64,000 bases of DNA from positions 1 to 64,000 of the forward strand of contig JAETQY010000017.1 of assembly GCA_021770445.1 (NCBI GenBank), written 5' to 3'. Of the stretch, positions 1 through 64,000 are shown in pieces. Within the stretch, counting starts at the first letter, position 1; each line of letters opens with the position of its first letter. Under the pieces are notes generated by a model. The model saw only the letters and a program-made list of their open reading frames with translations. It did no database searches and was not told the origin of the DNA. This DNA is from Bacillota bacterium. GTDB taxonomy: Bacteria > Bacillota > Clostridia > Oscillospirales > Oscillospiraceae. Position numbers and translations under genes: made by a program.

Positions 1-545
1 GTCTCCATCACGCCGCCCCGGGCGCCGCCGATGCCGGCGGCGTAGGCCAGAGCCAGCTTATAGGCGTCGCCGGTGGCGTTCTGCTCCACGGCGATGAGGC
101 AGGGCACGCCCTTGCCCGCCACGTACTGAGAGCGCACGGTGTGGCCGGGGCCCTTGGGGGCGATCATGGACACGTCCACCCCGGCGGGGGGCACGATCTG
201 CTTAAAGTGGATGTTGAAGCCGTGGGCGAACATGAGCATGTTGCCGGCGGACAGGTTGGGGGCGATGTCCTTCTTGTAGACGTCGGCCTGGACCTCGTCG
301 TTAATGAGGATCATCACGATGTCGCCCCACTTGGCGGCCTCGGCCACCGTCTTGACAGCCAGGCCGGCCTTCTCGGCGTTGGCCCAGTTCTTGGAGCCCT
401 CCCGCAGGCCGACGCACACGTCGCAGCCGGAGTCCTTCAGGTTCATGGCGTGGGCGTGGCCCTGGGAGCCGTAGCCGATGATGGCGATCTTCTTGCCGTC
501 TAGGTAGTTGATGTCGCAGTCCTTCTCATAGTACATTTTTGCCAT
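1..545 (-). CDS. ilvC: Ketol-acid reductoisomerase, 3' part outside window
   Basis: NADPH-dependent enzyme that isomerises and reduces acetolactate or acetohydroxybutyrate in branched-chain amino acid synthesis. The N-terminus reads [19 protein letters not shown], followed by the nucleotide-binding stretch [14 protein letters not shown] at about residues 20-33, then [13 protein letters not shown], all typical of IlvC. The ATG lies at 545, 3' of a strong GGAGGAAT ribosome binding site and inside the end of the upstream small-subunit gene (20-nt overlap), so translation is probably coupled. About 181 codons are visible; the gene runs off the left edge of the window. Confidence 0.97.
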
Positions 546-1101
546 AGTTGTATTCCTCCTTGAGTTTATTGTCGTCGTATATGGTGCTGCGCCCTCTTTC
601 GATGGCGATGGTACCCGTCTTTGTAATTTCCAGAATGCCGAAGTCAGACAGCATCCCGATCAGCGCGGCGGTCTTCTCCTTGTCGCCGAAGGTGGCCACT
701 GTGAGGGTCTCCCGGCTCACGTCGATGATGTTGGCCCGGAAGATGTTGGCCATCTGGATCACCTCGTCCCGGGCATTCCGGTCGGCTGCCCGGACCTTGA
801 TCAGCGCCACCTCCCGGCGGATGGAGCTGGCCTCGTCCAGTACCTTCACTGCCTGGACGCAGATCAGCTTCCGGCACTGGGCGGCGATCTGGTCGATCAT
901 CAGCTCGTCGCCCACGATGCTGATGGCCAGCCGGGCGGTGTGGGGCCGGTCGCTCTCACCGGTGACGATGGACTCAATGTTGTACCCCTTCCGGGAGAAC
1001 AGCCGGGCCACCTGGCTCAAAACGCCAGGGGTGTCGTCAGTCAGGATGCACAGGGTGTACTCCTTTTTCTCGGTATCAAATTCACGTTTCACGCTGTCCA
1101 C
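526..1101 (-). CDS. ilvN: Acetolactate synthase small (regulatory) subunit, second copy
   Basis: Regulatory subunit that binds the acetolactate synthase catalytic subunit and gives valine feedback control. An N-terminal ACT domain is seen at about residues 14-90 ([20 protein letters not shown]), followed by the IlvN/IlvH C-terminal domain. At 191 aa it is longer than the first copy (161 aa) and carries a charged C-terminal tail. It starts 4 nt after the end of the second large subunit gene and overlaps ilvC, consistent with one operon. It is diverged from the upstream paralogue rather than a recent duplicate. Confidence 0.93.
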
Positions 1102-1105
1102 CCCC

Positions 1106-2809
1106 CTATCTCAGCAAAAAGTCGGTGATGTGGGCCCCGCCGGCCACCATGGGCCGGACCATCTCGTCCATGTCCAGCATACAGTCGATGACGCAGCCGC
1201 AGCCGGCCTCCAGGGCGGCGGAGAAGGCCTGTTCCATCTCCGCCATGGTGGTGGCCCGGAAGCCCTTGAGCCCATAGGCCTCGGCCAGCTTGACGAAGTC
1301 GGGGCCCCGGTCCAGGGTGGTCTCGGAGTAGCGCTCCCGGTAAATGAGGTGCTGCCACTGGCGCACCATGCCCAGGGTGCCGTTGTTGAACACCACGGTG
1401 ATGATGGGCAGGCGGTAGTGCTCCACGGTGGCCAGCTCGTGGCAGTTCATGCGGAAGCAGCCGTCGCCGGTGGTGTGGATGACCACTTTCTCCGGGTTGC
1501 CCACCTTGGCGCCGATGGCCGCCCCCAGCCCAAAGCCCATGGTGCCGAAGCCGCCGGAGGTGAGGAGCTGGCCGGGGTAGTCAAAGTGGAAGTGCTGGAT
1601 GGACCACATCTGATGCTGGCCCACGTCGGTGGCCACGATGGAGTCCTGGGGAGCCAGGCGGCGGATGGTCTCCAACACCTGCTTGGGGGTGAGGGTCTCA
1701 CTCTCCCGGGGGCGGGAGGGCTCCCGAAGGGGCAGAATGTGTTCCTTCCACTCAGGATGGCTGTACCGGGGCAGACGCTCGTTGAGGAGGGCCAGCACCC
1801 GCTTAGCCGAGCCGATGATGTGGTGGTCGGTGAGGACGTTCTTGTCGATCTCCGAGCGGTCAATGTCGATGTGGACGATCTTGGCCTGGCTGGCGAAGGT
1901 GTCGGGCTGGAGGGCCACCCGGTCGGAGAACCGGCAGCCCACGGCGATGAGCAGGTCGCACTCGTTGCAGGCCACGTTGCTGGCCTGGGAGCCGTGCATG
2001 CCGATCATGCCGGTGGTGAGGGGGTGCCCGCCGGGGAATCCGCCGCCGCCCATGACCGTGATGGCCACCGGGGCGTCCAGCTTTTCGGCGAACTCCTTAA
2101 ATTCCTTGTCCGCCCGTCCCCGGACCACGCCGCCGCCGCAGATGAGCAGGGGCCGCTCCGACTGGGCGATCATGTCCACCAGGGTGTTGATATCCCCGAT
2201 GTTGGGTTCGGGGGCCTTCAGGTCGTGGCTGCCGGCCAGGGACCGGAGGCTGCCGCACTTCCGGTTCTCGGTCCAGGGGACGAACTCGTAGTCGATCTCC
2301 ACGCTGGGGGCAGTGACGTTTTTCAAAAAGTCGATAAGCACCGGCCCCGGCCGGCCGGTGGCCGCCACGGCGAAGGCCTGGCGCATCACGTCGGGGATGG
2401 TCTGGGCGTCCCGAACCAGGTAGGTGGCCTTGGTGATGGGCATGGCGATGCCGGTGATGTCTACCTCCTGGAAGGAGTCCTTGCCCAGCAGGGGCTCGGT
2501 GACGTTGCAGGTGATAAAGACCACCGGGGAGGAGTCCATATAGGCGGTGGCAATGCCGGTAGTCAGGTTGGTGGCCCCGGGGCCGCTGGTGGCGAAGCAC
2601 ACCCCCACTTTCCCGGTGGAGCGGGCGTAGCCGTCGGCGGCGTGGGAGGCCCCCTGCTCGTGGGAAGTCAATACGTGGTGTATTTTGTCCTTGTAGTTGT
2701 ACAGCTCGTCATAGAGGTTCAGGATGGTTCCGCCGGGATAGCCGAAGACGGTGTCCACCTCCTGCTCCAGCAGGCACTCCATGATGGCCGCGGTGGCTCT
2801 GATTTTCAA
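1106..2809 (-). CDS. ilvB: Acetolactate synthase large subunit, second copy
   Basis: Thiamine-diphosphate enzyme condensing pyruvate to acetolactate. The catalytic glutamate is in TSHEQGASHAADGYAR (about residue 50), the central FAD-type domain covers about 190-330, and the ThDP/Mg motif starts GDGCFRMNCHELA, followed by FNNGTLGMVRQWQ. The 567 aa length is normal. The start ATG overlaps the stop of the preceding small subunit gene (ATGA, 2806-2809). It is well diverged from the first copy (542 aa); the pair may differ in substrate preference or feedback sensitivity, but the sequence alone does not show which. Confidence 0.95.
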   Translation of the reverse strand: MKIRATAAIMECLLEQEVDTVFGYPGGTILNLYDELYNYKDKIHHVLTSHEQGASHAADGYARSTGKVGVCFATSGPGATNLTTGIATAYMDSSPVVFITCNVTEPLLGKDSFQEVDITGIAMPITKATYLVRDAQTIPDVMRQAFAVAATGRPGPVLIDFLKNVTAPSVEIDYEFVPWTENRKCGSLRSLAGSHDLKAPEPNIGDINTLVDMIAQSERPLLICGGGVVRGRADKEFKEFAEKLDAPVAITVMGGGGFPGGHPLTTGMIGMHGSQASNVACNECDLLIAVGCRFSDRVALQPDTFASQAKIVHIDIDRSEIDKNVLTDHHIIGSAKRVLALLNERLPRYSHPEWKEHILPLREPSRPRESETLTPKQVLETIRRLAPQDSIVATDVGQHQMWSIQHFHFDYPGQLLTSGGFGTMGFGLGAAIGAKVGNPEKVVIHTTGDGCFRMNCHELATVEHYRLPIITVVFNNGTLGMVRQWQHLIYRERYSETTLDRGPDFVKLAEAYGLKGFRATTMAEMEQAFSAALEAGCGCVIDCMLDMDEMVRPMVAGGAHITDFLLR

Positions 2810-3291
2810 ATTTTCCCGCCTCCTTTCTGCAATGCGATCACGCCGGTGCGGACCACCTCCAGGATGGAGAAGGGCCGGAGCATGGCCTCGAAGGTGTCGA
2901 TGCGGTCGGGGGTATCGGACAGCTCCAGGGTGAGGGAGTTGGGAGAGATATCGTCCACCTTGGCCCCCATGATATCGCAGATGGTCATGATATCCTGGCG
3001 GGTCTTGTTGGTGGCGTTGACCTTGAGCAGCACCAGCTCCCGGCCGATCATCTTGTCCTCAGGGATGGTGCGCACCTTGATGACCTCAATCAGCTTGTTC
3101 AGCTGCTTCTCCACCTGCTCCACCACGCTGTTGCCGCTGTCCACGATGATGGTGATGCGGGAGATGGTGGGGTCGTCGGTGACCCCCACGGCCAGGGAGT
3201 CGATGTTGAAGGCCCGGCGGGAGAACAGCCCGGTGATGCGGTTGAGCACGCCGGCCTGGTTCTCCACCAGCACGGAAATGGTCTGTTTCAT
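2806..3291 (-). CDS. ilvN: Acetolactate synthase small subunit, first copy
   Basis: Regulatory ACT-domain partner of the upstream catalytic subunit. The ACT motif (ENQAGVLNRITGLFSRR) is within the first 30 residues and the second domain spans about 80-157. The 161 aa length is standard for IlvN/IlvH. The ATG is 7 nt after an AAAGGAGGG ribosome binding site, 12 nt downstream of the first large subunit gene; the stop overlaps the next large subunit start by 4 nt, so stoichiometric expression by coupling is likely. Confidence 0.95.
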   Translation of the reverse strand: MKQTISVLVENQAGVLNRITGLFSRRAFNIDSLAVGVTDDPTISRITIIVDSGNSVVEQVEKQLNKLIEVIKVRTIPEDKMIGRELVLLKVNATNKTRQDIMTICDIMGAKVDDISPNSLTLELSDTPDRIDTFEAMLRPFSILEVVRTGVIALQKGGGKI

Positions 3292-3303
3292 CTTCTCCCT
3301 CCT

Positions 3304-4932
3304 TTAATCGGTGGTGGCCACGTCCGGGTGGACCTGGCAGATCATGAGGCAGGGGCCTGTCTCTGCCAGGAAGCGGTCAATGGAGGCGTCCAGCTCCTCC
3401 TCCTCAAAAACGGTGACGCAGGGGATGCCGTAAGCGGCGGCGATGGTCTCAAAGTCGGGGGAGCCGTCCAGCGACACCCCGAAGGGGCCGTGGTAGGGGG
3501 CCCGGCTCTGAATCTGGTGGACCAGCCCCAGGGTGTTATTGCGGAACAGGACGATCTTCAGGTCCATGTTGGCGTATTTTACAGCGGCCAGCTCGTTCAT
3601 AGCCATCTGGAAGGAGCCGTCGCCGCAGACCACGATGGTCTGCTTTTCCGGCTGGGCCACCTTCACCCCCACCCCGGCGGGCAGGGCGTAGCCCATGGTG
3701 CCCAGGCCGCCGCTGGTGAGCAGCCGACCGTGCTTCTGAGGTAAGTATTTGCAGGTGAAGATCTGGTTTTGGCCCACGTCCACACAGACGACGGCGTCGT
3801 CGTCCAGCTTTGCCCCCAATTTGCGGATCGCGGTGCCGGGGAACACGGAGCCGGGGCGGCTGGGGAACTGACGGCTCAGCTCGGCCTTTCGGTAGTCGGC
3901 CAGCATGGTCCGCCACTCCTCGCAGTCGGGGGCGGTAACGCCTAAGTCCAGAATCTGCCGCAGGATGACCTTCACATCCCCTACCAGGGGGACGGCGGCC
4001 TGCATGTTCTTACCGATCTCTGCCGGGTCCACGTCGATGTGGATGGTGGCCATCCGCCGCTGAATCTCGTCGGGTTGGATGATGGCCCGGTCGGCCGCCC
4101 GGGTGCCCACCATAATGAGCAGGTCGGACTTAGCCAGGGCCTTGTTGGCGCAGTGGTTGCCGTGGGCCCCAATCATTCCCATGTTCAGGGGGTGGTCGGT
4201 GGGTATAATGGAGATGCCCATCATGGTCTTTACCAGTGGGATGCCAGTGTGCTCCACCAGCTCCAGCAGCTCCGCCTGGGCGTCGGCCAGCCAGACGCCG
4301 CCGCCGGCGCAGATGATGGGCTGCTTGGCCTTGCCTATGGCCTCCGCCACCCGCTTGATCTGTAAATCGTTGCCCTTTACGCTGGGCTTGTAGCCCCGGA
4401 TATTTACTGTCTCCGGCCAGTCGAAGGACTTTAGCGTCTGCTCCTGGACGTCGATAGGGATGTCGATGAGCACCGGGCCGGGCCGGCCGGTGGAGGCGAT
4501 ATGGAAGGCCTCCCGGACGACGCGGGGAATCTGATCGGGGTCCTTCACCAGGTAGCTGTGCTTGGAGAAGGGGGCCACCGCGCCGGTGATGTCCACCTCC
4601 TGAAAGATGTCCCGGCCAAGAAGGTGGCTGGGCACCTGGCCGGTGATGGCCACCATGGGGATGGAGTCCATGTAGGCGGTGGCGATGCCGGTGATCAGGT
4701 TGGTGGCCCCCGGGCCGGAGGTCACCATGCACACCCCCACCTTACCGCTGACCCGGGCGTAGCCCGAGGCCATGTGCCCCGCGTTCTGCTCAGTCCGTAC
4801 CAGGGTGTAGCCGATCTCAGGGGCGTCCTTTAGGGCATCCACAGCCGGGCAGATGGTGGCTCCGGCGTAGCCGAACATGTGGGTCACGCCCTCCCGCTTT
4901 AAGCTCTCGATCAACGCCTGTGCTCCGTTCAT
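3304..4932 (-). CDS. ilvB: Acetolactate synthase large subunit, first copy
   Basis: First structural gene of the ilv operon. The ThDP-binding glutamate is in RTEQNAGHMASGYAR (about residue 49). The TSGPGATNLITG segment follows at about 70-82, and the ThDP-Mg motif begins GDGSFQMAMNELA with the FRNNTLGLV continuation. The 542 aa length fits the family. The start is set by TGGAGGTGACG upstream of the ATG at 4932. A T-box leader precedes it, so expression should respond to uncharging of a branched-chain tRNA. Confidence 0.96.
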   Translation of the reverse strand: MNGAQALIESLKREGVTHMFGYAGATICPAVDALKDAPEIGYTLVRTEQNAGHMASGYARVSGKVGVCMVTSGPGATNLITGIATAYMDSIPMVAITGQVPSHLLGRDIFQEVDITGAVAPFSKHSYLVKDPDQIPRVVREAFHIASTGRPGPVLIDIPIDVQEQTLKSFDWPETVNIRGYKPSVKGNDLQIKRVAEAIGKAKQPIICAGGGVWLADAQAELLELVEHTGIPLVKTMMGISIIPTDHPLNMGMIGAHGNHCANKALAKSDLLIMVGTRAADRAIIQPDEIQRRMATIHIDVDPAEIGKNMQAAVPLVGDVKVILRQILDLGVTAPDCEEWRTMLADYRKAELSRQFPSRPGSVFPGTAIRKLGAKLDDDAVVCVDVGQNQIFTCKYLPQKHGRLLTSGGLGTMGYALPAGVGVKVAQPEKQTIVVCGDGSFQMAMNELAAVKYANMDLKIVLFRNNTLGLVHQIQSRAPYHGPFGVSLDGSPDFETIAAAYGIPCVTVFEEEELDASIDRFLAETGPCLMICQVHPDVATTD

Positions 4933-4966
4933 GAAACGTCACCTCCATAAAATGCCATAGGAAAAT

Positions 4967-5002
4967 GAAAACGGCCTCGTCCTGAGAAATAGGACGAAGC
5001 CG
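4967..5002 (-). terminator. T-box-controlled intrinsic terminator
   Basis: A 12-bp stem (4972-4983 with 4991-5002, one G-U pair) is followed on the minus strand by TTTTC. It lies between the T-box sequence and the first gene, the position of the regulated terminator in T-box leaders. Confidence 0.9.
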
Positions 5003-5224
5003 AATACTCCGTGGTACCACCTAAATTCATGGCACTTGGCCATGCACTTATTGCCCCTGTAACGGAGGGTGACCGTTCCAGCCTACTGGGCGTTCCGCCG
5101 GTTCAGCCGGACTGCTCACGGGTGAGCTTCGGCGGGAGGTCCTTCACAGGCGCTTACACCAGCCGCGCCCTCTCTTTGCATCCGGACAAGCCTACTATCC
5201 CGGTCATCGCTTTTATGATGATTG
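4967..5224 (-). promoter_or_regulatory. T-box leader RNA of the ilv operon
   Basis: Read on the minus strand, the leader has the stem I region with AGTAGGC and AGAGAG elements and then the T-box sequence itself, AGGTGGTACCACGG (complement near 5008-5022), which pairs with the tRNA acceptor end. It is followed immediately by a terminator hairpin (4972-5002) and the acetolactate synthase gene. T-box leaders sense uncharged tRNA. The specifier is probably in the GGACCTCCCG stretch (a CTC leucine reading is possible), but I cannot fix it by eye. Confidence 0.93.
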
Positions 5225-5230
5225 CTCATT

Positions 5231-5259
5231 ATCTTATCTTATTCATCCCCATTTGTCAA
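5231..5259 (-). promoter_or_regulatory. Sigma-A promoter of the ilv operon
   Basis: On the minus strand TTGACA (5254-5259) and TAAGAT (5231-5236) are separated by exactly 17 bp, placing the transcript start near 5224, just ahead of the T-box stem I. Confidence 0.85.
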
Positions 5260-5324
5260 TTCCCTTTTTCAGATTTTTCTGAAATGAAAATGTTCCCTTG
5301 CCATCCGACGCGCCCATTGAAAAG

Positions 5325-5350
5325 CCGGGACAGGCCTTTGCCTGTCCCGG
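5325..5350 (-). terminator. Terminator after the small lipoprotein gene
   Basis: A perfect 11-bp stem, 5325-5335 with 5340-5350, followed on the minus strand by CTTTTC. It lies just beyond the stop codon of the minus-strand lipoprotein gene. Confidence 0.8.
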
Positions 5351-5357
5351 TCCTGGG

Positions 5358-5795
5358 TTAATAGCGCACGGCGCTGGAGTCGGGCTCCCAACTGGGGGTG
5401 CCAGGGTTGGCGTTGGTCCCGGTGATATCCCGGGCGGCGTTGCCGATGCCCCGGCCCACGTCCTCTACGGCGTCCCCGGCGCCCCGGACGATGTCCCGGG
5501 CGCCCTGGGTCAGGTCCCGGGAGACGGTGCTGCCGTTATTGCCGTAGACACGACCGTCGGTGCCAGCGGCATAGCGGCCGTCGTCAAAATAGGTGGGCTC
5601 GTCGTAGATCCGGCCGTTGTAAATGGACTGGCCGCCGTAGCGCCGGCTCACCGTACCGGGCGTGCCCGAGGCGCTCCCGCTGGTGGTGCCGTTATTGACA
5701 TTGCCGCCAGTGGCGGGGTCCTTGTCGGTGCTGCAGGCTGCCAGTGTCCCCACCAGGGTGAGGGCCAGGGCCAGCGCGGTCAAGCTCTTTTTCAT
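5358..5795 (-). CDS. Small predicted lipoprotein, function unknown
   Basis: A 145-aa protein with a lipoprotein signal: MKKSLTALALALTLVGTLAAC, with a lipobox cysteine at about residue 21. The mature part is low-complexity and rich in Gly, Thr, Asn and Asp, ending with GTPSWEPDSSAVRY; repeated D-V-G/A-R-D-I-type stretches near 90-130 may form a short helix. The start at 5795 is chosen because GGGAGGAGATCACA precedes it; a longer frame opens 21 nt upstream without such a site. It is monocistronic, between the ilv operon and rimP. I recognise no catalytic domain. Confidence 0.75.
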   Translation of the reverse strand: MKKSLTALALALTLVGTLAACSTDKDPATGGNVNNGTTSGSASGTPGTVSRRYGGQSIYNGRIYDEPTYFDDGRYAAGTDGRVYGNNGSTVSRDLTQGARDIVRGAGDAVEDVGRGIGNAARDITGTNANPGTPSWEPDSSAVRY

Positions 5796-5968
5796 TGTGA
5801 TCTCCTCCCGCTTCATTTTTACACGGAAGCTCCATCCGCGGTCTAGTATGTGTCCGATTTGTCCCGCTCACTAAGGGAATGGGCGGTCAAATTGGATTTT
5901 TTGACCGTTTTTGACGGGAACGTCCCTGGAAATCCCGCGTTTTTTGGAAAAAACTTCGGTGTAATCTC

Positions 5969-5997
5969 TTGCAATTTCTACGGCAATATGGTATAGT
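5969..5997 (+). promoter_or_regulatory. Promoter of the rimP-nusA-infB operon
   Basis: TTGCAA (5969-5974) and TATAGT (5992-5997) with a 17-bp spacer. The 305-bp gap 5796-6100 otherwise holds only this promoter and the two leader hairpins. Confidence 0.8.
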
Positions 5998-6023
5998 ATA
6001 ACCAGAAAGTAAGTTAGTATGGT

Positions 6024-6052
6024 AAGAGTGGGGTTGCAGCTCCGCTCTTTTT
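6024..6052 (+). terminator. Attenuator-like terminator in the rimP leader
   Basis: A 10-bp stem (6024-6033 with 6040-6049) with a 6-nt loop runs directly into TTTTT. It sits about 20 nt after the predicted transcript start and ahead of the whole operon, so it must be read through; premature termination control of the nusA operon is likely (inference). Confidence 0.75.
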
Positions 6053-6059
6053 GATTGAA

Positions 6060-6082
6060 AAAACCGGCAAAACTCCGGTTTT
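6060..6082 (+). promoter_or_regulatory. Second leader hairpin next to the rimP ribosome binding site
   Basis: A perfect stem AAAACCGG (6060-6067) / CCGGTTTT (6075-6082) ends directly before AGGAGG at 6084. It could affect access of ribosomes to rimP or act as a second terminator-like element. Confidence 0.5.
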
Positions 6083-6100
6083 CAGGAGGCTTGAACCGCT

Positions 6101-6556
6101 ATGGCAAAAGTGACCGACACTGTGGCCGCTCTGGCCCTCCCCGTGGTGGAGAGCGCGGGCTGCAAGCTGTGGGACGTGGAATATGTAAAGGAGGCGGGAA
6201 GCTGGTTCCTCCGGGTCTACATCGACAAGGAGGGCGGCGTGTCCATCAACGACTGCGAGGCAATTTCCCGTCCCCTGTCCGACCTGCTGGACCAGGCCGA
6301 CCCCATCGAGGGCAGCTACACCTTTGAGGTCTCCTCCGCCGGGGCGGACCGGGCGCTGAAAAAGCCAGAGCACTTTGCCGCCTTTCTGGGCGCGGAGGTG
6401 GAGATCAAGCTCTACCGTCCCAGGGAGGGCCGAAAGGAATTTGTGGGCGTGCTGAAGGGCTTCCAGGACGGAAACGTCACCCTGGAGATCGATGGCGACC
6501 AGACCGTTTTTACCAAACAAGAGATCGCGCTGGTACGGCTGTACCTGCGGGTTTGA
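6101..6556 (+). CDS. rimP: Ribosome maturation factor RimP
   Basis: 30S subunit maturation factor of 151 aa. The N-terminal alpha/beta domain (about 1-80) contains GCKLWDVEYVKEAGSWFLRV and SRPLSDLLDQADPI, both typical of RimP; the C-terminal SH3-like domain follows (about 85-151). An AGGAGG site 11 nt upstream sets the ATG. It is the first gene of the nusA-infB operon, as in most Firmicutes, and is 20 nt from nusA. Confidence 0.95.
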   Translation: MAKVTDTVAALALPVVESAGCKLWDVEYVKEAGSWFLRVYIDKEGGVSINDCEAISRPLSDLLDQADPIEGSYTFEVSSAGADRALKKPEHFAAFLGAEVEIKLYRPREGRKEFVGVLKGFQDGNVTLEIDGDQTVFTKQEIALVRLYLRV

Positions 6557-6576
6557 CTTATTAGGAGGAAAACACC

Positions 6577-7791
6577 GTGGCAAAGAGAGTGACAAAGAAA
6601 AACGTCAACAGCAACGAGATGGACGGCAAGGAGTTCTTCGAGGCCATCCATCAGATCGAGGAGGAGAAGGGGATCAAGCCCGGCTACATGCTGGAGAAGG
6701 TGACCCAGGCCCTGCTGTCCGCCTACCGCCGGGACCACGAGGGCGTGGGGGACAACCTGGTCATTGAGGCCAACGAGGAGGCAGGCACCGTCCGGCTGTT
6801 CCTGAAAAAGGACATTGTGGAGGAGGTGGACAACCCCGCCACTGAGATCAGCCTGGAGGAGGCCCGGCGCTCTCTGCCCCAGGCCGAGCTGGGGGACACG
6901 GTGCGCATGGAGGTGAAGGCCCGGTCCTTTGGCCGCATCGCCGCCCAGACCGCCCGCCAGGTCATCATCCAGGGCATCCGGGAGGCGGAGCAGGGGATGA
7001 TCTATGACGAGTTCTCCACCAAGGAGCACGAGCTGCTCACCGGTGTGGTCACCCGGATCGACCCCCGGAACGGCGCGGTGTCCCTGCGGCTCCACGCCGG
7101 CGACCAGTTTACCGACGCCTATCTGGGCTCCAGTGAGCAGGTGAAGGGCGAACGCTACGTGGAGGGCCAGCGGCTAAAGATTTATGTGGTGGAGGTCCGC
7201 CGGGCTACCAAGGGCCCCCAGGTGCTCATCTCCCGCACCCACCCCGGCCTGGTGAAGCGGCTGTTCGAGCTGGAGGTCCCCGAGGTCTACGACGGCACGG
7301 TGGAGATCCGCTCCGTGGCCCGGGAGGCCGGCTCCCGTACCAAGATGGCCGTCTGGTCCCCTGACCCCAACGTGGACCCCATTGGCGCCTGCGTAGGGCC
7401 CAGAGGCCAGCGTGTAAACACCATCGTGGAGGAGCTCAAGGGGGAGAAGATCGATATCATTCGCTGGTCCGAGGACCCGGCGGAGTATATCGCCGCCGCC
7501 CTCTCTCCCGCTGACGTCATCTCGGTGGAGGAGGTTCCCTCCCCTGGGGACACCCGGAGCTGCCGGGTGGTGGTCCCCGACGACCAGCTCTCCCTGGCCA
7601 TCGGCAAGGAGGGCCAGAACGCCCGCCTGGCCGCCAAGCTCACCGGCTATAAGATCGACATCAAGCCCGAATCCGCCCCTCTGGAGCCCATTGAGGAGCT
7701 AATCGCCCGGGCCGAGGCGGAGGCCGCCGAACAGGCCCTGGAGGACGCTATGGCCCAGGCGGAGGAGAACGGAGAGATCCCTGAGGAATAA
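6577..7791 (+). CDS. nusA: Transcription termination/antitermination factor NusA
   Basis: RNA polymerase-binding elongation factor that modulates pausing and termination. It starts with GTG after AGGAGGAAAACACC. In order: N-terminal RNAP-binding domain (about 1-125), S1 domain (about 135-200), and KH1 and KH2 (GACVGPRGQRVNTIVEEL near 268 and LAIGKEGQNARLAAKL near 345). It ends with a short acidic tail. At 404 aa it lacks the C-terminal acidic repeats of enterobacterial NusA, as usual in Gram-positives. Confidence 0.96.
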   Translation: MAKRVTKKNVNSNEMDGKEFFEAIHQIEEEKGIKPGYMLEKVTQALLSAYRRDHEGVGDNLVIEANEEAGTVRLFLKKDIVEEVDNPATEISLEEARRSLPQAELGDTVRMEVKARSFGRIAAQTARQVIIQGIREAEQGMIYDEFSTKEHELLTGVVTRIDPRNGAVSLRLHAGDQFTDAYLGSSEQVKGERYVEGQRLKIYVVEVRRATKGPQVLISRTHPGLVKRLFELEVPEVYDGTVEIRSVAREAGSRTKMAVWSPDPNVDPIGACVGPRGQRVNTIVEELKGEKIDIIRWSEDPAEYIAAALSPADVISVEEVPSPGDTRSCRVVVPDDQLSLAIGKEGQNARLAAKLTGYKIDIKPESAPLEPIEELIARAEAEAAEQALEDAMAQAEENGEIPEE

Positions 7792-7804
7792 AGGAGAGAG
7801 GACC

Positions 7805-8080
7805 TTGCCCAAGAAGATACCCATGCGCCAATGCGTTGGCTGCCGGGAGATGAAAGAGAAAAAGTCGCTGATCCGGGTGGTAAAGTCACCGGAGGGCGAG
7901 GTGTCCCTGGACTTCAAGGGCAAGCTGCCCGGCCGGGGGGCCTATGTGTGCCCCGACCCCGAGTGCCTGAAGCGGGCCCGGAAGAGCCGGGCCCTGGAGC
8001 GTGCCTTCTCCGCCCCCATGCCCGACCAGGTGTGGGTCGGGCTGGAGGAGCAGATGAAGGAGGTGCCCCCTGATGCCTAA
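7805..8080 (+). CDS. ylxR: YlxR-family nucleic acid-binding protein
   Basis: A 91-aa DUF448/YlxR protein: MRQCVGCREMKEKKSLIRVV near the N-terminus, then GKLPGRGAYVCPDPECLKRA. Two CxxC-like pairs (C11/C14 and C52/C57) are visible. The start is TTG (7805) after AAGGAGAGAGG; an internal ATG 18 nt later would cut the conserved start. It lies between nusA and the L7Ae-like gene as in Bacillus, and overlaps the latter by 8 nt. The family is proposed to be a small RNA- or DNA-binding regulator. Confidence 0.92.
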   Translation: MPKKIPMRQCVGCREMKEKKSLIRVVKSPEGEVSLDFKGKLPGRGAYVCPDPECLKRARKSRALERAFSAPMPDQVWVGLEEQMKEVPPDA

Positions 8081-8612
8081 CGACCCCATCCTCCACCTGC
8101 TGGGCCTGGCCAAAAAGGCCGGCCGGCTGGAGATCGGCGAGGAGCCGGTAGGGGCCGCTTGCCGGGCCCGTCAGGCCAAGCTGGTGCTGCTGGCCGCCGA
8201 CGCCGCCCCCAATACCCACCGCCGGGCCGCCCACTTCGGCGAGGCGGGGAAGGTCCTGTGGCTGGAGACCCCCTTCGCCAAAAGCGAGCTGGGCCTAATC
8301 CTGGGCCGGTCCTCCTGCGCCATGCTGGCCCTCACCGACACCGGCTTTTCCGCCGCTATTGTGGAGAAGCTGGCCGCCCGGGACCCGGACAAATACGGTC
8401 CCGCCGCCGCCCAGCTGAGAGAGAAGGCTAATCGGGTGCTCCAGCGGCAGAAGGAGCAGCGGCAGCATGAGAAAAATCTCCGCCGGGGCAAGCAGAAGCC
8501 CTGGGCCCCTCCCCCTAAGCAGGAGGAGGCCAGTCCCCCCGCCCAGCGGAGCAAACGCCCAGCTAGCGGCCCAGGCGGCCGCCGTCTCACCGGAAAGTTC
8601 CGGAAACCCTAG
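8073..8612 (+). CDS. L7Ae/L30e-family ribosomal-like protein with long basic tail
   Basis: Residues 1-100 match the YlxQ/L7Ae fold (ILHLLGLAKKAGRLEIGEE, then KLVLLAADAAPNT). This family binds kink-turn RNA. Unlike YlxQ of about 100 aa, this protein is 179 aa: residues 115-179 form a Lys/Arg/Pro/Gln-rich tail (QRQKEQRQHEKNLRRGKQK), probably disordered and RNA-binding. It overlaps ylxR by 8 nt and ends just before the infB ribosome binding site. Confidence 0.88.
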   Translation: MPNDPILHLLGLAKKAGRLEIGEEPVGAACRARQAKLVLLAADAAPNTHRRAAHFGEAGKVLWLETPFAKSELGLILGRSSCAMLALTDTGFSAAIVEKLAARDPDKYGPAAAQLREKANRVLQRQKEQRQHEKNLRRGKQKPWAPPPKQEEASPPAQRSKRPASGPGGRRLTGKFRKP

Positions 8613-8627
8613 GAGGTGCTTCCATCT

Positions 8628-11006
8628 ATGATGATCAAATATCCCGTCCATAAGCTGGCCAAGGACTTTACCAAGAGCGGCAAGGTTTTGCCCTCTAAAG
8701 AGGTCATGGACATTTTGACCCAGTACGGCCATCCCCCCAAGAACCACATGCAGCCCCTCACCGATGAGGAGCTGTCCATCGTGTTCGAGCATCTGACCCA
8801 GCACAATCAGATTGATTCCATTGAGCAGGTCTATGCCGACGTCTACCACGAGCCGGAGGCCGCCCCCAAGAAGGAGGAGGCCAAGCCCGCCGCTTCCCAG
8901 GGGGAGAAGAAGGAGGCCAAGCCCGCTCAGGGACAGAGTGCCAAGCCCGCCGCCCCCCAGGGCGGACAGCAGAGCCAGCAGCCGGCCAAGCCCGCAGTCC
9001 AGCAGCCCGCGTCCCGCGTTCCCGCCAAGAAGGTGGTGGATACCCGGGGCGGCCCGGCGGTCAACCTGGACAAGTACGACGAGCGGCTGGAGAACTTCAC
9101 CGACCAGCGCCGGCAGGATGTGCGGGGCGGCAAGCAGAAGATTCAGCAGAAGAGCCAGCAGCGCCGCCAGCAGGGCGGCCGGGGCCCGTCGGGTAAGCGC
9201 CGCCAGGAGGAGCAGGACCGCCTGCGCCGCCTCCAGCTGGAGATTGCCAAGAAGGCCCCTGTCAAGGTGCTCATCCCCGACGAGATCGGGGTGGGCGAAT
9301 TGGCTTCCAGAATGAAGAAAACCGGAGCGGAAGTCGTGAAATGCCTCATCAAGAACGGGGTCATGGCCTCTCTCAGCGACATTATCGACTTCGACACCGC
9401 CGCCATCATCGCCGAGGAGATGGGCTGCAAGGTGGAGAAGGAAGTGATCGTCACCATCGAGGAGCGCCTCATCGACACCGCCGAGGACAAGGAGGAGGAC
9501 CTGGTGGGCCGGGCCCCCGTGGTGGTGGTCATGGGCCACGTGGACCACGGCAAGACCTCCCTCCTGGACTATATCCGCAGCGCCAATGTCACCGCCGGCG
9601 AGGCGGGCGGCATCACCCAGCACATCGGTGCCTATCAGGTGGACGTGAAGGGCAACCCCGTCACCTTCCTGGACACCCCCGGCCACGAGGCCTTTACCGC
9701 CATGCGGGCCCGGGGCGCCATGATCACCGATATCGCCATCCTGGTGGTGGCCGCCGACGACGGCATCATGCCCCAGACCATCGAGTCCATCAACCACGCC
9801 AAGGCGGCCAACATCCCCATCATTGTGGCCATCAACAAGATGGATAAGCCCACCGCCAACCCCGACCGGATCATGCAGCAGCTCACCGAGTACTCCCTGG
9901 TGCCGGAGGAGTGGGGCGGCGAGACCATCATCTGCCCCATCTCCGCCAAGACCGGCATGGGCATCGACAAGCTGCTGGAGATGGTGGTGCTCACCGCCGA
10001 GGTCCAGGAGCTGCGGGCCAACCCCAACCGCACCGCCCACGGCGCGGTCATCGAGGCCCGGCTGGACAAGGGCCGGGGCCCGGTGGCTACCCTGCTGGTG
10101 CAGAACGGTACCCTGAAGCAGGGCGACGTGATCATCGCCGGCACCGCTGTGGGCCGTGTCCGGGCTATGACCGACGCCCGGGGACAGAAGCTCACCGAGG
10201 CTGGCCCCTCCGTCCCCGTGGAGATCATCGGTATGGGCGAGGTACCCGGGGCCGGCGACGACTTCCACGCCGTGGCCGACGAGCGCATGGCCCGGGAGCT
10301 GGTGGAGCAGCGCAAGACCGAGCGGAAGGACGCCCTCACCAGCAATGTGGGCAAGGTCACCCTGGAGGACCTGTTCAGCCAGATCCAGGCCGGGGAGATG
10401 AAGAACCTTAACGTCATCGTCAAGGCCGACGTCCAGGGCTCCGCCGAGGCGGTGAAGGCCTCCCTGGAGAAGCTGTCCAACGAGGAGGTCCGGGTGCGGG
10501 TCATCCACTGCGCCGTGGGCGCCATCAGCGAGAGCGACGTGATGCTGGCCTCCACCTCCGGGGCCATCATCGTGGGCTTCAACGTCCGCCCGGACAACAA
10601 CGCCAAGGACTCCGCCGCCCGCATGGGGGTGGACATGCGGATGTATCGGGTCATCTACGACGCCATCAACGAGATCGAGGCGGCTATGAAGGGTATGCTG
10701 GCCCCCAAGTTCAAGGAGGTGGACCTGGGCCGGGCCGAGGTGCGCAACGTGTTCCGCATCACCGGCGTGGGCATGGTGGCCGGCTGCTATGTGCTAGACG
10801 GCAAGATGCAGCGCAACGCCCAGATGCGCCTGCTGCGGGACAACATCGTCATCTACGACGGCGCCATCGCCTCCCTCCAGCGTTTCAAGGACAGTGTGAA
10901 AGAGGTGGCCGCCGGCTACGAGTGCGGCATCACCTTCGAGAAATTCCAGGACATCAAGGAGGGCGACATCATCGAGGCCTTCCTCATGGAGCAGATCGAG
11001 GTCTAA
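8628..11006 (+). CDS. infB: Translation initiation factor IF-2
   Basis: GTPase that places initiator tRNA on the 30S subunit. The start ATG at 8628 (or 8631) is chosen because AGGAGG ends at 8616; an in-frame GTG inside that site is unlikely. An IF2N-type start is followed by a low-complexity Lys/Ala/Gln/Pro linker (about 75-205), a second IF2N domain (about 215-265), then the G domain: GHVDHGKTS near 302, DTPGHEAF near 348, NKMD near 402. The beta-barrel and C-terminal fMet-tRNA domains follow. 792 aa, normal for Firmicutes. Confidence 0.97.
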
Positions 11007-11033
11007 AAAGGAGGGGCCGCCGCAGGCGGCCGG

Positions 11034-11148
11034 CCAAACCGCGGCCCAACAAAGCGGGCGCAGTTTGGAGAGGACGAGCAGCGAAATGAGCGAGCCTTGC
11101 CCGAAGGGCGAGGCGAGGGATATGGAGCTTGCAAGGACGAGACCGACG
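11034..11148 (+). repeat. Structured intergenic repeat, copy A
   Basis: Two-stem-loop repeat, about 115 bp, between infB and the next gene. Stem I runs from CCAAACCG to CAGTTTGG, then the conserved GAGCAGCGAAATGAGCGAGC, a variable stem (CTTGCCC gaa GGGCGAG), and GAGGGATATGGAGCTTG ending in CGACG. Further copies are at 16226, 16980 and 31013, with separated halves at 63202 and 63285. A GC-rich hairpin (11147-11157 with 11162-11172) follows directly. Confidence 0.8.
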
Positions 11149-11193
11149 GGGCGGGCGCTTTCGCCCGCCCCGCTTTGCTTACGGAGGAAGAGA

Positions 11194-11532
11194 ATGAGCC
11201 GTGTCTATGTGTTGGCGGCCGACAGGGAGCTGCCTGAGCTGGAGCCGCTGCACTACTACCGCCAGGCGGTGGACGAACTGGGCTGGCCCATGAAGCCTTT
11301 CCGGTATGAATTTGTAATGGAAAAAGAAGAAACTGACCTGGTGAATCTGCGGGCCTATCTGACGGAAAACTTCTCTTCGGGAGAGGTTTTGGAGCTGTGG
11401 AGCGCCTGGCTGAGCGGCGACGTAAATAAAAAGTGCCCGCCTCGGTACCGGGGCAGGCTGGCGGATTTTGACCTTGAGGTGCTGGAGCAGTTTCTGTCTG
11501 CGAAAGAAATTTGTTTCGATATTACGGTTTAA
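11194..11532 (+). CDS. Hypothetical protein in the infB-rbfA interval
   Basis: A 112-aa acidic cytoplasmic protein (starts MSRVYVLAADRELPELEP, ends SAKEICFDITV). No signal peptide or membrane segment; it is rich in Glu, Leu and Tyr. The start is supported by ACGGAGGAAGAGA just upstream. The reading frame stays open through repeat copy A and could in principle be entered from the ATG at 11087 inside the repeat. I do not recognise the family; conserved position between infB and rbfA should be tested. Confidence 0.65.
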   Translation: MSRVYVLAADRELPELEPLHYYRQAVDELGWPMKPFRYEFVMEKEETDLVNLRAYLTENFSSGEVLELWSAWLSGDVNKKCPPRYRGRLADFDLEVLEQFLSAKEICFDITV

Positions 11533-11545
11533 GAGGAGAAGTACA

Positions 11546-11935
11546 ATGGCAAGCAATCGAATCGGACGCATCAACGAGGAGGTCCAGCGGGAGCTGGCCG
11601 CCCTTATTCCCAACGTGAAGGACCCCCGGGTGACGGGGATGATCTCGGTGACGGCGGTAGACGTGACCCCGGACCTGAAATTCGCCAAGGTCTATATCTC
11701 GGTGCTGGACAAGGGGGACAGCGACCAGGTGCTCAAGGGGCTGAAGTCGGCCGCCGGCTATCTCCGCCGGGAGCTGGGCCGGGCGCTGAACCTGCGACAT
11801 ACCCCAGAGCTCACCTTCTTCCGGGACGACTCCATGGCCAAGGGGGCCCACATCCTGGAGATGCTCCGCAACCCCGAAGTAGTCAAGCCGGCCAACCCGG
11901 CCAACGAGCACATTATTCTGGAGGACGAGGAATGA
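11546..11935 (+). CDS. rbfA: Ribosome-binding factor A
   Basis: 30S maturation and cold-shock factor of 129 aa with a KH-like fold. Diagnostic stretches are RIGRINEEVQRELAALI, VKDPRVTGMISVTAV and LNLRHTPELTFFRDDS. The start at 11546 follows AGAGGAGAAGTACA. It ends with ATGA overlapping the DHH phosphoesterase gene, the usual Firmicutes arrangement. Confidence 0.95.
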   Translation: MASNRIGRINEEVQRELAALIPNVKDPRVTGMISVTAVDVTPDLKFAKVYISVLDKGDSDQVLKGLKSAAGYLRRELGRALNLRHTPELTFFRDDSMAKGAHILEMLRNPEVVKPANPANEHIILEDEE

Positions 11936-12888
11936 ACACCATCACCACAGCCCAGGCGGCTGAATTTCTCCAAGCCCGCGACGGCTATCTGATCCTGACC
12001 CACGTCCGCCCCGACGGCGACACCATCGGCTGTGCCGCCGGACTGTGCCGGGCTCTGCGGCAGATGGGCAAAACCGCCTATATTCTGGAAAATCCGGAGA
12101 TCACAGAGCTGTTTACTGATTATGCCGAAGGGTTGACAATAAAGAGTGGATTTGTCGCCGATACCGTAATTTCGGTTGACATTGCTGCCCGTTCTCTCTT
12201 TCCGGACCCGGCAAAACCCTATCTGGACCGGGTGGACCTGGCCATCGACCACCACCCCTCCCAGGAGTTCTTTGCCAAAGCCACCTGTCTGGACAGCAGC
12301 AAGGCGGCCTGCGGCCAGATCGTCTATGAGATCGTGAGGCAGCTTGCCCCCATTACCCCGGACATCGGCGAGGCCCTGTATGTGGCAATTTCCACCGACT
12401 GCGGCTGCTTCCAGTACAGCAACACCGACGCCGATGTCCACCGCACTGCCGCCGAGCTGATGGAGAGCGGCTTCGATCCCTACCCGGTGAACCGGAAGTT
12501 CTTCCGTACCAAGACCTTCAAGCGCCTCAAGCTGGAGGGTCTGCTCACCGCCGGGATGGAGTTGCGGGACGGCGGCCAGACCGCCCTGGTTTTCCTCACC
12601 CGGGCTATGATTGACGAGGTGGGGGCCAGCGAGCGGGACATGGACGACATCTCCGCCTTTGTGGGCCAGATCGAGGGGGTCAAAAACGGCGTTACCCTGA
12701 AAGAGACGACCGACGGCCACGTGAAAATTTCCCTGCGCACCGACCCCGGCGACCTGAACGCCAGCAAAGTCTGCGCCCTGCTGGGGGGCGGCGGCCACGC
12801 CGCCGCCGCTGGAGCCATGCTGGAGGGCAGTATGGAGGCGGTTCGTCGGGCCGTCATCGACGCTATGGAGCAGGTGCGCCAGGAGTGA
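11932..12888 (+). CDS. nrnA: DHH/DHHA1 phosphoesterase, NrnA-like oligoribonuclease/pAp phosphatase
   Basis: Predicted to degrade short RNA oligonucleotides and/or 3'-phosphoadenosine 5'-phosphate. Metal-binding motifs are visible: HVRPDGDTIGC (about residue 24), a DHH triplet in AIDHHPSQEF (about 105), and the DHHA1 glycine motif GGGGHAAAAGAML near 285. The 318 aa length matches NrnA. The 4-nt overlap with rbfA implies coupled translation. Confidence 0.9.
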   Translation: MNTITTAQAAEFLQARDGYLILTHVRPDGDTIGCAAGLCRALRQMGKTAYILENPEITELFTDYAEGLTIKSGFVADTVISVDIAARSLFPDPAKPYLDRVDLAIDHHPSQEFFAKATCLDSSKAACGQIVYEIVRQLAPITPDIGEALYVAISTDCGCFQYSNTDADVHRTAAELMESGFDPYPVNRKFFRTKTFKRLKLEGLLTAGMELRDGGQTALVFLTRAMIDEVGASERDMDDISAFVGQIEGVKNGVTLKETTDGHVKISLRTDPGDLNASKVCALLGGGGHAAAAGAMLEGSMEAVRRAVIDAMEQVRQE

Positions 12889-12892
12889 CGCG

Positions 12893-12970
12893 CCCTCGCC
12901 GGGCGGGCGTTCCTTTCTTGAAAGAAAGGAACCGAAAGAACTTTACCGCAAAACTTCGTTTTGCTTTGGG
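12893..12970 (+). repeat. Palindromic intergenic repeat before truB
   Basis: Two perfect inverted repeats: TTCCTTTCTT/AAGAAAGGAA (12910-12919, 12922-12931) and GCAAAAC/GTTTTGC (12948-12954, 12958-12964), joined by CCGAAAGAACTTTACC, a motif that recurs in intergenic repeats of many bacteria. It lies between the nrnA-like and truB genes; an in-frame upstream GTG would translate it, but the truB start lies beyond it. Confidence 0.6.
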
Positions 12971-12983
12971 GGGGGTCATCTCT

Positions 12984-13856
12984 ATGCCAAGCGGGATTCT
13001 TATTATAGACAAGCCAGCCGGCTGGACCTCCATGGACGTATGCGCCAAGCTGCGGGGGATCTTTCACGAGAGGCGGGTGGGACACGGGGGCACCCTGGAC
13101 CCCATGGCCACCGGCGTGCTGCCCGTGTTCATCGGCCGGGCCACCCGGGCGGTGGAGTTTGCGGAGAAATCCGATAAGGAATACGCCGCCGAATTAAAGC
13201 TAGGTGTTATCACCAATACTCAGGACATCTCCGGAGAGGTCCTGGAGAAGCGGCCAGTCTCTGTCAACCGGGAGGAGCTGGAGCAGGTACTGGAGAACTT
13301 CTGGGGGGATATCCTCCAGGTGCCCCCCATGTACTCCGCCATCAAAATCAATGGCAAGAAGCTCTACGAGCTGGCCCGGAAGGGCCGTGAAGTAGAACGG
13401 CCTGCCAGGCCGGTGACGATCAAATCCCTGGAACTGGTGGAACAGCAGGCAAAAGACCTTTACACCATCCGGGTGCGCTGTTCCAAGGGGACCTACATCC
13501 GGACCCTCTGCCACGACATCGGCCAGGCCCTGGGCTGTGGGGGGTGTATGGCCTCTCTGCGGCGGACCATGGCCGCCGGCTTTACTTTGAATGACAGTGT
13601 TCCCCTGGAACAGGTGCAGCTGGCGGAGGACCCAAACGCCCTGCTGCTTCCGGTGGACTGCTTTTTCGATGACAGGCCGGTGTTTGTGCTGAAAAGCGCC
13701 GAGGCGGAGAAAAAGGTCCGCAACGGAATGACCGCCGTACTGCCTGATCTGGCCCCCGGGGAGTACCGGGTCTACGGCCGGAACGGGGAATTTCTGGCCC
13801 TGTGCCGGGCCCAGGGCGGCAGGCTGAGCACCATCAAGAGCTTTTTCGAGGTGTAA
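12984..13856 (+). CDS. truB: tRNA pseudouridine(55) synthase TruB
   Basis: Makes pseudouridine at position 55 in the T-loop of tRNAs. The start MPSGILIIDKPAGWTSMDV and the catalytic block GHGGTLDPMATGVLP (aspartate about residue 39) are diagnostic. The TruB C-terminal/PUA-like region covers about 230-290. 290 aa. The start at 12984 excludes the palindromic repeat upstream. The ribF gene follows 6 nt after its stop, the classic truB-ribF pair. Confidence 0.95.
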   Translation: MPSGILIIDKPAGWTSMDVCAKLRGIFHERRVGHGGTLDPMATGVLPVFIGRATRAVEFAEKSDKEYAAELKLGVITNTQDISGEVLEKRPVSVNREELEQVLENFWGDILQVPPMYSAIKINGKKLYELARKGREVERPARPVTIKSLELVEQQAKDLYTIRVRCSKGTYIRTLCHDIGQALGCGGCMASLRRTMAAGFTLNDSVPLEQVQLAEDPNALLLPVDCFFDDRPVFVLKSAEAEKKVRNGMTAVLPDLAPGEYRVYGRNGEFLALCRAQGGRLSTIKSFFEV

Positions 13857-13862
13857 TATCCG

Positions 13863-14762
13863 ATGGAGAAACAACGTAGAGTTATCGCCCTGGGCTTTTT
13901 CGACGGGGTGCATCTGGGCCACGGGGCGCTGCTCCGGCGGGTGAGCGAGACAGCGGGCCATCTGGGCGCTGTCCCGACAGCCTTTACCTTCGACAAGAGC
14001 CCCACCGCCGTCATCACCGGGCAGAATGTCCCCCTGCTGTCCACCGTGGATGACCGCATCCTCCTGATGCGGGAGTGCTACGGCATCCGGGAGGTGGTGG
14101 TGGCCCCCTTTGACGCCATGCAGCGCATGGACTGGGAGGATTTTATCACAAAATACCTGGTGGAGGAGCTGGGGGTCGTCCATGTGGTGGCCGGCCACGA
14201 TTTCCACTTCGGCTACATGGGCAAGGGCAACCCAGACCGGCTGCGCGCCAAGTGCGCCCAGCTGGGGGTGGGCTGCGACATCATCCAGAAGGTGGAGCAG
14301 GACGGCATCACCATCTCCTCCACCTACATCCGTACCCTGGTGGCCCAGGGGGAGATGGAGCGGGCGGCCCAATTTTTGGGCCACCCCCACATCCTGACCC
14401 AGAAGGTCACCCGGGGCAAGGGCATCGGCCACTCCACCCTGGGTTTTCCCACCGTCAACCTTCAGGTGCCCGAGGGGGTGATTATCCCCGCCTTCGGGGT
14501 GTACGCCACCCAGGTGTGGTTCGACGGGGAGGTCCGGTCGGCGGTCACCAATGTGGGTGTCCGGCCCACGGTGGCGGACAATGACGGCCGGGTGACGGTG
14601 GAGGGCTTTATTCTGGATTTCGACGGCGACCTCTACAGCCACCAGGTGCGCATGGAGTTCCACAAGCGGCTGCGGGGGGAGCGGAAGTTCCCTTCCATGG
14701 AGGCCCTGGCAGAGGAGATCAGGCGGAACGCGGAACAGACCAGAGCGTTTTTTGGAGGGTAA
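13863..14762 (+). CDS. ribF: Bifunctional riboflavin kinase / FAD synthetase
   Basis: Converts riboflavin to FMN and FAD. The N-terminal adenylyltransferase domain shows LGFFDGVHLGHGALLRR (about 10-26) and ISSTYIRTLVAQGEME (about 155-170). The C-terminal flavokinase domain shows GKGIGHSTLGFPTVNL and TNVGVRPTV. The 299 aa length is normal. Confidence 0.95.
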   Translation: MEKQRRVIALGFFDGVHLGHGALLRRVSETAGHLGAVPTAFTFDKSPTAVITGQNVPLLSTVDDRILLMRECYGIREVVVAPFDAMQRMDWEDFITKYLVEELGVVHVVAGHDFHFGYMGKGNPDRLRAKCAQLGVGCDIIQKVEQDGITISSTYIRTLVAQGEMERAAQFLGHPHILTQKVTRGKGIGHSTLGFPTVNLQVPEGVIIPAFGVYATQVWFDGEVRSAVTNVGVRPTVADNDGRVTVEGFILDFDGDLYSHQVRMEFHKRLRGERKFPSMEALAEEIRRNAEQTRAFFGG

Positions 14763-14768
14763 CGGCCT

Positions 14769-16139
14769 ATGGGAGTTTTCCATCTGCTGCACCACGAACA
14801 CCAGGCCCGATATGACAAGATGTTCCCCTATCTGTGGGCCTACGCGGGACTGCTGGCCCTGGCCGGCCTGCTTTTCGGGGTGACCGGCCATGAGGACATC
14901 CTCCACGGGCTGTACACCATTGTCACCACCGAGGACGCCCTCATCACCGACTATGTGCTGGTGGCCGGACCTGGGGCGGCGCTGGTGAACTCCGCCATCG
15001 TCACCGCCATCAGCATCTGCGTGCTCTACGCCGCCAGGGACACCCTCAACGGTATGACCCTGGTGGAGATGGGTCTGATGTCGGGCTTCTCCCTCTTCGG
15101 CAAAAATTTTGTGAACATTTGGCCCATTCTGGCCGGGACTTGGCTGTATACTAAGCTGCGCCGACAGCCGGCGGCGGGCAACATCGGCATCGGCCTGATG
15201 GCCACCGCCCTGGCCCCCATTGTCAGCTATATCGCCCTGGACAACGGCTGGGGCGGCCCCGTGGAGGGGGTGCTGGTGGGGCTGGCCATTGGCTTTATCA
15301 TGCCTCCTCTGGCCACCTATACATACCGCATCCAGAACGGGATGAACCTGTACAATGTGGGCTTCGCCTGCGGACTGGTGGCCCTCATCTGTGTGCCTCT
15401 GATGGCCTCCCTGGGGGCCGACCCCACCACCTACTACCGCTGGGCGGAGGGCTACAACCTCCAGTTCGGCGTTATGCTGGCGTCGCTGTGCGTCTTGCTG
15501 ATCGTCGGCGGGCTGTTTTTCGCACATAAGCCCGTCTGGGCGGCCTGGGCGGGCTACCGGAGGCTGCTCCAAACCAGCGGCCGGGCCCCCAGCGACTACC
15601 TGCGTATGTTCGGCCCCGCCCCGGTAGTCATCAACGCTGGGGTCAACGGGCTGATCGGTATGGCCTATATCCTGGCCTCCGGCGGCGACCTGAATGGCCC
15701 CACCGTGGGGGGCATCCTCACCATTATGGGCTTCTCTGCCTTCGGCAAGCACGCCTTCAATATCCTGCCCGTCATGGGCGGAGTAGCCCTGGGCAGCGTG
15801 GTGATGGACTGGTCCCTCACCGACTCCGCTGTCCAGCTGGCCTGCCTGTTCTGTACTACCTTGGCCCCCATCTCAGGCTACTTTGGATGGGGCTACGGGG
15901 TGCTGGCCGGCTTCCTCCACTCCTCGGTGGTGCTGTACACCGGCTCCCCCGTGGCGGGGATGAACCTGTATAACAACGGCTTTTCCGGCGGGCTCATCGC
16001 CATCGTCCTCTATCCCACCATCATGGCCATCGCCCGCCACCGCAAGCCGGTGCTCCAGGAGGAGGACTACTTCGACCAGCTGGAGGGCGACCGGCCCGTC
16101 ATCCCGCCTGACCCCCGCACTATAAAAGAGGAGGAATGA
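14769..16139 (+). CDS. DUF1576 family polytopic membrane protein
   Basis: A 456-aa protein with roughly ten or more hydrophobic segments (such as LLALAGLLFGVTG and IGIGLMATALAPIVSYIAL). Two similar halves are suggested by recurrent motifs: G-x-S-L/A-F-G-K-N/H at about 112-120 and 320-328, and GMNLYNxGF at about 192-200 and 397-405, pointing to internal duplication as in many transporters. The family is DUF1576, of unknown substrate. It follows ribF by 6 nt and probably ends the operon. Confidence 0.85.
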   Translation: MGVFHLLHHEHQARYDKMFPYLWAYAGLLALAGLLFGVTGHEDILHGLYTIVTTEDALITDYVLVAGPGAALVNSAIVTAISICVLYAARDTLNGMTLVEMGLMSGFSLFGKNFVNIWPILAGTWLYTKLRRQPAAGNIGIGLMATALAPIVSYIALDNGWGGPVEGVLVGLAIGFIMPPLATYTYRIQNGMNLYNVGFACGLVALICVPLMASLGADPTTYYRWAEGYNLQFGVMLASLCVLLIVGGLFFAHKPVWAAWAGYRRLLQTSGRAPSDYLRMFGPAPVVINAGVNGLIGMAYILASGGDLNGPTVGGILTIMGFSAFGKHAFNILPVMGGVALGSVVMDWSLTDSAVQLACLFCTTLAPISGYFGWGYGVLAGFLHSSVVLYTGSPVAGMNLYNNGFSGGLIAIVLYPTIMAIARHRKPVLQEEDYFDQLEGDRPVIPPDPRTIKEEE

Positions 16140-16225
16140 CAAAAACCGGACCGCTGTGCCGCGGTCCGGAGAGGGTTGCTGTATAAAAAATTCGCCGCGA
16201 ACGATATACGGCATCCCACGTAGAA

Positions 16226-16337
16226 CCAAACCGCAACCCAGCACAGCGGTTGCGGTTTGGAGAGGAGGAGCAGCGGAATGAGCGCGCTCTGACTTTTGAA
16301 AAAAGTCGGAGCAAGCGATATGCAGCTTGCTCCGACG
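16226..16337 (+). repeat. Structured intergenic repeat, copy B, touching tRNA-Lys
   Basis: Stem I CCAAACCGCAACC / GGTTGCGGTTTGG, then AGAGGAGGAGCAGCGGAATGAGCG, a variable second stem (GCTCTGACTT ... AGTCGGAGC) and a third palindrome around GATATGCA. The repeat ends in CGACG immediately before the encoded CCA of tRNA-Lys (16338-16340). Arm sequences differ from copies A and C but remain complementary. Confidence 0.85.
16298..16336 (-). terminator. Intrinsic terminator of the tRNA cluster
   Basis: On the minus strand a perfect 12-bp stem (GTCGGAGCAAGC / GCTTGCTCCGAC; 16305-16316 with 16325-16336) is followed by TTTTTT. It lies 1 nt after the tRNA-Lys CCA and is formed by the end of repeat copy B. 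Confidence 0.85.
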
Positions 16338-16413
16338 TGGTGACCCGTCGGGGACTCGAACCCCGGACCCACGGCTTAAAAGGCAGTTGCTCTACCAACT
16401 GAGCTAACGGGTC
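16338..16413 (-). tRNA. tRNA-Lys(UUU)
   Basis: Full cloverleaf: acceptor GACCCGT/ACGGGTC, D-arm TAGCTCAGTTGGTAGAGC, anticodon loop CTTTTAA (anticodon TTT), T-arm GGGTTCGAGTCCC. The gene encodes its CCA (16338-16340). It is last in the minus-strand tRNA cluster. Confidence 0.97.
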
Positions 16414-16572
16414 AGATATGCAATTTTCGGCAATTAAATACGAACCTCGTTTCCGGCTGACGCCGGGCAGTTGCTCATCTCGCCGCCAAGAGCCGCCGCT
16501 TCGCGGCGGTTGCGGCTCGAAACTCCCGCCTGCGGGCGGGTGTACCAACTGAGCTAACGGGTCAGATATGCA
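16393..16572 (-). repeat. 30-bp direct repeat carrying the 5' end of tRNA-Lys, with a structured insert
   Basis: The 30 bases 16393-16422 (5' quarter of tRNA-Lys plus upstream flank) recur exactly at 16543-16572. The second copy is a truncated tRNA start with no anticodon or T-arm. Between them lie strong hairpins (CCCGCC/GGCGGG near 16526-16540; GCCGCCGC/GCGGCGG near 16491-16508). This looks like a tandem tRNA-Lys duplication whose upstream copy was replaced by a repeat element. Confidence 0.8.
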
Positions 16573-16643
16573 GATTTTGAAAGCCAAATGCGGACCTTAA
16601 GGGGCCGCACAGTGATTTTAAGGGGTGGCCGCCTGCGGCGGCC

Positions 16644-16718
16644 TGGCAGGGATGGCTGGACTCGAACCAGCGAATGAGGGAGTCAAAGTCCCTTGCCTTA
16701 CCACTTGGCTACACCCCT
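16644..16718 (-). tRNA. tRNA-Gln(UUG)
   Basis: Acceptor AGGGGTG pairs with CATCCCT, the anticodon loop CTTTGAC gives anticodon TTG, the T-arm is TGGTTCGAGTCCA, and CCA is encoded (16644-16646). Confidence 0.96.
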
Positions 16719-16774
16719 ATCTGCGAAGAAAGGAGGGGGCCGGAGCAGAAGCTCCGGCCCTGCCGCCTCTAATG

Positions 16775-16852
<78 letters not shown>

Positions 16853-16887
16853 ATATTACTGATGATCTGGCCGCGCCCGGAGCAGGC

Positions 16888-16964
<77 letters not shown>

Positions 16965-16979
16965 ATCTTTCGTCCCCGC

Positions 16980-17086
16980 CCAAATCGGAGCCCAGCGCAG
17001 CGGGTCCGATTTGGAAAGGAGCCGCTGCGGAATGAGCGAGCTTTCGCCGCAAGGCGGAAGCGAGGGATATGGAGCTTGTGGCGACG
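16980..17086 (+). repeat. Structured intergenic repeat, copy C, touching tRNA-Gly
   Basis: Stem I CCAAATCGGA.C / G.TCCGATTTGG, conserved GCTGCGGAATGAGCGAGC, variable stem TTTCGCC gcaa GGCGGAA, then GCGAGGGATATGGAGCTTG and terminal CGACG directly before the encoded CCA of tRNA-Gly (17087-17089). Confidence 0.85.
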
Positions 17087-17160
17087 TGGAGCGGGTGATG
17101 GGAATCGAACCCACGCGACCAGCTTGGAAGGCTGGGATTCTACCATTGAACTACACCCGC
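17087..17160 (-). tRNA. tRNA-Gly(UCC)
   Basis: Acceptor GCGGGTG/CACCCGC, anticodon loop CTTCCAA (TCC), T-arm GGGTTCGATTCCC, encoded CCA (17087-17089). It is the first tRNA of the minus-strand cluster. Confidence 0.96.
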
Positions 17161-17182
17161 ATGGTGCTCCCTCTCACATCAG

Positions 17183-18220
17183 CTAATGGATATTACCACA
17201 TTTTTGCCGGGCTGTCAATGGGGGCAGATAGTGCTCGGTCTGGGTGATGCACCGGGGGTTGCGGCAGACGGGTGCGGTGCCGATCTCCACCGTCTCGGTG
17301 CGCTCCAGCCGGGGCTGGTTGGCCAAATCGGCCAGCAGGGACATCCGGGCGAACATGCCGTACCGGGCCTGCTGGAAATAGGTGGCCCGGGGGTCGTCGT
17401 CCACATCCACGGTGATCTCGTCCACCCGGGGCAGGGGGTGCATCACCAGCATCTTCTCCTTGGCCCGCTCCAGCTTCCGGCGGGTGAGGATGTACACCCC
17501 CTTGTTTCGCTCGTACTCCAGGGGGTCCACGAACCGCTCCCGCTGGATGCGGGTCATGTACAGCACGTCCAGTTGGGGGATGACCGCCTCCAGGCCGGTG
17601 ACCTCGGTGAAGGGCATCCCGTTCTCCTGCATAAAGGCGCGCACATACTCGGGCACGGCCAGCTCCCGGGGGGAGATGAGGAAGAACCGGATGTTCTCAA
17701 ATTTGGCCAGGGCCTTGATGAGGGAGTGGACGGTGCGGCCGTTTTTCAGGTCGCCGCACAGGCCCACGGACAGGTCGTCCACGTGCCCCAGCAGGCGGGT
17801 GATGGTGGTCAGGTCGGCGGTGGTCTGGGTGGGGTGCATGTGGCCGCCGTCGCCGGCGTTGACCACGGGTACATGGGAGTACAAGGAGGCGGCCTTAGCC
17901 GCCCCCTCCCAGGGGGTGCGCATGACGATCACGTCGGCGTAGCCGGAGACCATTTTGACGGTATCCTTTAAGGTCTCACCTTTGGCCACCGAGGAGGAAT
18001 TGGGGTCGGCAAAGCCAAAGACCGTCCCGCCCAGGCGGAGCATGGCGGTCTGGAAGGAGAAATTGGTGCGGGTGGAGGGCTCATAAAAGAGGGAGGCCAT
18101 CACTTTCCCTCGGCAGGCGTCGATATATTTGCTCGGGTCGTCCATGATTTTACTGGCCCGGGCGTAGAGCTCGTCCCACTCCTGTCGTGTCAGGTCCCCA
18201 AAGTCGATCAAATGCCGCAT
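17183..18220 (-). CDS. pyrB: Aspartate carbamoyltransferase with PyrI-like cysteine tail
   Basis: Pyrimidine biosynthesis: carbamoyl phosphate plus aspartate to carbamoyl aspartate. Carbamoyl-phosphate motif STRT at residues 49-52, HPTQ near 129-132, and MHPLPRVDEI near 275 are all present. At 345 aa it is about 35 residues longer than ordinary PyrB. The extra tail contains C319-RNPR-C324 followed by ITQTE, closely resembling the first half of the PyrI zinc domain, and a single further cysteine at 341. No separate pyrI gene is adjacent. Strong GGGGAAGATGGA site before the ATG. Confidence 0.95.
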   Translation of the reverse strand: MRHLIDFGDLTRQEWDELYARASKIMDDPSKYIDACRGKVMASLFYEPSTRTNFSFQTAMLRLGGTVFGFADPNSSSVAKGETLKDTVKMVSGYADVIVMRTPWEGAAKAASLYSHVPVVNAGDGGHMHPTQTTADLTTITRLLGHVDDLSVGLCGDLKNGRTVHSLIKALAKFENIRFFLISPRELAVPEYVRAFMQENGMPFTEVTGLEAVIPQLDVLYMTRIQRERFVDPLEYERNKGVYILTRRKLERAKEKMLVMHPLPRVDEITVDVDDDPRATYFQQARYGMFARMSLLADLANQPRLERTETVEIGTAPVCRNPRCITQTEHYLPPLTARQKCGNIH

Positions 18221-18249
18221 TCCATCTTCCCCTCTCTTTTTCTCTCGCT

Positions 18250-18278
18250 ATCCTACCATAAAGCGGCAGCTTGCGCAA
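18250..18278 (-). promoter_or_regulatory. pyrB promoter
   Basis: On the minus strand TTGCGC (18273-18278) and TAGGAT (18250-18255) with a 17-bp spacer. The leader is only about 25 nt, so no PyrR-type attenuator fits. Confidence 0.65.
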
Positions 18279-18341
18279 GCAAAGAAGTTACAATTTAGCA
18301 GGTGTTTTTCTGGAGAGGTTTTTGTTTTTTACATGATTCAC

Positions 18342-18365
18342 TCCAGTGCAACTAATTGCACTGGA
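18342..18365. promoter_or_regulatory. Perfect palindrome between pyrB and a small gene
   Basis: TCCAGTGCAA/TTGCACTGGA, 10 bp each with a 4-nt CTAA centre. It is 34 bp upstream of a TATAAT (18399-18404) that could serve the small gene at 18457. It has the form of a dimer operator; a weak terminator is the alternative. Confidence 0.5.
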
Positions 18366-18456
18366 CATTTTACATCTGTACAGTTTATATGTTTGACGTA
18401 TAATGGGAGCAAATAGCGGAATGCACAATTGAAATAGAGCAAAAGGTGGGAGTGCT

Positions 18457-18624
18457 ATGCCATTTCAAATTAGGCAGAACAAAAGAGAAACAGAGCGCAT
18501 TTATAAGTCGCTGTATTTGCCCAAAACACTTGTTTCACAAATCAACCGTATTGCCTGTGACAACAGCACGAGTTTTAATAACATAGTCATCAGTATGATT
18601 GAATCTTGTTTGAAAGAGGAATAG
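18457..18624 (+). CDS. Small protein, possible ribbon-helix-helix DNA-binding protein
   Basis: A 55-aa basic protein starting MPFQIRQNKRETERIYK and ending IESCLKEE. The pattern YLPKTLVSQINRIA followed by STSFNNIVISMIESC fits a short strand and two helices as in CopG/Arc-like proteins. GGTGGGAG precedes the ATG by 4-5 nt. Local AT content is higher than in neighbouring genes. The 18342 palindrome may be its operator (inference). It is easily missed because of its length. Confidence 0.55.
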   Translation: MPFQIRQNKRETERIYKSLYLPKTLVSQINRIACDNSTSFNNIVISMIESCLKEE

Positions 18625-18738
18625 AACTGACCCCCATTCCGCCCCAAAGAACTTTACGCTCCGTCTTGAATCCTGGCGGAGGCTATGCTACAATAGAACC
18701 ATCACCCGCCATGCGCGGACAGAAAGGAAGTCATTCCC

Positions 18739-19248
18739 ATGTTCAGGATGAAAAGCCGGCTGCTGGCCGGCGCGCTGTGTGTTATGCTGGCGGCTATGCT
18801 GATCGTGCCTGCCGCCGCCCACGGCTGTCACGGCGGACGGGGACACCACGGCGGATACAGGCAGAGTGTCCAGACCACGGTGACTGTCTGTCCCTATGAG
18901 GACTGCACTCAGACGGGCCGGCACACCCACGACGGCGTAACCTACTGCGGCTACGGCCACGGCAGCGGAGTGTGCGACGGCACCTGTCTGGCTCTGTGCC
19001 CCTACGAGGACTGCACTGAGGTGGGCCGCCACACCCACGACGGCGTGACCTACTGCGGCTACTGCCACGAGGCCGGCTACTGCGACGGGACCTGCCGGGC
19101 CCTGTGTCCCTACGAGGACTGCACTGAGGTGGGCCGCCACACCCACGATGGCGTGACCTACTGCGGCGCAAACCACGACTGCGGCTACTGCGACGGCACC
19201 TGCGCCGCCGTCGTCCCCCGTGGACACGGCTGCGGCCGCTGGGCCTGA
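18739..19248 (+). CDS. Secreted Cys/His-rich repeat protein
   Basis: A 169-aa exported protein. The signal peptide is about residues 1-27 (LLAGALCVMLAAMLIVPAAA); a His/Gly-rich stretch follows (HGCHGGRGHHGG). Three tandem units of about 36 aa then each contain CPYEDC, GRHTHDGVTYCG and YCDGTC or a close variant. Cysteine and histidine spacing is strictly kept, suggesting metal binding or disulfide-stabilised units outside the cell. No enzyme domain is visible. The last residues are GCGRWA. AGAAAGGAAG precedes the ATG. Confidence 0.8.
   Translation: MFRMKSRLLAGALCVMLAAMLIVPAAAHGCHGGRGHHGGYRQSVQTTVTVCPYEDCTQTGRHTHDGVTYCGYGHGSGVCDGTCLALCPYEDCTEVGRHTHDGVTYCGYCHEAGYCDGTCRALCPYEDCTEVGRHTHDGVTYCGANHDCGYCDGTCAAVVPRGHGCGRWA
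18890..19215 (+). repeat. Three tandem coding repeats
   Basis: Near-identical DNA units of about 105-110 bp begin near 18890, 18998 and 19106, encoding the CPYEDC...CDGTC module. Units two and three are the most alike. Confidence 0.75.
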
Positions 19249-19258
19249 TCTCAAGTAT

Positions 19259-19318
19259 AAAACCCCTCCGATCTCACACCCTAACGGGGAGAAAGGTTGG
19301 GGTTTTTTTGTTGTGGTT
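19259..19318 (+). terminator. Terminator-like element after the Cys/His-repeat gene
   Basis: AAACCCC (near 19259) pairs with GGGGTTT (near 19303-19309), followed by further Ts. The long loop makes this weaker than the other terminators here. Confidence 0.5.
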
Positions 19319-19826
19319 TTGGAGCTTTATGGTATATGGCTTTGCCGGCTTCCTGCTGGAGGTGGCCTTTGCCCACCTGACAGGGGGGCGGGCCGACCGG
19401 AAGGGACTGCTGGTGCTCCCCCTGTGCCCGGTGTACGGGGTAGGGGCCTGCCTCATTCTGGCCCTGCCCCAGTGGGTGGATGACCGCCCCTGGGCCCTGT
19501 TCCTGCTGGGCGCTCTGGCCGCCACAGCGGCGGAGTATCTGGCCGCCCTCTGGCATGAGAAGGCGCTGGGGGTGTCCTTCTGGAACTACGATGGCCTGCC
19601 CGGCAATCTGCACGGGCGGGTGTGTCTGCCCTTCTCCCTGGCCTGGGGTGTGTTGTCTCTGGGGCTGGTGTACCGGGTCCACCCGGTCGTGGCCCCCTGG
19701 CTGGCCCGGATTCCCGCCCCGGTGGGCTGGGCAGCGCTGGCCACCCTGCTGGCTGACGCCCTGTTCACCGCCGCCGCCCTCCGGGGCACCGGGGACACCG
19801 CCAGCCTGCGGTGGTATGAGCGGTAA
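19308..19826 (+). CDS. CmpB-type putative ABC transporter membrane protein
   Basis: A 172-aa integral membrane protein of the ABC_trans_CmpB type (FMVYGFAGFLLEVAFA, then RKGLLVLPLCPVYGVGA), with four to five hydrophobic segments. This family usually has a conserved glutamate in the first membrane helix, here E at about residue 18, and no attached ATPase. The start is uncertain: TTG at 19308 overlaps the T-run of the preceding terminator-like hairpin; ATG at 19329 would trim the N-terminus. Confidence 0.75.
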   Translation: MLWFWSFMVYGFAGFLLEVAFAHLTGGRADRKGLLVLPLCPVYGVGACLILALPQWVDDRPWALFLLGALAATAAEYLAALWHEKALGVSFWNYDGLPGNLHGRVCLPFSLAWGVLSLGLVYRVHPVVAPWLARIPAPVGWAALATLLADALFTAAALRGTGDTASLRWYER

Positions 19827-19831
19827 AAAAT

Positions 19832-19860
19832 GACCGCCGGCTTGACGCCGGCGGTCGTTT
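19832..19860. terminator. Bidirectional terminator between convergent genes
   Basis: A perfect 10-bp stem GACCGCCGGC/GCCGGCGGTC (19832-19841, 19847-19856) with GTTTT on the plus side and TTTTTT on the minus side. Confidence 0.85.
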
Positions 19861-19864
19861 TGGC

Positions 19865-20035
19865 TTACTCCTCGTAATCGTCGTACTCGTCGATGTGAGC
19901 GGAGCGCTGGAGCTTCTCCCTGGCGCCCCCCACCAACTCGGCCAGGCAGTCCCAGTAGGCGATGACGGCACACACAGCGGCGGCGGCGGCCAGGGACAGG
20001 GCCACGATCTTCAGGACAAAGCGGGCAACTTTCAT
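19865..20035 (-). CDS. Small single-pass membrane protein
   Basis: A 56-aa protein: MKVARFVLKIVALSLAAAAA starts a membrane helix (about residues 5-28), then YWDCLAELVGGAREKLQRS and an acidic end DEYDDYEE. A strong AGGAGGTACCACC site precedes the ATG and a terminator follows. The family is not recognised; an anchored cytoplasmic acidic tail is the visible feature. Confidence 0.65.
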   Translation of the reverse strand: MKVARFVLKIVALSLAAAAAVCAVIAYWDCLAELVGGAREKLQRSAHIDEYDDYEE

Positions 20036-20111
20036 GGTGGTACCTCCTATGAAAAACTGTTGTCCTCAGTTTACACGATGACGGGAGAAATTACAATCGT
20101 TTTTGGGAAAT

Positions 20112-20825
20112 TTAATTTATTTTTCTGTACCGCACACCCGCCTCCGGTGTGACGCCCCGCTGCTCCATCAGCTGCTCCACAGTGACAAAGCAGTAGCCCC
20201 GGGCCAGCAGAGTGTCTACGATCCGCAGGGCCGCCTGGGCGGAGCTGGGGAAGAGGTCGTGGAGCAGGATGATGTCCCCGTCGGAGGCGTGTTCCACCAC
20301 GGCGGCCACTACCCGATCGATGTCGTCGTCCTTCCAGTCCTCCGGGTCCACCGACCAGAGGATCACCGGGCCGCCGCACCAGCTTTCCGAGGTCTTGTCC
20401 AGAAGCCCGTAGGGAGGGCGGAGCCAGTAGTCCCCTTCGCCGGCCAGTTCGGTGATAAGGGCCCGGGTCCTGCCCACCTGGAGGTCGAAGTCCTGCCGGG
20501 ACAGCCCCTTCAGCTTCACGTGGTCATAGGTGTGGATGCCGATCTGGTGGCCCTGGTTGGCCATGCGGCGCACCAGGTCCTCGTTGCCCGGGATGCGGCT
20601 GCCCACTAGGAAGAAGGTGGCGGGCACCTCCCGCAGCTCTAGGCCGTCCAGCAGAGGGCCGGTGGTGGAGGAGCGGGGGCCGTCGTCGAAGGTGAGTGCC
20701 ACCAGAGGCGGGCCGTCCAGTGTTACTTGGGCCGGGGCGTCCGTCTGCCGGACCGGCTCCGGAGCCGGGAGCATCAGAACAAGTCCCAGTACACACAAAA
20801 AAACCCCGAATTTTCTCCACTTCAC
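20112..20825 (-). CDS. Exported polysaccharide deacetylase (NodB domain)
   Basis: Carbohydrate esterase family 4-type protein, 237 aa, probably deacetylating peptidoglycan or another GlcNAc polymer. A signal/anchor helix covers residues 5-21. The NodB motifs occur in order: ALTFDDGP (about 43-50), HTYDH (about 98-102), RPPYG (about 137), and ILLHDLF near 187. The putative ligands Asp47/Asp48 and His98/His102 are present. Monocistronic on the minus strand. Confidence 0.9.
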   Translation of the reverse strand: MKWRKFGVFLCVLGLVLMLPAPEPVRQTDAPAQVTLDGPPLVALTFDDGPRSSTTGPLLDGLELREVPATFFLVGSRIPGNEDLVRRMANQGHQIGIHTYDHVKLKGLSRQDFDLQVGRTRALITELAGEGDYWLRPPYGLLDKTSESWCGGPVILWSVDPEDWKDDDIDRVVAAVVEHASDGDIILLHDLFPSSAQAALRIVDTLLARGYCFVTVEQLMEQRGVTPEAGVRYRKIN

Positions 20826-20945
20826 CGCCGCCGCCTCCTGACATGTTTGCTGTCAGTATGTGCGGCAATGCGGAAATCTTCCCATGAAAAATTTGTTTTT
20901 AGCAGAGGCATAAAAATGCTCCCCCTTTCGGGGGAGCACAGAATT

Positions 20946-22271
20946 TTACAGCTTGGACAGCAGCTCCTTGCGCAGGTCCTCGTAGCCGGGCTTGCCCAGC
21001 AGGGCAAACATGTTCTTCTTATAGGCCTCTACGCCGGGCTGGTTGAAGGGGTTGACCTCCAGCAGGTGGCCGGACAGGCCGCAAACATACTCGAAGAAGT
21101 AGATCAGGTAGCCCACGCTCTGCTCGCTGATCTTGGGCATCTCGATGAGCACGTTGGGCACGCCGCCGTCCACATGGGCCAGGATGGTGCCCCGCATGGC
21201 CTGCTCGGCCACAAAGGCCAGGGGCTTGCCGGACAGGAAGTTCAGGCCGTCCACATTGGCGGGGTCATCGGGGATCTTATACTCACCCTCGGGGGCAAAG
21301 CTGACCACCGTCTCGAACATCAGGCGCTCGCCGTCCTGGATATACTGGCCCATGGAGTGCAGGTCGGCGGTGAACTCCACGCTGGCAGGGAACAGGCCCT
21401 TGCCGTCCTTGCCCTCGCTCTCGCCGTAGAGCTGCTTCCACCACTCAGCGAAGAAGCGGAACCGGGGCTCGTAGCCGGCCAGCACTTCGATGGCCTTGCC
21501 GGACTGGTACAGGCCGTGACGGGCGGCGGCATACTGCCAGGCGGGGTTGTCCAGACCGGGGGCGGACAGCTCCTCCATGGCCTGGCGGGCGCCGCCCATG
21601 AGGGCCTCGATATTCACGCCGGCTACAGCGATGGGCAGCAGGCCCACGGCGGTGAGGACGGAGAACCGGCCGCCCACGTCGTCGGGCACCACGAACTCCT
21701 CGTAGCCCTCGGCGTCAGCCAGGCCCTTCAGAGCGCCCCGGGCCTTGTCGGTGGTGGCGTAGATGCGCTCCTTGGCCCCCTCCTTGCCGTACTTCTTCTC
21801 CAGCAGGCCCTTGAAAATGCGGAAGGAGACCGCGGGCTCGGTGGTGGTGCCCGACTTGGAGATGACGTTCACCGAGAAGTCCCGATCGCCGATGAGCTCC
21901 AGCAGCTCCAGCAGAGCGTCGGTGGACAGGCCGTTGCCGGCGAAGAAGACGTCGGGGGTGTCCTTCTTCTTCAGGTTGTAGTTGTTGGACTTGATCACCT
22001 CGATGACGGCCCGGGCCCCCAGGTAGGAGCCGCCGATGCCGATCACCACCAGCACCTGAGACTGCTGCTGGATCTTCTTGGCTGCCGCCTGAATGCGGGC
22101 GAACTCCGCCTTGTCATAGTCCCGGGGCAGATACACCCAGCCGGTGAAGTCGCCGCCGGGGCCGGTGTGGGTGGACAGCATCTGGGCCGCCTTGGACAGA
22201 CGATCCTCCCGGGAGGTCACATAGTCCTCGGGGAGAAAGCCGCTGAGCTTGGAAAGATCAAGTTTTAACAT
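20946..22271 (-). CDS. pgi: Glucose-6-phosphate isomerase
   Basis: Interconverts glucose-6-phosphate and fructose-6-phosphate in glycolysis. 441 aa from [18 protein letters not shown]; the start at 22271 follows AAAGGAGGAATGTTCC, which rejects a longer frame. Signatures: [17 protein letters not shown] (about 75-91), [15 protein letters not shown] (about 135-149) and [18 protein letters not shown] near the C-terminus. Length and motifs match the Gram-positive PGI group. A TATAAT at 22315-22320 (minus) is the probable -10 box. Confidence 0.96.
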
Positions 22272-22410
22272 GGAACATTCCTCCTTTGAAAGAATGGGAT
22301 CGCACCTGTTCTCTATTATAACACACTCCGCTCCGCTTTTCATCGAAAATTTTGAATTTCCTTCCGTAATGGATTTTTTCTGGATTTTATGAAAAAATCA
22401 GAATTTACTA

Positions 22411-22439
22411 TTGACAAACCACACTCTCGTCAGTATAAT
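22411..22439 (+). promoter_or_regulatory. Consensus promoter of tRNA-Val
   Basis: TTGACA (22411-22416), 17-bp spacer, TATAAT (22434-22439): a perfect consensus, 15 bp before the tRNA. Confidence 0.9.
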
Positions 22440-22453
22440 AACTTTTGCTGTTT

Positions 22454-22529
22454 GGACGATTAGCTCAGCTGGTAGAGCATCCGCTTGACGTGCGGGAGGT
22501 CACAGGTTCAAGTCCTGTATCGTCCACCA
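22454..22529 (+). tRNA. tRNA-Val(GAC), integration target
   Basis: Acceptor GGACGAT/ATCGTCC, D-arm TAGCTCAGCTGGTAGAGC, anticodon loop TTGACGT (GAC), T-arm CAGGTTCAAGTCCTG, encoded CCA. A strong terminator follows (AAAACCGCTCTTTT/AAAAGAGCGGTTTTT, about 22531-22566). Bases 22485-22509 recur exactly at 59185-59209. Confidence 0.97.
22485..22509 (+). repeat. Putative att site, left (inside tRNA-Val)
   Basis: 25 bp identical to 59185-59209, spanning the anticodon loop to the T-loop of tRNA-Val, the usual core position for tyrosine integrases. Confidence 0.75.
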
Positions 22530-22616
22530 TGAAAACCGCTCTTTTCGAGAGAAAAGAGCGGTTTTTCTTAACTTTTTCGGCGATTTTAGGTGAGACGCCT
22601 GCCCGTCTTTTTTCAC

Positions 22617-22640
22617 TGACCACACATTTGGCCACAGACA
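22617..22640 (+). repeat. TGACCACA-N6-GCCACAGACA motif, copy a
   Basis: One of four copies (others at 57282, 59050 and 60455) with constant 6-bp spacing. It sits about 90 bp inside the left island end, where an integrase arm-binding site would be expected. Confidence 0.6.
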
Positions 22641-22698
22641 GGGGAAAAAATCGCCCTCTGGGAAGTCTTGTCCCAAAGGAAAACGTAGTTACAACGTG

Positions 22699-22726
22699 TT
22701 GACATTTCTGGCTTTTGGATTATACT
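22699..22726 (+). promoter_or_regulatory. Promoter of the toxin-antitoxin operon
   Basis: TTGACA (22699-22704) and TATACT (22721-22726), 16-bp spacer. Confidence 0.8.
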
Positions 22727-22749
22727 ATTAGCTGAAAGGAGTTGATGAT

Positions 22750-23067
22750 ATGGAGCCTGTCAACGTGACTGCGGCACCCAAAACCGCGACATTTCAAATG
22801 CGGATCAATCCAGAGGTCAAACAGCGTGTTGAGGCAATTTATGCGCGACAGGGACTGACGTTTACCGATGCGGTGAATATATTTATTCAGCAATCTTTGA
22901 ATATGGAGGGGCTTCCGTTTCTGGCGTCACCTGAAAATGAGGCGTATATGAAAGCCAAAGCGATGCGCCGCTTGATGACCGAGGTACAGAAGGGATGGGA
23001 CTCTGCGGAAGAAAGCGGCTGGGTTTCTGAGGAGGATGCCCATCGGTTTCTCGAGGTAGAGGAATGA
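22750..23067 (+). CDS. RelB/DinJ-family antitoxin
   Basis: A 105-aa antitoxin. The N-terminal ribbon-helix-helix reads TATFQMRINPEVKQRVE and GLTFTDAVNIFIQQSL, matching RelB/DinJ; the acidic C-terminal half should wrap the toxin. AAAGGAG precedes the ATG by 8 nt. It overlaps the toxin gene by 4 nt. Such pairs commonly stabilise integrated elements; autoregulation at the upstream promoter is expected from the family. Confidence 0.88.
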   Translation: MEPVNVTAAPKTATFQMRINPEVKQRVEAIYARQGLTFTDAVNIFIQQSLNMEGLPFLASPENEAYMKAKAMRRLMTEVQKGWDSAEESGWVSEEDAHRFLEVEE

Positions 23068-23447
23068 AACTGCGTTATACGCCCGAGGCTATCTCTGATC
23101 TACAGGAAATCAAGCGCTATATCAAAAACACCCTGCATAATCCAACCGCCGCCCTGCGTATTTCAAAGGCGATTTTAGCCGCTTGTTCATCCTTAAAATC
23201 ATTTCCGAAAATGGGCATGAGTATTGAAAGCAAAACCGGGTTTGAGACAGATCTTCGTATGCTGATCTGCGAGAGCTGGGTTGCGGTATATCGTATTGAG
23301 GACGAATCCGGTATGATATCTGTTGCCCGTATCATGGACGCAAGGCAGGACTATATGCGTATTTTGTTCGGTGAAATAGACTTTGTGCCAACAATAGAAG
23401 AAAATGGGGATAAAGATCATCAGCCTGGACCTGTAATGACCAAGTGA
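23064..23447 (+). CDS. RelE/ParE-family toxin
   Basis: A 127-aa toxin: MKLRYTPEAISDLQEIKRYI start, AWVAVYRIE-type core (ESWVAVYRIEDESGMISV) and VARIMDARQDYMRILFG at the end of the fold, as in RelE/ParE proteins. It is about 25 aa longer than typical at the C-terminus. It overlaps the antitoxin by 4 nt. It may act as an mRNA interferase (RelE type) or a gyrase poison (ParE type); the sequence does not decide which. Confidence 0.85.
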   Translation: MKLRYTPEAISDLQEIKRYIKNTLHNPTAALRISKAILAACSSLKSFPKMGMSIESKTGFETDLRMLICESWVAVYRIEDESGMISVARIMDARQDYMRILFGEIDFVPTIEENGDKDHQPGPVMTK

Positions 23448-23465
23448 ATGAGCCATTCAGATAAC

Positions 23466-23498
23466 AAGAAGCCATTCGTTTTTACGGATGGCTTCTTT
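23466..23498 (+). terminator. Terminator of the toxin-antitoxin operon
   Basis: A 14-bp near-perfect stem (AAGAAGCCATTCGT / ACGGATGGCTTCTT) closing on TTTT, directly downstream of the toxin gene. Confidence 0.8.
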
Positions 23499-23593
23499 AA
23501 GGGCTAATTATAGAGTAAAGTCGCAGTTATTCCGTTTCAGGTTGTCTGCAATACGCTGGCATATAGAGGACGATTTTCCCCAAAATGATTTTA

Positions 23594-23896
23594 TCACGGG
23601 GTTCGATAAAGCAGCACCTCATCTTTCTCGATCATATCCAAAAAGTCTTGGTCGGAGGACTCGCTTGTCACTAAATCGACTGGACGCTCCAAGGCATCCT
23701 CCACAGACAGACGGAAACCGCAGATTTGGAACAGAGACCTTAGTTTGCCTTTTTCAATTTTCAAATCAATATCGCTGTCATCGGTAGCTGTGCCCTTGGA
23801 GTAAGAACCAAACAGGGAAACACTTTGAACCCCATGCTGCTGCGCAATCGGGGCAATTCTATTCCGCAATTCCTCAATTGTATATTGACCAGCCAT
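23594..23896 (-). CDS. MntA-like nucleotidyltransferase (antitoxin-type)
   Basis: A 100-aa minimal nucleotidyltransferase: GSYSKGTATDDSDIDLKI holds the catalytic GS...DxD signature (about residues 31-48). Members of this family act as adenylylating antitoxins next to a HEPN toxin. No HEPN gene is adjacent here, so it may be an orphan. The ATG at 23896 is preferred over an upstream GTG because AAAGGAGGCCC lies at suitable distance. Confidence 0.8.
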   Translation of the reverse strand: MAGQYTIEELRNRIAPIAQQHGVQSVSLFGSYSKGTATDDSDIDLKIEKGKLRSLFQICGFRLSVEDALERPVDLVTSESSDQDFLDMIEKDEVLLYRTP

Positions 23897-23985
23897 GACC
23901 ACGGGCCTCCTTTCTGTACTGTCATCTTAATTATATTATACCAGAACACTTCACCTATTACAACAAAAAAGGTGGGCTGATTGTT

Positions 23986-25404
23986 TCAGCCCGCCCTTTT
24001 CTGTGTGCGCAGGTCAGCAATTTCCGCCTTCATCTGCACAATCAGTTGAGCCAGCTTCTTCTCACATTCCTCTTCGGTTGGGGCGTAGATGTTCCGGGCC
24101 ATACGTTTCCCGTTGACTTTGGGTGAATATCGTCCCTCCCATAGATGGTCACTGATCTGCGTGACGCAGCCCGTCCCTGGTTTGCGGTATTTTCCTTTGA
24201 CGGCCTGAAAGGTAGTTCTGGCGTGCTTTTTCGAAGCTTCCGGTTCCGGCTGAGATTCCACCCTTGCAATGGCCCGGTCAATCTTCGCCGCTGCCGACTG
24301 CCGCATCTCGTCGGTGACGTGGGCGTAGACATTCAGCGTTGTGGCGCTGGAGACATGGCCAATGACAGCGGACAGGGTCTTGATGTCCATTCCATGTTCC
24401 AGGGCGTTGGTGGCAAATGTGTGCCTGAGGTCATGGAAACGGACGTGCTTACAGCCTGCCCGTTCCAGAACAATGGCCAGCTTTTTTCGGACCGCTGTGG
24501 GGTCCAAAGGGGAATCCTCTTTTTTAGGTGAAGGGAACATCCACCGGGAATTGATGTTCTGCCGATAGTTTTTCAGGATTTCCAGAACTGCTGTTGGGAG
24601 AATGACGGTCCGAGTGGAGGATTTGGTCTTGGGGTGGGTGACGGTCAGCGCTCCTTTCACCCTTTGCACCTGCCGCTCGATCCGCAACTGTCCCGTCTGA
24701 AAGTCCAGATCATCCCACTGGAGGGCCAGCAACTCCCCGCGCCGCAGCCCGGTAGACAGCTCCAGCACGAGCAACTCATAACAGTCATTCTCTTTCGCCT
24801 GGATCAGCAACCTCTGCATCTCTTCCTGGGTCAGCACCTGCATCTCCTTGGGATGGGTCGTGGGCACTTTGCAGGCGAGGGCGGGATTTTTCAAGATCAG
24901 CCCCTGGGCCACCGCCCTGTCCAGCGCCACCCGGCAGGTCACATGGCAGCTTTTCACCATGCGGTCCGAGAGACCGGGGCCGTATTCCTCTGTGCGCAGG
25001 AGCCGCCCGCCCTGTTTGAGCTGGATATAGAACTGCTGGAGGTCGCCGGGGGTGAGTTTAGCCAGCGGGATATGCCCCAGCTCCGGGATGATGTGCTGGT
25101 AGATGCGATTTTCATAGTCCGCCTGGGTCTTGGGTCGGATCGCCGGCTTGCACTCTGTTTGATACCAGCGGTCCATCCAAGCCCCGAAGGTCATATCCGC
25201 CTTGGGCCGTTCCGGTTCAGCACCCCTGATGCTGTCCCGAAGCGCCTTGAGCTTTGCCTCACACTCCCGTTTGGTCTTAGCCAGCACATTTTTTGTCTTA
25301 GGCAGACCCTTCTCATTGCGGCCAATGACATACCGGCCCTCCCAGCGGCCATCCTTCCTCTTATGGATGCTGCCGTTTCCTCGGCTGCTCTTTCGTTTTG
25401 CCAT
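23986..25404 (-). CDS. Tyrosine recombinase (integrase) with duplicated DNA-binding ends
   Basis: A 472-aa site-specific integrase. The N-terminal AP2-like arm-binding domain (KRKDGRWEGRYVIGRNEKG, about 15-55) is followed by a SAM-like core-binding domain (about 70-170) and a catalytic domain with R221/R222, HDLRHTF (H324, R327), H350 and nucleophile Y360. After residue 395 an extra domain, ISDHLWEGRYSPKVNGKR, resembles the N-terminal module, so arm-binding domains may sit at both ends. The start at 25404 follows GGGGGGTGAGC; upstream codons belong to the overlapping frame of the next integrase. Confidence 0.92.
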   Translation of the reverse strand: MAKRKSSRGNGSIHKRKDGRWEGRYVIGRNEKGLPKTKNVLAKTKRECEAKLKALRDSIRGAEPERPKADMTFGAWMDRWYQTECKPAIRPKTQADYENRIYQHIIPELGHIPLAKLTPGDLQQFYIQLKQGGRLLRTEEYGPGLSDRMVKSCHVTCRVALDRAVAQGLILKNPALACKVPTTHPKEMQVLTQEEMQRLLIQAKENDCYELLVLELSTGLRRGELLALQWDDLDFQTGQLRIERQVQRVKGALTVTHPKTKSSTRTVILPTAVLEILKNYRQNINSRWMFPSPKKEDSPLDPTAVRKKLAIVLERAGCKHVRFHDLRHTFATNALEHGMDIKTLSAVIGHVSSATTLNVYAHVTDEMRQSAAAKIDRAIARVESQPEPEASKKHARTTFQAVKGKYRKPGTGCVTQISDHLWEGRYSPKVNGKRMARNIYAPTEEECEKKLAQLIVQMKAEIADLRTQKRAG

Positions 25405-25417
25405 AAGCTCACCCCCC

Positions 25418-26569
25418 TTAGAGAATATCCTGTATGAAATCGCCCACGACTTGGGCGGCACGCTTTTGCATATCGCCTGTGACGTGGGCGTAAGTGTCCA
25501 GGGTAAAGCTGGCCTTGGTGTGCCCCAGAATACTGGACAAGGTTTTAGCGTCCACCCCGCCGGCCAGTGCATGGGTCGCGAATGTGTGACGGAGGTCATG
25601 AAATCTGATGCTGGGCAGTCCGGCTTCCATCAGAATCTTTTTCAGTTTCCGGTAGGCTCCCGCTGGATGGGTCGGACGTTCCGGCTTTAAGAGGTCAGGG
25701 AAGATCCACTCCGTCAGTGCGGTTTCTTTCCTCTTTTTCAGAAGCTGGATTGTACTGTGGGGAAGCAGAATCGTCCGCTTTCCGGCGTAGGTTTTGGTAT
25801 CCCCGGCAGTGAGTTTCCCGCCCGTTTCTGTTCGGACGGTGCGGCAGATTTTCAGCGTCCCGGCTTTGCTGTCGAAGTCCTCCCACTTGAGTCCGCACAG
25901 CTCTCCTCGCCGCAGACCGGTGGTCAGTTCCGTGTAGAAGAAATCATGCCAGAGCTCATCTTTCGCTATGGCGGCCATCAGAGTATCCAACTGCTCATTG
26001 TTGAGGATACCTTTGGGTCTGTTTGTTATCTTAGGCGGTACTACCTTACTTGCGGGATTGGAAGGGATCAGTCCTTCCTTCGTCGCTGTTTTCAGAGCGT
26101 GATGGAGGATAGTGTGGATGCCGTGCACAGTGACCGGCGCAAGACCAGGGGTGCAGTTCTGGCCCTTGGTGATCCGGCCTTGCTCCAGGAGGAATGTATA
26201 CAGATCATTCAAATCAGCTGGAGTGATTCTCGTCAACTGCTTCTGCCCCAAATAGGGCTTGACGTGGTTGTTAATATCTCGCCGGTATCCCTCCAGAGTG
26301 TGATTGCGGATCGTTCCTGCCATGCGCTCGTCTAACCATTTGTCCAGCCACTCGGAGAGAGACATCTTGCTCTGCTCTGTCAGCTCCACCCCCCGGTAGG
26401 CATCGATATTCTGATGGAGCTTAGCGGTCAACTCTTTCTGGGTATCGGCGTAGATGTAGCGGAAGATGGAGTCACCGTTCTTCTTGTGACCCACCACGAT
26501 GCGCCCCTCCCAGCGCCCGTCATCCCGTTTGCGCACCATGCCGTCGCCAGACGGTCTGCGCTTTGCCAT
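25418..26569 (-). CDS. Tyrosine recombinase (integrase), second
   Basis: A 383-aa integrase just upstream (13-nt gap) of the other. AP2-like N-terminal domain (KRDDGRWEGRIVVGHKKNG), SAM-like domain, then catalytic residues R220, HDLRHTF (H324, R327), H350 and Y360. Key positions coincide with those of its neighbour, so the two are related; this one lacks the C-terminal extra domain. A ribosome binding site (GGGAGGTGAATAAC) precedes the ATG. The pair may act together or belong to successive elements. Confidence 0.93.
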   Translation of the reverse strand: MAKRRPSGDGMVRKRDDGRWEGRIVVGHKKNGDSIFRYIYADTQKELTAKLHQNIDAYRGVELTEQSKMSLSEWLDKWLDERMAGTIRNHTLEGYRRDINNHVKPYLGQKQLTRITPADLNDLYTFLLEQGRITKGQNCTPGLAPVTVHGIHTILHHALKTATKEGLIPSNPASKVVPPKITNRPKGILNNEQLDTLMAAIAKDELWHDFFYTELTTGLRRGELCGLKWEDFDSKAGTLKICRTVRTETGGKLTAGDTKTYAGKRTILLPHSTIQLLKKRKETALTEWIFPDLLKPERPTHPAGAYRKLKKILMEAGLPSIRFHDLRHTFATHALAGGVDAKTLSSILGHTKASFTLDTYAHVTGDMQKRAAQVVGDFIQDIL

Positions 26570-26572
26570 CTG

Positions 26573-26869
26573 TTATTCACCTCCCTTTTTGATATCGCCG
26601 TCGTTGTCATCCATGCACTCGGCCATCAGCCTGACACCCAGCCGGAAACCCAGGATGAAATTCTCGATTGCCGTGATACTGTTGATCTCATGCTGTGATC
26701 GAATGAGTTTTGTAAGAGTCTCTTGCTCAGCTTTCCCGAGCTGTTCCATGAGTTGCTTTTCGCAGCTGGTAACACGAGCTACCGCCTTCGCCATTTCTGA
26801 GCCGGGAGTCATCCGCTGTTCACTGGGTGTGATGTTGCTGTAGTAGAGATCTTCCAGGGTTTTTCTCAT
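26573..26869 (-). CDS. DUF6809-type small protein of mobilizable elements
   Basis: A 98-aa helical protein (MRKTLEDLYYSNITPSEQ ... ENFILGFRLGVRLMAECM). The pattern TLEDLYYGNI-P near the start and FxxGFRLGxRLMxE near the end is seen in proteins of clostridial integrative elements assigned to DUF6809. The start at 26869 follows AAAGGAGGTTGG; a longer frame has no such site. It ends 4 nt before the second integrase, so co-transcription is likely. Function unknown. Confidence 0.7.
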   Translation of the reverse strand: MRKTLEDLYYSNITPSEQRMTPGSEMAKAVARVTSCEKQLMEQLGKAEQETLTKLIRSQHEINSITAIENFILGFRLGVRLMAECMDDNDGDIKKGGE

Positions 26870-27016
26870 TTCAACCAACCTCCTTTGCAGCAACACACAA
26901 TACCCTAACTCCGTTTGAATAGCTATGGCCTTTGAGCAGAGTTATCAGAAATTTAATAGGTTGCGCTTTGAACTTCCGGTTCTCTTTGTATACACTGGCG
27001 CAGTTCAGAAATATGC

Positions 27017-27040
27017 GGGGCGCTCCGGATGGAGCGCCCC
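27017..27040 (-). terminator. Terminator after the CAP-domain gene
   Basis: A perfect 10-bp stem GGGGCGCTCC/GGAGCGCCCC with GGAT loop, 20 bp beyond the minus-strand stop; only a weak T-run follows. Confidence 0.6.
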
Positions 27041-27060
27041 TGGCAGCTGCCTGCCTCTAT

Positions 27061-27825
27061 TTATGCGTAGAAGTTGACACTGTTGGGTATCCCGACGAAC
27101 ATGTAGCAGTAGGTCACGCCGTTGTGCTGGGTCACTCCTACCCCGATGCAGTCGCATTTCGGGTCTATCATTGTTTCGAAGTGCCCTGGGGAGTTGATCC
27201 AGTTGTCAACGGCCCGCTGAGCCGCGTTTGCTGTGCCGGTGAATACCGTGAGGTTGTCGCCGAATCCGTAGGGGTATCCGGCGTCCTTCGCAGCCTGGCA
27301 CTCCTCCTTGGAGTGGTGCCAGGTGTAGCGCCGGTCGGAACAGCTTTGGGCGGCGTTCATCAGGGCGTCGTTGACAGACAGCTCCGACACTCCGTTGGCC
27401 CTGCGGGTCTGGTTAATCAGGCGAATCATCTCCTGGCGTATCTCCATATTATCTGTCAGGCTGGCGCTGTCCTTGCCATCGGATTTTTCCGGGGTGGCGG
27501 GACCGACTGTCAGCGTTATGGCCCCGCTCTCTCCGGCGCTGTTGGAGACGGTGATCTCTGCACTGCCCTCAGCCTTAGCGACGGCAACCCAGAAGGTCAG
27601 AACCCGTTCCACTGCTACAACATCCGGGTCGCTGGAGGAGACGGTGTACTCCGTACCGCTGGGGCCTATGATGAGACCGCTGCGCTCTCCTACCTTTAGG
27701 GTACTGCCCTTGTAACTGCCCACCCGGAGCGGCGAGTTCTCTGCCGCTGTGGCGGAGACCGTGAGGCTGGCGGCAAGAGCCGCCGCCATCAGTGTCGCGG
27801 TGATTTGTCTTTTCATGCTGGTCAT
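27061..27825 (-). CDS. Secreted CAP/SCP-domain protein
   Basis: A 254-aa exported protein. The signal peptide ends at about residue 28 (ALAASLTVSATAA). A Big-like segment (about 30-110; SSDPDVVAVERVLTFWVAVA) is followed by the CAP/SCP (YkwD-like) domain (about 125-252) with RLINQTRRANGVSELSVN, WINSPGHFETMIDP and IGVGVTQHNGVTYCYMFVG. The histidine in SPGHF and the catalytic-like glutamates expected in bacterial CAP proteins are present. GAGGAGGAAACC precedes the ATG. A 5'-truncated homologue lies at 56530-57078. Confidence 0.9.
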   Translation of the reverse strand: MTSMKRQITATLMAAALAASLTVSATAAENSPLRVGSYKGSTLKVGERSGLIIGPSGTEYTVSSSDPDVVAVERVLTFWVAVAKAEGSAEITVSNSAGESGAITLTVGPATPEKSDGKDSASLTDNMEIRQEMIRLINQTRRANGVSELSVNDALMNAAQSCSDRRYTWHHSKEECQAAKDAGYPYGFGDNLTVFTGTANAAQRAVDNWINSPGHFETMIDPKCDCIGVGVTQHNGVTYCYMFVGIPNSVNFYA

Positions 27826-27962
27826 ATGGTTTCCTCCTCAATTTCAGTATTTTGTGGGTTTTCGCAAACATGACAATACCAGTAAGGAGGGCACAAGTCC
27901 AACACTATTGAGAGGCAGAGAGTAGAAAAAATGGCTTAGAAATACAGCAGTTTGCCATGTCC

Positions 27963-29717
27963 TCACATAGGCAGGGACGGCCCTCTGTACTCCTCATAGT
28001 CATCTGCCTTATGACCCATAGCGATCTTCTTCTCTCTGATCTTGAGCCGCAGTTTTCGATCCACCTGCTGTCCGGCCGGAGCTTGAGGAGGAATAGAGTT
28101 GTCCTGGAAAATCTCACTCATGTGATGGAGCAGACGAGTGACCGACAACATGACCGAGGGCGGCTTCAGGCTACCCCAGCGGTCCAGGAAGAACTGAGCG
28201 TATTCGTTTCCCTGAGCGGCTGACTGTGTGAACCAGTAGTGAGCTTGTTCCGCATCTTGCCTGTCCAAGTACAGCTTACCGAGTGCGTACTGCGCATACT
28301 GGTTGCCGCACTCAGCCGCCTGGGTCAGGTGCTCGATGGCTTTTTCCGTGTCCTTTGGAACACCATCACCCGGAAGGTAGAGCTTGCCCAGCCGGTAGCT
28401 GGCATACTGATTGCCTTGAGCGGCGGCTTGCTCGTACCACTCCACCGCTTCGGTTATTCGTTTCCTGCTTTGCAGGAGTTTGCCCAGTGCGTATTGGGAG
28501 AAATCATTCCCGGCCTCAGCGGAGCGGCGGAACCATAACTCTGCTTTGTCGTTGTCCGGCAGGACGCCCAGACCATCCCGCCAGCATTTGCCCAACTGAT
28601 GTGCTGCCACAGTGAAACCGGCGTCCCAGAGCTGCTCCAGGGTTTGGACGGCCTCCTCTTGCTCCGTCCAGGTGGAGTTGTCATCGCAGAGGACATACCG
28701 GGCTTCCCGATATGCGTTCACCACTTGCCGGGGAGAGTGGATGTTCAGGACTTCTTCCTCCTCATCCAATTCATCGACCATCTGCTCATCCTCGAACGTG
28801 ATTCCTCCCAAGCGGATACGCTCTGCTTCCCGGATGACCATATTCTTGATCGACTTGAACTCCTTTTGCTGTGACAGCGGCAGATGTTCCCTGGGCTTGT
28901 CCTTGTAATAGTTCTCCAGCTCATCCCGCAGCTTGTTCCAGGCCTCATAGCACTCCGCCACCGCCGGGAGCTGAGCCAGCGCATCCACGATGGCGTCCAC
29001 CTGAGCTTTGACCGGTTTCTTCAGGTATCCGTATACCTTTTTGCCCTTGGCATCCTGGAGCATTTCTGACAGAGTGAGCAACTTATCTTCAATAGCGGGG
29101 CAGTCACAGATACCGGACTCCATCTCTCGGATCAGATCGCGCATTGCCTCCTGCGCTGCATCGCGCACTTCCTGGTAGGACAGGTCCTTCTGTTTGTAGA
29201 GGTGCAAGAGCTCATCCTGGAAAATATCGTTAGTCAGTTTGGAGCGCATCGCTTCGATACCCTGCTCTGTCAGATAACCCTGCTTCGGGTCTGCTGACCA
29301 GACCATCATGTGGATATGGGGATGGTGTTTCTCATCGTGGAAGGCGGCGCACCAGCGGAACTGGTTAGGCGGTATCTTCATTGCCTCCGCCAGTTCCGTC
29401 TGGTGAGCCAGGAGGAGCTTCCGCCAGCTTTCTGCGGAGTCGTAGCCCAGCCGGACAGCGTCCTCCCGTTTGAGCGAGTAGATGAACGTCCAGACGGGAG
29501 CCGGATGGCAACTTACCTCCTTCATTGTGTCGTCGAGGCTGGTGCTCTTGGCGTTGGAGAACAGACCGTGGGAGCGAGGCCGCTCCGCGATGTACTTCAG
29601 GTACTGGTCACCGGCGTTCATCAGTTCCACACCATCACGGGTACCGATGTACTCTGCGTAGTGTCCGGCACCGCCGCCTGGCTTGATGTAGCCGCTTTTT
29701 TGAACCAGTCCCTGCAT
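27963..29717 (-). CDS. MobP-type relaxase with Sel1 repeats
   Basis: Conjugative relaxase that nicks oriT, 584 aa. The N-terminal domain (about 1-200) contains the metal-binding triad motif HHPHIHMMVW at 131-140 preceded by RWCAAFHDEK, characteristic of MobP (MobP3-like) relaxases. The C-terminal half has Sel1-like repeats (AELWFRRSAEAGNDFSQYAL, AVEWYEQAAAQGNQYASYRL and two more, about 390-510). The start overlaps the stop of the upstream gene (TAATG), so the two are coupled. It lacks its own transfer machinery here, making the element mobilizable rather than self-transmissible. Confidence 0.9.
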   Translation of the reverse strand: MQGLVQKSGYIKPGGGAGHYAEYIGTRDGVELMNAGDQYLKYIAERPRSHGLFSNAKSTSLDDTMKEVSCHPAPVWTFIYSLKREDAVRLGYDSAESWRKLLLAHQTELAEAMKIPPNQFRWCAAFHDEKHHPHIHMMVWSADPKQGYLTEQGIEAMRSKLTNDIFQDELLHLYKQKDLSYQEVRDAAQEAMRDLIREMESGICDCPAIEDKLLTLSEMLQDAKGKKVYGYLKKPVKAQVDAIVDALAQLPAVAECYEAWNKLRDELENYYKDKPREHLPLSQQKEFKSIKNMVIREAERIRLGGITFEDEQMVDELDEEEEVLNIHSPRQVVNAYREARYVLCDDNSTWTEQEEAVQTLEQLWDAGFTVAAHQLGKCWRDGLGVLPDNDKAELWFRRSAEAGNDFSQYALGKLLQSRKRITEAVEWYEQAAAQGNQYASYRLGKLYLPGDGVPKDTEKAIEHLTQAAECGNQYAQYALGKLYLDRQDAEQAHYWFTQSAAQGNEYAQFFLDRWGSLKPPSVMLSVTRLLHHMSEIFQDNSIPPQAPAGQQVDRKLRLKIREKKIAMGHKADDYEEYRGPSLPM

Positions 29718-30124
29718 TAGTTGAGCTCCTTCTGGTATTTGTAGGCGCCTTCAAAATCGATCTCGCCATTCGTTTCCTGGACGTCCTTGATACACCTGAC
29801 CTTTAATTTCTTCAGCGTGTCCAGATCCACATCGATACTGGCAGCTGTGAGGTGTGCCATGAGTGCGTCGTCTACCGACAGCTTGAACAGCAGTTTCCCG
29901 ATGCGGCTGCCCAGCGCACTCAGTTTACCCTCTAGCACTTCCGCAAGGACACGGGGCAGGTAGCTGTCGGCCTGTTCGGTATCCAGATAGCCAGAGTAGA
30001 ACTGGATTGCCTTCTCGATGTACTCGTTCTGTGTGGAGCAGTTGTCGGTGCGGTAATGATCTTTGACGTTGGTCCATGCCTCATCCGTCAACCAGACAGT
30101 GTGGCGGTTTTTCTCTTCTTTCAT
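29717..30124 (-). CDS. Relaxosome accessory protein, RHH-like
   Basis: A 135-aa protein starting MKEEKNRHTVWLTDEAWTN; the short beta-type segment followed by two helices (STQNEYIEKAIQFYSGYL) resembles ribbon-helix-helix nicking accessory proteins (MobC-like role). A strong AAAGGAGGGTTTACGC sets the start at 30124. It is translationally coupled to the relaxase and lies beside the candidate oriT. The exact family name is uncertain. Confidence 0.75.
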   Translation of the reverse strand: MKEEKNRHTVWLTDEAWTNVKDHYRTDNCSTQNEYIEKAIQFYSGYLDTEQADSYLPRVLAEVLEGKLSALGSRIGKLLFKLSVDDALMAHLTAASIDVDLDTLKKLKVRCIKDVQETNGEIDFEGAYKYQKELN

Positions 30125-30179
30125 GCGTAAACCCTCCTTTTTTGCAATAGCGTTATTGGAAATCCTGAAACAGTGGTTT

Positions 30180-30320
30180 TTTCCTTTGCTTTTTCGGGAA
30201 TCAGCGTCAATCAAAGATGTCAGCCCACAAAAAAACGTCAGCCTCCGTTCCTGAAACCGCCCGCACTGCGGGTGGTTGTGACCGCACCGGCGCAGTAAAA
30301 GCGCCGGTGCTTTCTCCTGC
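30180..30320 (-). other. Candidate origin of transfer (oriT)
   Basis: The 355-bp gap 30125-30479 contains a perfect 10-bp inverted repeat GCACCGGCGC/GCGCCGGTGC (30284-30293, 30301-30310, 7-nt loop) and a second hairpin near 30257-30275 (CCGCCCGC/GCGGGTGG), just upstream of the RHH gene and relaxase. Location and structure fit oriT; the nick site cannot be identified by eye. Confidence 0.5.
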
Positions 30321-30479
30321 TCCTTTTTCGATCCCCCGGTTCACCTGCCACTTTCGGCGGCGCTGAATGCACCGGATGGCGCACACAGGCCACACGCTTT
30401 TGATACGGCTCCGGTTGCGGTGAGAGGCGGCTTGTTACCCTCCGGCCACCAGCGAGGCCACACAGCGGCGCACAGGCTG

Positions 30480-30914
30480 TCACGCTGAGTCGCACCTTTC
30501 ACTGCGGAGCGCGAGTGCTTTTGCGACTCGCTGACGCTCGGTGGCCAGCTCCAACTGGCGGAGCTGCTGTTCGTGGTAGTAATCCACCGCCTCCTGGATG
30601 GGACGGATGTGGTAGCGCAGCGTACCGTTGCGCTTGCGTCCGTCTCTGGTGACAACGGTGGTTGGCTCTGTGCGGATGAGCTGCCGCTTCTCCAACTCCA
30701 GCACATACTTCCGAACGGTGTTGGTGCTCATCTTTACCGCTCTGCCGATAGTCTTGTAGCTGGCGTAGGACTGGAAAGTCTTCCGGTCCTCAATGTGCAT
30801 CAGGTAACCGTAGACCGCGATGGCTCCGCAGGTCAGGCCGAGGTAGAATACCTCATTGGGCAGAGGGAAGTAGTTTCTTGCCGGATCACGCTCGGGCCAC
30901 TTTCTGTACTTCAT
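30480..30914 (-). CDS. Helix-turn-helix protein, replication/transfer-type
   Basis: A 144-aa protein (MKYRKWPERDPARNYFPLP start; LGLTCGAIAVYGYLMHIE; KTIGRAVKMSTNTVRKYV). The middle is a winged helix-turn-helix as in the N-termini of RepA-like initiators of mobile elements; a basic C-terminal helix (ELATERQRVAKALALR) follows. The start at 30914 is set by CCAAGGAGGCGCGG; upstream codons belong to the excisionase region. It may control replication or excision genes. Confidence 0.75.
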   Translation of the reverse strand: MKYRKWPERDPARNYFPLPNEVFYLGLTCGAIAVYGYLMHIEDRKTFQSYASYKTIGRAVKMSTNTVRKYVLELEKRQLIRTEPTTVVTRDGRKRNGTLRYHIRPIQEAVDYYHEQQLRQLELATERQRVAKALALRSERCDSA

Positions 30915-31228
30915 TCCGCGCCTCCTTGGATGTGCCGTGACACCCACTTCACAAATTTCTCCTTGGGCACTACCAATCTGTTGCCGATTTTCAGAACAGG
31001 GAAAATAGGGGCCCCCGCGCAAACGCGAAGCGTTTGTGTGGGGAGAGGAGGAGCAACGAAGTGAGCGAGCCCTGCCGCAGGCGGCGGGGCGAGTGATACG
31101 GAGTTTGTGACGACGACGTGCATCAGCTCGTAGCCGCTGGACGGCGAGACACCCAGCACCTTTGCCACCGTTCCCGCATTCAGGAACAGCGGCAGCTCTT
31201 CATAGTTCTTGTAGCCTGACTCTTTCAT
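30911..31228 (-). pseudogene. Excisionase-like gene interrupted in frame by a structured repeat
   Basis: The N-terminal part MKESGYKNYEELPLFLNAGT ... VSPSSGYELMH and the C-terminal part FPVLKIGNRLVVPKEKFVKWV are the two halves of a MerR-like excisionase/helix-turn-helix protein that is about 65-70 aa in related elements. Between them about 37 codons (VVVTNSVSLAPPPAAGLAHF...) are exactly repeat copy D read on the minus strand, without a stop. The product (105 aa) would have an insertion at the turn between helix and wing. Function is probably impaired but the frame is kept. It overlaps the HTH gene by 4 nt. Confidence 0.8.
31013..31118 (+). repeat. Structured repeat, copy D, inside the excisionase gene
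   Basis: Stem I CCCCGCGCAAACG/CGTTTGTGTGGGG, then AGAGGAGGAGCAACGAAGTGAGCGAGC, variable stem CCTGCCGCAGGCGG, GCGAGTGATACGGAGTTTGTG and terminal CGACG. The order and spacing match copies A-C although the arm sequences differ. Confidence 0.85.
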
Positions 31229-31368
31229 TTTACGTCCTCCTTCGCACCTGATTGACTTTTCTTTTCTGGCCTGATATGATGAGGGTAACACAAACTCAGC
31301 GGTCACACAATAGATTTGGCGCAGGATGGGGAAACGTCAAAAGTCTATCGGGTACGGGAGGGGACAGC

Positions 31369-32415
31369 ATGGCGGCGAATGTGTATGACCAGTTCACGGT
31401 TTTCTTCACCGGAGATACTGTGTTTCTGGATGGGACGGCCTTTCCACTCGGCCAGCTCACAACGGATGTCCTGAATCTGGACGATGAGGTGTTGACGGAA
31501 ATCGACCAGCGTGTCAGTGACTTTCTCTCTGCTGTGTGGACGCTGCTTCAGGAAAAGACAGACAGCGCCGCCCGTTCCACGCAGGAGCGGCTCAACGCTG
31601 TCTGGGATTTGATTTTTGAGTTGCCAGTCTATCGGACTCTGCGCTTGGATATGGGGACCTCCCGAAACTTGTTTCCCGCTTTGCTGACTGACCGGGATAA
31701 ATGGTCAGAGGTGCTGGACGTTGACTCCGATGGTCACCGAAGGTTTGAGGATTTTCTCTCTGGACTGGAATACTTTGCGGAGAGCCTGCGGAATTTCCGG
31801 TGGCAGATATGGTGGATGCTGGAGCAGTATTTCGAGTCGCTGTCCCGGCGCGGCAGCGTAGCATATGCGGAAGCCTACGCCGCCTACTTTACCGAGGCAT
31901 CAGCCGCTGGGGGATTGTTTTTCCTGGAGCAGGAGTTTGAGCAGAGCTTTCCGGCGCAGCTCTGCTTTGTCCCGATGGCGCATCCGGCAGAGCCAGGGAA
32001 AGCCATCCTTGCGGAAAAGGCGGAGTTCCGATATCTCTCCCATTTCCTCTACGTTGACTTCTACCGGGGGCTGATGGCGGGCAATGCCCCCCGCTGTTGT
32101 CATAACTGTGGACGCTATTTCCTGCTGAGCGATGGGTACAACACCTGCTACTGCAACAATATCGCGCCGGGGGAGACAGAGCGCACCTGCCGCAAGGTCG
32201 GCGCTCACCGAAGGGCAAACCACCCGACGGGATTAAAGCCCGCCGGGATAGAATACCGGAAAGTCTACAACCGTTTGAAGGCGAGAAAGCAGCGGGGAAA
32301 ACTCAGCAGGGACGAATGGAACGCAGTCGTGTCCCAGGCGCAGAAGGTGCTGGAGCTGGCGGAGCAGGGAAAACTGTCAGACGAAGAAATGCGGAAGCGG
32401 TTTACCGAGTTTTGA
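31369..32415 (+). CDS. DUF6076-type protein with zinc-ribbon-like C-terminus
   Basis: A 348-aa cytoplasmic protein. The N-terminal two thirds is acidic and aromatic with no known catalytic motif. The C-terminal part has CCHNCGRYFLL ... CYCNN ... CRKVGAH, a Cys/His cluster resembling a zinc ribbon of the type found in DUF6076 and CGNR-like proteins, suggesting nucleic acid binding. The start at 31369 follows GGGAGGGGACAGC. It is divergent from the excisionase and probably marks the end of the mobilization module. Confidence 0.7.
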   Translation: MAANVYDQFTVFFTGDTVFLDGTAFPLGQLTTDVLNLDDEVLTEIDQRVSDFLSAVWTLLQEKTDSAARSTQERLNAVWDLIFELPVYRTLRLDMGTSRNLFPALLTDRDKWSEVLDVDSDGHRRFEDFLSGLEYFAESLRNFRWQIWWMLEQYFESLSRRGSVAYAEAYAAYFTEASAAGGLFFLEQEFEQSFPAQLCFVPMAHPAEPGKAILAEKAEFRYLSHFLYVDFYRGLMAGNAPRCCHNCGRYFLLSDGYNTCYCNNIAPGETERTCRKVGAHRRANHPTGLKPAGIEYRKVYNRLKARKQRGKLSRDEWNAVVSQAQKVLELAEQGKLSDEEMRKRFTEF

Positions 32416-32473
32416 GGCAGGCGGTTATTCTTTGGATAGGCAACGCAGTTTTTGAAAGCCACAGGTGATCATG

Positions 32474-33274
32474 TCAGGAGAATTCATAACGCTGGGCCAG
32501 GACGCCTTGCACCACCCACCGATTGGCATGGCCGTTTCCAGTGCAGGTGGAGAGGGTCAGAATCTGTGCCCCAGTCTCCGGGATCACCCCGGTATCTATT
32601 ACCGAGTTGTCCAGGCAGAACTGCAGGAACTCCTCCTCCAAGCCGCCCGATTCCAGGGCCAGGCGGTAAACCAGGCTGGTTACCGGTGCCTCATGGGCCG
32701 CGAAAATATCATAACGCCTGACGGCGGTTTCATCGACCAAATAAACGCTGGGATGTTCCTGCCAGAACTCCAGGTCCTTGTAATATTTCAGCGTGCCGAA
32801 CATGGTGTCGTTGCGCATCCGGTGGGCATAGGCGATGAGGTGGAAGCCCGTCAGGTCCCGGTTGTTGGTCTCCTCCAGAAAGACGGAGCCGCCTCCGCTG
32901 GCTTCTTTCTTCCAGTTGTGGGAGAGATAAAACTGATTGTCCGTCCCCCGTACCAGGGGATAGGAAAGTTCCGTGCCGGGTATCTCGATCCAGCCTACTA
33001 CATCCTCGTTTGCTTCCCGCAGGGCTTCCAGGTCCACCTCTGCCAGGTGTGCCACCTCCTCCGGGAGGGGTTCCGGCGGGTCCGGAGTCTCCGGGAGGTT
33101 GCTCTGTGCGGGACTGGACCGGTCCGGCTCGGCCAGGCCGGCAGTCTCAGAGGCATCCGCCCGGTCCCGGTCAGCACGCCAGCTATCGTAAGTCTGATGG
33201 AGCACTATAGCGGTGCTGAACAGGAAAACCGCCGCCAGCAGGGCAAATAGGCCGGTCTGAATTTTTTTCTTCAT
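32474..33274 (-). CDS. Class B sortase
   Basis: Membrane-anchored transpeptidase attaching surface proteins to peptidoglycan, 266 aa. N-terminal anchor helix (GLFALLAAVFLFSTAIVL), Pro/Glu-rich linker to about 85, then the sortase domain with GWIEIPGTELSYPLV, catalytic His in LIAYAHRM, Cys in LTLSTCTGNGHANRWVV and the downstream Arg. SrtB-type spacing. The start at 33274 (MKKKIQTG) follows GAAGGTGATC. The adjacent minus-strand surface protein carries a PKTGD-type sorting signal and is the likely substrate. Confidence 0.9.
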   Translation of the reverse strand: MKKKIQTGLFALLAAVFLFSTAIVLHQTYDSWRADRDRADASETAGLAEPDRSSPAQSNLPETPDPPEPLPEEVAHLAEVDLEALREANEDVVGWIEIPGTELSYPLVRGTDNQFYLSHNWKKEASGGGSVFLEETNNRDLTGFHLIAYAHRMRNDTMFGTLKYYKDLEFWQEHPSVYLVDETAVRRYDIFAAHEAPVTSLVYRLALESGGLEEEFLQFCLDNSVIDTGVIPETGAQILTLSTCTGNGHANRWVVQGVLAQRYEFS

Positions 33275-33295
33275 AAAGATCACCTTCACTGAAAA

Positions 33296-33321
33296 GTGCG
33301 GCCCAGTTTCCCGGGCCGCAC
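33296..33321 (-). terminator. Terminator between surface protein and sortase genes
   Basis: Perfect 9-bp stem GTGCGGCCC/GGGCCGCAC, 8-nt loop, followed on the minus strand by TTTTC. Confidence 0.8.
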
Positions 33322-33353
33322 CGTGCTTTGGTTTAGTGCGTCAGGCCGCTGAA

Positions 33354-33905
33354 TTACTCAGCGGTATCCTCGCGTTTTTTGCCCAGGGCCAACAGAGCCA
33401 GCCCCATTCCGGAAATTAAGGTGAGGGTCCTCCAGATCGAAGAACTGTCTCCGGTCTTGGGCACGTCCGCCAGAGGTACGTCCTCATCGGGAATCTCGGT
33501 CAGATCCTCGGGCGTTTCCGCCAGAGGCACATCCTCATCCGGGACAATCACCTCCTCGGGGGTCTCCTCCTGGGGTACGTCCGCCAGAGGTACATCCGGG
33601 TCAGTGATCTCAACGGGTGTCGGGTCGTTAGGTTCAATGGGGTCATCCCCGCCGCCAGTCGGCGGAGTGGGAGGTGTGGAACTGCCGCCGCCGGTAGTCC
33701 GGTCATACCGCAGGGTGATGGTGTTGTCACCGTCCACAGCCAGAGTCAGGGTCTCGGGATTGGCGGAGGTATAGCGGTAGCTGACGCCGTTGTAGGTGTA
33801 CTGTCTGTCGATGCTCCCGGTGCTGATGGTTTCGCCAACCGCGCCGGTGCGGGTGCTGTCAGTAGAGCCGCTCAGGCTGCCGTTGGTGTAGTACTCGTGT
33901 AACCT
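33354..33905 (-). pseudogene. Cell-wall-sorted surface protein, 5'-truncated
   Basis: C-terminal part of a sortase substrate: a MucBP/Big-like repeat remnant (HEYYTNGSLSGSTDST ... NTITLRYDR), an acidic Pro-rich spacer with repeats of DVPLADVP/DEDVPLAETP, then the sorting signal VPKTGDSS, a hydrophobic helix and KKRE. The coding frame loses its signal peptide and upstream domains at about 33905, where sequence reading in the opposite direction belongs to an ATPase gene. It is therefore a deletion or rearrangement remnant, not an intact gene. Confidence 0.8.
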
Positions 33906-33914
33906 GGTCTCCAG

Positions 33915-35194
33915 GGCCACCCGTGAGCAGCTGGTTGAGCGGCTGAAGGGAGAGCAGGCCCGGGCTCAGGAGGCGTCCTTGCGATGGCTGGAGCTGGAGT
34001 CCATGGTCGCAAGAGCAAAGACTTTGCAGTGGGAGCACAGTCTGCAGGAGAAGGCAGCAAAGTACGCCTCCGTAAAGAGGGCTTCCGATGAGGCTTCTAC
34101 CCTCAAGGCTGCGGTGGAACAGACAGTCTGCCCTTCTGAGGATGAGGTAATGCAGGCCCAAAGCCTTGCTGTCAAAGTATCAGGTGGAATCCTCTGACGC
34201 CTTGACTCAGATGCTCCGGGACGTCCAGAATGCACAGACAAAGCTGGATGCTGCCAATGAGCGGCTCAAGCTGGTGCTGGGCGACGATGATCTGGATGCA
34301 CTGAAAGCCGCAGCCCAGGTATGTGCAACCTCTCCCCGGTCTCTACAGGATATTGAACGGGATATCCGGGCTATGAGCAGCAATGGGGATCTGGCCCGGC
34401 TCATTGCGGTTGATGAATCCCTCCTGGAGCGCTATGCCGCCGAGTACACCACCCAGGTCAACCTGAAAAAGAAGCTGGACCAGATGACCGCTGGTCTGGA
34501 GAAGGCCAAAGCTGAGCTGGCAAAGCTGGGAGAAGTCCCGGCTGAGTATGCGGACATCAAAAACCCCGACATGTATCTGGCTATGCTGGAGAGCAAGGCC
34601 AAGGAGCAGCAGAAGCTGAAGGAGGCGGCTGCCCAGGCTAAAGTTGCCGCCCAGACCAAGTTGGAGGGCTGCCGGGCAGCTGTGGCAGGCAAGGACCTGG
34701 TGGCGGAGCGGGAGCAGGCAAAGCAGGCGTTCTTGGGACAGAAGGAGCTGCTGGCCCGCTGGGACCACATTCTGGAGGTGTTCCAGGCGCAGAAAGCGGC
34801 CCAGGCAAACCATCCCATGGAGGATATGGCGGCCCGGTTCTCTGAGAACCTCAAGGCCATCACCGGCGGCACTGTTGATTCTGAGTCGGCAAATAAGGAC
34901 GCTGTGGATGTGGCGGTATACAGCCAGAACCGGCATGTGCGCTACGCCACCCTGTCCGAGGGCACCAAGGAGGCTGTTTCCCTGGCTTTTCGGCTGGCCG
35001 TCCTTGACCATCTGTTTCCCAATGGCGGCGGAGTCATTATCTTTGACGACCCCATGACCGATATGGATACTGACCGGACTGCGGCAGCCTGCGAGCTGTT
35101 GAAGGCGGCAGGGGAGAGGCACCAGATCATCTTTCTTACCTGCCGGGAGGAGTACCTGCCCATGCTGGCCGGCCATAAAATCAAGTTCGATTAG
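33915..35194 (+). pseudogene. SMC/SbcC-like coiled-coil ATPase, 5'-truncated and frameshifted
   Basis: The visible part is coiled coil (QEKAAKYASVKRASDEAS; QKLKEAAAQAKVAAQTKLE) followed by an ABC-type C-terminal half: TLSEGTKEAVSLAFRLAVLD (signature-like), VIIFDDPMTDMD (Walker B) and IIFLTCREEY. The Walker A domain is absent because the gene begins abruptly at about 33915 next to the truncated surface protein gene. A frameshift lies near 34155-34165: codons before it continue in another frame and stop at 34197. From 34166 the frame is open to 35194. Confidence 0.75.
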
Positions 35195-35207
35195 GGAGGC
35201 ATTGACC

Positions 35208-35774
35208 TTGAACAAGAAAGCCTATTTTACCGTGCCGCTGCTCATTGCGGTCAACGTGGCTGTATTCCTGCTGTCCCATGTAGGGATTGGAACGGTGTAT
35301 CAGCTGGGTGTGTCCATCCCGGCGGTTGTCAACCAGAGGCAGTGGTATCGGCTGCTGACGGCGGTATTCGCCCATTTCAGCGTCACGCATCTGCTGTGCA
35401 ATATGGCCGCCCTGTACTCCATTGGCAGAACCATTGAGCGGGCCATCGGCAGTTGGAAGTTCCTCATCCTGTATCTGTCCGCCGGAGTGCTGGGGAATGG
35501 GCTGGCTATGTGTTTCTTCCTTACTACCCACCAAAATGTGCTTCTGGCAGGTGCAAGCGGGGCCATTTTTGCTCTGATGGGGCACCTGACCCATATGTAT
35601 ATCATGCGGGGGAAGTACAAGCTGTATGCTTTTGGCGGAGGCTTCATCCGGGGGATTGCGCTAACCTTCCTGCTGAGCTCCCTGTCTGGCGGGAGTTTCA
35701 TTGGGCACCTTTGTGGGTTTGTGTTTGGATTCATTGTGTCCAGGATCATGTTCCCGTATCGCCTTTGGGGTTAA
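35208..35774 (+). CDS. Rhomboid-family intramembrane serine protease
   Basis: A 188-aa six-helix membrane protease. RQWYRLLTAVFAHFSVTHLLCN covers the L1 loop and conserved HxxxN region, the catalytic serine is in LAGASGAIFALMG (about residue 110), and the second catalytic histidine in GHLCGFVFG (about 170). The start TTG at 35208 is 8 nt after AGGGAGG; TTG at 35202 is too close. It follows the ATPase remnant by 13 nt. Confidence 0.88.
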   Translation: MNKKAYFTVPLLIAVNVAVFLLSHVGIGTVYQLGVSIPAVVNQRQWYRLLTAVFAHFSVTHLLCNMAALYSIGRTIERAIGSWKFLILYLSAGVLGNGLAMCFFLTTHQNVLLAGASGAIFALMGHLTHMYIMRGKYKLYAFGGGFIRGIALTFLLSSLSGGSFIGHLCGFVFGFIVSRIMFPYRLWG

Positions 35775-36158
35775 TACAAAGAAAATGGCGGCGGGCGAAA
35801 AGGATTTGGGTTCTGCCTGGGCGGTGACAGCCCGGGCCACCAGCCCCAACCGTTCAATGTTGCCAACAATGCTGAATTTTTTCTATTGAAGATTGTATAT
35901 CGGGAGGTGGTAGGCTTGATCTCGGATTGAAGATTCGACGATCCTCCGATACATTATGGAGCGAATGTCTTTGGATGTTCGCTTCTCCTTTCTGGGCTAA
36001 TATATCCATAACCTTCCCAGCCTCCCCATTCACAGACGAGGCATAAAATCCGAAGCTTTTTACCAGGATATTATGGGGTTACAGATATTTTCTTTTCTGT
36101 ATGGAGCCGTTGTGATATAATATACGTGAAACAGCTTTGGACTGGAGCGTGACAGAAT
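35775..36158 (+). promoter_or_regulatory. Intergenic region with the moeA promoter
   Basis: No gene is visible in this 384-bp stretch. TATAAT at 36116-36121 with a weak TTTTCT 17 bp upstream is the likely moeA promoter. An imperfect hairpin (GAGCGAA...TTCGCTTC, about 35962-35993) may end transcription from the rhomboid gene. I do not see a recognisable molybdenum cofactor riboswitch. Confidence 0.5.
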
Positions 36159-37373
36159 ATGATGAGAACTCCCGACTATATCACGGCGCAGAGTATATTG
36201 CTGGAAGCGGTAACTACGGTGGAGACAGAGCGTGTGCCGCTGGAGGAGAGTTATGGACGGGTCCTCGCCCATGATTTAATTGCAACGGAAGATACGCCAT
36301 CCTTTGACCGCTCTCCCTACGATGGCTACGCCCTTCAGGCAACGGATACCGCTGAGGCTGGAACCGATCGACCAGTGATGTTGCGTGTTTCAGGCTGGAT
36401 TGCCGCAGGCGAAACGGCCCAAGCGGCAGTAACAAAGGGGACTGCTGTAAAGGTTCTCACTGGGGCGGCGATCCCGGAGGGGGCGGATGCGGTAGTCCCG
36501 TTTGAGCGAACCCGCTTTACTGGGGAGACTGTGGCGGTTTTCGCTCCGGTGAAGGCTGGGGAGAACATCGTTTATGCTGGAGAGGACATCCGAAAGGGAT
36601 GTGTGCTGGCCCACCGGGGTGAGACTATTGACCCCGGCCTGGCCGGAGTGCTTGCAAGCCAGGGAGAAGGGCGGCCCCTGGTGCATCGTACCCCAAGGGT
36701 AGGAATCATTTCCACAGGCGGAGAACTGTCGCAAGTGTCCCACTCACCTGCTCTTGGGCAGATCCGGGACTCCAACCGGTATGTGCTTCAGGCCGCTCTG
36801 GGGACGTTGGGATGCCAGGGTATCTGGTTGGGAGCTGCTGATGACCGGGTAGAGGAGATCGCTGAGCTATTCAGGCGGGGACTGACCGAGTGTGATGCCA
36901 TCGTGTCGACCGGCGGCGTATCGGTGGGTGATCGCGACCTGACGCCGGAGGCCATGGAGCTGGCCGGGATAACGCCGCTGTTCCGGGGCATGGACATAAA
37001 ACCGGGGATGGCCTGCGCCTATGGCGTATGCACTGGGAAGCCAGTGTGCTGCCTGTCCGGCAATCCAGCCTCTGCCCTGACAAACTTCTATGTGGCCGCG
37101 GTCCCCGCCCTGAAAAAGCTGGCTGGCCGCCGGGAGGTTCTACCCCAGGAACTGAAACTCAAGCTCCTGAACGGCTTTGGCAAGCAGAGTCCAGTAACTC
37201 GTTTCCTGCGAGGGCGATTGGTGCTGAAGAACGGGCTCACCGCTATGGTATGCCCCAAGGAACAGGGAAATGTGGTGCTTAGTAGTGCCATTGGCTGCGA
37301 TGCAATGGCGATTGTGCCCGCCGGGAGCGGGCCGGTCGCCGATGGTACTGTGTTAAAGGGCTTTTTGCTTTGA
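36159..37373 (+). CDS. moeA: Molybdopterin molybdenumtransferase
   Basis: Inserts molybdate into adenylylated molybdopterin. 404 aa with N-terminal MoeA domains (DTPSFDRSPYDGYAL; GAAIPEGADAVVPFE), the MoCF-binding core (VGIISTGGEL near 180, IVSTGGVSVGDRD near 248, LSGNPASALTNF near 300) and the C-terminal domain IV (about 330-404). First gene of the molybdenum island. Start at 36159 or the adjacent ATG at 36162. Confidence 0.94.
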   Translation: MMRTPDYITAQSILLEAVTTVETERVPLEESYGRVLAHDLIATEDTPSFDRSPYDGYALQATDTAEAGTDRPVMLRVSGWIAAGETAQAAVTKGTAVKVLTGAAIPEGADAVVPFERTRFTGETVAVFAPVKAGENIVYAGEDIRKGCVLAHRGETIDPGLAGVLASQGEGRPLVHRTPRVGIISTGGELSQVSHSPALGQIRDSNRYVLQAALGTLGCQGIWLGAADDRVEEIAELFRRGLTECDAIVSTGGVSVGDRDLTPEAMELAGITPLFRGMDIKPGMACAYGVCTGKPVCCLSGNPASALTNFYVAAVPALKKLAGRREVLPQELKLKLLNGFGKQSPVTRFLRGRLVLKNGLTAMVCPKEQGNVVLSSAIGCDAMAIVPAGSGPVADGTVLKGFLL

Positions 37374-37400
37374 CAGAGCCCGCTCAAAGGGAGGAAGGAT

Positions 37401-37913
37401 ATGAGAGAGATTCCGACCGTTGCCTTTGCCGGATGGTCTGGCGCAGGCAAGACAACACTGATTGAACGGCTGGTTCAGAGGCTGAAAGCCTCGGGTTTGC
37501 GAGTGGCCGTAATCAAGCGTGACGCGCACAGATTTGAGATCGACCGAAAAGGGAAGGACTCTTGGCGTTTTAGCCAGGCGGGGGCGGACATCACGGTCCT
37601 CAGCTCCCGGGAGAAAACGGCCCTTGTGGAACGTGGGGAGCTCACCTTTGCCCAGACCGCCGCTCTGATTCGTGATGTGGACCTCGTTCTGGTGGAGGGC
37701 TATAAGCAGGAGCCTTTGACGCAGATTGGGATATGCCGCCGGGCATCGGGGAAAGGCTTTCCTGACACACTAGACCACTACGTAGCGCTGGTCACCGACA
37801 TGGAGGTCGGCAATGTGGACGTTCCGTGCTTCGGGCTGGACGACATCTCCGGGGTGACCGAGTTTCTGTTGGGGAATCTGGAACACTTCAGCTGCATCAG
37901 GTGCCGGGACTGA
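37401..37913 (+). CDS. mobB: Molybdopterin-guanine dinucleotide biosynthesis protein MobB
   Basis: GTP-binding adapter for MGD formation, 170 aa. P-loop FAGWSGAGKTTLIERL (about 9-24), KRDAHRFEIDRKGKDSWR and DLVLVEGYKQEP are MobB signatures. A GGGAGGAAGGAT site sets the start. Its 3' end overlaps the convergent mobA by 17 nt. Confidence 0.93.
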   Translation: MREIPTVAFAGWSGAGKTTLIERLVQRLKASGLRVAVIKRDAHRFEIDRKGKDSWRFSQAGADITVLSSREKTALVERGELTFAQTAALIRDVDLVLVEGYKQEPLTQIGICRRASGKGFPDTLDHYVALVTDMEVGNVDVPCFGLDDISGVTEFLLGNLEHFSCIRCRD

Positions 37914-38517
37914 TCAGAGCTTGATAGTCTTGGGGAGTGTTCACATTATCCATCTCTCCAGAACACAGGATGTGTTCCGGGACAGGCTGTTCCAGGCAGA
38001 CAATCCCGGCAGTGCGGATCAGTCGAATGATCGAGTAGTCGTCCCGCTCCAGGGCCAGTTCCGTCAACCGGCGAGCGGACTGCGTTCGGCAGAGCAAGGG
38101 CAGGGGGCATGGAAACAGGCCGTTGTGAAACAAGACGGCATCGCAGCTCTGGTCGGCCCAGGCAAACAGCAAAGCCAGCGTTTCGGCAGTCAGTTTTGGC
38201 ATGTCGCAAGGGAGCACCAGCACCCAAGGCAAAGAGACATGGGGCAGAACACTAATCAGCCCGCCCACAGGCCCCAAACCAGATATCAGGTCGGGGATAC
38301 GCGTAACCCCGGGTAGGGAGACGGCCAAGTCGCTGGAGGATAGGAATCTCTGCCCCATCCCCTGGGTCAGCGCAACGGCCAGGGACAGGAGCGTTTGTCC
38401 CTGATAGGTGCATATCCGTTTGTCCCGCCCCATGCGCCGACTCTGCCCACCTGCCAGCACGATACCGGCCGTCCGGGAGCAGAGGGAGGTGGGCAGGTTT
38501 TTGTATGTCTGATTCAT
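37897..38517 (-). CDS. mobA: Molybdenum cofactor guanylyltransferase MobA
   Basis: Attaches GMP to molybdopterin to give MGD/bis-MGD, the cofactor form needed by the DMSO-reductase-family enzyme nearby. Motif GIVLAGGQSRRMGRDKR (about 19-35), PDLISGLGPVGGL and LPCDMPKL. The start at 38517 (MNQTYKN) follows GGGACGGTAAGC; another ATG 18 nt upstream has no site. Oriented against mobB with convergent overlap. Confidence 0.92.
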   Translation of the reverse strand: MNQTYKNLPTSLCSRTAGIVLAGGQSRRMGRDKRICTYQGQTLLSLAVALTQGMGQRFLSSSDLAVSLPGVTRIPDLISGLGPVGGLISVLPHVSLPWVLVLPCDMPKLTAETLALLFAWADQSCDAVLFHNGLFPCPLPLLCRTQSARRLTELALERDDYSIIRLIRTAGIVCLEQPVPEHILCSGEMDNVNTPQDYQALISPGT

Positions 38518-38730
38518 TTGCTTACCGTCCCGCATTCAAAGAATGAAGTCCGACCTGATCATATCATAGAAGCTTTACCCATGTAAAGAGGATAGTAGGT
38601 ACAGATTTTAGATATTATTACCGAAATATTGACGGATCTTACTAGAACACTTCCCTGAAAGCGAGGCATTATGCTACAATATAACACAAGAGGATATGGG
38701 AACGCCTGCAGAGAACGAGGGGATGTGCCT

Positions 38731-39978
38731 ATGAACATTGTGATCGTCGGGAGTAGCGCCGCCGCACTGTCCGCCATGGAGCATTTTAGAGTCCATGACC
38801 GCAACAGCCAGGTTACTGCGGTTACAAAGGACTGTGGTATGCCTTATTCCAAGGTTCTGCTCCCCTATGTCCTGCGGGGGAGCGTCCCCTATAAAAATTT
38901 AACCATTCGAAGTGAGAAATATTTTCAAGACCTGGATGTCCAGTGTGTCCATGGGGAGGCGACCGCCTTGGACCGGGAGAGGCACTGTATTCGGCTGAAG
39001 GACGGCCGTGTCCTCTCCTACGACCGGCTGCTGATCGCCACTGGTGCCCGGGCCGCAGTACCCAACATCCCGGGCATCTGCCACGACCGGGTGTGCTACA
39101 TGCGGACAAAGGAGGAGCTAGACCATATGCTCCCCTTGCTGGAGCGCAACCCCAGGGTGGCAGTCATCGGTTCGGGCTTTGTGGCCCTTCAGGCGGCGTG
39201 GGCCGCCCGGTATCGGGGGTTGCCCGTCACCGTACTGGGACACCGGATTATGCCCACTGCCATCGACGAGGTCGGCGGCGAGTGTGTCGCCCGTGCGATC
39301 CGCGACTGCGGTGTACAGTTGCTGGCCCCGGTGGACACCCAGAGGATTGAGCATCTGCCAGACGGCTCTCTCCGGGTCTGGCTGAGCGGGGAGGAGTTCG
39401 TGGAGGCAGATGTGGTTCTGGTGGGTGCCGGAACCAGACCAAACATCGAATGGCTGGCCGGGAGCGGAATCCAGACCGAAAAGGGCATCCTGGTGGACGA
39501 GAACATGCGGACCAACGACCCTTGTATCTATGCGGCCGGGGATGTGGCCGCCGGCCCCACGGTGTTCGGCGAGGCCCACGGGATGCACTCCCTGTGGCCC
39601 ACGGCGGTGGAGATGGGAAAGACGGCGGGCTGTCAGATGGCGGGGGTGGACATGCCCTATCCGGGTAGCCTGAACATGAATGTGACGGAGATGTTCGGGG
39701 TGACTGTGGCCTCGGTGGGCAGGATTCGGAACCAGGATGTGGACGCCCGGCATCCCCTACCAGAGGAACTAGGGGATGGCTACTGCTGTGTGTTTGAAAA
39801 GGACGGCCGGCTGTGCGGGGCTTCTCTGGTGGGCAGCAGCGAGGGGGTCCCCTTCCTGGGGCGGCTGCGCCCGCTGATTGCGCATCATGAGCCCCTCTCC
39901 TGTCCGGTGGAGGAGCTGGGGTGGCTGGTCAACAAGAGGGCGTTTGCAAAAGCGCCGAGAGAGGGGTGGACAAGATGA
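38731..39978 (+). CDS. FAD-dependent pyridine nucleotide-type oxidoreductase
   Basis: A 415-aa flavoprotein likely passing electrons from NAD(P)H to the ferredoxin encoded next. GSSAAALSAMEHFR replaces the usual GxGxxG FAD motif at the N-terminus; the NAD(P) motif VIGSGFVALQAAWAAR lies at about 145-160 and CIYAAGDVAAGP (FAD motif 2) near 265. DCGMPYSKVLLPY holds a cysteine (about 36) at the position of the redox Cys of NADH oxidase/CoA-disulfide reductases. The start at 38731 follows GAGGGGATG; TACAAT at 38675 may be its -10. First of a five-gene operon. Confidence 0.88.
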   Translation: MNIVIVGSSAAALSAMEHFRVHDRNSQVTAVTKDCGMPYSKVLLPYVLRGSVPYKNLTIRSEKYFQDLDVQCVHGEATALDRERHCIRLKDGRVLSYDRLLIATGARAAVPNIPGICHDRVCYMRTKEELDHMLPLLERNPRVAVIGSGFVALQAAWAARYRGLPVTVLGHRIMPTAIDEVGGECVARAIRDCGVQLLAPVDTQRIEHLPDGSLRVWLSGEEFVEADVVLVGAGTRPNIEWLAGSGIQTEKGILVDENMRTNDPCIYAAGDVAAGPTVFGEAHGMHSLWPTAVEMGKTAGCQMAGVDMPYPGSLNMNVTEMFGVTVASVGRIRNQDVDARHPLPEELGDGYCCVFEKDGRLCGASLVGSSEGVPFLGRLRPLIAHHEPLSCPVEELGWLVNKRAFAKAPREGWTR

Positions 39979-40472
39979 AAATGGTAACAATTCTGCCAGA
40001 GCGGTGTGTGGGCTGTCGCAACTGTGAGATGGCTTGCGCTTTCGCTCAGAGCGGCGACAGCTGCAGCCGCAGGTGGTCCAATATCCGTGTGGATGTCTCC
40101 ACCGCCGAGCGGTTTGTCATGCCAATCATCTGCTTCCACTGTGACCAGGCGTGGTGCATGGCGGTCTGCCCTGCCAACGCTATCTCAAGGAACGGGGATA
40201 CCGGTGCGGTAGTAATCGACCCCACCCGCTGCGCCGGATGCAAAATGTGTATCCTGGCTTGTCCCTATGGAAACATCCATTTTGACCACGAGCAGCATAT
40301 CAGCCGGAAATGTGATCTGTGCGGCGGCGACCCGGAGTGCGTGAAGCACTGCATCAGCGGGGCGCTGAACTACGAGGAGATCGATGAGTTGATCGGCCGG
40401 AAACGGGATATCCTCGACCATAAGCTGGCCAAGGTGATGAAGGTACATCAGGGGAGGACCGACGATGAATGA
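39975..40472 (+). CDS. Four-cluster ferredoxin-type electron-transfer subunit
   Basis: A 165-aa iron-sulfur protein with 4x[4Fe-4S] cysteine pattern: CVGCRNCEMAC, CFHCDQAWCMAVCP, CAGCKMCILACP and CDLCGGDPECVKHC. This is the HycB/DmsB/FdhB-type subunit that couples a molybdopterin enzyme to its electron partner. It overlaps the FAD gene by 4 nt and the molybdoenzyme gene by 8 nt, which implies a three-subunit complex. Confidence 0.93.
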   Translation: MKMVTILPERCVGCRNCEMACAFAQSGDSCSRRWSNIRVDVSTAERFVMPIICFHCDQAWCMAVCPANAISRNGDTGAVVIDPTRCAGCKMCILACPYGNIHFDHEQHISRKCDLCGGDPECVKHCISGALNYEEIDELIGRKRDILDHKLAKVMKVHQGRTDDE

Positions 40473-42516
40473 GGAGAGGATCGTAAAGACCCTGTGCCGG
40501 ATGTGCGACGACCGTTGTGGCATCGACGTTCATCTGAATGGAGACCGAATCGTGAAGATTGAGGGGGACAAGTCCCATGTCTGGAACCGGGGCCGGCTGT
40601 GCATCAAAGGGAGCCACGGAGCGGAGATGTTCAACTCCCCTGAACGGCTGAAAAAGCCTCTGAAGCGCACAGGGAATGGTTTTGTAGAGATTCCCTTGGA
40701 GCAGGCACTGGACGAGATTGCCGAAAAAATCCGGGAAATTCAGACCCGATATGGTCCCAGGGCCGTGGGCGTGTGGAAAGGAGAGGGAGTCGGCTTTGCC
40801 CAGCAGGAGGAGCTGGCCCGGCGCTGGATTCACGCCATCGGTTCCCCAAACTACTTTTCCAATGACTCCGCCTGCTTTGCCAGCCGCTGGATTGGAAACG
40901 GTTTGGTGCTGGGTCCCCAGGGCTTTCAGGCTGACGTGGACAATGCGGATTGTCTAATCTACTGGGGCCAGAACCCACCAAACTCCCATCCCAACGTAAC
41001 TCAGCAGATCAACCGGGCCAGGGCCCGGGGGGCACGGCTGATCGTTATCGACGTGCGCTTCACCCAGATTGCCCGTCTGGCCGACCTGTTCGTTCAGGTC
41101 CGGCCTGGTACGGACGGAGCCTTGGCGCTGGGGATCATCCGGGAACTAATCGCTAACAACTGGCTGGACTACCAATTCATCAAGAACTATACCGTCGGTT
41201 TCGAGGCGCTAAAGAAGTATGCCCAGCAGTTCACCTATGACTATGTGTCCAGGGAGACCGGCTGCGATGCGGCTTGGGCTGTTCCACAGATTGCCCGGGA
41301 AATTCGAAACAGTATGCCAAGAACCGGAATCGTGGTGGGCAACGGCTTTGAGCACCATGAGAACGGGGTAAACAGCATCCGGGCGGTAGCCTGCATCGAC
41401 GGGCTGATCGGCTCGGTGGACCGGAAAGGGGGCAAATACCTCCCGGCGGGCCCGGGCCTCCAGGAGCTGACTCTCTACAACGAAAAGCCGCTGCGACATC
41501 TGGAGCCTCTGGGGGCAGACCGCTTCCCGGTGCAGTACGACTTCCGGCATGAGTGCCACACCATGACCCTGATGAATACCATCCTCAGCGGGAAGCCCTA
41601 CCCCATCCGGGCCATCATTATGACTGCGGCCAATCCAGCCATTACCAACCCCAACACCCGCAAGGTAAAGAAAGCTCTGGGCTCTCTGGACCTACTGGTG
41701 GTGCGGGATTTGTTCCTGACTGAGACGGCGGAGCTTGCGGACTATGTGCTCCCGGCGGCCACCTATCTGGAGCGCAGCGAGCTGGTGACCCACGCCCTGT
41801 TCCACACCCTGACCCTGACCAGACGAGTGTTGCCGCCCCCCGAAGAGGTGCAGGACGAGTATCAGTTTTTCCACGATATGGCCCACCGGCTGGGGGCAGG
41901 GGATTACTTCCCTTGGAAAAACGAGGACGAGCTCAACCGCTGGCTGCTGGCGGACAGCGGCCTGACTTTGGAGCAGCTCCAGGAGGCGCCCTCCGGCTTT
42001 CAGTATGCTCAACCCCGGTATCAGAAGTACCTGGAGCAGGGGGAGCGGCCCTTCCGGACGCCTAGCGGGAAAATTGAATTTACCTCTGACTATCTGAAGG
42101 GATATGGCTACTCCGAGCTGCCGGTCTATATCCCGCCCAGGACCAATATACCCGACCCTGACTACCCCTATACGCTGGTGACTGGAGCGAGGAAAGTAAT
42201 GTACTGCCACGCAAGAGGACATAATTTGCCAGCACTGTCCCAGGCTCTGACGGCACCGGAAATGGAGCTACATGAGGCAAACGCAAACGATCTGGGCATT
42301 CAGGAGGGCGATGTGGTGCGCGTCACCTCCCGAATCGGGAGCATCAAGATCCCGGTCCATATCGCATCGGCGGACGAAATTATTCCCGGCGTAGTCCAGA
42401 TTACCCACGGTTGGCGGGATACCAACGTGAATGAGATTACCTTGGATGACACCTTTGATCCAATTTGCGGATTCCCGGTGATGAAATCGGTCCCGGTCCG
42501 CATTGAAAAGGAGTGA
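40465..42516 (+). CDS. Molybdopterin oxidoreductase, DMSO-reductase family, substrate unknown
   Basis: A 683-aa cytoplasmic catalytic subunit. The N-terminal [4Fe-4S] site is CRMCDDRCGI...GRLCIKG, followed by bis-MGD-binding domains (YWGQNPPNSHPNV; NGFEHHENGVNSIRA) and the C-terminal cofactor cap (YTLVTGARKVMYCHARGHN; EGDVVRVTSRIGSI). The cysteine in NDSACFASRWIG (about 134) is a candidate Mo/W ligand. No Tat signal is seen. Formate dehydrogenase, dehydroxylase and hydratase relatives share this plan; the gene set does not match a standard formate dehydrogenase, so I leave the substrate open. Confidence 0.9.
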   Translation: MNEERIVKTLCRMCDDRCGIDVHLNGDRIVKIEGDKSHVWNRGRLCIKGSHGAEMFNSPERLKKPLKRTGNGFVEIPLEQALDEIAEKIREIQTRYGPRAVGVWKGEGVGFAQQEELARRWIHAIGSPNYFSNDSACFASRWIGNGLVLGPQGFQADVDNADCLIYWGQNPPNSHPNVTQQINRARARGARLIVIDVRFTQIARLADLFVQVRPGTDGALALGIIRELIANNWLDYQFIKNYTVGFEALKKYAQQFTYDYVSRETGCDAAWAVPQIAREIRNSMPRTGIVVGNGFEHHENGVNSIRAVACIDGLIGSVDRKGGKYLPAGPGLQELTLYNEKPLRHLEPLGADRFPVQYDFRHECHTMTLMNTILSGKPYPIRAIIMTAANPAITNPNTRKVKKALGSLDLLVVRDLFLTETAELADYVLPAATYLERSELVTHALFHTLTLTRRVLPPPEEVQDEYQFFHDMAHRLGAGDYFPWKNEDELNRWLLADSGLTLEQLQEAPSGFQYAQPRYQKYLEQGERPFRTPSGKIEFTSDYLKGYGYSELPVYIPPRTNIPDPDYPYTLVTGARKVMYCHARGHNLPALSQALTAPEMELHEANANDLGIQEGDVVRVTSRIGSIKIPVHIASADEIIPGVVQITHGWRDTNVNEITLDDTFDPICGFPVMKSVPVRIEKE

Positions 42517-42528
42517 TGATAGGTTCGG

Positions 42529-43416
42529 ATGGCAAAACGGGATGAGCGCGTCTGGCCGCTGGCTGTGTTGTCGTTGATATGGTACCTCAGCTTTTGCGGG
42601 ATCGCAGCTATGGCAGAATACGGTCCTGTAGGAGTGTTCGCCGGAAATTCTATGTTTCTATCCGGCGGTGCACTCGCCCTTGTGGAAAAATTTCGACACA
42701 GATCCAGGGTGAAGTGGAAGAAGAAGAGTCTGCCCCCGGCGGCAACAGCAACGGTGTTCTATGCGCTGTATGTTGTCTCCGCCTCCTATCTGGCAGTCTA
42801 TTCCGGGGTGGTGGAACTGGCAGCAGTGTCCTCCTTGCAAAGTCTCGCTTTTTTGATCGGGTTTTCCTTGGTGAAGGAACTCTATATTCGGCAGAGGACT
42901 ATACTTTGCGTCGGGATCACTTCGATAGGCGCAGTATGCGCCATGGAGATTGCCGCCCCGGTTGGTTCTTTGTTCCTCTGGTGTGTTCTGCTTCTGGGGA
43001 CACTTCTGTGCTGGACCCTGTATGTGATCCTGACCCTAGACCTGATGGAAGCGTATCCGGTTGATTTTATTCTCGCGCGGCAGAACCTTACAGGCGGAGC
43101 TCTGGCCCTTTCAACCGCTGTTTTAGATCCCTCCGGCTTTTCCATCCCGGGGGGCGTGCCGGTTCTGTTTTTCTTATCGGGGGCCTGTCTCTGGGGCCTG
43201 GGAATGCCTCTCCTGCTTAAAGGGCTCCAGACACCGGATAAGATATCCTCCGATATCCTGTTCAGCGCAGTACCAATATGCTGTATGCTTGCCTGTAGGC
43301 TCGTGTTCGAGGGGGGCGGGTCTAGGCTGCAGATATTAGGACTTTGTTTACTGTGTGCGGGCACAGCCCTGGCATATTTTGATATGCGCGGGGCGAGCCA
43401 AAAAAGGAGTGTATAA
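42529..43416 (+). CDS. DMT/EamA-superfamily transporter
   Basis: A 295-aa protein with about ten membrane helices in two halves (AVLSLIWYLSFCGIAAMAEYG; ATATVFYALYVVSASYLAVYSG; LFLWCVLLLGTLLCWTLYVILT), like drug/metabolite transporters. It begins 12 nt after the molybdoenzyme gene and ends 2 nt before the antiporter gene, so it is probably co-transcribed and could export the product or import the substrate. Confidence 0.8.
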   Translation: MAKRDERVWPLAVLSLIWYLSFCGIAAMAEYGPVGVFAGNSMFLSGGALALVEKFRHRSRVKWKKKSLPPAATATVFYALYVVSASYLAVYSGVVELAAVSSLQSLAFLIGFSLVKELYIRQRTILCVGITSIGAVCAMEIAAPVGSLFLWCVLLLGTLLCWTLYVILTLDLMEAYPVDFILARQNLTGGALALSTAVLDPSGFSIPGGVPVLFFLSGACLWGLGMPLLLKGLQTPDKISSDILFSAVPICCMLACRLVFEGGGSRLQILGLCLLCAGTALAYFDMRGASQKRSV

Positions 43417-43418
43417 TT

Positions 43419-44825
43419 ATGGAAACAAAAAAGCCGTCACTGAAACTGTCGCTCATTGGCGTCCTCGGAGTATTAGTTATTCTTCTGTCCTGCGTGCTGA
43501 TTTTTAAAATCGACGTTATCATCGCCCTGACCGTCAGCATTGTCTATGTGGGCATCCTGGGGCACTTCAATGGTGTGACGCTGAGCGGACTGATTGAAGG
43601 GATGCAGGAGGGCGTGGCCAAGGCGTTGGTCGGTCTGCTGTTTTTCCCTCTGGTGGGTGCCATCATCGGCAGCTGGATCATCGGCGGGACCATCCCGGCC
43701 CTGGTGTATTATGGTCTGAATGTTTTGAATCCCCAGTTCTTCCTGATTTCATCGTTCCTGATCTGTAGTGCTCTGTCCCTGCTCATTGGCACCTCCTGGG
43801 GAACGGTGGGCACAGTGGGCCTGGCAATCGCTGGCGTGGCCATCAGCAGCAATCTGAGCATTCCTATCGGCGTAGTGGCCGGCAGTATCATCTCCGGCGC
43901 CTGGTTCGGCGACAAGATGTCCCCTATCTCCGACTCCACTGTTCTATCCGCCACCTCTGCGGAGACGGATGTGTATAACCATATTCGAGGCATGGCGTAC
44001 ACTACCATTCCCGCTTTCCTGATTTCCACGGTTATCTTCGGGATCATCAATTTCTTTTATGCGGGCAACGCCACCTTGAACTATGACGTGATCCACCCCA
44101 TTCAGGAAACGCTGGCGACCAACTTCAAAATCAACATTCTAGTGTTTCTGCCCCCCGTCGTCCTGGTTGTGCTGTGTGTCCTGCGAACCCACGCTTTCAT
44201 CTCTCTGCTGGGAGCCATCACCGCCGGGGCCTTCTGTAGTGTGGCCGTCCAAGGCAACTCCCTGATGGCCACCATGGATGCCATCATGAACGGTGTCCAT
44301 ATGGAAACCGCTATTGCGGAGGTCAACACGCTGGTCAACCGCGGTGGCATGAACAGTATGATGAGCTCCATGTTCCTGTGCATGGTGGCCGTCTGCATGG
44401 GCGGCACCCTAACCAAGACCCAGTTCCTCCATGTGATTATTGAGAATGTTGCCAAATATCTGCGTAGCAACGTGGCGCTGGTGTTCACTACTATGGTGTC
44501 CTGCGTGCTGAGCAATATGATGTTCGCAGACAACTATCTGAGCATGATTCTCAACGGCAACTTGTACCGTGACCTGTATGACGAGCGCGGCCTGGACCGC
44601 AGCATGCTCTCCCGGACCATTGAGGAGACCGCCACCATGACGGTGCCCATGATCCCCTGGACTCCCGCTGCTGCCTTCCTCACCGGCACCCTGGGGGTGA
44701 CGGTGGCCCAATACACACCCTACTGCGTACTCAACTTCGTCAGCCCTGTGGTGGGCCTGATCAGCGCCGCCACCGGGATTGGCCTACTGTATGTCAACGG
44801 GGCAAAGAAAAGAAGCAAAGCATAA
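43419..44825 (+). CDS. NhaC-family Na+/H+-type antiporter
   Basis: A 468-aa polytopic protein. Core motifs LIGTSWGTVGTVGLAIAGVA and GSIISGAWFGDKMSPISDST are diagnostic for NhaC-type carriers (Na+/H+ or substrate/product exchange such as malate-lactate). It ends the redox operon. Its first residues (KPSLKLSLIGVLG) and whole length align with the transporter domain of the sensor kinase that follows, so one of the two arose by duplication. Confidence 0.92.
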   Translation: METKKPSLKLSLIGVLGVLVILLSCVLIFKIDVIIALTVSIVYVGILGHFNGVTLSGLIEGMQEGVAKALVGLLFFPLVGAIIGSWIIGGTIPALVYYGLNVLNPQFFLISSFLICSALSLLIGTSWGTVGTVGLAIAGVAISSNLSIPIGVVAGSIISGAWFGDKMSPISDSTVLSATSAETDVYNHIRGMAYTTIPAFLISTVIFGIINFFYAGNATLNYDVIHPIQETLATNFKINILVFLPPVVLVVLCVLRTHAFISLLGAITAGAFCSVAVQGNSLMATMDAIMNGVHMETAIAEVNTLVNRGGMNSMMSSMFLCMVAVCMGGTLTKTQFLHVIIENVAKYLRSNVALVFTTMVSCVLSNMMFADNYLSMILNGNLYRDLYDERGLDRSMLSRTIEETATMTVPMIPWTPAAAFLTGTLGVTVAQYTPYCVLNFVSPVVGLISAATGIGLLYVNGAKKRSKA

Positions 44826-44880
44826 ACCCGTGTTCCCCTAGCCGGTTCTGGTTCGGGCCCTGGCCTGTGACCTGAGATAC

Positions 44881-44935
44881 CCCCCCTCTTCCATACCATT
44901 CCCCCCCCTTTACTGCGGTAAGAGGGGGGGGATGG
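44881..44935 (+). terminator. Probable terminator of the redox operon
   Basis: CCCCCCTCTT (about 44882-44891) pairs with AAGAGGGGGG (about 44921-44930), with a long C-rich loop; only a distant T-rich stretch (TTTCTTTT) follows. Confidence 0.45.
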
Positions 44936-44948
44936 CATATTTCTTTTG

Positions 44949-45044
44949 TGGTTATCGTGTTTAGTCAACCAGTCCCAAAATAATGGGGGGGCAACGGCAG
45001 TAACTTCCTTTCCACAGTGGTTTGTTGACTTATCACGATAACCA
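44949..45044. promoter_or_regulatory. Long imperfect inverted repeat upstream of the sensor kinase
   Basis: Arms 44949-44971 (TGGTTATCGTGTTTAGTCAA...) and 45018-45044 (...TTGACTTATCACGATAACCA) are near-complementary over about 23 bp with a 46-bp centre. It covers the likely promoter region between the antiporter and the transporter-kinase gene and may bind the AraC-type response regulator, or form a cruciform. Confidence 0.55.
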
Positions 45045-45084
45045 TGATTTCTTTTTCTTGTATTCGGATAGGAGCGATCTGTTT

Positions 45085-47550
45085 ATGCGGCAGCCATCCT
45101 TAAAACTGTCTTTGGCTGGGGCCCTTGGTGCCATTGTTATTCTGTTTCTTGGGCTGTTCCTTCTGCATCAGGAGATCACCCTTCTGCTTTTCCTGGACAT
45201 GGTTTATGTGGCCACAATCGCCAAGATCGACGGGCTCCGGGTTAGCGATCTGGTGGAGGGGATGTCCACCGGTTGCGCCCAGGCGCTGACTGGGCTGCTT
45301 TTCTTCCCACTGGTGGGCGCGCTGATGGGAATTTGGATACACTGTGGTACGATCCCCACTCTACTATATCACGGATTGAATCTCCTCCACCCCCGATATT
45401 TTCTGATTTCCTCTTTCTTACTGTGCAGCCTGGTGGCCCTGATCATTGGGACCTCCTGGGGGACAGTGGGCACTATCGGAATCGTTATTATAGGAGTGGC
45501 AGAGAGTAGCGGGGTTGACCTACCCATCGGCCTTGTGGTGGGCAGCATTGTCTCAGGAGCTTGGTTTGGGGATAAAATGTCCCCGATTTCCGACTCCACA
45601 CTCTTGACCACTACCGTCACGGGAGTGAAGGTCTATCCCCATATTCGTGCGATGGCATATACCACGCTGCCCTCCTATGCCCTGACTTTTCTGGTGTTTG
45701 GAGTTCTGAACCGTATATTGTCCAGAGGGACTAATCTGGACAAAGAGATTCTGCAACAGATGCGGGCAGGGCTGTCCAGCCAATATGAACTGAGCTTCCT
45801 GACCTTCCTGCCTCCTCTGATTCTCATGCTACTATGCTTTTTGCAGGTCCATGTCTTCGTGGCGCTGCTGTCCGGGATAGGAACTGGCGTTGTATGCAGT
45901 GTTTTGGTCCAGCACAACACCTTCCCTTCCGCCATGAATGCGCTGATGTCGGGTGGGGACACCAGAACCGGGCTGTCCGTCCTGGACGATCTGCTGAGTT
46001 GGGGCGGCATCGACGCAATGGTCCGGGGCTTCTATCTCTGCCTACTGGCTGTGTGCCTAGGAGGCGCACTGCAAAGGACAGGGTTCCTCTCCTGCATCAT
46101 CAGCCACAGCGCACGCTATCTGCGGTCTGATTTTGCACTGATCCTATCCACCATGTTTACCTGCACTCTTGGAAACTGCATCTTTTCGGACAACTATTTA
46201 AGCATCGTGCTGAACGGAGATGTCTATCAGCCGCTCTATCAGAAGAATGGGCTGTCCCTAACTATGCTTTCCCGGACCATTGAGGAGAGCGCTACTCTGT
46301 CCGCCCCGCTAATCCCGTGGACGGCAGCCGGGGTGTTCATATCGGAGACGCTGGGGGTCTCCGTACGGGAGTACGCCCCCTTTGTGATCCTGAACCTGCT
46401 GACCCCTGTGGTGTCCTTGTGCATGTGCCGCCTTAAAGTCGGCCTGATCACCGGGGAACAGGAGGAGCATCCCCAACCCAAGTGGTATCGGCGATACCGG
46501 ATTCGGAATAATCTACGGAACAAACTTCTTTTATCCTTTCTGTTTATCAGCATTGTGCCCACCACCGTGCTGTCCCTGTTGTTCCTCTCCATACAGGCCG
46601 ACATGGCGCAGTATGTCCAGACTGGACTGAATCTGAACGGTCTAACCGTACTCCGGCTGGCAATAATTATGGTCATCGTTTCTGTGTGTCTGGCATGCAC
46701 CATTTCAAACAGGATGTCCTGCGGAATCCGCACACTGGCAGAGGAAATGAAGACTCTCCAGGCGGGGAATTTTCGGCCGTCTCCGCCGCCAGATACCGGT
46801 GACGATGAGATCGGGATGCTAAACCACACTTTCCGCCAGATGAAGACGGAACTTGACAAGCTGGTCAACAACACACTGCGCCTTCAAATTAGTGAGCGTG
46901 ATGCCAGGCTGAAGGCGTTGCAGGCCCAAATCAGTCCGCATTTTCTATACAACGCCCTGGATTCGATTAACTGGGAGCTAATTCAGAAAGAGGAATATGA
47001 AATCAGTGAGATTCTGCTAGCCCTCTCCGATATGCTACGCTACAGTCTGGACCAGTACACAGGCCAGGTTTCCCTGGCCACAGAGTTGCTGCAGGCGGAA
47101 AACTATCTGAAAATTCAGAAAAACCGCTTTGTAGATCGGTTCAGTTATGTGTTGTCCTGTCCGAAGGATCTAGAAGAGCAGCAGGTGCCCAAGATGATCT
47201 TACAGCCCATCGTGGAAAATGCCATCTCACACGGACTGGAAAACCGGGAAAACGGCCTGGTTCAAATCTCCGTGGAGAGGGCAGGGGAGACCATACGGAT
47301 TGCGGTGGAGGACAACGGATGCGGTATTTCGGAGCAGCAGTTGGCAGAGCTCCGAAGCCACCTGACCCGGGAGGAATATTCTGGAGAGCAAGGGGATCAT
47401 ATTGGTTTGGTCAATGTGGGCCACCGCCTTCGGTATATATACGGAGCGTGTACGCAGCTTATATTAGAGAGCTCGGAAGGAATATACACACGGGTCATCG
47501 TGGCAGTCCCTGCGGATTTGGAGGAGGAGCATGAAGATATTGATTGTTGA
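45085..47550 (+). CDS. NhaC-type transporter fused to a sensor histidine kinase
   Basis: An 821-aa membrane protein with two complete parts. Residues 1 to about 450 are an NhaC-family carrier (LIIGTSWGTVGTIGIVIIG; GSIVSGAWFGDKMSPISDST) matching the neighbouring antiporter. From about 475 come two further helices (LLLSFLFISIVPTTVL; IIMVIVSVCLACTI), a HAMP-like linker, and a YesM/LytS-type kinase: QISPHFLYNALDSINW with H619, PIVENAISHGLEN (N box, about 709) and DNGCGIS/DHIGLVNVG (G boxes). The start at 45085 (MRQPSLKLSL) follows GATAGGAG and aligns with the antiporter start. It overlaps the response regulator by 20 nt. Transport or binding is probably the signal input. Confidence 0.93.
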   Translation: MRQPSLKLSLAGALGAIVILFLGLFLLHQEITLLLFLDMVYVATIAKIDGLRVSDLVEGMSTGCAQALTGLLFFPLVGALMGIWIHCGTIPTLLYHGLNLLHPRYFLISSFLLCSLVALIIGTSWGTVGTIGIVIIGVAESSGVDLPIGLVVGSIVSGAWFGDKMSPISDSTLLTTTVTGVKVYPHIRAMAYTTLPSYALTFLVFGVLNRILSRGTNLDKEILQQMRAGLSSQYELSFLTFLPPLILMLLCFLQVHVFVALLSGIGTGVVCSVLVQHNTFPSAMNALMSGGDTRTGLSVLDDLLSWGGIDAMVRGFYLCLLAVCLGGALQRTGFLSCIISHSARYLRSDFALILSTMFTCTLGNCIFSDNYLSIVLNGDVYQPLYQKNGLSLTMLSRTIEESATLSAPLIPWTAAGVFISETLGVSVREYAPFVILNLLTPVVSLCMCRLKVGLITGEQEEHPQPKWYRRYRIRNNLRNKLLLSFLFISIVPTTVLSLLFLSIQADMAQYVQTGLNLNGLTVLRLAIIMVIVSVCLACTISNRMSCGIRTLAEEMKTLQAGNFRPSPPPDTGDDEIGMLNHTFRQMKTELDKLVNNTLRLQISERDARLKALQAQISPHFLYNALDSINWELIQKEEYEISEILLALSDMLRYSLDQYTGQVSLATELLQAENYLKIQKNRFVDRFSYVLSCPKDLEEQQVPKMILQPIVENAISHGLENRENGLVQISVERAGETIRIAVEDNGCGISEQQLAELRSHLTREEYSGEQGDHIGLVNVGHRLRYIYGACTQLILESSEGIYTRVIVAVPADLEEEHEDIDC

Positions 47551-48595
47551 GGATGAGCCCAAGGCCAGAGTGGGACTAGCAATGTTGATACAAAGGATGG
47601 ACCCCTCTGCCCAGATTCAAACCACATCCAACGGCAAGGCGGCCCTTGCCATGTGCAGGGAGACGATGTTCGATATTATTTTCACCGACATCAAGATGCC
47701 CGGGATGAGCGGGCTGGAGATGCTGGACAAACTGGATACCTATTGCCAGCAGACCGTGATCGTCAGTGGCTATGCGGACTTCTCATATGCACAAACTGCG
47801 ATCCAATACGGCGTGGCGGACTATCTGCTAAAACCGGTTAGCCCGACCAAACTAAAAGAGCTACTGGTCCGGGTCAAAAAAAATGTCCACTCCATCAAAA
47901 AGACCTGCTTGGCTGGCTATTTACAGGACTACACCTTTTTGGAGGAGGACCATAGAAGATATCTGCACCAACGGCTAGACCTAAGTGACCAGGTACTCCT
48001 TCTTTGGAAGGAGCGCAACACCGGGGAGGAAGATGCGCAGAAAAATCATGAGGAACAGGCAAACCTATTCTCCGGGCTGGAGGGGGACGTATACTCCCTG
48101 ACCCAGGCGGGGATACGCCTTTGGGTGATTTCAGGCACAGCCGTAGAGGAAAAAGCGGCCCAGGAGGCAGCCGCCCAGTACGGGCTGAAGGCACAAATGG
48201 TGTCGACAGACCAACTCCCGGAATTCTATCACCAACTGACCCAGACGGAGTTGGCACAGGGTCAGGAACACACTGAGGGTAGTCGTACTGTGCGGCTGGT
48301 CAAACAGTTTATAAAAGAAAACTATGCCTCTGACATCAGCTTAAAGGTACTGTCCAAGATCACATATCTCCACCCCAATTATCTATCAAAAATCTTTAAG
48401 CGGGAGACTGGGGAAAACATTAGTGACTATATTTTAAACTACCGCATCGAACAGGCCAAGAAATTGCTAAAGGATCCCAGCTTGAAGATCTACGAGGTGG
48501 CGGAACTGTCCGGATTCCATACCTCAAAATATTTTGCGGCGCTCTTCAAAGGCATGGTTGGGATTACGCCCTCGCAATATCGAGACAGCTTATAA
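47531..48595 (+). CDS. YesN-type response regulator with AraC DNA-binding domain
   Basis: A 354-aa regulator: receiver domain (1-125) with IVEDEPKA acidic pair, phospho-acceptor D53 in FTDIKMPGMSG, and LKPVSPTKL; a variable middle; and two AraC helix-turn-helix motifs at about 255-354 (LKVLSKITYLHPNYLSKIFKRE; VAELSGFHTSKYFAALFK). It overlaps the transporter-kinase gene by 20 nt, so they form a pair. Likely targets are the 38731 operon and its own promoter (inference). Confidence 0.93.
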   Translation: MKILIVEDEPKARVGLAMLIQRMDPSAQIQTTSNGKAALAMCRETMFDIIFTDIKMPGMSGLEMLDKLDTYCQQTVIVSGYADFSYAQTAIQYGVADYLLKPVSPTKLKELLVRVKKNVHSIKKTCLAGYLQDYTFLEEDHRRYLHQRLDLSDQVLLLWKERNTGEEDAQKNHEEQANLFSGLEGDVYSLTQAGIRLWVISGTAVEEKAAQEAAAQYGLKAQMVSTDQLPEFYHQLTQTELAQGQEHTEGSRTVRLVKQFIKENYASDISLKVLSKITYLHPNYLSKIFKRETGENISDYILNYRIEQAKKLLKDPSLKIYEVAELSGFHTSKYFAALFKGMVGITPSQYRDSL

Positions 48596-48878
48596 GGCAA
48601 AAAACTTCCAGTTATCTTTTCTGGAGTGCCCTTTTCTCCCTCGTTTTTTTACAGGAGCATTGGCTGAACTCGCTTCTATGTTCCTTTACCACATCATAGT
48701 CTTCATAATCTTTCATGCCCTTATTTTACTCTTCACGCCCTTTTGTTCAACTTTTATCTTTCAAACAAGGTTCAGCAAATCGAATTACACTATACAATAT
48801 TTAGCACCGATCGTGCACTTTTCGACAAAAATGTTTTCCCGAAAACATACACATCGGAACCGAAGAAGAGGGGTCAAG
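48596..48878 (+). other. Intergenic region between regulator and cofactor operon
   Basis: A 283-bp AT-rich stretch without a convincing gene. TATACAATATT at about 48793-48803 could be a -10 region; no clear terminator is seen. Confidence 0.4.
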
Positions 48879-49904
48879 ATGAAGCTGATGAAAACTGAGG
48901 ACGCGGTGGGACAGGTGCTCTGCCACGACATTACCCAAATCATCCGGGGAGTCACCAAGGACGCGGTGTTCCGCAAGGGACACGTGATCCGTCCGGAGGA
49001 CATCCCCGTCCTGCTCAGCGTGGGGAAGGACAACATCTACGTCTGGGAGAAGGACGAGACCAGGCTCCACGAGGACGAGGCAGTGGATATCTTGCGCCAG
49101 ATTTGCCAGGGGGAGGGGATGTCGGCCAGTGCCCCCAAGGAGGGTAAAATCGAGCTGACCGCCCAATATGACGGTCTGTTCCTGGTGGACGTGGAGGGCC
49201 TGCGACGGGTAAACAGCCTGGGCGAGATGATGATCGCCACCCGTCCCTCTGGCCTTCCGGTGAAACAGGGGGACAAGCTGTGCGGCACCCGGATAATTCC
49301 CCTGGTCATTGAGAAGGAGAAGATGGAACGAGCCCGGAAGACGGCGGGGAACAAGCCATTGCTGAAGCTGCTCCCCCTACGACCCCAAAAATACGGTTTG
49401 GTCACCACAGGAAACGAGGTGTTTTACGGCCGTATTCAGGATACTTTTACCCCGGTGATCCAGGAGAAGCTGGAGGAGTACGGCTGCACTATGGCCGCCC
49501 ATGTGGTACTGGACGACAACCAGGAAAAAATAACCGCCGCCATCCAGCAAATGCTGGACGCCGGCTGTGAGATGGTGCTGTGTACCGGCGGGATGAGCGT
49601 GGACCCAGACGACCGGACCCCGGCGGCTATTCGGGCCGCTGGGGTGGATATCGTCAGCTACGGTGCGCCGGTTCTGCCCGGGGCCATGTTCCTGATGGCC
49701 TATACCCAGGACGGCCGGCCGGTGTGCGGTCTGCCCGGGTGCGTCATGTACGCCAGGCGAACCATCTTCGATCTGGTTCTCCCCCGGCTGCTGGCCGATG
49801 TGCCCGTCACGGCGGAGTGGCTGGCCGGCCTGGGCCACGGCGGACTGTGTCTGAACTGCCCGGAGTGCCATTTCCCCAACTGCGGGTTCGGAAAGGGAGT
49901 ATAG
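48879..49904 (+). CDS. MoeA-like molybdopterin-binding protein with Cys-rich tail
   Basis: A 341-aa protein. The N-terminal part (MKLMKTEDAVGQVLCHDITQ; VFRKGHVIRPEDIP) differs from canonical MoeA. The MoCF-binding domain lies at about 165-300: YGLVTTGNEVFYGRI, LCTGGMSVDPDDRTPAAIR, and GLPGCVMYARRTIFD. It ends CLNCPECHFPNCGFGKG with four closely spaced cysteines, which suggests metal or cluster binding. The start at 48879 follows GAAGAAGAGGGG. It may act in Mo insertion for the island enzyme. First gene of the second cofactor operon. Confidence 0.83.
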   Translation: MKLMKTEDAVGQVLCHDITQIIRGVTKDAVFRKGHVIRPEDIPVLLSVGKDNIYVWEKDETRLHEDEAVDILRQICQGEGMSASAPKEGKIELTAQYDGLFLVDVEGLRRVNSLGEMMIATRPSGLPVKQGDKLCGTRIIPLVIEKEKMERARKTAGNKPLLKLLPLRPQKYGLVTTGNEVFYGRIQDTFTPVIQEKLEEYGCTMAAHVVLDDNQEKITAAIQQMLDAGCEMVLCTGGMSVDPDDRTPAAIRAAGVDIVSYGAPVLPGAMFLMAYTQDGRPVCGLPGCVMYARRTIFDLVLPRLLADVPVTAEWLAGLGHGGLCLNCPECHFPNCGFGKGV

Positions 49905-49907
49905 CGG

Positions 49908-50399
49908 ATGGAACAGAAGTGGACCCATGTGGACGCCAGCGGCAACGCGGTGATGGTGGACGTGAGCGAGAAGGCGGTCACCAGCCGGGCCGCCGCCGCG
50001 TCCGGGCGCATTGCCATGAGCCGGGAGTGCTTCGCCATGGTGGCGGAGGGCCGGGCCAAAAAGGGGGATGTGCTGGGAGTGGCACAGGTGGCGGGCATCA
50101 TGGCCGCCAAACGTACCAGCGATCTGATCCCCCTGTGTCACCGCCTCAACCTGACGGGCACCGAGGTGACCTTTCGCCTGCTCCCGGAGGACTGCTCTAT
50201 CGAGGCAGTCTGTACCGTAAAGTGCAGCGGCAAAACCGGCGTGGAAATGGAAGCTCTCACCGGCGTCTCCACCGCGCTGCTTACCGTCTACGACATGTGC
50301 AAGGCGGTGGACAAACGGATGGTCATTGCCGATATCCACCTGCTGGAGAAACACGGGGGCAAGAGCGGCGACTTTACTTTTGAGGACGGAGAGACATGA
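49908..50399 (+). CDS. moaC: Cyclic pyranopterin monophosphate synthase
   Basis: Second step from GTP towards molybdopterin, acting with MoaA. 163 aa; [39 protein letters not shown] and [17 protein letters not shown] are MoaC signatures. Starts 3 nt after the upstream stop and overlaps moaA by 4 nt. Confidence 0.95.
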
Positions 50400-51355
50400 C
50401 GGACCAATTCGGACGTGAGATCAATTATATGCGCCTGTCCGTCACCGACCGGTGCAACCTGCGGTGCCGATACTGTATGCCGGAGGGCGTGGAATTTCTG
50501 GATCACAGCCAGATCCTCCGCTACGAGGAAATACTGGAGATCGTCCGGGCGGCGGTAGAGCTGGGGATCGTCCATTTCAAGGTCACCGGGGGTGAGCCTC
50601 TGGTTCGGCGGGACTGCGTGGACTTCATCCGCCGGCTGAAACAACTGCCGGGGATCCGGACGGTATCTCTGACCACCAACGGGGTGCTGCTGGCTCCCCT
50701 GGCCCGGGAGCTTGCGGAGGCCGGGGTGGACTGGGTGAACATCAGCCTGGATGCCCCCGGTCGGGCGGACTACGCCGCCGTCACCGGCTTCGACGCCCTG
50801 AACCGGGTGCTGACCGGGATGGACGCCTGCGAGGAGGCGGGGCTGCCCTTCAAGCTCAACTGCGTGCTCCTTCCGGACAGCCGGGATCGCCTGATCCCCC
50901 TGGCCCGCTTCGCCCGGGAGCGGGACATCGACGTGCGGTTTATCGAGATGATGCCCATTGGACTGGGCGCGGACAGTCCCGGACTAGCCTGGGAGGAGGC
51001 GCTGGCCGTCCTGCGGCGGGAGTGGCCCGACCTCCATTCTGTGGAGGAGCGCCGGGGCAACGGCCCCGCCCGATACTACGTCAGCGGGGCGCTCCGGGGG
51101 TGCATCGGCGCTATTGACGCGGTGAGCCACAAGTTCTGTGCTCAATGCAACCGGGTACGCCTGACCAGCACCGGACAGTTAAAGCCCTGCCTGTGCTACA
51201 GCCAAGGGGCCGACCTGCGGGAAGTCCTGCGGACATGCCCGGAAAAGCTGACCGAAACCATGCGGGACGCCATTTTTCACAAGCCCCGGGCCCACTGCTT
51301 CGACCGCTCCGGGGATATCACAGAGCAAAAGTGCATGAGCCAGATAGGAGGATAG
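50396..51355 (+). CDS. moaA: GTP 3',8-cyclase
   Basis: Radical SAM enzyme of molybdopterin synthesis, 319 aa. The N-terminal cluster motif [12 protein letters not shown] (about 19-30) binds [16 protein letters not shown] follows. The C-terminal second cluster motif is [20 protein letters not shown] (about 245-264). The extreme C-terminal GG typical of MoaA is present (SQIGG). Overlaps moaC. Confidence 0.95.
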
Positions 51356-51358
51356 GGA

Positions 51359-52294
51359 ATGGGAAAAGTGACCGCCATCTGCACCAGCCCCGCCAGAGGG
51401 ACGCAGAAGACATTCCAGACCAGCGGGGAGTTTGTCGTAGACTGGGGCATTCAAGGGGACGCCCACGCCGGGCACTGGCACCGGCAGGTGAGCCTGCTCA
51501 GCGCGGACAAGGTTCGGCAATTCAATGAAAAGGGCGCGGGGGTGGAGCCCGGCGCCTTCGGGGAGAACCTGGTGGTGGAGGGCTTTGACTTTCGGGCCCT
51601 GCCCGTGGGCGCCCTGCTGCGCTGCGGCCCGGTGCTGCTGGAAATCACCCAGATCGGCAAGGAGTGCCACAGCCACTGTGAGATTTTTAAAAAGATGGGG
51701 GACTGTATCATGCCCCGGGAGGGTGTATTCGCCCGGGTGTTGGAGCCGGGGCCCATCCGCGTGGGGGACGAGATGACCCTCCAGCCCCGCACATCCCCCC
51801 GAACCTGGCAGGCGGCGGTAATCACCCTCAGCGACAAGGGGGCGGCAGGAGAGCGGGAGGACAAAAGCGGCCCCGCCATCGCCCGCCGTCTGGAGGAAGC
51901 GGGATACGAGGTGACGGAGCGGCTTCTACTGGCCGACGACCCGGAGCTGTTGAAGCGCCACCTTGTCCGCTTGGCCGACCAGCGGCAGCTTGACCTGATC
52001 CTGACCACCGGCGGCACTGGCTTCGGCCCCCGGGACACCACCCCGGAGGCCACCCTGTCGGTGGCCCACCGGAACGCCCCCGGTATCGCCGAGGCCATCC
52101 GGGCGACCTCCATGGCCATCACCCCCCGGGCCATGCTCTCCCGGGGCGTGTCCGTCATCCGGGGCAAGACTCTGATTGTCAACCTGCCCGGCAGTCCCAA
52201 GGCCTGTATGGAGAGCATGGACGTGTTTCTGGATACGATCCCCCACGCCCTGGAGCTGCTGCGGGGTACCGTGTCGGACTGCGCCCGCACCTGA
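51359..52294 (+). CDS. MOSC domain-MogA fusion protein
   Basis: A 311-aa bifunctional protein. Residues 1-150 are a MOSC domain (GIQGDAHAGHWHRQVSLL; GAFGENLVVEGFD; GKECHSHCEIFKKMGDC) of the sulfur-carrier/cofactor-handling type. From about 155 follows a MogA/MoaB molybdopterin adenylyltransferase: AAVITLSDKGAAGEREDKSG, LILTTGGTGFGPRDTTPEA, NLPGSPKACMES. The combination could channel adenylylated molybdopterin. It sits between moaA and the molybdate transporter. Confidence 0.88.
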   Translation: MGKVTAICTSPARGTQKTFQTSGEFVVDWGIQGDAHAGHWHRQVSLLSADKVRQFNEKGAGVEPGAFGENLVVEGFDFRALPVGALLRCGPVLLEITQIGKECHSHCEIFKKMGDCIMPREGVFARVLEPGPIRVGDEMTLQPRTSPRTWQAAVITLSDKGAAGEREDKSGPAIARRLEEAGYEVTERLLLADDPELLKRHLVRLADQRQLDLILTTGGTGFGPRDTTPEATLSVAHRNAPGIAEAIRATSMAITPRAMLSRGVSVIRGKTLIVNLPGSPKACMESMDVFLDTIPHALELLRGTVSDCART

Positions 52295-52315
52295 GTTTAA
52301 GAAAGGGAAGAAACT

Positions 52316-53110
52316 ATGATGAAAAAATTGATCTTCCTTTTGCTGGCGGCGGTCGTGCTGCTGGCGCTGGCCGCCTGCGGCGGTGGGGAAAAGCCCCGGG
52401 ACACGGAGCTGACGGTTTTTGCCGCCGCCTCCATGACGGAGACGCTGACCGAGATCAAGACTGTTTACGAAAAGGCTCACCCCGGTGTCACCATTACATA
52501 CAATTTTGATTCCTCCGGCACCCTGCTCACCCAGATTCAGGAGGGGGCGGCCTGCGACCTGTTTCTCTCCGCCGCCCAGAAACAGATGAACACCCTGGAC
52601 GAGGCGGGCTCCCTTGCGGAAGGCAGCCGGGTGGATCTGCTGGAAAATCAGGTGGTGCTGTGCGTCCCGGAGGGGAACCCCAAGAACATCGAGAGCTTCA
52701 ACGGCCTGGCGGACGCCCTGAAGGCGGGGGGCATCCTGCTGGCCATGGGCAACAGCGACGTGCCCGTGGGCCAGTACACCCAGAAAATTCTGGCCTGGTA
52801 TGGCCTGGACGAGGAGACGCTGGCCGTCGCCGGGTGCATCACCTACGGCTCCAACGTGAAGGAGGTCACCACCCAGGTATCCGAGAGCAGCGCGGACTGC
52901 GGCGTGATCTACGCCACCGACGCCTTCAGCGCGGGGCTGACCGCGGTGGACAGTGCCACGGCGGAGATGTGCGGCCAGGTGATCTACCCCGCCGCCGTCC
53001 TGAAGGACAGCAAGAACGCCCAGGCGGCCCAGGAATTTCTGGACTACCTGTCCACGGACGAGGCCATGGAGGTGTTCCGGGGCGTGGGCTTTGTCCCCGC
53101 GGGCCAATAA
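52316..53110 (+). CDS. modA: Molybdate ABC transporter substrate-binding lipoprotein
   Basis: A 264-aa extracytoplasmic binding protein with lipoprotein signal (LLLAAVVLLALAACGGG; lipobox Cys about 21). ModA features: LTVFAAASMTETLTEI, NFDSSGTLLTQIQEGAACDLFLSA, and GVIYATDAFSAGL. Tungstate cannot be excluded as ligand. The operon continues into modB and modC. Confidence 0.93.
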   Translation: MMKKLIFLLLAAVVLLALAACGGGEKPRDTELTVFAAASMTETLTEIKTVYEKAHPGVTITYNFDSSGTLLTQIQEGAACDLFLSAAQKQMNTLDEAGSLAEGSRVDLLENQVVLCVPEGNPKNIESFNGLADALKAGGILLAMGNSDVPVGQYTQKILAWYGLDEETLAVAGCITYGSNVKEVTTQVSESSADCGVIYATDAFSAGLTAVDSATAEMCGQVIYPAAVLKDSKNAQAAQEFLDYLSTDEAMEVFRGVGFVPAGQ

Positions 53111-53120
53111 GGAGAATGGT

Positions 53121-53786
53121 ATGGACTGGTACCCTCTGTTCAACTCCCTGCGTATCGCGGCGGCCAGCAGTGTGATTGTGTTTTTCCTGGGCATTCTGTG
53201 CGCCTACTACGCCGCCCGGCTGCCCCGGACGGTGAAGGGCGTACTGGATGTGATCCTTACCTTGCCCATGGTGCTGCCCCCCACGGTATGCGGCTACCTG
53301 CTGCTGCTTCTGTTCGGGGTTAAACGTCCGTTGGGCGTTTTCCTGTCTCAGTTTGGCATACAGCTGGTCATGACATGGCAGGGCGGAATTTTGGCGGCAT
53401 CGGTGGTGGCCTTTCCCCTGATGTACCGCACCGCCCGGGGGGCCTTTGAGAGCTTTGACCAGACCCTGGCCTACGCCGGGCAGACCCTGGGCCTGTCCAA
53501 CACCTATATCTTCTGGCGGGTTCGGATGCCCGCCTGCCGCCAGGGCATTCTGGCCGGGGCGGTGCTGGCCTTCGCCCGGGCGCTGGGGGAGTACGGGGCC
53601 ACCAGTATGCTCATCGGCTACACCCCCGGCAAAACGGCCACCATCTCCACCACCGTCTACCAGCTGTGGCGCACCAACGACGAGACAGGGGCCCTGCGCT
53701 GGGTGCTGGTCAATCTGGCCATCAGCGCCGTGGTGCTGCTGGCGGTCAACCTGCTGGAGGACCGGCGGAAGGGGGCGAGACCGTGA
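53121..53786 (+). CDS. modB: Molybdate ABC transporter permease
   Basis: A 221-aa permease with about five membrane helices and the permease EAA-type loop (RVRMPACRQGILAGAVLAFARALGEYGA split over about 135-165). TLPMVLPPTVCGYLLLLLFG is typical of ModB. The start ATG at 53121 follows AAGGAGAATGGT; a longer frame would overlap modA. Stop overlaps modC by 4 nt. Confidence 0.94.
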   Translation: MDWYPLFNSLRIAAASSVIVFFLGILCAYYAARLPRTVKGVLDVILTLPMVLPPTVCGYLLLLLFGVKRPLGVFLSQFGIQLVMTWQGGILAASVVAFPLMYRTARGAFESFDQTLAYAGQTLGLSNTYIFWRVRMPACRQGILAGAVLAFARALGEYGATSMLIGYTPGKTATISTTVYQLWRTNDETGALRWVLVNLAISAVVLLAVNLLEDRRKGARP

Positions 53787-54826
53787 GCCTGCTGGTAGAC
53801 ATCCAAAGGCGGCTGGGGGGTTTCCGGCTCAATGTTCAATTTGAAACCCGGGGCGGCGTGCTGGGCCTGCTGGGCCCCTCGGGCTGTGGCAAGAGCATGA
53901 CGTTAAAGTGTATCTCCGGGGTGGAGCGGCCCGACCGGGGCGCTATCATTCTGGATGGGGAGACGCTGTTCGATTCGGACCGTGGGGTCAATCTGCCACC
54001 CCAGAGGCGGCGGATCGGCTACCTGTTCCAGAATTACGCCCTGTTCCCCAATATGACGGTACGTCAGAATATTCTCTGTGGCCTTCATAGCGAGCGGGAT
54101 CAAACAAAACGTAAAACGGAATTGGAAAAAGCTGTCCGTCTGTGCCATCTGGAGGGTCTGGAGGAACACCGCCCCTACCAGTTGTCCGGAGGCCAGCAGC
54201 AGCGGGCGGCCCTGGCCCGGATTTTGGTCAATGATCCTCGAATTCTGCTTTTGGACGAGCCCTTCAGCGCCTTGGACAGCCACCTGCGGGACAAGCTCCA
54301 GATGGAGCTGCGGGGGTTGCTGGCCCGGTTCGGCCGGGACGCAGTGATGGTTACCCACAGCCGAGATGAAGCGTATCATATGTGTTCACGCATTGCGGTG
54401 ATGGAGTCCGGCCGTCTGCTGACAGTGAAGGACACCAAAGCCTTGTTCGCCGACCCGGGCAGTGCGGCCGCCTGCCTGCTCACTGGTTGCAAAAACATCG
54501 TCCCGGCCAGAAAGGCTGGGGCGTATGAGGCAGAAGCTTCAGGGTGGGGTGTTCGGTTCCAGACGATCCAGCCGGTGAGAGATGATTTAAAGGCGATTGG
54601 CATTCGAGCGCATTCCTTCAACCCGATGATTGGAGCAAACGCATTTCCCGTGGAATATTTAGAGGAGATGGAGGAACCCTTTGAGAGAATCATTGTGTTC
54701 CGCTATCAAAATCAAAGATCTGACAGCCCGCCACTTTGGTGGCGGCTACCCAAAGAACACTGGATGGAGCCACCCCTGACTGTGCTGGGCGTTCGACCCG
54801 AGGATGTATTGTTACTTTATCAATGA
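53783..54826 (+). CDS. modC: Molybdate ABC transporter ATP-binding protein
   Basis: A 347-aa ATPase starting with GTG (GTGA overlap with modB). Walker A GPSGCGKS (about 31-38), Q-loop FQNYALFPNMTV, signature LSGGQQQRAALAR, Walker B ILLLDEPFSALDSH and H-loop MVTHSRDEA are complete. The C-terminal region (about 240-347) has a TOBE-like accessory domain. Base composition becomes more AT-rich after about 54480. A terminator follows at once. Confidence 0.94.
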   Translation: MSLLVDIQRRLGGFRLNVQFETRGGVLGLLGPSGCGKSMTLKCISGVERPDRGAIILDGETLFDSDRGVNLPPQRRRIGYLFQNYALFPNMTVRQNILCGLHSERDQTKRKTELEKAVRLCHLEGLEEHRPYQLSGGQQQRAALARILVNDPRILLLDEPFSALDSHLRDKLQMELRGLLARFGRDAVMVTHSRDEAYHMCSRIAVMESGRLLTVKDTKALFADPGSAAACLLTGCKNIVPARKAGAYEAEASGWGVRFQTIQPVRDDLKAIGIRAHSFNPMIGANAFPVEYLEEMEEPFERIIVFRYQNQRSDSPPLWWRLPKEHWMEPPLTVLGVRPEDVLLLYQ

Positions 54827-54850
54827 CCCATCCGACTTGCGTCGGATGGG
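54827..54850 (+). terminator. Terminator of the molybdenum operon
   Basis: Perfect 10-bp stem CCCATCCGAC/GTCGGATGGG with TTGC loop, followed by GTTTGG, directly after the modC stop. Confidence 0.75.
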
Positions 54851-54989
54851 GTTTGGTGAGGCTTCGGCCTTGCTGAGTTTCTCCTGACATGGGTTGGAAA
54901 GTGTCATAGGATCAGCATTGTATACGAAATGTAGCTTGGACAGGCACCACGTCCACACGGGCGGGTCTGCAAATTTTGTAGAAACAGCA

Positions 54990-55520
54990 CTACTTCACTG
55001 GGCAATCAAATGTCTGGCCTACAACGGTCTCATTCCCACAGTCGCATATACACCGCCATCGGTGCATTCCGCTGCGTTTCCCGGTGTAGCCCGTTACGGT
55101 AAGCCGACCGAAGCGCCGGCCAATATACTCTTTGAGGGGCGGATGGCCGAGACAGCCGCAGCTTTTCCGATAGCCAGACGTTAACTGGTTAAGCGGGGCC
55201 AGAACCTCGCCGCCGCAATCGCACCGGCACCGCCAGACTGCACTGCCTCGCAGAACCTCTCCGGTTGGCTCCACGGCGGTCAGCATCCCAAACCGCAGCC
55301 CGGAAATATCCCTCTGCCCAGGCTTGACCTTAGTAACGCAACCGCAATCGGTAACGGTACCTCTTTGCAGACAGCGGGTGTCCAGCAGAACCACACCGCC
55401 GCAGTCGCAGCGGCACTGCCATACGATGTAGCCGTTCTTACGCAATGATGTAGGGGCTTCCACCATAAGCCTGCCGTACCGCTGGCCCGTCAGATCGATC
55501 TTTTTTCGGCTGTGGTTCAT
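54990..55520 (-). CDS. AP2-like repeat protein of mobile elements
   Basis: A 176-aa protein with three similar units: DLTGQRYGRLMVEAP...WQCRCDCGG, DISGLRFGMLTAVEP...WRCRCDCGG and YIGRRFGRLTVTGY...WRCICDCGN. Each has two beta-type segments and a CxCDCG motif, as in AP2-domain/HNH-associated proteins of phages and transposons, which bind DNA and possibly zinc. The third unit ends early (VVGQTFDCPVK), so the 3' end may be truncated. The start at 55520 follows GGGGCGACAGGT. Confidence 0.65.
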   Translation of the reverse strand: MNHSRKKIDLTGQRYGRLMVEAPTSLRKNGYIVWQCRCDCGGVVLLDTRCLQRGTVTDCGCVTKVKPGQRDISGLRFGMLTAVEPTGEVLRGSAVWRCRCDCGGEVLAPLNQLTSGYRKSCGCLGHPPLKEYIGRRFGRLTVTGYTGKRSGMHRWRCICDCGNETVVGQTFDCPVK

Positions 55521-55578
55521 ACCTGTCGCCCCGTTTCCTTGCTGGCCCACAAGGTATACTTTATTGCCCAAATTTTTG

Positions 55579-56169
55579 CTAAAATTTCTCCTTGCACCAC
55601 CGCTGGAAGGTCCCGTGGGCCACGCCCAGTTCCTTGGCTGCCGCTCTGCCGCTGATTTCACCCCTGTGCCATGCGGCCATGACCGATTCGTAGTTCTCGC
55701 CCCGGTCCTTGGCTTTGCGTCCGAAGTGAACACCCTTGGCCTTTGCCGCCGCGATCCCCTCAGCCTGCCGCTGGCGGTTGAGCTCTCGTTCTGTCTGCGC
55801 AACGTAGCTCAGAAGCTGGAGCACGATGTCGGCGATCAGCACCCCGGTGAGGTCCCGGCCCTGCCGGGTGTCCAGCAGAGGCATGTCCAGCACCACGATG
55901 GCGACCTGCTTCTCTTTGGTCAACAGCCGCCACTGCTCCAAAATCTCATCGTAGTTGCGCCCCAGCCGGTCGATGCTCTTGATAACGAGAGTGTCTCCGG
56001 TTTTCATTTTGCGCACCAGCCTCCGGTAGCCGGGTCGCTCGAAATCCTTGCCGCTCTGCTTGTCCAGAACGATACGGCTGTCCTCCACACCGAATTCCCG
56101 CATGGCAACCAGCTGCCGGTCCTCATTTTGCTCTTTGGTAGAAACCCGAATGTATCCGTATGTGTCCAT
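55579..56169 (-). CDS. Serine recombinase, resolvase/invertase type
   Basis: A 196-aa small serine recombinase. The catalytic serine is in YGYIRVSTKEQNEDRQ (S10), SIDRLGRNYDEI and GRKAKDRGE precede a C-terminal helix-turn-helix (GEISGRAAAKELGVAHGTFQRW). It could resolve cointegrates or invert DNA in the island. A strong AGGAGGAGCAAT site precedes the ATG. Confidence 0.93.
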   Translation of the reverse strand: MDTYGYIRVSTKEQNEDRQLVAMREFGVEDSRIVLDKQSGKDFERPGYRRLVRKMKTGDTLVIKSIDRLGRNYDEILEQWRLLTKEKQVAIVVLDMPLLDTRQGRDLTGVLIADIVLQLLSYVAQTERELNRQRQAEGIAAAKAKGVHFGRKAKDRGENYESVMAAWHRGEISGRAAAKELGVAHGTFQRWCKEKF

Positions 56170-56529
56170 ATTGCTCCTCCTGTTTTTGATAGATTCATTT
56201 TAGAGGAGCCATGAAGCTGCGCAATTTGAAATTGTCTCAGAGGAAACAACAACGGCTGTTTCCCGCAACGAGAAACAGCCGCCGCAAGTATGTTTTGTTG
56301 TCCGTCCTCTGCCGTTTCACTTGTTCCACCCACTTCCTGGCAACACAGCATACCAGCTTTGCGGGGAAAAGTCGAGAGAAAAATCAGAGGGTTTTATTCT
56401 TTGTATTGCTACGCAATATTTGACAGGGACCCGCCCTGACTGGTCGTATAAATTTCCAGCAAAAATATAGTCAGGACGCTCCGCAGCTCACGGAACGCCC
56501 TGACTGCTGAGACTGTGCATCTGGTGTTT
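56170..56529. other. Intergenic region with hairpins
   Basis: 360 bp without a gene. A perfect stem CGGCTGTTTC/GAAACAGCCG lies at 56253-56262 and 56272-56281. A second (about 56470-56505, GTCAGG.CG.TCCG with complement) follows the stop of the CAP remnant on the minus strand and probably was its terminator. Confidence 0.5.
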
Positions 56530-57078
56530 TCAGCTGTAGAAATTGACGCTGTTGGGTATCCCGACGAATATGTAGCAGTAGGTGATGCCGTCGTACTGGG
56601 TCACGCCCACCCCGATGCAGTCGGCTCTTGGGTCGATCATGGTTTCGAAGTGTCCAGGCGAATTGATCCAATTGTTGACAGCGCACTGGGCGGCATCGGC
56701 TGTACCTGTGAATACGGTGAGGTTGTCTCCGAAGCCGTAGGGATAACCGGCGTCAGCGGCGGCCCGGCTCTCCTCCGGGGCGTGGTGCCAGGTGTAGCGT
56801 TGGGCGGAACAGACCTGGGCGGTGTTCATCAGGGCTTCATTGATGGGCAGCTCCGATACGCCGTTGGCTTTGCGGATCTGGTTGATGAGCCGTATCAGTT
56901 CCAGCCGTATCTCCATGCAGTCTGTCAGGCTGGCGCTGTTCTCGCCGGCGGGGACTGTCTGGGCGGCAGGAGAGGCGGAGCCGACAGTCAATGTCACGGT
57001 TCCGCAATCCCCGGCGTTGTTGGAGGCGGTAATTTCAGCGGTTCCCTCTGCCTTGGCGACGGCTACCCAAAAGGTCAG
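56530..57078 (-). pseudogene. CAP/SCP-domain gene, 5'-truncated duplicate
   Basis: The encoded sequence from LTFWVAVAKAEG to the C-terminus (WINSPGHFETMIDP; GVGVTQYDGITYCYIFVG) is clearly homologous to the intact gene at 27061-27825. Homology stops at 57078; the signal peptide and first half of the Big-like segment are replaced by unrelated sequence. It marks a duplicated, partly deleted end of a mobilizable element. Confidence 0.85.
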
Positions 57079-57553
57079 TTGTGATAAAAAGCAACGAGTA
57101 AAAATAAGCGAATTACACAGTGCCCACAGTCCCCCATATTGTTTACAGCATAGCAAATTCTGCGTGGGGTTCCCGCTGGAATGACAGCCTGTTTGAAGGT
57201 GCTCCAATTTAAATTTGACCACTTTCTTGGTCTGGGGCGGTGGCGCTTTCATTCTGGAATCTCAAGTGCCGCAAGAGTTTCTGACCACATAAATAGCCAC
57301 AGACAGACATGGAACATGTGGAAACACTGTTTTCAAAGAGTGTCAGAAAGCAAATGGAGCAGAGCAAAAACGGCTATAAACCATCAAAAATTGTCCGAAA
57401 AATGTTTGCTGACCTCTTTGTAGACAGAGGTGCAATCCATGAGGGCGTATCAGCAAAGAACTTTTGCTGGTACGCCCAAAAATGCTTGTATAAGATTCGG
57501 CGATAGGGTAAAATGGATATCTAATACATCTGCTGGAAGTGGAGGTGCGTACC
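57079..57553. other. Degenerate intergenic region with an att-like repeat
   Basis: 475 bp between the CAP remnant and the AlbA_2 gene. It contains the TGACCACA-N6-GCCACAGACA motif (57282-57305) and a following stretch similar to 59050-59120. A short frame at 57309-57506 is not convincing as a gene. Confidence 0.5.
57282..57305 (+). repeat. TGACCACA-N6-GCCACAGACA motif, copy b
   Basis: Second copy of the four-copy motif; 40-50 further bases downstream resemble those after copy c (GGAAACA, GTC.GAAAGCA), so b and c form a longer direct repeat around the AlbA_2 gene. Confidence 0.6.
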
Positions 57554-59047
57554 TTGGCCGTACCAACCAACATCAAGACCTTACTTGCCGGAAACGCTGT
57601 TGAGTGGGCCAGAATCGAATTCAAGGAGACCTGGGACGCCGAGGCGTCCCTCAAGACGATCTGCGCCTTTGCCAACGATATTGACAACTGGGGCGGCGGT
57701 TACCTCGTGATCGGCGTTGAGGAAAAGGACGGCAGGCCGGTTCACCCTCTGAAAGGCGTTCCCGCAGACAAGGTGGATGGATACCTGAAAGATATGCTCA
57801 ACAAGTGCAAACGCATACAACCGGAGTATCTGCCCATTGTCGAAGTGGTGGACTATCAGGGCAAGAAATTCATTATAGTCTGGGCGCCCGGTGGGTATCT
57901 GCGTCCCTACTCCTCCCCTAAGTCGATGGCCAAAGAGGAGAAAGAACGTGTCTGCTATATTCGGAAAATGTCCAGCACCATCATGCCCTCCGAGGAGGAG
58001 AAACGGGACCTCTACAATTTGGCCAACAATGTCCCCTTTGACGACCGAGTCAACCACGAGGCGGATATCGTCGATTTGAACCTCACACTGATCCAGGCCT
58101 ATCTCAAAGAGGTGGAGAGCTCCCTGTATGAAGAATCCAAGCACATGGATTTCCTTGATCTGTGCCGGAGCATGAACATCGTCAACACCCTGCCGGAGTA
58201 CACCAAACCAAAGAATGTGGGGCTGATGTTTTTCAGCCTGGAGCCGGATCGATTCTTTCCATACGCTCAAATTGACGTGGTCCAGTTCCCGGAGGACCTG
58301 GGCGGGGATCAGATCATAGAAAAGACGTTCAAGGGACCGCTTCACCAGCAGCTGCGGGAGGCGCTTCAATATATCCGAAACAGCGTGATCCAGGAGCAGG
58401 TAATCAAATTCCCAGACAGGGCAGAGGCGGAACGCTTCTTCAATTACCCCTACGCCGCCATTGAGGAGAGCCTCTGCAACGCGGTATATCACAAGGGCTA
58501 CGATGTGCGGGAGCCCATTGAGGTCCGCATTCTCCCTGACCGCATTGAGATTGTCAGCCATCCGGGGGCGGATCGGTCCATCTCGGAGGAAGGTCTGCGG
58601 ACCTATCGGGTATTCAATCGGAGGTACCGCAACCGCCGTATCGGAGATTTTCTGAAAGAAATGCACCTGACAGAGGGGCGGAACACAGGATTCCGGAAGA
58701 TCCTCAATGCGTTGGAGCGCAATGGCTCTCCTGCCCCGATCTTTGAAACCGACCCTGAGCGCCTGTCCTTCTGTACGACGATTTTCATTCACCCTCAATT
58801 TCTGTCCCCAAATGAGGACAGAAGTGGGGACAGAAATGGGGACAAAAAAGTCACATCTATGCGCAAGGAACGAGTACAAATGGTTCTTGCTGCAATTACC
58901 GAAAATCCATGTGTGACAATACGCGCATTAGCCGAAGAATTGGATATCCCCAAAAATACGGTTTCTCGTATCATAAAAAGTCTTCAGGAGGAGGGGGTAG
59001 TCAAACGGGAGGGCTCTACTAAGAAAGGCCACTGGGTGGTATTATAG
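57554..59047 (+). CDS. AlbA_2 (schlafen-like) domain protein with winged helix
   Basis: A 497-aa regulator. The N-terminal AlbA_2 domain (about 1-140; EFKETWDAEASLKTICAFAN, GGGYLVIGVEEKDG) is followed by a middle region and an HATPase_c_4-type C-terminal part (AIEESLCNAVYHKGYDVREP; NTGFRKILNAL). A winged helix ends it (IRALAEELDIPKNTVSRIIKSL). Near 430 a short repeat EDRSGDRNGDKK is coded by 12-bp tandem units. TTG at 57554 is the likely start, 8 nt after GGAGG. Flanked by repeats b and c as a cargo module. Confidence 0.85.
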   Translation: MAVPTNIKTLLAGNAVEWARIEFKETWDAEASLKTICAFANDIDNWGGGYLVIGVEEKDGRPVHPLKGVPADKVDGYLKDMLNKCKRIQPEYLPIVEVVDYQGKKFIIVWAPGGYLRPYSSPKSMAKEEKERVCYIRKMSSTIMPSEEEKRDLYNLANNVPFDDRVNHEADIVDLNLTLIQAYLKEVESSLYEESKHMDFLDLCRSMNIVNTLPEYTKPKNVGLMFFSLEPDRFFPYAQIDVVQFPEDLGGDQIIEKTFKGPLHQQLREALQYIRNSVIQEQVIKFPDRAEAERFFNYPYAAIEESLCNAVYHKGYDVREPIEVRILPDRIEIVSHPGADRSISEEGLRTYRVFNRRYRNRRIGDFLKEMHLTEGRNTGFRKILNALERNGSPAPIFETDPERLSFCTTIFIHPQFLSPNEDRSGDRNGDKKVTSMRKERVQMVLAAITENPCVTIRALAEELDIPKNTVSRIIKSLQEEGVVKREGSTKKGHWVVL

Positions 59048-59049
59048 TT

Positions 59050-59073
59050 TGACCACACAGGCAGCCACAGACA
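59050..59073 (+). repeat. TGACCACA-N6-GCCACAGACA motif, copy c
   Basis: Begins 3 nt after the AlbA_2 stop codon, 112 bp before the right att-like sequence, mirroring the position of copy a near the left end. Confidence 0.6.
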
Positions 59074-59184
59074 TTGCCGGAAACAGTGGAGAGACCGCCT
59101 TTAGAAATTGTCGGAAAGCAGCCGTTCCGGAGCGGAAATAAATAGAAATAATTAAAAAATATTATAAAAAATTGTAATTTTGGG

Positions 59185-59209
59185 TTGACGTGCGGGAGGT
59201 CACAGGTTC
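59185..59209 (+). repeat. Putative att site, right (partial tRNA-Val)
   Basis: 25 bp identical to tRNA-Val positions 22485-22509 (anticodon loop to T-loop), with no tRNA structure around it; upstream is AT-rich DNA and downstream GGATTCG then a T-run. Confidence 0.8.
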
Positions 59210-59367
59210 GGATTCGTTTTTTATTTGAATGAAATAGCGATATGAGAAAAGCGGCCTCCATAATCAAGATGGGGGCCGTTCTTTTTGTGTATGCTCTCGG
59301 TTCCGCTTTCATTTCTCAAATCGCCGCTGGTGGTGGTTATGGCTTGCTGGGCGGCGGCATAAACAAA

Positions 59368-59391
59368 GAGGTCCCCGGTTTTGGGGACCTC
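59368..59391 (-). terminator. Terminator of the proline-rich lipoprotein gene
   Basis: Perfect 9-bp stem GAGGTCCCC/GGGGACCTC with 6-nt loop, followed on the minus strand by TTTGTTT. The gap 59048-59477 otherwise holds motif copy c, the right att-like sequence and another hairpin near 59247-59277. Confidence 0.75.
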
Positions 59392-59477
59392 GCAAATGGT
59401 GACTATTCGGGTTTGCGGAGTGTGCGCATATGGCCCCAGCGGGGCGGAGCTGTGCGGGTCGGGAGGGTGTATAGGGC

Positions 59478-60059
59478 TTAACCCATGATGTCTCCGGAAC
59501 TTCCGTTGGCTACGGGGCTATGTATACATCCAGTATCATCTACCCAAGTTCCAGGAACATCCTCTACTAGTTTTTTAAACCAATCTGAATTCTCAACTCG
59601 CTCTTTAGCACTTAGTTTTGGTTGGTCTTGTGTCTGGGGAGCTTGTGAGGTGTCTGACGGCTGGTCCTCGGGTTCCTCGGGTTCAACGGGGTCCGGGGTG
59701 GGGGGTTCCTCCGTAGGCTTGGGGGTATCCTTTTTTACGGAGGCCACGGGGGGCTGTTCCGGTTTGGGCTCCGGTGTGGGCTCAACAACAGGGGCGGGGT
59801 CTGCGGGCGGCCCCGGGGTGGAAGCCTCAGGTGTCTCCGGCTCCGGGGCGGTATCCTTGACAGGCTCCGGGGCAGGGGTGACCGGCGGCTCTGTGTCCGG
59901 GGTGTCTTTGACAGGCTCCGGGCTGGATACGTCCGCTGAGGTCGATGTGGTGGCGGGGTCTGGTTGGCTGGTGTCCTGTTGCTCTGCCTGGGGCTTGTGG
60001 CAAGCGGCCAGGGATAAGAGCATGACCAGCGACAAGCCATATAGGAACGCCTTTCTCAT
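59478..60059 (-). CDS. Proline/glutamate-rich lipoprotein
   Basis: A 193-aa exported lipoprotein (LYGLSLVMLLSLAACHK; lipobox Cys about 20). Residues 25-140 are Pro/Glu/Thr/Asp-rich with recurring PEPVKDT and PEPETPE units, like a wall-spanning or disordered linker. The C-terminal 40 residues (KERVENSDWFKKLVEDVPG...) are a small folded region. AGGAGGCAACCACA precedes the ATG. No enzymatic signature; just outside the putative island. Confidence 0.75.
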   Translation of the reverse strand: MRKAFLYGLSLVMLLSLAACHKPQAEQQDTSQPDPATTSTSADVSSPEPVKDTPDTEPPVTPAPEPVKDTAPEPETPEASTPGPPADPAPVVEPTPEPKPEQPPVASVKKDTPKPTEEPPTPDPVEPEEPEDQPSDTSQAPQTQDQPKLSAKERVENSDWFKKLVEDVPGTWVDDTGCIHSPVANGSSGDIMG

Positions 60060-60231
60060 TGTGGTTGCCTCCTCCGTTTTTTAATACGGGTTTTCCAGTC
60101 TCAACGGTCCGACCCTAGGGGGTGGGTTCCTCCCATCCCCCCTGGGCTTTGCTCGGGTCCGCAGAGACGCAAAAGCGGCGCAGGGATACAGTCCCTACAC
60201 CGCCGAAAGCAACACACAACCCATTTCGTGC

Positions 60232-60260
60232 TTGATAAACCTATGGATATTTGTTAAAAT
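60232..60260 (+). promoter_or_regulatory. Promoter of a candidate small RNA
   Basis: TTGATA (60232-60237), 17-bp spacer, TAAAAT (60255-60260); no coding frame follows. Confidence 0.65.
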
Positions 60261-60266
60261 GGGCGT

Positions 60267-60350
60267 GGCGCAAGTTTCTTGCTGTGTGGGAGGATGGGTC
60301 TCCTGCATAGGGGCGTGGGGAGGTGCGAACTCTCCACGTCCTGCCTTTTT
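60267..60350 (+). ncRNA. Candidate small structured RNA
   Basis: The stretch after the promoter can form GCAAG-TTT-CTTGC, GGAG-GATGGGT-CTCC and a 3' hairpin GGGGCGTGG/CCACGTCCT (60310-60318 with 60334-60342, inner GAG/CTC) followed by GCCTTTTT. GGGCGTGG occurs twice (60261 and 60311), so CCACGTCC could pair with either, giving alternative folds. A further terminator lies at 60378-60403. No match to tmRNA, SRP or 6S signatures was recognised. Confidence 0.5.
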
Positions 60351-60377
60351 GCTGTCTCTGGCTATATTTTACACTAT

Positions 60378-60403
60378 ACCGCTTGATTGTGCAAGCGGTT
60401 TTT
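60378..60403 (+). terminator. Terminator downstream of the candidate small RNA
   Basis: Perfect stem ACCGCTTG/CAAGCGGT with 6-nt loop and TTTTT. Confidence 0.75.
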
Positions 60404-60454
60404 CTTAACTTCTTTCGGGCGTTTTGTGGGGTCCTCAGCTTTCCGTTTTTGCAC

Positions 60455-60478
60455 TGACCACAGTTTTAGCCACATACA
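60455..60478 (+). repeat. TGACCACA-N6-GCCACATACA motif, copy d
   Basis: Lies after a terminator and GCGGTTTTTCTTAACTT, the same context as copy a after tRNA-Val (terminator, GCGGTTTTTCTTAACTT, motif, AGGGG.AAA..GCCCTC). It may mark the end of another integrated element. Confidence 0.6.
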
Positions 60479-60538
60479 GGGGGAAATTTGCCCTCGGAGC
60501 ATATGAGGCGGCAAGCTCCATTTGTGACCAAATGTCCG

Positions 60539-62275
60539 TCACAACAGAAGCAGTGTCTCGCTGAGCCGCTTGCCCGCGGCGCCTCCGAAATCTCCCGCCT
60601 GGCGGATACGCAAAAAGGAGGTGCCGTAGATCATCCGCTCATTTTCCAGCTCGCTGTCGCTGCCCAAAAAGATGCCGATGACATGGATGCCCTTGCGGCG
60701 CAGCTTTCGGATTTGAAAGCAGGTGTCGCGAATGGCGGCGTCCCCGATATATGTTTCAACCGGATGGTTCCGGCCGCTTACCATGTCGTTGGGCAGGCCA
60801 TCGCTGAAAACGATGATGATTTTGTGGTCCTCTCTCCGCTTGAGAAGGTCGAAACCGGCGGCGGCTAGGGCCAGTCCGTCCCGGTTGTTGGAGGTTGCCC
60901 GGTATTCTAGAACTTTCCGGTCCGCCTCTGGCTTGTCGTTATAGTCCCGGAAGCGCCGCAGAACGGTGTGGTTGCCGTAGGTGCAGTAGCTCATCACCCG
61001 GTGGGGTATCTGGATCCGGCTCAGGGCGGCGCTGAACATATAGCTTTGCAGCGCCACCATGGACTGGCGGGAAATTTGAGAGCCGCTGGCGTCGATCAGC
61101 AGTTCTACAACGACGGTGGACTGGTCCTGGCGAAATATTTTGCGGAAAAGCTGCGGGTCTTCACAGCGGCCCGCTTTCCAGAGGGTGCTGTTCACCAGAA
61201 CACCGTGGTTCGAGCGGTAAAATTCCGGGTCGTTCTTTAAATTCAGCGCGTTGCGGAAGGCCTGTTCGATGCTGCGGATGCCCTGCCGGGCGGAATCCGT
61301 ATTCTCCTCCAGCATCCGCAGATTGGCGTCCCGGCCGGCCTTTAAGGCAGCCGCCCTGGGGGAGTCCTCCTGGTAGGTGCTCTCCGGAAGGCCGTCTGTG
61401 AACAGCAGCCTGCGCCCCTCGTGGATGCCGGTGCAGACCGTGCGTTCGATCTCCCGCATAGCCTGTTCCGTTTGAAAGCTGAGGCCGAAGTTTTTGGAGA
61501 GGTACTCGGGAACCGCAGCCAGAGCCTCTTCTGACATCAAAACGCAGTCCGCCGCTGTCGAATCGGGTTTTTCATAGTTCAGCTCCAACTGGGACTCGTC
61601 CAGTTCTGGCAACCCGTCCTCCTCAGCTGGGCCCTCTTCGTCCCAGAGCTCCCCCGCTCCGTATTCGGGGTTGGGCAGGATATCCCGGTTGTGGTCGGGG
61701 GCGAAATACCGGGTGAAAATTTTTTTATACAGGAGCACCGCCTGATCCACCAGGGCTCTGGCGTCCGCGCAGCTGCCGCTCTCCTGGGCCAACCGGGTAA
61801 ACAGCCGCAGCATATCCTGAAAACCGGCAAAGTTCTTCAGGATATCTCTGCTCTCCCCGGTGGCTGCCCGTGGAAACTCCCGGGTCAGCCAGTAGATATA
61901 CATCCAATTTCGGGCAGTGTACCGCCACCGCAGCGGGTCGGTGTCCAGCAGCTCCCGGGCGGCCTGCTCCGCCATGACCGGGATGCCCGGGCGCTGGGCT
62001 GCCAGCCTCCGGCGTACCGCGTATTCCAGGCACATATGGGCGATGGGAAGCAGGATGTCCATGTTATAGGCCGCATACCGGTGCCGCCGGAGCCACAGGT
62101 TCAGATTTCCAAGGCCGAACAGTTTATCTCCGCCGCCCAGGATCACACCCTCATAGATTCCGGCCATCCCGCCGGCCTTTCGGAACGGAGCGCTCATGGC
62201 CTGGACATACTCCGGATACTCCCGCTTGCGGTGATCCTCAGAGACAGTGAGAAACAGACTTTCCTCTCGATCCAT
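60539..62275 (-). CDS. VWA-domain protein, CobT/NorD-like
   Basis: A 578-aa cytoplasmic protein. The N-terminal about 380 residues are helical with no named motif. The C-terminal von Willebrand factor A domain (about 390-578) has a MIDAS site: LLIDASGSQ, then TSNNRDGLALAAAGFDLL and IIVFSDGLPNDM. Such proteins work with a MoxR ATPase to remodel or activate metalloenzymes. The partner ATPase is immediately upstream (15-nt gap). The target is unknown. Confidence 0.85.
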   Translation of the reverse strand: MDREESLFLTVSEDHRKREYPEYVQAMSAPFRKAGGMAGIYEGVILGGGDKLFGLGNLNLWLRRHRYAAYNMDILLPIAHMCLEYAVRRRLAAQRPGIPVMAEQAARELLDTDPLRWRYTARNWMYIYWLTREFPRAATGESRDILKNFAGFQDMLRLFTRLAQESGSCADARALVDQAVLLYKKIFTRYFAPDHNRDILPNPEYGAGELWDEEGPAEEDGLPELDESQLELNYEKPDSTAADCVLMSEEALAAVPEYLSKNFGLSFQTEQAMREIERTVCTGIHEGRRLLFTDGLPESTYQEDSPRAAALKAGRDANLRMLEENTDSARQGIRSIEQAFRNALNLKNDPEFYRSNHGVLVNSTLWKAGRCEDPQLFRKIFRQDQSTVVVELLIDASGSQISRQSMVALQSYMFSAALSRIQIPHRVMSYCTYGNHTVLRRFRDYNDKPEADRKVLEYRATSNNRDGLALAAAGFDLLKRREDHKIIIVFSDGLPNDMVSGRNHPVETYIGDAAIRDTCFQIRKLRRKGIHVIGIFLGSDSELENERMIYGTSFLRIRQAGDFGGAAGKRLSETLLLL

Positions 62276-62290
62276 AACGCAGTTCCCCTG

Positions 62291-63139
62291 TCAGACAAAT
62301 CTGGTCATCACCACATCCTGGACCAGCTGATACTCATACTCGTCAAAGCACTTGTTGGTGATGTTGATGGCCACCGCGTCCTTGGGGTGCATCCCGTCTG
62401 TCATCATCCGCAGCGCGGCGAGCATACCCCGCAGGTCCACCGGATGGGTGGATATCTCGCCGTTGACCGCCTTCTCATTCAAGTCCATAAACAGCCCGAT
62501 ACAGTGGTCGATGTGCGTCTCAGCCGCGTTTGGGACGGCAGCCCGCAGCAGCCGGCGCAGCTGCTCCGACTGAAGGGCTGGCATACGGATCACGGTAAAA
62601 CGGGAGATCAGGGCCTCGTTCAATTCCCGCGTGCCCGCGTAGCCGTAGTTCATCGTGGCGATGAAACGGGTGGCCGGGTGCATGGGGATACAGTCATAAC
62701 CCGGCACGTCGATCAACCTGCGGTAGTCCAGCACCGCGTGCATGACGGCAACGGCATCGTTTTTCGCCATGTTGATCTCGTCCAGAATGCAAAAGCCGCC
62801 GCGTCGGGCCGCCTCGGCAACCGGACCGCCGCGCAGCCGCACCTCTCCGCCTACAAAGGTATCCGTTCCAATTAAAGTGCTGCTGTCGGTGTTTACATGG
62901 AAGGAGACGTTGTAGACGGGCCTTGCGAACAGCCAGGCAAGATTGTCCGCTAGTATATTTTTCCCAGTGGCCTTCCCGCCGCACAGTAGGATGTTCTCCC
63001 CCTGAAGCAGCGCAGAAACAGCTAATTCAAGAATCTCCTCCCCGATAAACGCTACGGGTGGCTTCACAATGCGCTCGGAAGCCTCCACGGGGTAACGGGC
63101 TTTGAATTCCTCCAGCCGGAGTTTTAAGTCGTCTCGCAT
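62291..63139 (-). CDS. MoxR-family AAA+ ATPase
   Basis: A 282-aa ATPase: Walker A-like GGKATGKN (about 54-61), where the final Ser/Thr of GK[ST] is Asn; Walker B GFCILDEINMAKND (about 115); sensor FIATMNYGYAGTRELNEALISRF. The order fits MoxR/NorQ. AAGGAGCACAGTT precedes the ATG. It forms a pair with the VWA protein as a chaperone-like complex. The Asn at the P-loop end is unusual and may be a subfamily trait. Confidence 0.88.
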   Translation of the reverse strand: MRDDLKLRLEEFKARYPVEASERIVKPPVAFIGEEILELAVSALLQGENILLCGGKATGKNILADNLAWLFARPVYNVSFHVNTDSSTLIGTDTFVGGEVRLRGGPVAEAARRGGFCILDEINMAKNDAVAVMHAVLDYRRLIDVPGYDCIPMHPATRFIATMNYGYAGTRELNEALISRFTVIRMPALQSEQLRRLLRAAVPNAAETHIDHCIGLFMDLNEKAVNGEISTHPVDLRGMLAALRMMTDGMHPKDAVAINITNKCFDEYEYQLVQDVVMTRFV

Positions 63140-63201
63140 AACTGTGCTCCTTACTGTCTGACAATGGGGTGCAGGTCAAAAAACGGAGGTTCTACAAAAA
63201 A

Positions 63202-63233
63202 TCGGAGCAAGCGATATGACGCTTGCTCCGACG
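63202..63233 (-). terminator. Repeat-derived terminator (3' half of the structured repeat family)
   Basis: A perfect 12-bp stem TCGGAGCAAGCG/CGCTTGCTCCGA with ATATGA loop; on the minus strand TTTTTT follows, downstream of the serine recombinase. Nearly identical to the terminator part of repeat copy B. Confidence 0.8.
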
Positions 63234-63284
63234 CGAAATGACCGCTCAGTTTAGATGCTTTGACCTTCAGGTCAGCACCCAAAA

Positions 63285-63337
63285 CCAAATCGAAGCCCAG
63301 CGAAGCGGGTTCGATTTGGAAAGGAGGAGCAGCGGAA
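63285..63337 (+). repeat. Structured repeat, 5' half (stem I) alone
   Basis: CCAAATCGAAGCC / GGGTTCGATTTGG stem followed by AAAGGAGGAGCAGCGGA, i.e. the first half of the repeat family, separated from and in reversed order to the 3' half at 63202-63233. Confidence 0.8.
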
Positions 63338-63395
63338 AGGTTGTGTTCCATAAGGAAGTAATATTTCTTTCGTGAAACGGCGCAGTCTTGCGGGG

Positions 63396-64000
63396 CTACG
63401 CCGTTTTACTGTTCGCCGTTTCCGGTATCGTGACTTCGCCCACCAGGTTATAAACCACCTGGACGAATTGGGAGCGGCAGCCGTTGACTTTCGTGGGGGC
63501 GTGGACTATCACCATTTTGACAAACTCGTTGACAATGGTGGGCGTCAGTTCCCGGACCTCCGTATACTTCCGCACCAGCGCCAGGAATTGGGACACGTTT
63601 ACGGCCTGTTCCTGGCCCTGTTCCAGCTCCCGCCGCAGCTCTGCCGCCCTAGCCTCTAACTCCCTTTGCTCGGCCTCGTAGGCCCCGGAGAGGCGGGTAT
63701 ACCGTTCCTCTGTCAGCTTGCCCGTGGCGTGGTCCTCATAAACCCGCTGGAAAAGCCCATCCAGCTCCTTGACCCGCTTCTCCGCCTTGCTCAGCTCCGC
63801 TTTTTTCCGGGCCATTTCCCGCCGCTGTTCCTGGGCGTCCCGGTCCATCACCAGCCGCACAAACTCGCCCTCGTTCTCCCGGACATAGGCAAGCGTCGTT
63901 TGCAGATGGGCCAGCACCAGGGCCGTCAGCACCTTTTCACGGATAAAGTGAATCGTACAGCTTCCCGTATTGCTTTTGTAATTGGAGCACACATAATTAT
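63396..64000 (-). CDS. Large serine recombinase, C-terminal part (5' end outside window)
   Basis: About 200 codons of the C-terminal region: zinc-like CSNYKSNTGSCTIHFIREKV, then a long coiled coil (QRREMARKKAELSKAEKRVKEL) and the end domain TPTIVNEFVKMVIVHAPTKV, typical of the recombinase zinc-beta-ribbon and DUF4368-type ends of Tn-encoded large serine recombinases. The frame is open to the window edge, so an element extends to the right. Confidence 0.88.
   Translation of the reverse strand, partial: NYVCSNYKSNTGSCTIHFIREKVLTALVLAHLQTTLAYVRENEGEFVRLVMDRDAQEQRREMARKKAELSKAEKRVKELDGLFQRVYEDHATGKLTEERYTRLSGAYEAEQRELEARAAELRRELEQGQEQAVNVSQFLALVRKYTEVRELTPTIVNEFVKMVIVHAPTKVNGCRSQFVQVVYNLVGEVTIPETANSKTA

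Follow-up and report, generated by a model that had tools for sequence, protein, structure and literature searches.

We conclude that a single open reading frame in the window analyzed here (64,000 nucleotides of contig JAETQY010000017.1 from a member of the Bacillota) encodes a complete NhaC-type carrier domain followed by a YesM-type histidine kinase, and we hold, with moderate confidence, that its product works as a single-chain sensor kinase, or transceptor, with the carrier domain in place of the extracytoplasmic sensor usual for such kinases. The first-pass annotation of this DNA had proposed the two-part architecture, and domain searches bore it out: Pfam finds Na_H_antiporter, HAMP, His_kinase and HATPase_c in that order in one frame, with H619 and the N and G boxes all present. 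The carrier probably serves as the sensor of the fused kinase. As far as the tools used here reach, NhaC-kinase is a new carrier-kinase combination, represented by a single fused example in a draft genome.

The features on which this conclusion rests are collected in Table 1. The frame is open up to the stop at 47550 and has two possible starts, TTG 45022 and ATG 45085. Since an AGGAG (45070-45074) lies 10 nt upstream of ATG 45085, we regard the latter as the better start, in agreement with the first-pass annotation. The best stretch of the Na_H_antiporter match covers residues 158-445 (E 1.5e-49), and the protein passes the gathering score of PF03553 (169.4 bits vs 23).

Table 1. Features of the fusion gene and its surroundings (positions in the window)
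Feature	Position	Strand	Remarks
FAD/NAD oxidoreductase	38671..39978	+	PadH/NirB-like, under curated cut-offs
4Fe-4S electron-transfer subunit	39921..40472	+	
Molybdopterin oxidoreductase, 683 aa	40465..42516	+	
EamA-like membrane protein	42529..43416	+	27.6 bits, just below the Pfam cut-off of 28.2
Separate NhaC carrier	43419..44825	+	groups in two trees as sister to the fused carrier
Intergenic region between neighbor NhaC and fusion gene	44826..45084	+	candidate regulatory region
NhaC-kinase fusion gene	45085..47550	+	821 aa; open frame, Pfam domains, AGGAG before ATG
NhaC carrier domain, residues 1-449	45085..46431	+	IT-superfamily-like fold predicted; Pfam, alignment, AlphaFold2
Short basic linker, residues ~450-480	46432..46524	+	contains AGGAGG at 46460-46465
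Two transmembrane helices (481-499, 522-540)	46525..46704	+	22-residue outside loop between them
HAMP 548-590, His_kinase 607-686 (H619), HATPase_c 704-810	46726..47547	+	Pfam
Response regulator, receiver plus AraC-type HTH (YesN-type)	47531..48595	+	20-nt overlap with the 3' end of the kinase gene
Molybdenum cofactor genes (MoeA-like, moaC, moaA, MOSC-MogA)	48879..52294	+	

In what kind of pathway does the fusion gene sit? The closest PDB relatives of the molybdoenzyme are thiosulfate reductase, acetylene hydratase and formate dehydrogenases, and the FAD subunit is PadH-like (252.6 bits vs a cut-off of 475), which together suggest that the module catalyzes an NADH-linked redox reaction of some small molecule. 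Elsewhere in the window, and outside the fusion finding, positions 4987-5216 of the reverse strand match a T-box leader (125.6 bits).

The carrier half aligns with the adjacent antiporter, as the first-pass annotation had noticed, gap-free over 454 residues at 48% identity (E 9e-155), and the motifs GTSWGTVGT and GDKMSPISDST are identical in the two proteins. Against the TIGR00931 equivalog cut-off of 370 bits the fusion scores 344.4, which is below it, and the neighbor 389.5, which is above. At columns conserved in at least 85% of 67 other NhaC-like rows, the fusion keeps 49 of 58 and the neighbor 51; with four distant rows removed (63 rows) the counts are 53 and 56 of 65, and in a 38-row alignment, judged by its 36 other rows, 53 and 54 of 58. 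The carrier half of the fusion thus looks intact by its sequence. Structures were predicted for the two halves of the protein separately, and the AlphaFold2 model of residues 1-480, built with 38 sequences, has a mean pLDDT of 92.6 and a pTM of 0.90. Its best Foldseek match is an integrative model of MleN (TM 0.78, 30% identity), a malate/lactate antiporter, and looser matches (TM ~0.4-0.55) include TRAP, INDY, ArsB and others; these folds belong to the ion-transporter (IT) superfamily, whose members work by an elevator mechanism.

The fused carrier and its neighbor were sisters in both of our trees, with support of 100/98 and 100/99. The first tree used 65 of 73 rows, after exclusion of three partial copies of window genes, one partial copy of an L102 gene and four distant NhaC-like rows, and carried a warning of long branches and unusual composition for the fused row and some others; the second, from 21 of the 38 rows of the carrier alignment, was free of the long-branch warning. 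In the second tree the pair fell within a nine-row clade (100/100) that also held the two NhaCs at locus L102, one from a Niameybacter massiliensis locus described below and four NhaCs from other contexts. In both trees the branch leading to the fused carrier has roughly double the length of its sister branch (1.04 vs 0.51 in the first, 0.98 vs 0.41 in the second). Sister placement together with the longer fused branch leads us to think that the pair most likely arose by duplication, after which the fused copy would have changed faster while keeping most of its core.

Do the two paralogs share a ligand? The first-pass annotation had supposed that the neighbor moves a ligand while the fused copy senses either this ligand or the ion gradient, and a comparison of carrier-site residues gave no specific sign of a shared ligand. 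At 70 motif-core positions the fusion agrees with the neighbor at 52 and with four NhaCs from other contexts at 52-54; at the 28 of these core positions that vary in the family, the neighbor agrees with the fusion at 15 and the four other NhaCs at 17-19. Because control pairs agree as often or slightly more often, we rejected the likeness of carrier motifs as evidence for a common ligand.

The stretch that joins the halves (residues ~450-481) has a net charge of +5, which by the positive-inside rule suggests that the C-terminus of the carrier is cytoplasmic in the fusion. With that orientation, two further transmembrane helices would bring the chain back to the cytoplasm, the site of HAMP and kinase. 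The C-terminal tail is positive in only 20 of 37 standalone NhaCs, so the linker charge is not a family-wide sign. The AGGAGG within the linker is possibly the fossil of a ribosome-binding site that the kinase once had of its own.

The kinase half has H619 in the sequence PHFLYN and a PF06580 His_kinase domain with its H, N and G boxes. Its AlphaFold2 model (pLDDT 79.9, pTM 0.55) was used for helix positions only. The large extracytoplasmic sensor between two transmembrane helices, which is usual, if not strictly defining, for YesM kinases, is missing: by hydropathy the outside loop is 22 residues long, whereas among 20 other YesM kinases, hand-picked from the matches listed in a search of 149 related genomes, it is about 138-263 residues in 17 and short in two (one could not be judged). 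Nor did STAC, PAS, SLC5 or Amt give a Pfam match in the fusion at E <= 0.01, a result that for STAC presupposes a model of this domain in the library; the spacing from the last carrier helix to the next transmembrane helix is only ~31 residues, as compared with the 72 aa given for the STAC domain of CbrA (PMC7096432).

The two kinases with short loops among these 20 (L130:1269-2327, 4 residues, and L131:30-1214, 21 residues, by hydropathy) are each followed immediately downstream by a gene that resembles those of ABC ATPases, with no adjoining NhaC within the 3-3.7 kb read. Sensor-poor YesM kinases that adjoin transporters may be a more general arrangement.

The nearest kinase that we found to the fused one is an unfused gene in the corresponding cluster of Niameybacter massiliensis (locus L051). 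That cluster shares with the window the FAD/NAD oxidoreductase (45% identity), the FeS subunit (59%), the molybdoenzyme (53%) and the NhaC (36%), and also has molybdenum cofactor genes and, by look only, an EamA-like gene. Its kinase is a separate 368-aa gene at the end of the cluster, with a regulator after it (33% over its whole length). Residues 9-363 of this kinase align with residues 476-814 of the fusion at 37% identity, and over the kinase core the identity is 44%, against at most 38% for the 20 other YesM kinases. The outside loop of the Niameybacter kinase is also short, at 29 residues, and the short loops in both genomes point to the carrier as the input of the kinase, in trans in Niameybacter and fused in the window. 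With almost no sensor in either kinase, and a carrier standing where the sensor would be, the classic fusion argument applies, namely that carrier and kinase work together. Is such proximity simply common? Of 24 NhaC loci from a GTDB-wide scan, only L051 held a match to the kinase of the fusion, so NhaCs and kinases of this kind are not generally neighbors. Upstream of the Niameybacter molybdenum cluster (L051:442-3623) are a glycyl-radical enzyme, PFL2-like and below all curated cut-offs, and an activase-like gene.

The enzyme module itself occurs elsewhere beside a different regulator. A cluster in genome G679 (L102, L111 and L112) has the enzyme module, two NhaCs and an IclR-type regulator, with no match to the kinase of the fusion across ~44 kb; the module is thus as in the window and the regulator is different. 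In L102:5812-12847 the molybdoenzyme cluster is flanked by the two NhaC genes (41% and 40% identity to 43419-44825), with the IclR-type regulator upstream, and duplication of NhaC around this molybdoenzyme may have happened more than once. At E <= 1e-110 the molybdoenzyme was found in its own genome only, both among 149 genomes and among 391 genomes of the class (own included). At E <= 1e-80 it appeared in three genomes out of 246 from Niameybacter's order, one of them Niameybacter itself (60%, 53% and 35%), and in 40 of 348 genomes of the phylum, own included, the next best at 49%, 47% and 47%. Seven neighborhoods of 12.8-19.9 kb were inspected, and the FAD-FeS-enzyme-NhaC cluster was present only in that of L102, L051 being the other example. 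More distant relatives of the enzyme (46-49%; L103:8884-10923, L104:8334-10481 and L105:8766-10856) adjoin genes that look like oligopeptide-type ABC transporters and methyltransferases, and in L105 also genes resembling those of histidine degradation, a hint that the molybdoenzyme family may act on other substrates. Close NhaC relatives in L048, L049 and L050 (NhaC at ~9860-11380) adjoin an AraC-type regulator and a set of genes resembling, on inspection of the sequence, a fucose/rhamnose pathway; this NhaC subfamily is therefore not tied to molybdoenzymes.

How rare is the fusion? Searches for the architecture and its neighborhoods, as the first-pass annotation had advised, returned the unfused kinase of L051 and no second fusion in the genomes sampled. 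Among the matches listed for 149 genomes (the host's own and 63 more from its genus among them) no second protein matched both halves, nor did one among 391 genomes of the class (own included) at E <= 1e-60 or 305 genomes of Niameybacter's order at E <= 1e-75; at most six, two and three candidates per genome, respectively, were scored, and the genome samples may overlap. The GTDB-wide contig scan, which relies on exact matches to six octapeptides and so is not exhaustive, gave 38 stretches with 24 relatives, all of them NhaCs and none within a fused frame. On plasmids 188 records matched the protein, none covering at least 80% of the query, and among viral contigs two stretches contained no relative. 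The first-pass annotation had known of no described NhaC-kinase class, and our literature search agrees, with none among the matches listed and subscription literature mostly outside its scope.

The fusion gene has its own upstream region, in which a C/G-rich stem (44893-44938), not among the matches of our terminator scan, is followed by a 21-nt inverted repeat (44949-44969 / 45024-45044) with 90% complementarity and 54 nt between its arms. The repeat motif has no other copy in the host genome at up to two mismatches, and so does not represent a dispersed element. Compared with its shuffles the region has the better fold (z -2.83, equaled by one shuffle in 200); it had no Rfam match at gathering scores, and gave no excess above shuffles in a promoter and terminator scan. 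A role as operator or leader for the fusion gene is possible. Third-position GC is 0.62-0.67 for fusion gene and regulator (45085-48595), similar in both halves of the fusion, as compared with 0.74 for the neighbor NhaC and 0.80-0.86 for the molybdenum cofactor genes, and the lower values may reflect a different origin.

We propose the following mechanism. The carrier domain would bind a compound that the molybdoenzyme consumes or produces, and this compound would probably be an organic anion that the neighbor NhaC handles. Ligand binding or an elevator-like movement of the carrier would shift its last helix and the basic linker, and through them the two kinase helices and HAMP. The kinase would then phosphorylate the YesN-type regulator, which would adjust expression of the molybdoenzyme, NhaC and/or cofactor genes. 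That the regulator controls the surrounding molybdoenzyme and cofactor genes is probable, because the two-component genes sit inside the cluster in the window and at its end in Niameybacter. In evolutionary terms, a local NhaC duplication would have been followed by fusion of the second copy to a kinase already working beside such a carrier. The full account, in which an elevator-type (IT-superfamily) NhaC is the sensor of a YesM-type kinase, a class so far undescribed, was first that kinase's sensory partner in trans and only then fused to it, and switches on a molybdoenzyme pathway when the substrate is present, we offer more tentatively than the transceptor assignment alone.

Might the NhaC domain instead be a working carrier that is merely tethered to the kinase? 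In such a CbrA-like arrangement the kinase would read the state of the membrane, its HAMP domain or a cytoplasmic factor, and the fusion would only modulate it. Because CbrA signaling is reported not to need the carrier domain (PMC7096432), fusion alone is no proof of sensing through the carrier, and for this reason we hold the transceptor reading at moderate confidence and no higher. The carrier's mostly retained conserved columns would also suit a tethered transporter. In CbrA, however, a PAS domain offers an alternative sensor, whereas in the fusion HAMP is the only Pfam domain that separates the membrane helices from the kinase, and the outside loop is only 22 residues, so that we consider this alternative unlikely, if worth keeping in mind.

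An ion-gradient sensor, in which the NhaC domain would respond to Na+ or pH outside the cell and not to an organic ligand, seems to us improbable. The names and models of the family are those of Na+/H+ antiporters, but the cluster consists of a molybdoenzyme, an NADH module and cofactor synthesis, with no obvious ion-homeostasis genes, and the nearest fold match is to MleN, the malate/lactate antiporter.

Could the fusion be an artefact, either of draft assembly, with an NhaC gene and a kinase gene of ~375 aa wrongly joined, or of reading one long frame where the kinase is also translated from an internal start? There is a single example in a draft genome, a kinase started at the internal in-frame ATG 46423 would have 375 aa and so nearly the length of that of Niameybacter, and an AGGAGG lies in the linker. 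Against this, the first-pass claim of one continuous gene stood up at the junction, where 46411-46600 contains no in-frame stop and both other frames have stops. No ATG, GTG or TTG lies in frame at a usable distance after the AGGAGG (around the position of the Niameybacter start the codons read AAG TGG TAT), and ATG 46423 has no clear ribosome-binding site ahead of it; separate genes would therefore require more than one changed place, and we judge an artefact very improbable. To a functionless, decaying relic we give the least credence of all, as the doubled branch length and slightly lower column counts in its favor are met by a stop-free frame, mostly retained conserved columns, intact kinase boxes and a regulator that overlaps the 3' end, and faster change would also fit a shift from transport to sensing.

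If the transceptor reading is correct, an IT-superfamily carrier in a sensor role would mean that elevator-type transporters can double as receptors; in the part of the literature considered, the fused transceptor types use SLC5 or Amt carriers. The window and Niameybacter would make a natural before-and-after pair for asking whether a kinase can be informed by a carrier in trans and what fusion changes, and the ligand of the fusion would provide a handle on an uncharacterized molybdoenzyme cluster.

How does the fusion compare with known systems? CbrA and Ks-Amt5 are fused transporter-kinases (PMC7096432, PMC13022988, PMC5764959), and CbrA is a transceptor of a kind described as rare (PMC13022988). 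The likeness to CbrA-type proteins noted in the first-pass annotation is real in that, as in the SLC5/STAC kinases CbrA, CrbS and RpuS, the carrier is N-terminal to a histidine kinase in one chain and there is a cognate regulator. However, the carrier is NhaC and not SLC5, there is no STAC or PAS match, the kinase is YesM-type with two extra transmembrane helices and HAMP, and the regulator has an AraC-type HTH; by its sequence, the fusion is not a member of the SLC5/STAC class. With Ks-Amt5, which is reported to bind ammonium without moving it efficiently (PMC8534201), it shares a transport-protein fold joined to a kinase as sensor, but the Ks-Amt5 carrier is of the Amt family and the fusion has no Amt domain. 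BceS-BceAB and DctA/DcuS, where a carrier acts in trans as sensor or as co-regulator, resemble it in that the kinase takes its cue from a transporter, there a separate one; BceS is a sensor-less kinase that depends on its transporter (PMC8534201) and has no outside domain, and the Niameybacter kinase nearly matches it in this. In the fusion, by contrast, the carrier is covalently attached and both carrier and kinase are of other families. The N-terminal half resembles NhaC/MleN carriers (PF03553, TIGR00931) in motifs, length and predicted fold, and differs from them in its C-terminal kinase and its score below the TIGR00931 cut-off. Finally, as in YesM/YesN two-component systems, a PF06580 kinase stands beside a regulator with receiver and AraC HTH, but here the large extracytoplasmic domain is gone and a carrier domain lies ahead of the transmembrane helices of the kinase.
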